Virus record (IMG/VR): IMGVR_UViG_3300020392_000079
Location: 1 to 24,094 of that record
Source of the DNA: a virus
DNA: 24,094 nt
Direction: 5' to 3' (one strand)
Part shown: positions 1 to 24,094 of the stretch, one piece after another
Position numbering within the stretch: position 1 is the stretch's first letter
How the letters are laid out: each line of letters begins with the position of its first letter
Translations under genes and position numbers: made by a program
Notes under the pieces: model-generated
Database searches by the model: none
Told to the model about the DNA's origin: nothing
What the model saw: the letters and a program-made list of their open reading frames with translations, nothing else

Positions 1-47
1 TAATTGGCTATGGTGATGATTGGAAAACTCTTGGAAATGACATATAA
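1..47 (+). CDS. C-terminal end of an upstream gene (partial)
   Basis: An open frame enters from the left edge and ends at a TAA whose last base is the first base of the next ATG (TAATG). The visible tail reads IGYGDDWKTLGNDI. This one-base stop/start overlap is the usual junction in this genome, which supports a real gene end. Too little is visible to identify the protein. Confidence 0.4.
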   Translation, partial: IGYGDDWKTLGNDI

Positions 48-253
48 TGTTCTATGATATAGAAAAGTTAAATGAATTAGAAAAAGAACTATCTGAAAAC
101 TTAATGCATGCTGATGGTAAAACGCATGAGAAAGAATACAGACCCTTTTGGATAAATTATAGATCTGACATGCCTAAGTGTTTAATGGTTATAAGAGAGT
201 ATAGAGAAATATTAAGACAATTGGAAAGTAAAAATGAAAGTAAAACTAGTTAG
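47..253 (+). CDS. Small hypothetical protein, 68 aa
   Basis: A short, charged, probably helical and soluble protein, rich in Glu and Lys with regularly spaced Leu in the first 20 residues. I see no signal peptide, membrane segment or cysteine cluster. It starts on a TAATG junction with the preceding gene and has a TTGGAAA ribosome-binding site about 10 bases upstream. Its last 20 bases overlap the start of thyX, so the two are probably co-translated. I do not recognise the family. The context suggests nucleotide metabolism, but that is association only. Confidence 0.6.
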   Translation: MFYDIEKLNELEKELSENLMHADGKTHEKEYRPFWINYRSDMPKCLMVIREYREILRQLESKNESKTS

Positions 254-917
254 TTACAGTAAACCATCTGAATTTCAATCATGGGATTCTAGAATAAAAC
301 CTCCACTAAGTTGTCAAGATCTGATAGCTTTTTGTGCAAGAGTCTCAAACCCTGGCAATCAAAACAACAGTAAAACTGCAGAGAAGTTGTTGAGATATCT
401 TGCTAAACATAAGCATTGGTCTCCATTTGAAATGGTAAGCGCATGTGTTGAAATAGAAACTACAAGAGATATCGCTAGGCAGTTACTAAGACACCGTAGT
501 TTCAGTTTTCAAGAATTTAGTCAAAGGTATGCAAATCCAGTAGAGGAGTTAGAATTTGTCAAACGAGAAGCGAGAATGCAAGATGATAAGAATAGACAAA
601 ATAGTATCGAAATTGATGATAGGTCTCTCCAAGATGAGTGGGATAGAGAACAAGGAAGAGTTATCTGGATGTGCAAACAGGTTTATCAACAAGCTATCAA
701 GAAAGGGATTGCGAAGGAAGTCGCAAGAGCGGTCTTACCTGAAGGATTAATGAAATCAAGATTATATATGAATGGTACTATTAGAAGTTGGATTCATTTT
801 ATAGAATTACGTTCAGCAAATGGTACACAAAAAGAATGTACTGAAGTTGCAATTGCATGTGCACAAGCAATATCAAAAATATTTTCAATGGCGGAGGAGT
901 TTGTAGATGAGCAATAA
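234..917 (+). CDS. thyX: Flavin-dependent thymidylate synthase ThyX
   Basis: ThyX methylates dUMP to dTMP using methylene-tetrahydrofolate, with FAD and NADPH, in the cytoplasm. The ThyX signature RHRxxSxxxxSxR is present at residues 86-98 (RHRSFSFQEFSQR), including the Ser at 96 and the flavin/dUMP-binding arginines. The C-terminal block around residues 175-200 (RLYMNGTIRSWIHFIELR) matches the conserved dUMP-binding end of the family. The length of 227 aa is normal. The gene overlaps its left neighbour by 20 bp and its right neighbour by 11 bp, so it lies in an operon. Phage ThyX enzymes supply dTTP for replication. The family assignment is very secure. Confidence 0.97.
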   Translation: MKVKLVSYSKPSEFQSWDSRIKPPLSCQDLIAFCARVSNPGNQNNSKTAEKLLRYLAKHKHWSPFEMVSACVEIETTRDIARQLLRHRSFSFQEFSQRYANPVEELEFVKREARMQDDKNRQNSIEIDDRSLQDEWDREQGRVIWMCKQVYQQAIKKGIAKEVARAVLPEGLMKSRLYMNGTIRSWIHFIELRSANGTQKECTEVAIACAQAISKIFSMAEEFVDEQ

Positions 918-1140
918 GTATACACAAGATATGACAGGAACAGGCGATCATGTTGAATTACCAGAAGAACCCAAAAAAATATATGAGTCACCTGATGGCG
1001 GTAAAACCGTATATGAAAGAAATTTTGGTGAGACTGAAAGAAGATTAGTTGATGATGATCCAGAACCTGAAAGATATTACGACTGGATGCTTTGGTCTCT
1101 CAGACAAAAAAGAAAAAAAGATGAAAAAAAGTTCAATTAA
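907..1140 (+). CDS. Small acidic hypothetical protein, 77 aa
   Basis: A soluble, strongly charged protein with an acidic middle (VDDDPEPERYYDW) and a basic lysine-rich tail. It has no membrane segment. The start has an excellent GGAGGAG ribosome-binding site inside the end of thyX, which it overlaps by 11 bp. It is the last gene before the promoter at 1144. I do not recognise the family. Confidence 0.7.
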   Translation: MSNKYTQDMTGTGDHVELPEEPKKIYESPDGGKTVYERNFGETERRLVDDDPEPERYYDWMLWSLRQKRKKDEKKFN

Positions 1141-1143
1141 CTG

Positions 1144-1172
1144 TGTACATTCCCTAAAAAATGGTGTATAAT
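1144..1172 (+). promoter_or_regulatory. Sigma-70-type promoter
   Basis: TGTACA (1144-1149) and TATAAT (1167-1172) are separated by exactly 17 nt. The leader that follows (ATAAAATTAAAAA, then GGGAG) closely matches those of the promoters at 13540 and 13883. It drives the 51-aa gene at 1207 and probably the genes behind it, including the RNase H. Confidence 0.8.
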
Positions 1173-1206
1173 AATACTATAAAATTAAAAATTAAGGGAG
1201 TTTAAT

Positions 1207-1362
1207 ATGTATTATGTAAATGTTTTCAAAGATGGTAGTCTTGTTGCAGCCAGTGGTTTCATACTAGAGCAAGATGCTCTAATGGAGTTGGCTAGATTCG
1301 AAAGGCCAGAAAGACAAGAGTACGTGGCCGTACTTGAAACTCCGGATCAGGAGGACAAGTAA
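1207..1362 (+). CDS. Small early-type protein, 51 aa
   Basis: The frame reads MYYVNVFKDGSLVAASGFIL at the start and ends PDQEDK. It is the first gene after the strong promoter at 1144-1172 and has an AGGGAG ribosome-binding site seven bases before the ATG. Its stop overlaps the next start (TAATG). The alternating N-terminus suggests a short beta hairpin; the C-terminus is acidic. Its position behind a host-type promoter suggests early expression, like the small genes at 13601, 13944 and 23651. Function unknown. Confidence 0.7.
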   Translation: MYYVNVFKDGSLVAASGFILEQDALMELARFERPERQEYVAVLETPDQEDK

Positions 1363-1652
1363 TGGGAATATTCGTAGGTAGATACGATCATATCAATACA
1401 GAAAAAGTCTGTAAAAATCGCAGTAAATCATGGGTTGGTAGGTTCAACCCTTGTAACTCAAATGATATGCAAGAATATGAAATGGTAAAATCCATCGTAA
1501 GAAACGTAAACTCATCAACTAAAGATAAATTTAGAGTTGAGAAAAAAGGCAGAAAGCCTATCAATGGTTTTGTCTATGGTGGTAACCCTAAAGGCGGAAT
1601 AAGTAAAGCCACACTATGGGATGTATACATTTGGAGGAGGCATATAATATGA
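1362..1652 (+). CDS. Basic hypothetical protein, 96 aa
   Basis: A basic, Gly- and Lys-rich soluble protein with a block KKGRKPINGFVYGGNPKGG near residues 61-79. It has no membrane segment. It starts on the TAATG junction with the 51-aa gene and its stop overlaps the start of the RNase H gene by 4 bp, so it is translationally coupled on both sides. I do not recognise the family. Basicity and position before a replication nuclease would fit nucleic-acid binding, but nothing in the sequence proves this. Confidence 0.65.
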   Translation: MGIFVGRYDHINTEKVCKNRSKSWVGRFNPCNSNDMQEYEMVKSIVRNVNSSTKDKFRVEKKGRKPINGFVYGGNPKGGISKATLWDVYIWRRHII

Positions 1653-2518
1653 TTATTGTTGATTACAGTGGCATTGCTTTAGCAAGTATAATAATTAATA
1701 AAACGTTTGATGAACAACTAATTCGTCATATGATTCTCAACTCCCTTAGAATGTATCGTACAAGATACAAAGAAGAGTATGGCGAATTAGTTCTTGCCGT
1801 CGATGCGTCAAATAACTGGCGCAGGACGGCTTTTCCACAGTACAAAGCAAGTAGAAAAAAGACACAGAAAGAATCATCTTTTGATTGGGGTGAAGCTTTT
1901 AGAATACTTAACGAAGTACGTGAAGAAATTGCAGAAAACTTTCCATATAAAGTAATTCGTATTGATGGTTGTGAAGCCGATGATATTATTGGTACAATTG
2001 TTACCATGAATCCGGATCCAAACAAAGATTATAATCACGAAAAAATTATGATTGTATCTTCCGATAGAGATTTCTTACAACTACAAAAATATAAATTTGT
2101 AAGGCAATACTCACCACTTCTTAAAAAAGAATTGATAGAAGAAAATCCAAGAGTGTACCTACAAACTCATATCATTAAAGGTGATAAAGGTGATGGTGTA
2201 CCAAACATATTATCTGATGATAATGTATTTGTTGAAGGATTTAGACAAACACCAATCACTCAAAAGAAGATAGATAATATCATACAAGATCTTGAAGAAG
2301 GCGAATTATTATACGCAGCTTCTTGGTATCGTAACTATTGTAGGAATAAGAAACTGATTGATCTTACTGAAACGCCAGAAGACTTAAGAAAGCAAATTAT
2401 AAATAGTTTCATAGACCAAGATCCAGCATCGTTATACAGCAAGAAAGGTAAAGTATTTCCTTACTTAGTTGCTAAACGTTGTAATGAATTGATTAAAAGT
2501 GTACAGGAGTTTATTTAA
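1649..2518 (+). CDS. rnh: T4-type RNase H (5'-3' FEN-family exonuclease)
   Basis: This nuclease removes RNA primers from lagging-strand fragments at the phage fork. Metal-site acidic residues are visible at D5 (IIVDYSG), D52 (AVDAS), E109/D111/D112 (CEADDIIG) and D139/D141 (SSDRDF). The helix-hairpin-helix motif IIKGDKGDGVPNI follows at about 175-187. The length of 289 aa is close to T4 RNase H. I chose the ATG at 1649 over an upstream in-frame ATG at 1616. The 1649 start has a GGAGG ribosome-binding site at the right distance and places the conserved IIVDYSG block at the N-terminus. The downstream neighbour starts on a TAATG junction. Confidence 0.93.
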   Translation: MIIVDYSGIALASIIINKTFDEQLIRHMILNSLRMYRTRYKEEYGELVLAVDASNNWRRTAFPQYKASRKKTQKESSFDWGEAFRILNEVREEIAENFPYKVIRIDGCEADDIIGTIVTMNPDPNKDYNHEKIMIVSSDRDFLQLQKYKFVRQYSPLLKKELIEENPRVYLQTHIIKGDKGDGVPNILSDDNVFVEGFRQTPITQKKIDNIIQDLEEGELLYAASWYRNYCRNKKLIDLTETPEDLRKQIINSFIDQDPASLYSKKGKVFPYLVAKRCNELIKSVQEFI

Positions 2519-2934
2519 TGAAACAGTATGTTTTTGAAGTCTTAGAAGAAATGGCTAAGCAAAGAAATAAAAATGATAAAGTTCGTATCTTAAAAGAAAA
2601 TGAGTCATGGGCTTTAAAAGATATAATAAGAGGTTCCATGGATACGACAGTAAAATGGAACTTACCGGAAGGCGAACCGCCTTACAATCCATCACCGGCT
2701 CACATGCATCCGACAAACTTAACAAAACAAAATGGAAAGTTTAAATACTTTGTTAAAGGCGGACCCGGTGATAAGATGCCAAAGTATAAAAAAGAACAAA
2801 TATTTATTGGAATACTCGAAGGTGTACATCCAGAAGATGCCAAGCTTGTAGTTAATATGATTAATAAAAAGAAAATCCCTGGAATATCAAAACCAGTTGT
2901 TGAAGAAGCGTTTCCAAAATTGTTACAAGATTAA
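2518..2934 (+). CDS. Conserved marine T4-like phage protein, 138 aa
   Basis: A soluble protein with an N-terminal helix (FEVLEEMAKQRNKNDKVRIL). A recognisable middle follows, ALKDIIRGSMD near residues 32-42 and WNLPEGEPPYNPSPAH near 47-62. I associate this pattern with a family common next to RNase H in T4-like marine phages (annotated as DUF6433, from memory). The C-terminal half (QIFIGILEGVHPEDAKLVVN) looks helical. It is coupled to the RNase H gene by a TAATG overlap. The biochemical role is unknown; conserved linkage suggests replication or DNA metabolism. Confidence 0.75.
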   Translation: MKQYVFEVLEEMAKQRNKNDKVRILKENESWALKDIIRGSMDTTVKWNLPEGEPPYNPSPAHMHPTNLTKQNGKFKYFVKGGPGDKMPKYKKEQIFIGILEGVHPEDAKLVVNMINKKKIPGISKPVVEEAFPKLLQD

Positions 2935-2960
2935 ATTTAAATCAATTGAAAAAATATTTG

Positions 2961-2989
2961 TTTACAAATTATAAAAATTATGATACAAT
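2961..2989 (+). promoter_or_regulatory. Sigma-70-type promoter
   Basis: TTTACA (2961-2966), a 17-nt spacer, then TACAAT (2984-2989). It lies in the 76-base intergenic space before the gene at 3011. The leader lacks the shared AAATTAAAAA element of some other promoters here, and the ribosome-binding site is AAGGTG. Confidence 0.65.
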
Positions 2990-3010
2990 TATATTATTTA
3001 AAGGTGAAAT

Positions 3011-3571
3011 ATGAATATTTTTATACTAGATAAAGATCCGCATGTGGCTGCACAAATGCTTTGTGACAAGCACGTTCCAAAAATGATCATCGAATCTGCA
3101 CAAATGCTAAGTACCGTGCATCGTATGCTTGATGGCACTCCAGAAAAGCGTAGGTCAAAGTCAGGTAAAACTATGCAAACGTATTATTCCTTTGGTGATA
3201 TACGTGATGAGTTGTATTATCTTGCAGTGCATAAGTATCATCCATGTACCACGTGGACTGCAGCAAGTCTGGCAAACTACAACTGGCACTATGCGCACTT
3301 TGTTGAAATGGCCAGAGAATTTAAGTTTCGTAGAAATAAAGAACACATAACTTTTAAGAAACTTGGTCCAATATTGGCTGCTCCTCCTATAAATATACCA
3401 GATATAGGTCTTACCGAATTCGTACAAGCCATGACTCATTATCCTGATTGCATGGTTCCCGGCGATGCTGTTCAAGCATATAGAAACTATTACCATAAAG
3501 CGAAACCTTTCGCCAAGTGGGATTGGGGAAGGCCTGCACCTGACTGGTGGAAAGGATATCAAGTTGCCTAG
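3011..3571 (+). CDS. Conserved T4-like phage protein, 186 aa
   Basis: The N-terminus MNIFILDKDPHVAAQMLCDKH, followed by VPKMIIESAQMLSTVHRMLDG, is typical of a protein family widespread in marine T4-like phages. It also has conserved HPCTTWTAASLANYNWHYAHF (around 77-97) and YRNYYHKAKPFAKWDWG...PDWW near the C-terminus. Conserved His, Cys and Trp residues suggest an enzyme, but I cannot name an activity. It is first after the promoter at 2961, with a good AAGGTG site. Its end overlaps the TTG start of the next gene by 8 bp. Confidence 0.75.
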   Translation: MNIFILDKDPHVAAQMLCDKHVPKMIIESAQMLSTVHRMLDGTPEKRRSKSGKTMQTYYSFGDIRDELYYLAVHKYHPCTTWTAASLANYNWHYAHFVEMAREFKFRRNKEHITFKKLGPILAAPPINIPDIGLTEFVQAMTHYPDCMVPGDAVQAYRNYYHKAKPFAKWDWGRPAPDWWKGYQVA

Positions 3572-3794
3572 GTATACAGTAAAGCCTTTAGAAGAAGGTG
3601 ATGAATACGAAATTGAATGTAAAGCTGATGAGTTACAAGACTATCTTAAAAAACATAACTGCATCAAAGTTTTAACCTTTCCAAAGATAATATCAGGCAG
3701 AGGTAGCCTGCTGTCAAAAACAGATCAGGGGTGGAAAGACAACCTTGCAAGAATCAAAGCTGGTTCCGGTAAAGGTAACACGATTAAAACTTAG
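3564..3794 (+). CDS. FmdB-like small phage protein, 76 aa, TTG start
   Basis: The sequence starts (M)PRYTVKPLEEGDEYEIECKA and ends in QGWKDNLARIKAGSGKGNTIKT. This layout, a PxY start, a short two-strand segment, 'PKI' in the middle and a '..G(F/W)KDxLxxIK' tail, is what I know from phage proteins annotated as FmdB-like zinc ribbons. The Cys pairs of the true zinc ribbon are missing; only C22 and C35 remain. I chose TTG at 3564 because AAGGA sits eight bases upstream and the homologous start falls there. A longer in-frame reading from 3465 would run through the upstream gene. Confidence 0.65.
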   Translation: MPRYTVKPLEEGDEYEIECKADELQDYLKKHNCIKVLTFPKIISGRGSLLSKTDQGWKDNLARIKAGSGKGNTIKT

Positions 3795-3802
3795 GAGAAG
3801 AT

Positions 3803-4069
3803 ATGAAATTTTTTATTATAGTATCTTTTATTATGGCAAACACGATGGCAGCTGATAGGCCTCTTTATATATTCAAGACTCCGAGCTTTGACACACAACA
3901 AGAATGCACTCAGTACGTTGAAGTCATGCATCAAAGAATATACACTCAAGCTAGTGCGTCATACAACTTTAAGCACCAGCCAGAGGCAATATTTTGTTTA
4001 CCAACAGATAAAGTGAAAGAGATTTTTGAATACAATTATGAAACAGAAGATAATAAACAAAACATTTAG
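3803..4069 (+). CDS. Small exported protein with signal peptide, 88 aa
   Basis: The first 17 residues (MKFFIIVSFIMANTMAA) form a signal-peptide-like hydrophobic segment with a likely cleavage after AMA/AA. The rest is soluble with two cysteines, 'QECTQYVEVM' and 'AIFCLP', plausibly disulfide-linked after export. The plan (hydrophobic N-terminus, an F...C..Y segment, a final CxP) is shared with the minus-strand gene at 15764-15979. Ribosome-binding site TAGGAGAAG is strong. The 3' end overlaps the exonuclease gene by 32 bp. Function unknown; it may act in the host periplasm. Confidence 0.65.
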   Translation: MKFFIIVSFIMANTMAADRPLYIFKTPSFDTQQECTQYVEVMHQRIYTQASASYNFKHQPEAIFCLPTDKVKEIFEYNYETEDNKQNI

Positions 4070-4730
4070 TCATGACAAAATTGATATCGGATATAGTGAC
4101 TTGGTTAGTAAAACCACAACCAGCGGGAGAGCTTATACTCTTCCTAATGGTAGTAGTTATCCTAGTGTCACTACAGTTTTAAGCATACTTACAGAAGATG
4201 CAATACGTTCTTGGCGCGAGCGTGTAGGTGAAGAACAAGCAGATATCGTTAGTGGTAAAGCATCCAGACGTGGTACGAAAGTGCACAGTATTGTAGAAAA
4301 GTATTTAAATAATGAAGACACATCAAAATTTTTACCGCACATTCAACAAAGCCTCGAAAATCTCAAACCAGTACTTGATAACGATATTGGAACGATATTC
4401 GGTCTCGAGGTTGCTTTATATAGTGATCACTTAGGCGTGGCTGGTAGGTGCGATTGTGTTGCACAATATAACGGTGTGCCTTCTATAATCGATTTTAAAA
4501 CTTCAAGATATATAAAAAAGAAAGAAAAGATAAGCAACTACTTTGCACAAGGTGCTGCGTATGCAATCATGTGGGAAGAGCGAACAGGAATGGTGATACC
4601 TAATGTCGTAGTCATTATGGATGTCGATCATGAAAAGCCCTTAGTTTTTGTAGAACACAGGGATAACTATACTAAATTATTAAAGGACACAATTGATGAA
4701 TATAGAACTCGCAAAATGTTCGGCCACTGA
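4038..4730 (+). CDS. PD-(D/E)XK exonuclease, MGME1-like phage type
   Basis: A DNA exonuclease of the Cas4/RecB-like PD-(D/E)XK fold, probably used in phage recombination or replication. Visible motifs are YPSVTTVLS (41-49), RRGTKVHSIVEKYL (78-90), GLEV with E124, GRCDCV (136-141), the catalytic IIDFKTS (D152, K154) and YFAQGAAYA (168-176, conserved Gln-Tyr motif). This order matches mitochondrial MGME1 and its phage relatives. I used the ATG at 4038 (230 aa); an in-frame TTG at 4026 is possible. It overlaps the upstream exported-protein gene by 32 bp and the next gene by 35 bp. Confidence 0.85.
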   Translation: MKQKIINKTFSHDKIDIGYSDLVSKTTTSGRAYTLPNGSSYPSVTTVLSILTEDAIRSWRERVGEEQADIVSGKASRRGTKVHSIVEKYLNNEDTSKFLPHIQQSLENLKPVLDNDIGTIFGLEVALYSDHLGVAGRCDCVAQYNGVPSIIDFKTSRYIKKKEKISNYFAQGAAYAIMWEERTGMVIPNVVVIMDVDHEKPLVFVEHRDNYTKLLKDTIDEYRTRKMFGH

Positions 4731-4968
4731 CTTATCGCTGACTCAATTAATCAAACTAAGATCAGACTTTGAAGAGCTTACCAAAGGTTATAATATGACT
4801 GAAGGGTCTGATATAAATAACATAAATTGGTTTTTGAAAAATGGCCACAGGTCAAATTCTCTTCGTAATGGATTTAAAGAAGCTAAAGAAATAGCGAAGA
4901 TAATAAAGGAGTATTCTGATGGCTGCACAAAAAAAACTAGAGGCAGGAAGCAAGTACGCGAGTTTTGA
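4696..4968 (+). CDS. Hypothetical protein, 90 aa
   Basis: A soluble, mostly helical, charged protein (MNIELAKCSATDLSLTQLIK...). The C-terminal 30 residues are basic. The ATG at 4696 has AAAGGA eight bases upstream, inside the end of the exonuclease gene. The 3' end overlaps the EF-hand gene by 50 bp, an unusually long overlap for this window. I do not recognise the family. Confidence 0.55.
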   Translation: MNIELAKCSATDLSLTQLIKLRSDFEELTKGYNMTEGSDINNINWFLKNGHRSNSLRNGFKEAKEIAKIIKEYSDGCTKKTRGRKQVREF

Positions 4969-5248
4969 TAAAGATGGTGATGGCATCGTTACTGATGATG
5001 AGTTTGAAATGGAACAAAAATTAGTTCAACTTGAGAATGAAGATAAAAAACAAGATGCGCAAAGATACATGGCGTGGTTCGCTCTTTGTGGCATGTTACT
5101 TTATCCTTCAATGGTTGTAGTCTGCATTTTATTTAAATTAGATCAAGCAGCAAAAATACTTGGTGATATGGCCGCGGTTTATTATGTTTCAGTTGCAGCA
5201 ATCGTTGCGGCGTATTTTGGAGCACAAGCGCTTACTAAGAAAAAATAA
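4919..5248 (+). CDS. EF-hand protein with two membrane helices
   Basis: Residues 17-28 form a complete canonical EF-hand loop, DKDGDGIVTDDE, with Asp at positions 1, 3 and 5, Gly at 6 and Glu at 12, so calcium binding is likely. A charged linker follows, then two hydrophobic segments at about 50-71 and 80-103, and a lysine-rich end. The predicted topology is a soluble calcium-binding N-terminus anchored in the inner membrane by a helical hairpin. Similar small EF-hand membrane proteins occur in marine T4-like phages, role unknown. AAAGGAG lies upstream. It heads the glycosyltransferase region. Confidence 0.8.
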   Translation: MAAQKKLEAGSKYASFDKDGDGIVTDDEFEMEQKLVQLENEDKKQDAQRYMAWFALCGMLLYPSMVVVCILFKLDQAAKILGDMAAVYYVSVAAIVAAYFGAQALTKKK

Positions 5249-5263
5249 TTAAAGGATTTTGTT

Positions 5264-6094
5264 ATGGCAAAGAGATTGATATATCAAGTTTATACCGGTA
5301 AAAGATCGAGGTTGTATGATCACTGTACGGCTTCGGTTAAGGCATACGCCGAAGATATAAATTCAAAAGAAGTACCACGTAATAAAGTCGATTACGTGAT
5401 TCAAACACAACCAATTATGAAAATCAAGCCGGACGTATTTGCCACAAATCGTAGCAAAGAATCATACGAAAAATATGGTGGTTTCTTACCTATCTTTGAA
5501 AAAGAAAATGCTTTTGATTATTGGGCCAAGTATGATCAAATTTGTATAATAGATGCTGATATATGGATAAGACCCGGCACGCCAAACATATTTAATGAAA
5601 TGAACCACTCAACAGAATTTGCCGGCGTCGTGGAAAGAACTGCACCTATCTTACCATGGTACAAAGAAAAACTTAAAGGCTATACAAGAATGCAGTATGG
5701 CACCCTACAAGACGTAGATTGGAAGTGGAACGAATCAGGTGGCCACTTTTTTAATATGGGCATGATGTTAATGAACAGACATTTAGTATTGTACTTGCCT
5801 GTACAATCAAACGGTTTACGACAGTCAGGTAAAGACTTTATTCAGAGGCCAGAGTTTAAAAGATTTGTTGACGGATTAGGTCCGTGGAAATGGAGTACGG
5901 ATCAGACACTCTTAAACTGGTGGGTTAAGAAAGAAAATATGGAATTACAAGAACTCAGTTGGAAATGGAACGCGTTATTTACTGCAATACCAAATGAAAA
6001 AATAAAAGAGGCATACTTTGTACATTTCTTTCTTAAAGATAAATTACCAAACGGTGGTGAAAATGTTGAAGAGTTAATGAAAGCTGTACAATGA
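5264..6094 (+). CDS. Glycosyltransferase, GT-A fold (GT8-like)
   Basis: A probable retaining-type sugar transferase using a nucleotide-sugar donor and Mn2+. The metal-binding DxD is at D97-A98-D99 in QICIIDADIWI. Downstream, GGHFFNMGMMLMN (about 159-171) fits the 'N-G-hh' acceptor region, STDQTLLNWW (about 216-225) fits the GT8-like DQ..LN helix, and YFVHFF near the C-terminus fits the terminal His motif. No signal or membrane segment. Ribosome-binding site AAAGGA. Its stop overlaps the next gene by ATGA, opening a chain of coupled glycan genes. Donor and acceptor are not predictable. Confidence 0.8.
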   Translation: MAKRLIYQVYTGKRSRLYDHCTASVKAYAEDINSKEVPRNKVDYVIQTQPIMKIKPDVFATNRSKESYEKYGGFLPIFEKENAFDYWAKYDQICIIDADIWIRPGTPNIFNEMNHSTEFAGVVERTAPILPWYKEKLKGYTRMQYGTLQDVDWKWNESGGHFFNMGMMLMNRHLVLYLPVQSNGLRQSGKDFIQRPEFKRFVDGLGPWKWSTDQTLLNWWVKKENMELQELSWKWNALFTAIPNEKIKEAYFVHFFLKDKLPNGGENVEELMKAVQ

Positions 6095-6435
6095 AAATTG
6101 AAATCGAAATAAGTGTCGGTGATTATCTAGACAGATTATCCATACTTAAAATAAAAGAAGAAAAAGGTTTGGATGTTGATGAAGAGATGAAATACTATCA
6201 TCACAGGTTAATTGATTTAAATGACGGTCATAATTATTATTTAAATATCATAAAAGCTATAAACTTACAGTTATGGGATTTAGAAGATGCCAAAAGAAAA
6301 GGTGTTGAAAGATATAGTAAACAAGAATCTGATACTGCCTTTTTAATTACGCAGCTTAATGACTTAAGACATGAAACTAAAAAGCGTATAGACATCTATT
6401 TTAAAAGCGATTTTACAGAAAAGAAAAGCCATTGA
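6091..6435 (+). CDS. DUF6165-like small protein of glycan clusters, 114 aa
   Basis: The N-terminus IEISVGDYLDRLSILKIKEEK resembles small proteins (DUF6165, assigned from memory) found beside bacterial surface-glycan genes, where 'S.G..(I/L)D(K/R)L(T/S)IL.IK' is the recurring block. The rest is a charged helical protein, possibly coiled coil. It lies between two glycosyltransferases with four-base overlaps on both sides (ATGA, TTGA). A scaffold or partner role for the glycosyltransferases is inference only. Confidence 0.6.
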   Translation: MKIEIEISVGDYLDRLSILKIKEEKGLDVDEEMKYYHHRLIDLNDGHNYYLNIIKAINLQLWDLEDAKRKGVERYSKQESDTAFLITQLNDLRHETKKRIDIYFKSDFTEKKSH

Positions 6436-7202
6436 AACATATCGCATTAAGATCAAAAAGTGTAAGAAGTGGTGACAGACCATATACGACTCCAGGGCTA
6501 GGTGATCGTTGCCACAGTCTCTTACTTGCGTACCAATATGGAAAGGCTCACAACTCACCGGTAACTATACATTTGACTGACGATAAGTGGAGTGTCGCTG
6601 GCGGTGTTAAATCTAGTAAAAAGAAAAAATCATGGTTTGAATTATTAAGCTTATTTCCGCATGACACTGTTTATGTAGAACCTCATCCTGTCGAAAACCT
6701 ATCCGAAGTTGATTGGATTAAATATTTAAAGAGCAAAGGGATTGATGCTTACATATATCATTACGCAGACACAATACACATGCATCCTAACGAGACACGC
6801 GTAGGTATAGAAATGTCACAGTACGTAAAAGAACTTCCGTTGTTAAAACCTACAGTAAGTAACGGTTGGTTTCCGGACGAATTTATAACGGCACAATGGG
6901 ATTCCACAGATCCAAGAAGAAGGTTATCAAAAAAAGTTATAAGAGAAATAGAAGAAAGTTATTCTGGTGTAGTTTTAAGAGTTGGTGGTGAAGGCCAAGG
7001 ATTATTAAAAGACTCTATACCACATATTGGTTTAGCAATGTCTCTTGCTACTCATCATATTGGTAGTGATTCAGGTATGATGCACATAGCACAATTATAT
7101 AAGAAATATGAAGACATACATATATATGATACACAAGATTCTTACAGATCTCACCATTTAGTAAGAGCTATTAACAATGGAAGTAAATATTATAAGGTAT
7201 AA
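6432..7202 (+). CDS. GT9-like glycosyltransferase (GT-B fold), TTG start
   Basis: A Rossmann-type N-terminus with TPGLGDRCHSLLLAYQYG (20-37). The C-terminal domain carries HHIGSDSGMMHIAQL (208-222), the donor-binding signature of ADP-heptose:LPS heptosyltransferases and related GT9 enzymes (G.DSG..H.A). At 256 aa it is shorter than typical heptosyltransferases (about 320-350), so it is a compact variant. The start is TTG at 6432, overlapping the previous TGA as TTGA; no better start is available without losing the N-terminal strand. The sugar it transfers is unknown. Confidence 0.75.
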   Translation: MKHIALRSKSVRSGDRPYTTPGLGDRCHSLLLAYQYGKAHNSPVTIHLTDDKWSVAGGVKSSKKKKSWFELLSLFPHDTVYVEPHPVENLSEVDWIKYLKSKGIDAYIYHYADTIHMHPNETRVGIEMSQYVKELPLLKPTVSNGWFPDEFITAQWDSTDPRRRLSKKVIREIEESYSGVVLRVGGEGQGLLKDSIPHIGLAMSLATHHIGSDSGMMHIAQLYKKYEDIHIYDTQDSYRSHHLVRAINNGSKYYKV

Positions 7203-7207
7203 CTATC

Positions 7208-7828
7208 ATGATGGCAACTCATACAAATAAAGACTCAATAAACATTATGCATGTGATTAAACAAGGTTCAATCGGTGCAGAGATTGGTGTTTGGATGGGT
7301 AACACTTCAACGCAGTTCTTGAAGAAAGGTCTTAAAAAGTTTTATATGGTTGATTCTTATTCTGTAGAACCATATAAAGAAAATACAGAAAGGTCTTACC
7401 AAGAATACTTAGCAAAGTATCAACCAATTACTGGTGAAATTGCAGAAGCAGGATTTCAAAAATTTTACGACAGAGTTTACAACGAAGTCAAAGAAAGATT
7501 TAAAACTATGCCAGAAGCTGAAGTTTGTAGAATGACTTCAGATGAATGGTTCGAACAGTTTATGGCAGCAAAAGGGCACGGTAATGACGAGATGCTTGAT
7601 TGGATTTACATTGATGGTGACCACTCATATGAAGGATGTTTTAAAGACTTAGAAAATGCATTACAGATTGTAAAAGAAGGTGGACTAATTTTAGGTGATG
7701 ATTATGGTTGGCCAAATGCAAAATGGTCTAAGCCGGGTGTGACGAAGGCTGTAGATGAATTTATAAATAAACATAAGTTAACAAAAATGTTGAGACACGG
7801 CGAAACACAATACGAGATACGAATATGA
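7208..7828 (+). CDS. Class I SAM-dependent methyltransferase
   Basis: Motif I is GAEIGVWMGNTS (23-34), followed by FYMVDSYS (45-52) as the motif II strand. WIYIDGDHSYEGCFKDLENA then GGLILGDDYGW is the hallmark of the Methyltransf_24 group, which commonly methylates sugars or small carbonyl compounds. All expected motifs look intact, in contrast to the degenerate paralogous-looking gene at 10498. The gene overlaps the RuBisCO-like gene by ATGA. It probably O-methylates a sugar of the glycan made by this operon. The sequence TATAAATA at 7762-7769 near its end is probably chance. Confidence 0.85.
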   Translation: MMATHTNKDSINIMHVIKQGSIGAEIGVWMGNTSTQFLKKGLKKFYMVDSYSVEPYKENTERSYQEYLAKYQPITGEIAEAGFQKFYDRVYNEVKERFKTMPEAEVCRMTSDEWFEQFMAAKGHGNDEMLDWIYIDGDHSYEGCFKDLENALQIVKEGGLILGDDYGWPNAKWSKPGVTKAVDEFINKHKLTKMLRHGETQYEIRI

Positions 7829-8964
7829 GTACAAATCCATTTGACATACCAGTTAATAATACATGGCAGCCACCTCAGGTTACTGAGCCAGTAAAAAGGT
7901 ACACTGTGACTTATGAAGTTGATGGTCCGGATATTCCAAAGATCGCACACGAGATTGCTATAGGTCAAAGCATAGGTAATCCAAACATACGCTCTGAAAT
8001 AGAAAATGCACAAAACATAAAAGATTATGCAGCTAATATTGAAAGCGTTGAAGGAAATATTGTTAAGATAAATTTTAACAGAAATGCCTTCATATGGCCA
8101 AACATCAATCAACTTATGTGTATTATTATGGGTGGTCACACAGACATACTTGGAGTTGATAAATGTAGAGTAATCGATATTGATATAGAAGTTGATAATA
8201 TTGGACCAGTTCAAGGTATGTCAGGTTGGAAAGACAGACTAGATGCACAAAACAGGCCTTTATTTGGTGCAATAATAAAACCTAAATCAGGTTTAAATAT
8301 GGAACAATACATGTCGATAGTTAAAGACATGATTTACGGTGGCGCAGATTTTATTAAAGAAGATGAAATCATGGCACAAAATTTATACTTGCCGTTAGAA
8401 AAAAGAGTCGAGGCTGTCGAACATTTAAAAAATATTTCAGGTTGGAAAGGTTTCTTTGCATACTGTATAAATGCAGATCCTATGGAATTGTTAGGTAACA
8501 TAAAAAAGATTCATTATCATACTTGCACATCAAACATTGTCGGTGGATGCCACATTAATTTTTGGTCAGGTTTAGGCGCTTACACCACTGCAAGAGGTTT
8601 CGATATTGCAACTCACTATCAGCGTTCTGGAATTAGAATATTGACTGATCCTAGTAACAAGTATTCGATCTCTTGGCCAGTTTTAGTCAAGCTTGGTTGC
8701 ATGGCAGGAATAGATAGTATGCATGTCGGTATGCTAGGTGGTTATTATCCAGAAGGTGAAAGCGAAGAAGAAACTTTAGAAGCAATATCAATATGTGAAA
8801 AATATGATGTCATACCTTCATTAAGTTGCGGTATGAATCCAGTGTTAGCAAGAGAAATTAAGGAACGTATCGGTAACAATTTTATGGCCTCAGTAGGTGG
8901 TTGGTTACACACCGGTGATAGCTTAATTAAAAAAGTAAAAGAAATGAGAGAAAGTTTAGATTAA
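7825..8964 (+). CDS. RuBisCO-like protein (large-subunit superfamily, form IV-like)
   Basis: The RuBisCO large-subunit fold is recognisable from end to end. Residues 25-123 match the N-terminal domain, with HEIAIGQSIGN (42-52) in place of AxEQStGTW. RPLFGAIIKPKSGL (144-157) contains the equivalents of K175 and K177. YGGADFIKEDE (171-181) keeps the carbamylated lysine and both metal ligands (K178, D180, E181). IATHYQRSG keeps the H294 equivalent but has Tyr for R295, and MHVG (299-302) keeps H327. Loop 6 is GMLGGYYPEG, so the catalytic lysine K334 is gone. SLSCG replaces SGG at 332-336. The loop holding N123 is MGGHTD. Metal site kept with carboxylase residues lost predicts an enolase- or isomerase-type RLP, not a CO2-fixing enzyme. 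The gene is coupled to a methyltransferase and a sugar nucleotidyltransferase, suggesting a sugar-acid or sugar-phosphate substrate. Confidence 0.9.
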   Translation: MSTNPFDIPVNNTWQPPQVTEPVKRYTVTYEVDGPDIPKIAHEIAIGQSIGNPNIRSEIENAQNIKDYAANIESVEGNIVKINFNRNAFIWPNINQLMCIIMGGHTDILGVDKCRVIDIDIEVDNIGPVQGMSGWKDRLDAQNRPLFGAIIKPKSGLNMEQYMSIVKDMIYGGADFIKEDEIMAQNLYLPLEKRVEAVEHLKNISGWKGFFAYCINADPMELLGNIKKIHYHTCTSNIVGGCHINFWSGLGAYTTARGFDIATHYQRSGIRILTDPSNKYSISWPVLVKLGCMAGIDSMHVGMLGGYYPEGESEEETLEAISICEKYDVIPSLSCGMNPVLAREIKERIGNNFMASVGGWLHTGDSLIKKVKEMRESLD

Positions 8965-9701
8965 TGAAACTGATATTACCTATGGCCGGAAACGGTCAAA
9001 GATTTTTTGATGATGGATATGACTTACCTAAACCACTAATCGATATAAAAGGCAAACCAATGTTTGTGCGAGTGATTGAAAACTTGTGGTTAGGCGATAA
9101 CATTAAACCGTGGTGTATAGTTAGACAAGACCATGTTAGCGAATATGAAATTGATAAACGTATTCTAGAACATTATCCTGATGCTCACATTATAATCATA
9201 CCGGGTACAACAGAAGGTGCAGCATGCACTGTAAGGCTGGCTACAAATGTATTAGGTGGTGAACCTATGATAGTTGCAAATTGTGATCAATTGATGCGAT
9301 GGGATCCTAAAGAGTTTTATGAAAAAATAGACAGTAATTTATATCCGGGTGGCTTGATACCAGTGTTTACGCCAAATCATAACGAACCAAAACATAGTTA
9401 CTGTAAGGTTGATGAATATGATAGTTTACTACAACTTAAAGAAAAAGAAATCATAAGCGATCTTGCAACAGTTGGCGTTTATTATTTTGCCGATGAGTGT
9501 GATTGGATTAAAGCACATGAAAAACAAATGGCTGCAAATGATAGAACAAATAATGAATTTTATTTAGCACCTACATATAATTACTTAGAAGAAAATGTTG
9601 GAGTACATCGTATAGATGAAATGATAGGAATGGGAACACCAGAAGAATTAAATGAATTTAAAAATAGTGTTTGGTGGGATAAATTGGATGAAGCCTTCTG
9701 A
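8964..9701 (+). CDS. Sugar-phosphate nucleotidyltransferase
   Basis: This enzyme activates a sugar phosphate (or similar) to an NDP- or CMP-linked donor. The N-terminal signature LPMAGNGQRFFDDGYDLPKPL (5-25) is the G-x-G-x-R...P-K loop, with R13 and K23. IIIPGTTEGAACTVRLA (77-93) is the base-recognition segment and VANCDQ (104-109) carries the metal-binding D108. The length of 245 aa fits a stand-alone catalytic domain without the left-handed helix of GlmU-type enzymes. It starts on a TAATG junction with the RuBisCO-like gene, so the RLP product and this substrate are probably linked. Base and sugar specificity cannot be read. Confidence 0.85.
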   Translation: MKLILPMAGNGQRFFDDGYDLPKPLIDIKGKPMFVRVIENLWLGDNIKPWCIVRQDHVSEYEIDKRILEHYPDAHIIIIPGTTEGAACTVRLATNVLGGEPMIVANCDQLMRWDPKEFYEKIDSNLYPGGLIPVFTPNHNEPKHSYCKVDEYDSLLQLKEKEIISDLATVGVYYFADECDWIKAHEKQMAANDRTNNEFYLAPTYNYLEENVGVHRIDEMIGMGTPEELNEFKNSVWWDKLDEAF

Positions 9702-9777
9702 GTATGCATTACTTTATATAATTTTTATTAGTATCATATTTGCCTCAGTTAGTATGATGATGGAGAAATTTTCATGA
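9688..9777 (+). CDS. Predicted 29-aa membrane micro-protein
   Basis: The frame reads MKPSEYALLYIIFISIIFAS then VSMMMEKFS, a single hydrophobic helix with a short charged end on each side. It fills the only sizeable gap in the glycan operon, overlaps the nucleotidyltransferase end by 14 bp and meets the next gene by ATGA. The ribosome-binding site is weak (GGTGGGAT about 10 bases upstream). A comparable 28-aa membrane peptide lies at 19152. The frame could be fortuitous, but junctions and hydrophobicity favour a real gene. Confidence 0.45.
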   Translation: MKPSEYALLYIIFISIIFASVSMMMEKFS

Positions 9778-10505
9778 AACCAGCGATTTGTATATCTGGC
9801 TTAGCTAGAGGTAACGTTAAAAGAAATATCAATCATTTAAAAAAAGCATTTCCTGACATACCAATATTCTTTTCTTCATGGAACGAAACTAAGAATAGTA
9901 TATCAGAAAAATGTAATTCATCATATTATCCTGAACCACAAATGCATTACAATCCATGGAAAGATTGTGTAACCGATAATCCACATCCAAAATATCACGC
10001 ATACAAAAAAATGTTTATCGATAAAACTGGCGTATCGCATCAAGCTAAGTTAATGAATGCCACCAAACAATTGATTGCGCATGCTTATCAGTTGGCAGAT
10101 ATACCAGAAGAATATGATATGATTATCAGAACAAGATGGGATACTGTTGTTTCTGACAGAGCAGATTTTAGTAAGTACCTAGAACAATCTTACAATGAAA
10201 AAATTGCCATAGGATTTGCAATTCGTGGTGGTAGATGGATTTATTTAAATAAGTTTAAAGATATTGAACACGTCTTTATAACTGAAACTACAGATCAAAT
10301 GTGGAGTCGTGATTGGAGTTACTGGTTAAACGATAACCTTATATTTCATAGACGTGACGCATATGACTGTGATTTAGTTCATAAGTTACATAAAGAAAAA
10401 AAACTTTGGCCGGCTGAGTACGGTTGGTATCAAATATTAAGTGTCATGGACAATCATCATTGCGTGTACGGTGGTGCTGCACTAGAAAAGTTTTCTTATG
10501 CTTGA
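9774..10505 (+). CDS. Glycosyltransferase-like protein, 243 aa
   Basis: Starts MKPAICISGLARG, with FFSSWNETKNS at 32-42. Residues 114-123 (YDMIIRTRWD) carry the 'YD.IIR.R.D' block seen in WavE-like and phage GT-A-type sugar transferases, where the last Asp acts like a DxD residue. RDWSYWLNDNLIFHRRDAYD further on resembles the 'D.(L/I)....R' acceptor end. Soluble, without membrane segments. Preceded by GATGGAGAA as ribosome-binding site and overlapping the degenerate methyltransferase gene by 8 bp. Specificity unknown; the GT assignment is moderately sure. Confidence 0.65.
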   Translation: MKPAICISGLARGNVKRNINHLKKAFPDIPIFFSSWNETKNSISEKCNSSYYPEPQMHYNPWKDCVTDNPHPKYHAYKKMFIDKTGVSHQAKLMNATKQLIAHAYQLADIPEEYDMIIRTRWDTVVSDRADFSKYLEQSYNEKIAIGFAIRGGRWIYLNKFKDIEHVFITETTDQMWSRDWSYWLNDNLIFHRRDAYDCDLVHKLHKEKKLWPAEYGWYQILSVMDNHHCVYGGAALEKFSYA

Positions 10506-10923
10506 AGTTTTATTTAAGAGATATAAATCAAACAGAGAACAGTACTCTAGTTTTTATGAAAAAGAATTTTTTAATCATCGACACAAGGCGTTAAACTTAT
10601 TACAGGTCGGTGTGGAGAATAGCATACCTGTTTGGCTTAAGTTTCTACAGAAATGTAACGTTTATTGCATAGACGAATTTGATAAAAGACAGCCGGATAA
10701 ATATAACTACCTAAATGAAAAAAGAGTGTACTGGTCTAGATGTGACACTAGTAGCGAAAAAAGCATAAGAAACGTTATGAAAAATATTTGGAACAATCCT
10801 AGGTTTGATATTATAATAGATAATGTTAATAACTTTGCAATAACACGACAAAAAAATTTAAACAGATATTGTATCGGAAAATATTATATTGAAGATGGTG
10901 ATGATATAAGGATAGTAAAATGA
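10498..10923 (+). CDS. Degenerate, short SAM-methyltransferase-like protein
   Basis: The order LNLLQVGVENSIPVWLKFL (33-51), YCIDEFD (56-62), YWSRCD, FDIIIDN (104-110) and YYIEDGDD follows the CmcI/TylF-like methyltransferases. There the pattern is LEIGvxxGgSl..W, V.GID, GDQ, FD.IIDDGSH and YyiEDl. Motif I has lost its glycine pattern (GVENS) and DDGSH has become DNVNN. The protein ends at 141 aa, well short of a full domain, straight after the IEDG strand. The open frame and ATGA coupling on the right show it is still translated. It may be a non-catalytic remnant or regulatory partner. Confidence 0.6.
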   Translation: MLEVLFKRYKSNREQYSSFYEKEFFNHRHKALNLLQVGVENSIPVWLKFLQKCNVYCIDEFDKRQPDKYNYLNEKRVYWSRCDTSSEKSIRNVMKNIWNNPRFDIIIDNVNNFAITRQKNLNRYCIGKYYIEDGDDIRIVK

Positions 10924-11618
10924 AAGCATTTGCGATAGTTGTGCCAGATAATAAAACGTCGATGGCTGGATTTGCTGAACTTAAAGAGAGTTATGACAAG
11001 TATGGTCATGATGATGGTTTGAATATACATGAGGCGATACCGCTTGATAAAGTACAAGGTTATACTGGAGGTAACGGTTTAGTTTGGAACTATCCATGGG
11101 AAGGTAAAGAAACAGACTTAAAGAGTGGATTAATAAAATCTGCATATACAACTGCGGATCCAAGAAAACGTATCTCTTGCTTTTTAAGTCATTGGTATCT
11201 CTGGCATCACTGTAAAAAGATTGATGAAACAATATTAATATTAGAGCATGATTCTAGATTTATAAAGAAACTACCGGCTGACAGCACGTTCGCAAAATCA
11301 GATTTTGACATCATTGGTATAAATGATCCATCAATGGCTACGCGTAAATCAAAACTATATCATGACATGATTTTAGAAAGAGTAGATTTTTTCCAACCCG
11401 TTCCTAGAATAGACGAGTTTAACATACCACAAGGTTTGGCAGGTAACTCTGCTTATGTCATAAAACCAGAAGGTGCACGTAAAATGATTGATCTTGCTCA
11501 GGAATACGGTATGTGGCCAAACGATGCATTGATGTGTTATCAACTCGTACCAAAACTTGGTGTGACGCGTAATTTCTATACAAGAATACAAGGATTGAGG
11601 TCAACGACAACGCTATGA
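10920..11618 (+). CDS. GT25-like glycosyltransferase (LPS type)
   Basis: KRISCFLSHWYLWHHC (83-98) and ILILEHDSRF (105-114) match the two core blocks of GT25 LPS galactosyl/glucosyltransferases, where the second is normally 'LEDD'. Here the acidic motif is E-H-D. IPQGLAGNSAYVIKPEGARKMI (about 170-191) is the 'G..AY.i...gA..l' block, and WPNDALMCYQL has the conserved W..D. The length of 232 aa is typical. It forms a tandem pair with the next gene, which has the same EHD variant. ATGA overlaps on both sides. Confidence 0.8.
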   Translation: MKAFAIVVPDNKTSMAGFAELKESYDKYGHDDGLNIHEAIPLDKVQGYTGGNGLVWNYPWEGKETDLKSGLIKSAYTTADPRKRISCFLSHWYLWHHCKKIDETILILEHDSRFIKKLPADSTFAKSDFDIIGINDPSMATRKSKLYHDMILERVDFFQPVPRIDEFNIPQGLAGNSAYVIKPEGARKMIDLAQEYGMWPNDALMCYQLVPKLGVTRNFYTRIQGLRSTTTL

Positions 11619-12256
11619 GAATGTATGTAATTACAATAATGGAAAACGAAAGATCGGTACAGGTTGCAGACAGGTGTATAAAAAGTGGTAAAGTCTTTGG
11701 TTATGCCATAAAGAAACATAAAGCTTTTACTCCACAAAACTGCAACGTGTATGACGAACTTAAGAAACTTAAATATCCACAGGCTTTATTTCATGAAAAA
11801 TACAGCAGACCAGAGAACTGTATAGCAGGTTTTTTAAGTCATCATAGTTTGTGGCAAAAGTGTGTAAGGTCCAAAGAACCGATAGTGATATTTGAGCATG
11901 ACGCCGTGCTAGTTGGTGACATACCACAAATGATGATGTTTGACATACTAAGCTTAGGTAAGCCGTCATACGGTAAGTTTAACACACCGTCATTTATCGG
12001 ATATGGTTCTTTGGTTTCAAAGCCATATTTCCCTGGTGCACACGCATACAGACTGACGCCAAAGGGTGCACAACAACTTATAGATGAGTGTGCATTTAGT
12101 GCCGGTCCAACAGACATATACATACATTCAAGTAAGTTTACTTTAGGTGAGTACTATCCTTGGCCGGTTGAGGCAAGAGATAGTTTTACAACAATACAAC
12201 AAAAAGCAGGTTGCTACGCAAAACATAATTATGGTGAATCCTACGAAATTATATGA
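11615..12256 (+). CDS. Second GT25-like glycosyltransferase
   Basis: Paralogous in plan to the upstream gene: CIAGFLSHHSLWQKC (69-83), VIFEHDAVL (91-99), then FPGAHAYRLTPKGAQQLI (about 145-162) and GPTDIYIH with the conserved acidic residue. It also has EHD in place of EDD. At 213 aa it is slightly shorter. The sequence divergence suggests an old duplication with different specificities. It overlaps the preceding gene by ATGA and the next gene by 26 bp. Confidence 0.8.
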   Translation: MRMYVITIMENERSVQVADRCIKSGKVFGYAIKKHKAFTPQNCNVYDELKKLKYPQALFHEKYSRPENCIAGFLSHHSLWQKCVRSKEPIVIFEHDAVLVGDIPQMMMFDILSLGKPSYGKFNTPSFIGYGSLVSKPYFPGAHAYRLTPKGAQQLIDECAFSAGPTDIYIHSSKFTLGEYYPWPVEARDSFTTIQQKAGCYAKHNYGESYEII

Positions 12257-12881
12257 TGAAGCTTTTTTAACCGGGTGTGACAGTGGTCATGAGTGGATAC
12301 TTCCATGGTTTTTAAAGAACTTTAAAAAACACTGTAAGAAACCTTTAGTGTTTGCTGACTTTGGATTGTCTGATCTAGGCCGTGCAGTTGTAAGAGAAAA
12401 CGTACACGCTGTTATGGATTTAACTAAAGTTGAACAACGAGGGTGGTTTAAGAAACCATTATCAATGTATAAGTGTCCATCTAAAAAAACAGTTTGGATT
12501 GATACTGATTGTGAAGTAAGAGACAACATAGATGATATATTTAATTTGTTAGAGCCACAAAAATTAGCTATGGTGGAAGATAAACCGTGGACTAAGAGAC
12601 GAGGCCACAGGTGGCACAACTCTGGTGTCGTAGGATTTGTTGACAAACCGACGATACTTGGACAATGGGTAGCAGCAACAAAAAATAATATGGATCAAAT
12701 AGGAGATCAAGAAGTACTTGATAAGATACTAAATCCTATTACTAAAATTAGTAAGATTCAAGATTTACCTAATGAGTATAATGTTATGAGGTTACAACTA
12801 ACTGACGGTTATACCGGTAAAATAAGAATAATGCATTGGACTGGACAGAAAGGTAAAGAAACAATAAGAGGTATGTTATGA
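12231..12881 (+). CDS. Glycosyltransferase, GT-A fold with DxD (GT8-like)
   Basis: KKTVWIDTDCEVRDNI (85-100) carries the DxD metal motif at D91-T-D93. HNSGVVGFV (about 122-130) is the 'NSGv' acceptor block, and QIGDQEVLDKILN (about 150-162) matches the D-Q helix. A terminal IMHWTGQKGK fits the 'H..g..KPW'-like end of GT8. The length is 216 aa. I chose the ATG at 12231 because an upstream in-frame start at 12147 would only add residues from inside the preceding gene. It shares architecture with the GT at 5264 but is clearly divergent. Confidence 0.75.
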   Translation: MVNPTKLYDEAFLTGCDSGHEWILPWFLKNFKKHCKKPLVFADFGLSDLGRAVVRENVHAVMDLTKVEQRGWFKKPLSMYKCPSKKTVWIDTDCEVRDNIDDIFNLLEPQKLAMVEDKPWTKRRGHRWHNSGVVGFVDKPTILGQWVAATKNNMDQIGDQEVLDKILNPITKISKIQDLPNEYNVMRLQLTDGYTGKIRIMHWTGQKGKETIRGML

Positions 12882-13504
12882 AGGTAGTACATATAGTTGG
12901 TAACGGTGATCAAGCAAGCTTATTCCATAAAGAGCAACGTAACGGCATGAAGTTAACCTGTAATATTCCACCATGGCCAGTCGCAGGAGCTTACGGAACT
13001 ATCATGGTTGATTTTAAAATGATGCGTGCATTGCATGAAGGTTCATTAACTATTCCTGGCGATTGGATATTAGGAATGAGGCCAAAGATTTGGATGGATC
13101 AACAACCTACTTTTTATGTAAAGCATTCTCACCAAGTCAAAGAATTTTACACTGTACTTCCAAAGTACGTGGCAAACTATACAGACTTCAATTGTGGTCA
13201 CATGGCAGTGCACTATGCAGCAAACAAGGTTAAAGCAGATGAAATACATATGTATGGCTTTGACTCTATATTTGATTTTAATCTTAGAAGTTGTTCTGAT
13301 TTCTATCTTAATTCAGATAGAGGTAACATGAATACCAACAGGTTAGCAAACAATTGGCGACCGGTTTGGCAAAACATGTTTAAAGAATTTCCAAACACTA
13401 AGTTTATAATGCATCATATTCATGATGCAGTTAAATTTCCAGTACCTGATAACGTTTCAGTAAAAACGTACGAATCTAAAGCTAAAATGGATTTAGTTAA
13501 CTAG
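12878..13504 (+). CDS. Conserved glycan-cluster protein, GT29/42-like N-terminus
   Basis: The N-terminus VVHIVGNGDQASLF (3-16) is a glycine-turn nucleotide-binding strand, followed by a CNIPPWP block and IMVDFKMM. The middle has DEIHMYGFDSIFDFN (about 121-135), a 'hh.YGFD' motif I associate with sialyltransferase-like or MAF/DUF115-like proteins of glycan loci. It ends the coupled operon (ATGA overlap on the left), and only intergenic DNA with a new promoter follows. Soluble. A transferase role is plausible from position and motif, but the family is uncertain. Confidence 0.55.
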   Translation: MKVVHIVGNGDQASLFHKEQRNGMKLTCNIPPWPVAGAYGTIMVDFKMMRALHEGSLTIPGDWILGMRPKIWMDQQPTFYVKHSHQVKEFYTVLPKYVANYTDFNCGHMAVHYAANKVKADEIHMYGFDSIFDFNLRSCSDFYLNSDRGNMNTNRLANNWRPVWQNMFKEFPNTKFIMHHIHDAVKFPVPDNVSVKTYESKAKMDLVN

Positions 13505-13539
13505 TTCAACACTTTTTTTGAAATAAGTGAAAAAAAAGG

Positions 13540-13568
13540 TGTACATTCCCTTGTTTTTATAGTATAAT
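13540..13568 (+). promoter_or_regulatory. Sigma-70-type promoter
   Basis: TGTACA (13540-13545), a 17-nt spacer, TATAAT (13563-13568). The -35 flank AAGGTGTACA recurs before the tmRNA, and TGTACATTCCC recurs at 1144. The leader ATAAAATTAAAAAGGGGAGTTT is nearly the same as at 1144 and 13883. An A-tract just upstream may act as an UP element. Confidence 0.85.
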
Positions 13569-13600
13569 ATTATTATAAAATTAAAAAGGGGAGTTTAACT

Positions 13601-13870
13601 ATGAAACATTTAAATAATCTAATAAAAGGTACAATCGAAGATTCTAAAGCACCTTGGGCTATCAGCGAAGATATGGTTGATATGTACAAGCAGGATGCTA
13701 AAGATTTCAAAGATATTCTTAATATGATTAAGGATAAGAATTACTCTGGTGCAAAAAAGTTAATCCAGTTCATGGACACTTTACCAAGAGAAGGTGTTCT
13801 TGTAGCTATTGCACGCGACTTAGGTAATAACTGGGTTGAAGAAAACTTAGAGTATGAGGTAAGAATTTAA
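13601..13870 (+). CDS. Small early-type protein, 89 aa
   Basis: A helical, acidic, soluble protein (MKHLNNLIKGTIEDSKAPWA...). It is directly behind the promoter at 13540 with a strong GGGGAG ribosome-binding site and stands as a single-gene unit, because another promoter follows at 13883. Such single small genes with strong host-type promoters are typical of phage early takeover proteins. I do not recognise the family and no catalytic motif is visible. Confidence 0.75.
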   Translation: MKHLNNLIKGTIEDSKAPWAISEDMVDMYKQDAKDFKDILNMIKDKNYSGAKKLIQFMDTLPREGVLVAIARDLGNNWVEENLEYEVRI

Positions 13871-13882
13871 TGAATTTTTTCC

Positions 13883-13911
13883 TTTACATTTGGAAAAAAA
13901 TAGTGTATAAT
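13883..13911 (+). promoter_or_regulatory. Sigma-70-type promoter
   Basis: TTTACA (13883-13888), a 17-nt spacer, TATAAT (13906-13911), then the shared ATAAAATTAAAAAGGGAGTT leader. It serves the gene at 13944 and probably the cell wall hydrolase group behind it. Confidence 0.85.
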
Positions 13912-13943
13912 ATAATCATAAAATTAAAAAGGGAGTTAAAATT

Positions 13944-14156
13944 ATGGCAAAAGTAAAAAGATATATAATGGATATTGAAGAAAAAGTATACGATTTAGAT
14001 CTAGAGAAAATCATTACTGAATCAGAAAATACTTCAGAAGCAAAAGCTTCAGTTCTTAAAGAGCTTAACTTTAAAAGTTCATTCGATATCGGTATTGCAT
14101 CTGATGTTGTAGATCAATGTTGGAATGAGTATTGGGGTGACTATGTTGCCTACTAG
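13944..14156 (+). CDS. Small early-type protein, 70 aa
   Basis: A soluble protein with a basic start (MAKVKRYIMDIEEKVYDLDL) and an otherwise acidic body. AGGGAG ribosome-binding site, leader shared with 1207 and 13601. The end (WNEYWGDYVAY) overlaps the N-terminus of the cell wall hydrolase gene by 14 bp. Function unknown. Confidence 0.7.
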   Translation: MAKVKRYIMDIEEKVYDLDLEKIITESENTSEAKASVLKELNFKSSFDIGIASDVVDQCWNEYWGDYVAY

Positions 14157-14703
14157 AGATTATATGAAAGGAATGTTGGTAGGTTCACTAGCATTCCTTG
14201 GTTTAAGTTTTTGCAGTCCACCTGCACCAGCAGATACAATGAAAGGTACTGCATTCGAACAAATCACATGTTTAGCAGACAACATATATTGGGAGGCTCG
14301 TAACCAACCAGTAAAAGGTATGTTCGCAGTTGCGTTTGTAGTTGATAATCGAGTTAGTGATTATCGTTACCCTAACACTTATTGTGAGGTCATCAAACAA
14401 GGACCAACGAGGCCATCATGGAAAGACAAAACAAAATTTTATCCAGTAAAAAACAGGTGTCAGTTTAGCTGGTATTGTGACGGTAAGAGCGATGACATAC
14501 CTAAATATGATAGAGAAGTATATAAGATAGCGTTAAACATTGCAAGAAACATATTTTTTGGTCAATACAAAGATGATATAACTTATGGTGCAACACACTA
14601 CCATGCTGATTATGTGTACCCTGCTTGGAGAAAATCAAAAACAAAAACACTTGTCGTAGGTAATCATATATTCTACAGATGGGAAAACAATGAAAGACGA
14701 TAA
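14143..14703 (+). CDS. Cell wall hydrolase, SleB/Hydrolase_2 family
   Basis: A likely peptidoglycan hydrolase (amidase or lytic transglycosylase type) for lysis. The N-terminus has a hydrophobic signal-like segment (MKGMLVGSLAFLGLSFC). The SleB-type core follows: ITCLADNIYWEARNQPVKGM (41-60, with the catalytic-type Glu51), NRCQFSWYCDG, then a YGATHYHADYVYPAW block and GNHIFYR near the end. Paired cysteines suit an exported protein. The start at 14143 has GGGGTGA just upstream; ATG 14164 would begin directly at the signal segment and is equally possible. It probably acts with the membrane proteins that follow. Confidence 0.85.
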   Translation: MLPTRDYMKGMLVGSLAFLGLSFCSPPAPADTMKGTAFEQITCLADNIYWEARNQPVKGMFAVAFVVDNRVSDYRYPNTYCEVIKQGPTRPSWKDKTKFYPVKNRCQFSWYCDGKSDDIPKYDREVYKIALNIARNIFFGQYKDDITYGATHYHADYVYPAWRKSKTKTLVVGNHIFYRWENNERR

Positions 14704-14908
14704 CGATTATAAAGTAGACCCTAGATCTATACATGTTGATCAACGTAAAAAAGATGTAAGAAGAGATGCATGGGACAGAGACTACATGCCAGCAGACTGG
14801 AAGAAACCTGAACCGCAGTCTGACAAACGTATAGAAAATGCAAAACCTGTTTTTATATTTGCTTTTTTCTATATTTGTATACTAGTAATGATGGATGCAA
14901 CGAGGTAG
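14690..14908 (+). CDS. Small protein with C-terminal membrane helix, 72 aa
   Basis: About 50 highly charged residues (KDDNDYKVDPRSIHVDQRKK...) are followed by one hydrophobic helix near 54-69 (VFIFAFFYICILVMM). This is a tail-anchored layout with a cytoplasmic body. It overlaps the cell wall hydrolase by 14 bp. That position would suit a lysis accessory protein, but there is no holin or spanin signature I can point to. Confidence 0.6.
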   Translation: MKDDNDYKVDPRSIHVDQRKKDVRRDAWDRDYMPADWKKPEPQSDKRIENAKPVFIFAFFYICILVMMDATR

Positions 14909-14910
14909 AG

Positions 14911-15285
14911 ATGAGAGAATTTATATACGATAGCTGGAACGGCATAATGAATGCAGATATGAATCCACTAAAACATATACCTGACACTAACACAAGACAC
15001 ATGGTATTACAAGTGCTAGCGTGGATGTGGTGCATTGTATTTTCAATGTATATGGGCAGCATATTTGTAATGGGTGTAACTATGATTGCACACATTTTGT
15101 TTTTAGCAGCAATTGTGATAACTGTTGCAACATTTGAAACTGCAAAGAATAATCCAAGAGCATTTCAACTAAGATTAGAACAAAGAACAAACGGTTACCA
15201 CACGCCAAGTAGAACTAGATTTATGTACTATGATGGTAAGAGAATTGAATTAGATAAAAACGATCCAGGAGGCGAGCATGAGTAA
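14911..15285 (+). CDS. Conserved marine-phage membrane protein, 124 aa
   Basis: The N-terminus MREFIYDSWNGIMNADMNPL is a block I have seen in T4-like marine phages. Two membrane helices follow (about 32-52 and 54-75), then a basic soluble C-terminus (QLRLEQRTNGYHTPSRT). The ATG at 14911 has GAGGTAGAG directly upstream; an in-frame ATG at 14875 lies inside the previous gene and is less likely. A double membrane helix beside a cell wall hydrolase is compatible with a holin, but the long soluble tail argues against a simple one. Confidence 0.65.
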   Translation: MREFIYDSWNGIMNADMNPLKHIPDTNTRHMVLQVLAWMWCIVFSMYMGSIFVMGVTMIAHILFLAAIVITVATFETAKNNPRAFQLRLEQRTNGYHTPSRTRFMYYDGKRIELDKNDPGGEHE

Positions 15286-15577
15286 AGAACCGAAAGGTGA
15301 ATATAAATTTAATGAGAAAGAATATGTTGAAGAGTTACTAAGAGTAATTGATTCAACATACACTGGACACTACTCTAGGCAACACTTTCAAGCAACAGAA
15401 TTTATAATTGACGGTGGCCACGGTACAGGTTTTTGTATCGGTAATATTATGAAGTATGCACAAAGATATGGTAAAAAAGGTTCTAGGGCAGATGCTCGTA
15501 AAGACTTATTAAAAGTATTACATTATGGAATAATACAATTATTTGTTCACGATTTTGAAGATAGCGATTATAAATAG
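15278..15577 (+). CDS. DUF3310-like protein, 99 aa
   Basis: Residues 40-90 follow the DUF3310/SaV pattern: QATEFIIDGGHGTGFCIGNIMKYAQRYGKKG, then RKDLLKVLHYGI. The signature is the 'G...GN.ikY..R...Kg' block with a following D-L-K helix. The family includes phage nucleotide-kinase-like proteins such as T7 gp1.7. Its role here may be nucleotide metabolism. It has GGAGGCGAGC upstream and an 8-bp overlap with the membrane protein gene. Confidence 0.75.
   Translation: MSKEPKGEYKFNEKEYVEELLRVIDSTYTGHYSRQHFQATEFIIDGGHGTGFCIGNIMKYAQRYGKKGSRADARKDLLKVLHYGIIQLFVHDFEDSDYK
15569..15576 (+). promoter_or_regulatory. T4-type late promoter sequence (TATAAATA)
   Basis: An exact TATAAATA, the consensus of the T4 late promoter, lies 13 bases before the first base of the glutamine riboswitch. 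Initiation from it would begin at about 15582 and give a transcript that opens with the riboswitch. Several other TATAAATA copies lie inside genes and fit chance in AT-rich DNA; this one is at the right place. No -35 box is needed for this promoter class. Confidence 0.5.
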
Positions 15578-15589
15578 TAGTACATTAAA

Positions 15590-15638
15590 CGTTCACCCGA
15601 AAGGGCGGAAGTAGGCAGTCGCTGAAGGAACGCACCTA
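15590..15638 (+). ncRNA. Glutamine riboswitch (Downstream-peptide/glnA class)
   Basis: P1 is CGTTC (15590-15594) paired with GAACG (15628-15632). P2 is CCC-GAAA-GGG (15596-15605). The invariant core CGGAAGTA (15606-15613) follows. P3 is GGC/GCT with loop AGTC (15614-15623), and then the conserved CTGAAGGAACGC (15622-15633). These are the conserved parts of the glutamine-binding Downstream-peptide and glnA RNAs. AGG (15613-15615) can pair with CCT (15635-15637) as the pseudoknot. The alternative partner of CACCT (15633-15637) is the ribosome-binding site GGGTG (15654-15658). It is followed by a tiny open frame, as the class name implies. Confidence 0.9.
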
Positions 15639-15662
15639 ACCATTAACTAGGGAGGGTGACTA

Positions 15663-15767
15663 ATGACTTACAGACCATATTCTTGGAAGAGGTTTTGTCA
15701 GGCGCGAGATCGTGCTAGAGTTCATAGAATTCTAAACTATCGTCTGCGCTATTTTCAAGCAGCCTAA
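15663..15767 (+). CDS. Riboswitch-controlled arginine-rich micro-protein, 34 aa
   Basis: The frame begins MTYRPYSWKRFCQARDRARV and ends RYFQAA. It has eight arginines, one lysine, one histidine and a single acidic residue, so it is strongly basic and probably helical from residue 8 on. The ribosome-binding site AGGGAGGGTG is among the strongest in the window and lies between riboswitch and ATG. Short basic proteins behind glutamine-responsive RNAs include the cyanobacterial glutamine synthetase inactivating factors (IF7/IF17), which bind the enzyme through arginines. A similar action on host glutamine synthetase is inference; no clear sequence identity to IF7 is visible. The stop overlaps the convergent minus-strand gene. 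Confidence 0.8.
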   Translation: MTYRPYSWKRFCQARDRARVHRILNYRLRYFQAA

Positions 15768-15979
15768 TACACTTTAGTGTTTTTACCGATGCGCTTAGGT
15801 ACGCATACAGCAGTGTATTTGATTAACCTAGGCGCATCTTCTTGTGCGACTGCATTTGGTACGTGTGGTTGATTATTTAGTCTTTCAGCAAAATATTTAC
15901 AATCATCTATGCTACTAAAATACATGTCTTGACTCACTAAACGCGATCCAAGATATACCATTAATAAAAATGCGTGCAT
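15764..15979 (-). CDS. Small protein with hydrophobic N-terminus, 71 aa
   Basis: Begins MHAFLLMVYLGSRLVSQDMYF, a short hydrophobic stretch that may be a signal or anchor. A soluble part follows with C27 in SSIDDCKYFAERL and C59 in YTAVCVP. The plan (hydrophobic start, 'F.s...C.yfa..l', 'C.P' end) parallels the gene at 3803. It is last in the minus-strand block and starts on a TAATG junction with the gene upstream. Function unknown. Confidence 0.65.
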   Translation of the reverse strand: MHAFLLMVYLGSRLVSQDMYFSSIDDCKYFAERLNNQPHVPNAVAQEDAPRLIKYTAVCVPKRIGKNTKVY

Positions 15980-16251
15980 TATTTCTTTTTCTTTTTAGGT
16001 TCCAAAGCCGCTAAAGCCTCACGCTTTAACTCTTCCATACTGTCTTTTTTTACTGTAAATTTTGGTTTTTGTCTCATCGTAAGTTGTGCGTTGAACTTTT
16101 TCTTGACTGGTTCTTTGTTTTGACTGCCGTTTAGCATAGTGGTTATTGCTTTATAGCCGTCACCAATAAAGATAAGTTGTTCATCATAATATAACTTTGC
16201 TTTATTACTGGCAGTTAAATCAATAGTATAATTTTCATGTTTAAACTTCAT
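15979..16251 (-). CDS. Lysine-rich small protein, 90 aa
   Basis: Starts MKFKHENYTIDLTASNKAKL, with a beta-rich first half (YYDEQLIFIGDG) and a very basic second half ending KREALAALEPKKKKK. The ATG at 16251 has AAGGAAG directly upstream. An open frame extends further upstream, but that part is covered by the cysteine-rich gene in another frame. The basic tail suggests nucleic-acid binding. It overlaps the cysteine-rich gene by 11 bp. Confidence 0.65.
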   Translation of the reverse strand: MKFKHENYTIDLTASNKAKLYYDEQLIFIGDGYKAITTMLNGSQNKEPVKKKFNAQLTMRQKPKFTVKKDSMEELKREALAALEPKKKKK

Positions 16252-16378
16252 CTTCCTTACAGCCACAATTATAGCACACATCGTTTGCACAAGTCGGGCA
16301 TTCAGGTGCATAGCAATGGCATCTACAGTTACACTTTTTGCAGTATCTTTCTTCTCCTACATTCTGTTCATCAAACAT
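16241..16378 (-). CDS. Ten-cysteine micro-protein, probably metal-binding, 45 aa
   Basis: Residues 13-40 hold ten cysteines and one histidine: CKKCNCRCHC at 13-22, then C27-P-T-C30, C35-Y-N-C38 and C40, between acidic ends (MFDEQNVGEE and KEDEV). Three CxxC knuckles plus a CxCxC run suggest at least two zinc or other metal sites. The ribosome-binding site is TAGGAG. It fills the gap between the two flanking genes and overlaps the downstream gene by 11 bp. It could be a zinc-ribbon adaptor, a metallothionein-like protein or a small regulator. Confidence 0.7.
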   Translation of the reverse strand: MFDEQNVGEERYCKKCNCRCHCYAPECPTCANDVCYNCGCKEDEV

Positions 16379-16386
16379 TTCAACTC

Positions 16387-16758
16387 CTATTTTTTAATTG
16401 AATTTAAACTATCGACAACATCATCTATACTTGGTTCTTTACCCCATGGATTATATACACACTTATATTGAGAAGGACAATTATCTTCGTACATTAAGGT
16501 AAATGTTTTATTACCACCTTGATATATGCAAGCCTGTCTACCAGTAACACGAGATTTTATTCTTTTATACAACCTGCATGTCGTGTATTTCTTTTTTTTA
16601 GTGTCTATGCCTCTATTTATTTTTTGTTGATGTGTGTAAGATTTTTTAGTGCCATACTTTGGATCTTTTGGCTCGTATATTTTACCACCTGCATGAGCCA
16701 CAATTGTCAACGCAAATATCAAAAATATTATGGTAAATGTAGTCAGCCATATTTTCAT
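16387..16758 (-). CDS. Exported small protein with signal peptide, 123 aa
   Basis: The first 23 residues (KIWLTTFTIIFLIFALTIVA then HAG) form a clear signal peptide with an AHA cleavage site. The mature part is basic and Lys/Tyr-rich (KIYEPKDPKYGTKKSYTHQQ) and has four cysteines (TTCRLY, QACIYQ, DNCPSQYKCVY), probably two disulfides. The last 15 residues form a helix (SIDDVVDSLNSIKK). ATGA overlap with the phosphatase gene. Probably periplasmic; function not recognised. Confidence 0.7.
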   Translation of the reverse strand: MKIWLTTFTIIFLIFALTIVAHAGGKIYEPKDPKYGTKKSYTHQQKINRGIDTKKKKYTTCRLYKRIKSRVTGRQACIYQGGNKTFTLMYEDNCPSQYKCVYNPWGKEPSIDDVVDSLNSIKK

Positions 16759-17342
16759 TCATTGCTCTTTCCGTAATCTGCTTTATTCATTAATGGAAAC
16801 ATTTTTTCTGCAAGAAGATTACCAGCGTCATAGTCTTGCATGTAATGAAAACCTGCCAACACTCTACCAAACCCACATTCCTTTGCTGCCTCGATAACTC
16901 CTTCTCTATGTTGTGGAAATTTTGACGCTACGTATAACGCAACTAACATCGACTGCGTAGCGTGTCCACTAGGATATGAATAAGTTTTATTTGTTTTACT
17001 TGTCATAGGAACTATACTCTTATCGTAGTCAAACGGTCTTGTAAGTTTAAATCTATTTTTAAAATATGCAATGGTTGGATTTGCGTGTGATACAATGTCA
17101 TTCATTTCATTGTCATGGAACATCATATCGTTCTTCTTACAATACTGCTCTATCGCGTAGAATGGTTGCTCGTCATGTATACGTATTGATCTTTCATTTT
17201 CTGGTGTTCGCCTAGTCATTAACTCTTTTAATCTTTTGACTGCTGAGTCTAAATCTGTGTTAGGACTCGGTAAAGTAATATCAGTTAATGGTGTATCTGG
17301 AAAGAACCGAAAGTCTTCCATAAAATATTTAAAGTTCATCAT
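16755..17342 (-). CDS. PAP2-family acid phosphatase
   Basis: All three PAP2 motifs are present: K95-x6-R102-P103 (KNRFKLTRP), PSGH at 124-127, and R160-x5-H166-x3-D170 (RVLAGFHYMQD). The layout and the lack of transmembrane helices match soluble class A acid phosphatases (PhoN type), though no signal peptide is evident. It would remove phosphate from an organic ester or lipid headgroup. I chose the ATG at 17342; an open frame to 17438 only reads into the upstream gene. The start is 5 bp after the upstream stop. Possible roles are phosphate scavenging in phosphate-poor sea water or editing of a lipid or sugar phosphate. Confidence 0.85.
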   Translation of the reverse strand: MMNFKYFMEDFRFFPDTPLTDITLPSPNTDLDSAVKRLKELMTRRTPENERSIRIHDEQPFYAIEQYCKKNDMMFHDNEMNDIVSHANPTIAYFKNRFKLTRPFDYDKSIVPMTSKTNKTYSYPSGHATQSMLVALYVASKFPQHREGVIEAAKECGFGRVLAGFHYMQDYDAGNLLAEKMFPLMNKADYGKSNE

Positions 17343-17347
17343 TTTTG

Positions 17348-17830
17348 TTATATAATACCTTGTGCTTTTAGAGCCATGGCTACCAACCAAACTAAGAAAG
17401 CACCACAACCTCCGACACCAATAATAATTGCCGTCCACTCTACGATTTGTCTTTGTCGTTCTTTCTGTTCGTATATCATCTTCTGTCGTTTCTTTCTTAT
17501 CGCACCTTCAGTGGCAAGTAACTCTTCCCATGCCTGTGGACCACGCGTTAATGATATAATTTGTTTCAATTGATACCTCATATCCTCGGCTTTCTTTTTA
17601 GCCATGAATGACGCCATTGCCTCTTCTTCGACTGAATTCGCCGCAAATAGTTTTTTAAACAACGGCGGTTTCTTTGCGTATTCACCAGCTTTATCGATGT
17701 CCGATACTGAACCCATCCAACGACTTAAATCGCCAGACATTGACTCGATATCTCTACCAACTTCAAAACCTTTTTTGATTGCGTTAAATGCAGTGGTAGC
17801 TGCAGCCAACGCGGTAACTGGATCTATCAT
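17348..17830 (-). CDS. Conserved marine-phage membrane-anchored protein, 160 aa
   Basis: Starts MIDPVTALAAATTAFNAIKK, a pattern I know from many T4-like marine phages. A helical charged middle follows (about 60-130, including MIYEQKERQRQIVEW), then one strongly hydrophobic helix at about 132-153 (TAIIIGVGGCGAFLVWLVAMA). The topology is probably a long helical domain plus a C-terminal anchor. Ribosome-binding site AGAGGAAT. It is first in the minus-strand block, divergent from the tmRNA. The role is unknown; a structural or membrane-associated role is possible. Confidence 0.7.
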   Translation of the reverse strand: MIDPVTALAAATTAFNAIKKGFEVGRDIESMSGDLSRWMGSVSDIDKAGEYAKKPPLFKKLFAANSVEEEAMASFMAKKKAEDMRYQLKQIISLTRGPQAWEELLATEGAIRKKRQKMIYEQKERQRQIVEWTAIIIGVGGCGAFLVWLVAMALKAQGII

Positions 17831-17869
17831 TCGTTATTCCTCTTCTTCATACTATTTATAAAAAAAAGG

Positions 17870-17898
17870 TGTACAAACGGCATTTTATGTGGTATAAT
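17870..17898 (+). promoter_or_regulatory. Sigma-70-type promoter of the tmRNA gene
   Basis: TGTACA (17870-17875), a 17-nt spacer, TATAAT (17893-17898) with a TGG extended -10. Transcription would begin near 17905, directly before the acceptor half of the tmRNA. TGTACA is a palindrome; the overlapping TTGTAC on the other strand with TAGTAT 16 nt away (17849-17854) could drive the divergent gene at 17830. Confidence 0.8.
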
Positions 17899-17910
17899 AT
17901 ATACTATATA

Positions 17911-18174
17911 ACGATGAAGCAAAGCGAATGGTTCGCTGGACTCGGGGGCGGTACCCGACAGCTCCACCAAAAACACTCGATTATCGCGAGTAGTTTTGAT
18001 GGGGCTGAAATAGGATCGACAGGTACAATAGCGATGTGGAGTTATCCGGATGTAAGCTCGGTTAATGCGAACAAAACTCTAAATGCAAACGATAATTTTG
18101 CACCTCAGGAGTTCGCTCAAGCAGCGTAATTCCTATGCGCCCGGAGAGAGCGTGGAAACAGAATCTCTCCACTT
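17911..18174 (+). ncRNA. ssrA: Permuted (two-piece) tmRNA, alphaproteobacterial type
   Basis: The acceptor half comes first: GACTCGGGGGCGGTACCCG gives a T-stem CGGG/CCCG with a seven-base loop (17943-17957), then AGCTCC and an encoded ACCA (17960-17969). After an intervening hairpin (17967-17999) the coding half begins with GGGGCT (18001-18006), which pairs with AGCTCC as the acceptor stem. GATCGACAGG is the usual conserved tmRNA start region. AGCGA (18030-18034) can pair with TCGCT (17933-17937) as P2. The tag frame is at 18085-18129, and a 7-bp hairpin/pseudoknot (18143-18172) closes the RNA. The outer ends are estimates. The RNA rescues stalled ribosomes with SmpB, here presumably the host protein. 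Confidence 0.93.
18085..18129 (+). other. tmRNA tag reading frame
   Basis: From the resume codon GCA the frame encodes ANDNFAPQEFAQAA and stops at TAA. The ANDN start and AA end match alphaproteobacterial SsrA tags. The hydrophobic Leu/Val-Ala-Ala ending common in host tags is replaced by Gln-Ala-Ala. The exact resume codon is inferred from the family pattern. Confidence 0.88.
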
Positions 18175-18196
18175 AACACACACACAGGAGGACAAT

Positions 18197-18430
18197 ATGT
18201 CTAAGAACGCGTACGAGATTCGTCTCGAAACTTTAAGAATGGCCAAAGAGATGGCCGATACACAATACTGTTTAGAACAGGATATTATGTATAGAATGAT
18301 AGATCAAGCAATGGAAAAGCGTGTGGATATTGAAGAGGTGATAAAAGAACATTCACCTATGATGTATCAACCAGTTGATCTAATCGAAACCGCAAATAAG
18401 CTGTATGCTTACGTAGGTGAAAAACAATAG
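18197..18430 (+). CDS. Conserved T4-like phage small protein, 77 aa
   Basis: Begins MSKNAYEIRLETLRMAKEMA, a block I recognise from small proteins of many marine T4-like phages (NAYEIR..vL..A). It ends with the equally typical LIETANKLYAYVGEK. Wholly helical and soluble. AGGAGGACA ribosome-binding site, 22 bases after the tmRNA closing hairpin, so it may be read from the tmRNA promoter before RNA processing. Its role is unknown. Confidence 0.75.
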   Translation: MSKNAYEIRLETLRMAKEMADTQYCLEQDIMYRMIDQAMEKRVDIEEVIKEHSPMMYQPVDLIETANKLYAYVGEKQ

Positions 18431-18438
18431 AGAGATTG

Positions 18439-18678
18439 ATGGCCGAAAAGAAAAAGAAATATGGGTACGTACACACAGATGATGCACCTGAAGATAAGGA
18501 ACCACAACACAACGAGTTTGAACTGGCACTACGATTTCTCAGTAACGAGTTAATCGCGATACGTATGGTTGCAACAAACTTCAGTGGTAAACTGATTATA
18601 TGGAGTATCTTTCTCTTGTTCTTTACATTCATGTGTCTTGAGGTTTTCGGCCTCAACGATATTTTATTAGGACAATAA
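18439..18678 (+). CDS. Small protein with C-terminal membrane helix, 79 aa
   Basis: A charged N-terminal half (MAEKKKKYGYVHTDDAPEDK) is followed by a helix and one hydrophobic segment at about 53-71 (IIWSIFLLFFTFMCLEVFG). I use the ATG at 18439 with AGAGAG upstream; an in-frame TTG at 18436 is possible. The layout resembles the gene at 14690. Function unknown. Confidence 0.65.
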   Translation: MAEKKKKYGYVHTDDAPEDKEPQHNEFELALRFLSNELIAIRMVATNFSGKLIIWSIFLLFFTFMCLEVFGLNDILLGQ

Positions 18679-18679
18679 T

Positions 18680-18940
18680 ATGCAAGAAATGAGTAAGTTT
18701 ACCGCGTTTAAGTATCGAACACCGGTTGAAGAGTACACAGAAAAACAGCAAGAAGTCATAGAGACAATAAGAGAGATCGTGAAAAAAACTAAAAAGACGT
18801 CTACACACTGCCTCACGATCTACGATAAGACAAAGAAAAAACTCAAAAGAAAAAAATTACACAAAGAACTTACGGAATACGAGCTGCTTGAACTATGCAA
18901 TGACGTATGGGCAGCGCGTTTGTGTGGATTGGAATACTAA
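18680..18940 (+). CDS. Lysine-rich hypothetical protein, 86 aa
   Basis: A soluble, very basic, helical protein; the centre (KKTKKTSTHC...YDKTKKKLKRKKLHKE, about 37-64) is dense in lysine, while the C-terminus is acidic and hydrophobic. AGGA lies eight bases before the ATG; a second ATG at 18689 is an alternative. The stop overlaps the next start as TAATG. The lysine density would suit nucleic-acid binding, which is inference. Confidence 0.6.
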   Translation: MQEMSKFTAFKYRTPVEEYTEKQQEVIETIREIVKKTKKTSTHCLTIYDKTKKKLKRKKLHKELTEYELLELCNDVWAARLCGLEY

Positions 18941-19140
18941 TGGCAGTCGGAATTACAAGACATTTATTTGAATACACCGGATTAGTCGGTAAATGCGAGA
19001 AAGGTCACGTCGTTAAGATACTTACTAACGGTTTTGGATTCTGTCCAGACTGCACAGAAGAAAACGATTTAAACCACACATTATGGGCACCACCCGGATT
19101 CGTATGTAAGGGTGGATCAAAAGTTGAAGACATTAAATAA
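18940..19140 (+). CDS. Small zinc-ribbon-like protein, 66 aa
   Basis: Contains GKCEKGHVVKILTNGFGFCPDC, with a Cys and His in CxxGH and a CPDC knuckle 14 residues later, a plausible zinc ribbon, plus one more Cys near the end. I use the ATG at 18940 on a TAATG junction. An in-frame ATG at 18907 would add a hydrophobic segment (SAFVWIGILMAVG) and make it membrane-anchored, but it has no ribosome-binding site and overlaps the previous gene more. Function unknown. Confidence 0.6.
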   Translation: MAVGITRHLFEYTGLVGKCEKGHVVKILTNGFGFCPDCTEENDLNHTLWAPPGFVCKGGSKVEDIK

Positions 19141-19151
19141 GGAGAAAGATT

Positions 19152-19238
19152 ATGGCACCAAACCCACACTATGTTAATATGTTAATTAATTTTAGTATAC
19201 TTGGTACGTTGATTTACGTTGCATTGCAAGTATCATGA
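19152..19238 (+). CDS. Predicted 28-aa membrane micro-protein
   Basis: The frame reads MAPNPHYVNMLINFSILGTL then IYVALQVS, one hydrophobic helix. A very good GGAGAAAG ribosome-binding site stands before the ATG, and the stop overlaps the desaturase start as ATGA, so it is probably translated and coupled to the desaturase. It could be a small membrane subunit or stabiliser for that enzyme; this is inferred from position only. Confidence 0.65.
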   Translation: MAPNPHYVNMLINFSILGTLIYVALQVS

Positions 19239-19750
19239 CAACTTACTTATTATATTTAATATTGGCAACCATTGGAGCAAGTTTTGGCTTACACCGATAC
19301 TGGGCTCATGGCCAAGGAAAAAGAAGAGTGTGGTATGAATGGCTATCGCTGTCGTGCGCACTATGTATAGGCGTGTACAAACCACTAGGCTGGGTTGGTA
19401 CGCACAGACTTCATCATAAGTACTCTGACACGCCCAATGATCCACACTCTCCTAAATATCAAGGAGCGTGGAACGTATTGTTATCAAGATGGGATAAACC
19501 TATTCCTATATCGATGATTAGAGACGTAGTTAAAAACAAAAGAATAAAGTTCTTTCAAAGATACGGAAAGTATCTCATATGGCCAGTTATAGTATTGTCG
19601 CCTATGACCATACTGTTAGGTTATGCAGGAATAGGAATACTGAACTACTTTGGTCATCAAGAAGGAAAGCCAATGAATCGTTGGTTTATTAATATATTAG
19701 CACCATTTGAAGGAAATCATGACACCCACCACGTTCGCAGCAAATTTTAA
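19235..19750 (+). CDS. Minimal membrane fatty-acid desaturase
   Basis: The three histidine boxes of delta-9-type membrane desaturases are present: HRYWAH (20-25), THRLHHKYSD (56-65) and NHDTHH (161-166). Hydrophobic segments at 3-19, 36-52 and 113-138 provide the membrane anchors. The enzyme would introduce a double bond into acyl chains using O2 and a di-iron centre. At 171 aa it is much shorter than bacterial enzymes (about 250-300) and ends only five residues after box three. Desaturases are known in T4-like cyanophages. Overlaps the 28-aa gene (ATGA) and the next gene (32 bp). Confidence 0.85.
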   Translation: MTTYLLYLILATIGASFGLHRYWAHGQGKRRVWYEWLSLSCALCIGVYKPLGWVGTHRLHHKYSDTPNDPHSPKYQGAWNVLLSRWDKPIPISMIRDVVKNKRIKFFQRYGKYLIWPVIVLSPMTILLGYAGIGILNYFGHQEGKPMNRWFINILAPFEGNHDTHHVRSKF

Positions 19751-20387
19751 TAAAAATGGTGATTTAACTAAGAAGAATAAAGCTGGTCAATTATACTATG
19801 ATATGTTTTTAGAACTTGCGTATGAAGCAGAAAATACAAACGATAAGTTAAAAAATAACTATAAAGATATATCTAACAAATGGAAAGATTATGAGTGCTT
19901 TACAGTAGTTTTTGCTCCTATATTTCCATGCACTTTCAATCCAAAATACGAAGCCGTAGCTTTTAGTGCACTTCAAACTGGTCATTTTGGTAAAAAAACT
20001 GGCAGAGCACTGACAAAAACTTACTATGCTAAGTCGGTAAGACAGGAAAACTTATCACCAAGAAAATTACCTAACTTAGCAAGTCGTTACATGCTGCCTA
20101 AGCAGTATGATCATGCTATGAAAAATAACTTTAATCACTTATTCATCTCTTTTCAATCAACTTTGATGAGAAAGAACTTTTCTAAATTATTTGTAAACAT
20201 GTTAAATAAAGAATATAATAAGTATACAAATCCGTTTCCATGGAAAAGTAATAGTTGGAAGCAGCTCGATGGACTTTACTATACATGTAAGATAGATGGC
20301 ACAATCAATGACAACTGCTGGCAATATATAATATTATACTCATTTAACGATACAACATTTCCACTGTATAGGAAGACATATGATTAA
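19719..20387 (+). CDS. Unidentified protein, 222 aa
   Basis: A soluble, basic, aromatic-rich protein beginning MTPTTFAANFNKNGDLTKKN. Recognisable stretches are VVFAPIFPCTFNPKYEAVAF (about 64-83), NLASRYMLPKQYD and a C-terminal YIILYSF strand. The alternation of strands and helices with 'FNHLFISFQ...RKNFSKLFVNML' could fit an acyl- or acetyltransferase fold, but I cannot find a convincing motif. AAGGAAA ribosome-binding site. It links the desaturase to the oxygenase array through short overlaps on both sides (32 bp and 8 bp). Confidence 0.6.
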   Translation: MTPTTFAANFNKNGDLTKKNKAGQLYYDMFLELAYEAENTNDKLKNNYKDISNKWKDYECFTVVFAPIFPCTFNPKYEAVAFSALQTGHFGKKTGRALTKTYYAKSVRQENLSPRKLPNLASRYMLPKQYDHAMKNNFNHLFISFQSTLMRKNFSKLFVNMLNKEYNKYTNPFPWKSNSWKQLDGLYYTCKIDGTINDNCWQYIILYSFNDTTFPLYRKTYD

Positions 20388-21027
20388 AGATTTTAAAACA
20401 AGCATTGGAAGGCCAAGAGACCGAGTCGTCGGGCCGGGGCCTAAGAGACATGAACTACCAAATTTTAAACATTTGTGTAACATGCCAGAAGAAATCATTG
20501 AAGAGTTTAATGCGATATACGATCATTTTAGTGAAGTAAACTTTTTAAAAGATAAAGAGAACTATGAGATTAAAGATAAGTGTGAACTCGTAGGAATGAT
20601 ACCAGAAAAATTTCAACACATACTCTTACAAAACAAGAATCCAAGGCAAGACAGCGAAGACGTCATGATGGAACTTAAGTACACTAAGTTTACCGAACAT
20701 TGTACTAATAACGCAAAAGACTGGCTAGCGTCAGCGTTCCCGGGACTTTATCGAGCTCGCATATCAGTGCTGCATCCCGGTGATCTGTTTGACTGGCATA
20801 TCGATACTAACACCAGCGTCGCGTGCCGAGTCTCTTGTTCTCTAAACAACGAAGACAGTACCTTTGAAGTTAAAAGACGTGGCAAGGTTGATAGTGTTAA
20901 TTTTAAGATTGGTGAGTGCTGGTTCACAAACACCGGTTGGCCACACCGTGTTTTTAACAACTCTAATGATTTACGTATAAATTTACTATTTGGTATAGAT
21001 TACAAAAATATTGCGAGATACTTTTGA
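20380..21027 (+). CDS. 2OG-Fe(II) oxygenase-like protein 1 (HxD...H...R)
   Basis: A double-stranded beta-helix oxygenase of the aspartyl/asparaginyl hydroxylase-like type. The iron triad is H140-x-D142 (DLFDWHIDT) and H189 (GWPHRVFNN); R199 (LRINLLFGI), ten residues later, is placed to bind 2-oxoglutarate. R150 and the CRVSCSL strand follow the HxD as in its neighbours. At 215 aa it is the longest member of the array and has an extra N-terminal domain of about 100 residues. The substrate is unknown. Overlaps the next gene by ATGA-type four bases. Confidence 0.8.
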   Translation: MIKDFKTSIGRPRDRVVGPGPKRHELPNFKHLCNMPEEIIEEFNAIYDHFSEVNFLKDKENYEIKDKCELVGMIPEKFQHILLQNKNPRQDSEDVMMELKYTKFTEHCTNNAKDWLASAFPGLYRARISVLHPGDLFDWHIDTNTSVACRVSCSLNNEDSTFEVKRRGKVDSVNFKIGECWFTNTGWPHRVFNNSNDLRINLLFGIDYKNIARYF

Positions 21028-21557
21028 AATATTATTACAAGCATTCGATCGATAGTCAACTATTCGAAGAGATAAAAAAAGAACTCTCTAAGAGTAATGA
21101 CTGGGAAAGTATAGATAAGATGGCGTGGATTCCACCTGATGGTTGGTTAAGAAAAGAGTGCCCTGTAAGTTACGAATGGATAGAATCAGTAAGAGAGCGT
21201 GAGATAAAGTTTATAAGATTTCATCTTACGCCGCCTCAGGGTAAACTTAACATACATATCGACGGTACGATAGAAAATCCAAGAGTGCACGCTCTTAACA
21301 TTCCAGTAATGAACTATGAAAACGCGTTAATGAAATGGTACGATTACACTGACAAGAGTAATTGGAAGAACGACTACGTCGAGCCAAGATATGAACTATT
21401 TAATGCAAAGGGAGGAGTGCCTATTGATACTTCGAAATGCAAAGTCGTTGAGCAGACAGTGATTGACAAACCTACGTCTCTACGTACAGATATTCCGCAC
21501 TCGATAGACAACCCTAACAATGGAGTGAGAGTGATACTTTCAATAAGATATGAATAA
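21024..21557 (+). CDS. 2OG-Fe(II) oxygenase-like protein 2
   Basis: Iron-binding residues H78-x-D80 (LNIHIDG) and H159 (TDIPHSIDN), with R169 (VRVILSIRY) ten residues later. The loop between HxD and the distal His is much longer (79 residues between ligands) than in the other members (about 40-48) and includes a Trp/Tyr-rich insert (MKWYDYTDKSNWKN), probably a substrate lid. It starts by a TTGAAA overlap with gene 1 (TTG start). The family call is firm at the motif level; substrate unknown. Confidence 0.75.
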   Translation: MKYYYKHSIDSQLFEEIKKELSKSNDWESIDKMAWIPPDGWLRKECPVSYEWIESVREREIKFIRFHLTPPQGKLNIHIDGTIENPRVHALNIPVMNYENALMKWYDYTDKSNWKNDYVEPRYELFNAKGGVPIDTSKCKVVEQTVIDKPTSLRTDIPHSIDNPNNGVRVILSIRYE

Positions 21558-21587
21558 TTTTTTACTTTTCGACGAGGCAGTGAAACG

Positions 21588-22073
21588 TTGGAAGACTACT
21601 ACATAATTCTTAATCTCAACTATTCATCTCAAATGCTTATAGATGAATCATTTAGAGTTCGTTACAAACCATTTGAAATTGATAAAAAGTCAAACTCTTG
21701 GTTCGACTATGCGCCTACTTGGATGCAAGGGCGAATCATCGATACGAAACTGTACTCTGAAATTCACCGGTTGACAAATGTTATCAAAGAGAAGAGCGGT
21801 GCGCGTGATGTACGACCGCGATTCTACAGACAAGAAAAAAATACGCACGTGCCGATGCACGCCGATGTTAATACAAAGTGTTGTATTAACGTTATATTGT
21901 CGGAAAAAGCAGCGCCAATCGTATTTGAAGATATCGGTGAAGTGAACTATAAATGTGCACTTCTCAACATCACAAAAAGACACATGGTACCTCAATTTGA
22001 AGATGAAAGACTACTACTTAAGTTTTCGATATTTGATAAGACATATGAAGAAGTTAAGAGATGCATGATTTAA
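21588..22073 (+). CDS. 2OG-Fe(II) oxygenase-like protein 3, TTG start
   Basis: H91-x-D93 (PMHADVN), H132 (KRHMVPQ) and R141 (ERLLLKFSIF). The spacing (41 residues between first and distal His, then 9 to Arg) is identical in genes 4 and 5. A CCINVIL strand and a CALLNITK strand are also shared. The start is TTG at 21588 with GAGG ten bases upstream; no ATG is available in frame. Length 161 aa, a minimal barrel without an N-terminal domain. Overlaps gene 4 by 13 bp. Confidence 0.75.
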   Translation: MEDYYIILNLNYSSQMLIDESFRVRYKPFEIDKKSNSWFDYAPTWMQGRIIDTKLYSEIHRLTNVIKEKSGARDVRPRFYRQEKNTHVPMHADVNTKCCINVILSEKAAPIVFEDIGEVNYKCALLNITKRHMVPQFEDERLLLKFSIFDKTYEEVKRCMI

Positions 22074-22522
22074 TATATCACTGTGACGTTGGTTTCGATA
22101 AGAAGAGATTACTACAAGAGTACCACGAACTTAAAACGTCTCAATTCAGTAAGCTTAATCCTGAATGGAAGAAGACACACGCATCTGGTCCATACGGTAG
22201 TCAGATACGCGATAAGTTTAGTGCGGTTGTCGGGTACTATCATCAACCCGCAGGCACCGTGATACGGTCTCATACTGACACTTCGTGCTGCTGTAGAATT
22301 AACGTAAGACTGACGAATGACGACAGTAAACTCATAGTAGATGGAGCGGAATATTACTATGAAACTGCTTTAATTAATGTAAGTAAGTACGCACATTCCG
22401 TGTCTCAATCAAGTCAAGAGCGAATACTATTTAGCGTCATCTTTAATGAGAAATTTGACTCGGTCAAGAACCTGATTCATAGAATGTCTCAGACAGAACT
22501 TCAATATCAACCTGTGATTTGA
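22061..22522 (+). CDS. 2OG-Fe(II) oxygenase-like protein 4
   Basis: H71-x-D73 (IRSHTDTS), H112 (KYAHSVS), R121 (ERILFSVIFN). It shares the CCCRINVRL and TALINVSK strands with gene 3. An N-terminal block (IYHCDVGFDKKRLLQEYHEL) is typical of small phage oxygenase-like proteins. Length 153 aa. The last 96 bp overlap the opposing gene 5 tail-to-tail. Confidence 0.75.
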   Translation: MHDLIYHCDVGFDKKRLLQEYHELKTSQFSKLNPEWKKTHASGPYGSQIRDKFSAVVGYYHQPAGTVIRSHTDTSCCCRINVRLTNDDSKLIVDGAEYYYETALINVSKYAHSVSQSSQERILFSVIFNEKFDSVKNLIHRMSQTELQYQPVI

Positions 22523-22909
22523 GTCGGGCTCAACGCCGTGATCTCTACTTCCAACATCAATCAACGCGCATTCGTACGCATAAGGTACGTGTTCGATGTG
22601 TATGATCGGTGTAGTATCTAACAAATTAATGTTGATCGACACCATCTTGTCTTCATCTTTATGGTGTTCAAGCCGAGTGTTTGGAAACTGATAACTGAAT
22701 CTCGGAAAATTGTTCATCCCGTGTATGTTCAAATCTCGTTCTACGGGTTCAATTAAAGGTTTCATGTCGTGTCCATCTGGTATCATCAACTGGTACCAAA
22801 ACAACTCACGACGGGGAGAACAACGCCAGTGCCATTGCCCTCGCTGTATATTATCGTAAAAGATATTTCGATACTTCTCTTTATCAATCTCATAGTCTAA
22901 ATGTATCAC
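22427..22909 (-). CDS. 2OG-Fe(II) oxygenase-like protein 5, opposite strand, GTG start
   Basis: H83-x-D85 (EHHKDED), H124 (SRDHGVE), R133 (HRLILKFCLR), with the same 41/9 spacing as genes 3 and 4. SININLL and CALIDVG are the matching strands. Starts with GTG at 22909 after a weak GAGAG site. It is last in a minus-strand unit of four genes. Being a close structural paralogue of the plus-strand array but inverted suggests local rearrangement or separate acquisition. Its 3' end overlaps gene 4 by 96 bp. Confidence 0.75.
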   Translation of the reverse strand: MIHLDYEIDKEKYRNIFYDNIQRGQWHWRCSPRRELFWYQLMIPDGHDMKPLIEPVERDLNIHGMNNFPRFSYQFPNTRLEHHKDEDKMVSININLLDTTPIIHIEHVPYAYECALIDVGSRDHGVEPDSNHRLILKFCLRHSMNQVLDRVKFLIKDDAK

Positions 22910-22926
22910 GGTGCAAATCTCTCGTT

Positions 22927-23088
22927 TTACATATCGTCATTCTTACGCTTCAGACAGTACGCGTTAAACATCGCCATATTGAACCACATCATAAGGAACG
23001 CAACGACCGGCGCGTACGGAAACATCTTATAACATACGAACAACATACAACTGGTCATACCAACCATGAAATGATCAGTCGGTCTCAT
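22927..23088 (-). CDS. Small membrane protein, 53 aa
   Basis: The frame begins MRPTDHFMVGMTSCMLFVCY, continues with a second hydrophobic stretch (APVVAFLMMWFNMAMFNAYC) and ends KRKNDDM. Probably two membrane helices, or one plus an amphipathic helix, with a basic tail. TGAGGT lies seven bases upstream of the ATG. It overlaps the gene before it by 14 bp and is followed 17 bp later by oxygenase 5. Function unknown. Confidence 0.65.
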   Translation of the reverse strand: MRPTDHFMVGMTSCMLFVCYKMFPYAPVVAFLMMWFNMAMFNAYCLKRKNDDM

Positions 23089-23251
23089 GACGTAACCTCA
23101 TTAAACTGTACAGTCTCTGCCTTAACACTCTTATCTTTTCCTTATAATCTTGCATAAACTCTCTCACAATCACTCGCTTCTCAATCGTATTAGTCTTCAT
23201 CTTACTAAAATCATACCTACCTACCGGTTTCTGCTCAGTACGATATCCCAT
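23075..23251 (-). CDS. Basic helical micro-protein, 58 aa
   Basis: The frame begins MGYRTEQKPVGRYDFSKMKT and ends QRLYSLMRLRHETD, rich in Arg and Lys with a long amphipathic helix (about residues 22-54). Coupled by a 31-bp overlap with the upstream gene and 14 bp with the downstream one. No recognised family; the charge suggests nucleic-acid or membrane-surface contact. Confidence 0.55.
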   Translation of the reverse strand: MGYRTEQKPVGRYDFSKMKTNTIEKRVIVREFMQDYKEKIRVLRQRLYSLMRLRHETD

Positions 23252-23394
23252 AAACTTAACTCTTTCTTTCTATACGTGTAATCTCTATTAAAACATCTGT
23301 AGTTAAACCAACTATAGTATAGGCTCGGTATCTTTCCATATCGGGGATATAAGTCACGATAATATTCTCTCCACTCTCTGAAAGAACTCCTCAT
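23221..23394 (-). CDS. Basic aromatic micro-protein, 57 aa
   Basis: The frame begins MRSSFREWREYYRDLYPRYG and continues IPSLYYSWFNYRCFNRDYTY; it is dense in Arg, Tyr, Trp and Phe. It has no membrane segment. First gene of the minus-strand unit, about 35 bases after the promoter-like sequence at 23430-23458. The ribosome-binding site is weak. Real translation is supported mainly by the compact overlapping arrangement with its neighbours. Confidence 0.5.
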   Translation of the reverse strand: MRSSFREWREYYRDLYPRYGKIPSLYYSWFNYRCFNRDYTYRKKELSLWDIVLSRNR

Positions 23395-23429
23395 CCGATA
23401 TATGACACTCGTAGGGAATGACTCATATA

Positions 23430-23458
23430 ACTATATATACACCCTGTATATAGGACAA
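23430..23458 (-). promoter_or_regulatory. Putative sigma-70-type promoter, minus strand
   Basis: On the minus strand, TTGTCC (23453-23458) and TATAGT (23430-23435) are separated by 17 nt, with initiation near 23423. It would drive the four-gene unit 23394-22427. It matches the consensus less well than the plus-strand promoters. Confidence 0.5.
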
Positions 23459-23589
23459 TCTGCACTCTCTGTATGTAAAGACGAGAAACTAAGGATTACG
23501 TACACACAGTCGTATACCTTAGTGTCCTCAGCGATCCGGCGATTTTTCTCTCACCCACAAAAAAAGTTCACATTTCGTGCACTTTTTCC

Positions 23590-23618
23590 TTTACAAACAT
23601 CTGAAAGCGTGGTATAAT
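23590..23618 (+). promoter_or_regulatory. Sigma-70-type promoter
   Basis: TTTACA (23590-23595), a 17-nt spacer, TATAAT (23613-23618) preceded by TGG, then a leader ending AAAGGGAG. The 23459-23589 stretch upstream holds no gene that I can support; the plus-strand open frame there lacks a ribosome-binding site and lies over both promoters. Confidence 0.85.
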
Positions 23619-23650
23619 AATTCTATATTAATTTAAAGGGAGTACTTAAT

Positions 23651-23938
23651 ATGTTTATATCTCAATTAGATTCAGTTACCGCCGAGGGGAATAAGATCTC
23701 GAGGATCTACTGTGGGGAGACCGAGAAGCTCTCAGTCTATTTCGCAACGAACCTTTGGGCCACGTACGATAGAGACCATGGCGAGAGACTGGTTGATATC
23801 ACCACGTACGACGACTACGAGACATACGACCAGTATATAAGGCGTGGTCAGTTGATGGGGCGTCCGGGCTATTTAAAGGTAGAGGACCATAGAAGGCTGT
23901 GTACGGCGCATCCATCGGATATAGAGGCGAATAGTTAA
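23651..23938 (+). CDS. Small acidic early-type protein, 95 aa
   Basis: Begins MFISQLDSVTAEGNKISRIY; the middle is dense in Asp, Tyr and Thr (DITTYDDYETYDQYIRRG). Soluble. It has the strong promoter and AAAGGGAG site of the early-type set. Its codon use is distinctly more GC-rich (many ctc, acg, tac, ggg codons) than the left part of the window, suggesting a different history. Family not recognised. Confidence 0.7.
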   Translation: MFISQLDSVTAEGNKISRIYCGETEKLSVYFATNLWATYDRDHGERLVDITTYDDYETYDQYIRRGQLMGRPGYLKVEDHRRLCTAHPSDIEANS

Positions 23939-23969
23939 CGCCTCTCTATGAGCCTCAGAGGGACACGGA

Positions 23970-23991
23970 CCAATATAGGGGTTTATATTGG
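23970..23991 (+). terminator. Hairpin after the last gene (possible terminator)
   Basis: CCAATATA pairs perfectly with TATATTGG across a six-base GGGGTT loop, 32 bases after the stop codon. No T-run follows directly, so intrinsic termination here is uncertain; T-tracts appear only at about 24043-24086. The 23939-24094 stretch otherwise holds no gene that I can support. Confidence 0.35.
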
Positions 23992-24094
23992 CAGGATTCG
24001 CGCCGCCTATAACAGGTCACTAGTACATCACGTCTATATTCAGACTCAGAACTTTTTTTCAGAAACCTTTTTTTAAAATTTTTTTTCCTGGAAA

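Follow-up and report, generated by a model that had tools for sequence, protein, structure and literature searches.

The window analysed here is the whole of a 24,094-base fragment, IMG/VR virus record IMGVR_UViG_3300020392_000079 (positions 1-24,094). A gene for a RuBisCO-like protein (RLP) of 379 amino acids, assigned by Pfam, structure, active site and tree, lies at 7825..8964 on the plus strand, within a glycan operon whose other genes are on the same strand. Upstream are a glycosyltransferase family 8-like gene (5264..6094; Pfam 1.9e-05), a gene for an uncharacterised protein of 114 amino acids that overlaps its neighbours (6091..6435; from the list of ORFs), one for an uncharacterised protein of 256 amino acids with no Pfam match (6432..7202), and a Methyltransf_24/TylF-like methyltransferase gene assigned by Pfam (7208..7828).

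Downstream, a GT-A fold sugar nucleotidyltransferase gene (8964..9701; Pfam NTP_transferase 3.9e-11, 43.5 bits against a cut-off of 21.2) is followed by a gene of a family that we call SGxxR, a putative DUF7796-like glycosyltransferase (9774..10505). The protein of 141 amino acids encoded next (10498..10923) has no Pfam match and resembles in sequence longer methyltransferase-like proteins of relatives. Two glycosyltransferases of family 25 (LPS type; 10920..11618, Pfam 6.9e-11, and 11615..12256, Pfam 4.3e-11), a weak family 8-like glycosyltransferase (12231..12881; Pfam 0.0028, below the cut-off) and a conserved 'GNGD' protein (12878..13504) complete the operon. The last two are each conserved in 14 viral loci.

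The start of the RLP gene overlaps the stop of the methyltransferase gene as ATGA, and the RLP and nucleotidyltransferase genes overlap as TAATG. Judging from these overlapping codons, RLP is translationally coupled to both neighbours, as a sequence-only reading of this DNA had stated.

Fold of the RuBisCO-like protein

RLP matched the Pfam family RuBisCO_large at 3.7e-22 with 79.4 bits (cut-off 30.1), and the top match of a phmmer search against the PDB was a form III RuBisCO (7.6e-21). An AlphaFold model built from 31 family members had a pLDDT of 87.5 and showed the N-terminal alpha/beta and TIM-barrel fold of the superfamily. Foldseek matched the model to form III RuBisCO 3a12 of T. kodakaraensis (E 3.6e-24, TM 0.80). 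Superposition with VIA-align gave a Z of 38.1 for 2d69, the form III enzyme of P. horikoshii (rmsd 2.4 over 347 residues), and of 37.3 for MtnW (2oem). The Z scores of all forms lay within about 3 units of one another, so the fold alone assigns no form. The sequence-only reading, which had recognised a full-length RuBisCO-superfamily protein and proposed structure prediction and superposition as a check, is borne out by the agreement of Pfam, AlphaFold, Foldseek and VIA-align; neither profile nor structure placed the protein outside the superfamily.

Active-site residues

Alignment with the sequences of 27 reference RuBisCOs and RLPs gave the spinach RuBisCO numbering used here; the residues of the window RLP are given in parentheses. 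The metal site K201, D203 and E204 (K178, D180, E181) is complete, and K175 and K177 (K152, K154) are present. Also kept are R295, H327 and S379 (R267, H300, S334) and the glycines G381, G403 and G404 (G336, G358, G359). The changes are E60G (G47), T65N (N52), N123G (G104), H294Q (Q266), H298I (I270) and, in loop 6, K334Y (Y307). On the metal site, the loss of N123 and the lack of the carboxylation lysine in loop 6, the alignment agreed with what had been read from the sequence alone. The statement that R295 is Tyr was mistaken: this arginine is kept, the adjacent H294 is lost, and the tyrosine replaces K334.

Thirteen positions (G60, N65, G123, K175, K177, K201, E202, D203, E204, Q294, Y334, S379 and C380) were fixed in all 54 members of the clade of this RLP at nr90, in which G381 and G403 were also kept throughout. 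H294 is present in 27 of the 27 references and is Gln in every clade member; the reaction may therefore depart from plain RuBisCO-type enolisation. In the viral clade sequences, H327 was replaced by Gln in 7 of 40 and R295 by Ser in 5 of 40; thus phosphate binding may vary.

In the RuBisCO mechanism, E60, K334 and H294 serve carboxylation, and K201 with its CO2, D203, E204 and K175 serve enolisation. The residue pattern of the clade would make enolisation plausible and carboxylation not, which fits an enolase or isomerase. All four residues that we used to recognise the carboxylating forms I-III (E60, N123, H294 and K334) are replaced, and the NCBIfam cut-offs for carboxylating RuBisCO were missed (TIGR03326, 108.7 against 497 bits; NF010002, 59.2 against 489; NF003252, 102.2 against 438). 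The dN/dS of RLP was 0.04-0.10 when compared with relatives 74-92% identical, indicating purifying selection. A degenerate RuBisCO was ruled out by this value and by the fixed active-site positions.

A separate clade in phages, bacteria and archaea

In a maximum-likelihood tree with the RLP clades, the phylogeny proposed with the sequence-only reading, the clade had a support of 100. It stood apart from the forms that the references covered, namely forms I, II and III and the MtnW, MtnW-like, OiaX-like and IV-Photo/NonPhoto-like sequences; the label IV-Photo/NonPhoto was assigned by residue pattern only.

In IMG/VR, a scan for peptides specific to the clade confirmed a clade RLP on 307 viral contigs; the best 80 of these were retrieved for analysis. 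In 84,980 species genomes there were 23 loci, among them about 20 true clade members at 33-39% identity, two weak outsiders (L078 and L079) and L057, a phage contig that had been placed in a bacterial bin. The cellular members were in SAR11, an alphaproteobacterial single-cell genome, Azospirillum, Legionella, Crocinitomicaceae, Elusimicrobia, Verrucomicrobiia and DPANN archaea, which ruled out a phage-only family. Members scored 350-630 bits on the clade profile, as against 205-250 bits for archaeal form III RuBisCOs. The clade is rare in genomes: it was found in 2 of 197 Pelagibacterales and 1 of 199 Elusimicrobiota.

No RLP match was found among 50,697 phage records, so that no phage isolate there carries a clade RLP, and the BFVD collection of viral predicted structures held no RuBisCO fold. 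These results accord with the earlier statement that no described phage system was known to have this arrangement. PHROGs had no family for RLP. When a second tree was built to include more viruses, phage sequences fell at several places among the cellular ones, which suggests that phages and cells may have exchanged RLP repeatedly.

Linkage to a nucleotidyltransferase

The protein encoded at 8964..9701 has, besides its Pfam match, the GxGxRF...PKP motif and the catalytic Asp of sugar nucleotidyltransferases (family A5), and the best PDB match of its family profile was 4evw (1.3e-33). A nucleotidyltransferase of this one family lay within 3 kb of RLP in 39 of 39 viral loci at nr90 and in 13 of 13 testable cellular loci; left out of the cellular count were L071, a contig of 3.1 kb, and L077, where the gene is cut at the contig end. 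The same family was near none of 12 archaeal form III RuBisCO genes, for which the loci had about 1.5 kb of flank. The nucleotidyltransferase neighbour noticed in the window is thus linked to RLP far more strongly than could be seen from one sequence.

The methyltransferase fared differently. Of the triplet of methyltransferase, RLP and nucleotidyltransferase, which the sequence-only reading had proposed to look for in marine viral contigs, the last two held as a pair (39/39). Coupling of the methyltransferase to RLP is confined to this phage and its near relatives, and the methyltransferase is absent beside RLP in many others (for example, L028, L049 and L056). As a core part of the system it was therefore ruled out.

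Two other partners recur. A small cupin (about 107 amino acids; A8) was within 3 kb of RLP in 22 of 38 viral and 4 of 11 cellular loci, and a GDPD-like protein (about 150 amino acids; A7) within 8 kb in 25 of 38 viral and 10 of 11 cellular loci. The latter carries the motifs HRGN, EN, VExD and GHD. A GDPD function is predicted from these motifs; despite them, Foldseek gave its model weak matches (TM about 0.5). In loci L072 and L076, a full-length Pfam GDPD takes the place of the short protein. The fifth recurrent gene is SGxxR, present in 29 of 39 viral RLP loci and in 3 SAR11 loci. DUF7796 matched 6 of 24 members of the SGxxR family, for which no PDB homologue was found. Around the RLP loci there were also glycan genes for GT8, GT25, epimerases, DegT aminotransferase and LicD. 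The window fragment has RLP and the nucleotidyltransferase, and neither a cupin nor a GDPD-like gene was found in its 24,094 bases.

The gene order varied among loci. In Azospirillum oleiclasticum, the GDPD-like protein, RLP, the cupin and the nucleotidyltransferase are encoded consecutively in this order; in L059 and L066 the order is nucleotidyltransferase, cupin, RLP, GDPD-like. SAR11 has GDPD-like, nucleotidyltransferase, RLP, nucleotidyltransferase, and Legionella has RLP and nucleotidyltransferase beside LicD. This variation argues that the linkage reflects function and not shared ancestry alone. In the SAR11 loci L061-L065 and L070, the two nucleotidyltransferases flanking RLP are paralogous; that on the upstream side has diverged, with a VAGPN.EF motif and no Pfam match, and its activity may be altered.

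Proposed function

We think it rather probable that RLP is a metal-dependent isomerase or enolase of a phosphosugar that feeds nucleotide-sugar synthesis. RLP, if it is catalytic as we infer, would enolise a phosphorylated keto-sugar, presumably a phosphoketose, with a metal and probably a carbamylated lysine and with no CO2 added, and would release an isomer or epimer of the keto-sugar phosphate. This product, directly or through the cupin or GDPD-like hydrolase where present, would yield the sugar phosphate for the adjacent nucleotidyltransferase, which would link it to a nucleotide. If the steps follow in this order, the GT8 and GT25 glycosyltransferases of the operon would place the activated sugar on a glycan, and phages would use RLP to make or modify a glycan on the surface of either the host cell or the virion.

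A biosynthetic use on a sugar or sugar acid had been proposed from the neighbours in the window. Its nucleotide-sugar part was strengthened by the linkage in all 39 viral and 13 cellular loci; its methylation part was not supported, as the methyltransferase is not conserved. As counter-evidence, isolated cyanophages carry a related nucleotidyltransferase and a GDPD-like gene without RLP, so not every module of this kind needs RLP.

Caution on the enolase reading comes from H294Q, D202E and N123G, fixed departures from all reference forms, which may leave room for other chemistry. RLP might act on a nucleotide-activated or glycerophospho-linked sugar, or might catalyse a reaction other than that of an enolase (retro-aldol, decarboxylation or hydrolysis) together with the cupin and the GDPD-like protein, whose recurrence beside RLP would suit such a role; for example, it might make a branched or shortened sugar or a polyol phosphate. 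However, the substrates bound in the RuBisCO active site are small and phosphorylated, and H327 (or Gln), S379 and the glycine phosphate loops are mostly retained. We regard this alternative as possible but unlikely.

Could RLP be a catabolic or salvage auxiliary gene that is in a glycan operon by chance? Roles of this kind are established for the RLPs MtnW, the enolase of methionine salvage, and OiaX, in sugar-acid breakdown; these share the fold, and several RLPs carry out such reactions. Yet RLP scored far below the NCBIfam cut-offs for MtnW (TIGR03332, 45.4 against 513.6 bits) and OiaX (NF042437, 77.4 against 700 bits) and fell in its separate clade, no salvage genes were recognised in the annotated RLP neighbourhoods, and the nucleotidyltransferase was linked in all testable loci. 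Methyltransferases give SAH, not MTA, so that their presence does not call for MTA salvage. The scores, the tree and the gene context ruled out an assignment as MtnW or as OiaX (3-oxo-isoapionate-4-P decarboxylase), and a salvage role in general is very doubtful.

A non-catalytic or regulatory relic carried with the glycan operon, which the shortened C-terminal tail and the lack of an activity on record for the clade might suggest, is highly improbable in view of the low dN/dS and of 13 active-site positions fixed across viruses, bacteria and archaea.

Phage origin and other features of the window

The window, a fragment of a T4-like marine phage, carries ThyX, a T4-type RNase H, a phage exonuclease and an endolysin; the RNase H is 42% identical to those of Kyanoviridae cyanophages and 40% to that of Pelagibacter phage HTVC008M. 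T4 gp23, terminase or both were found on the related RLP contigs L144 (99 kb), L057 (142 kb), L151, L168, L176, L181 and L183, and the gp23 search gave no match in 14 control genomes. L057 (G001:C58), which has both gp23 and terminase, is a T4-like phage contig that binning had assigned to a Sphingobacteriales MAG. That the window is bacterial chromosome, as might be argued from the absence of capsid and terminase genes in the window fragment and from the presence of the RLP family in SAR11 genomes, is contradicted by these T4-like genes, by the IMG/VR virus record and by gp23 and terminase on the related contigs, and we give it next to no credence.

A permuted tmRNA gene of alphaproteobacterial type at 17852-18173 (+), missed by ARAGORN, was detected with Rfam (alpha_tmRNA, 126 bits; tmRNA_permuted, 118.8) and points to an alphaproteobacterial host or donor. 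A glutamine riboswitch lies at 15588-15767 (+; 54.6 bits), with an ORF of 34 amino acids at 15663-15767 (MTYRPYSWKRFCQARDRARVHRILNYRLRYFQAA). By eye, three paralogous ORFs (21588-22073, 22061-22522 and, on the minus strand, 22427-22909) look hydroxylase-like (2OG/aspartyl type), 16755-17438 (-) resembles a PAP2-type phosphatase (PSGHATQ motif) and 19235-19750 (+) a fatty-acid desaturase (HRYWAHG and HH motifs); a PHROG search gave no confirmation for the latter two.

Comparison with known systems

That clade RLPs always lie beside a sugar-activating enzyme suggests that in viruses and a few microbes the RuBisCO fold has a hitherto undescribed role in the synthesis of surface sugars. We see about an even chance that the nucleotidyltransferase, cupin, RLP and GDPD-like hydrolase form an undescribed nucleotide-sugar pathway built on RLP, with T4-like phages as a main reservoir exchanging it with SAR11 and other microbes; it would give the RuBisCO fold its first such biosynthetic role and would be the first phage system of the RuBisCO superfamily to be described. 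Several RLP clades lack a function, and here a near-absolute gene partner names the class of pathway and can direct a search for the substrate. If the proposal is true, the fold works in the synthesis of cell-surface or virion sugars, and phages of abundant marine bacteria move the cassette about. Bacteria that have all four genes of the cassette, Azospirillum among them, offer a starting point for experiments.

RLPs and the IV-GOS group were already known. What appears to be new is the cassette, with its occurrence in bacterial and archaeal genomes and its distribution among phages. This is judged by the open-licence literature, in which we found nothing relevant on RLPs as viral auxiliary genes, on RLPs in Legionella LPS or on an RLP with a nucleotidyltransferase beside it.

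Form III RuBisCO (3a12, 2d69) shares with the clade the fold over the whole domain pair, the metal-site Lys, Asp and Glu, K175, K177 and S379, and in most members H327. The clade differs in the replacement of E60, N123, H294 and K334, in its rubisco_III score (108.7 against 497 bits) and in its nucleotidyltransferase context. Form IV RLPs (MtnW, OiaX and the IV-Photo/NonPhoto type) are, like the clade, non-carboxylating members of the superfamily, and MtnW (DK-MTP-1-P enolase, form IV YkrW) shares Gly at E60. The clade is separate from them in the tree and misses their NCBIfam cut-offs; its members carry H294Q and K334Y, with K177 and S379 kept and H327 kept in most.

IV-GOS is an RLP group from ocean metagenomes, named without a function (PMC10173188), and novel GOS RLP groups have been reported (PMC1821046); we found neither a gene context nor a function for IV-GOS in these papers. 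Likened by description only, IV-GOS and our clade are both marine RLPs outside the known forms, and their source organisms (SAR11, marine phages) probably overlap. In the MTA-isoprenoid shunt of R. rubrum and R. palustris, an RLP isomerase reportedly works with a cupin protein, a pairing like that in the cassette, with the cupins likened by description only. The shunt differs in that it serves sulfur salvage and has no nucleotidyltransferase.

The Kyanoviridae cyanophages S-CAM9 and S-PRM1 (L133, 5341-8650, and L134) have a nucleotidyltransferase 39% identical to that of the window, SGxxR-like proteins and a GDPD-like gene (150 bits). They lack RLP, and their nucleotidyltransferase forms a fusion with a HAD phosphatase-like domain; the fusion lies near the GDPD-like gene, which is annotated as hypothetical pieces. 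The likeness hints that similar modules may receive different sugar phosphates from RLP and from HAD.
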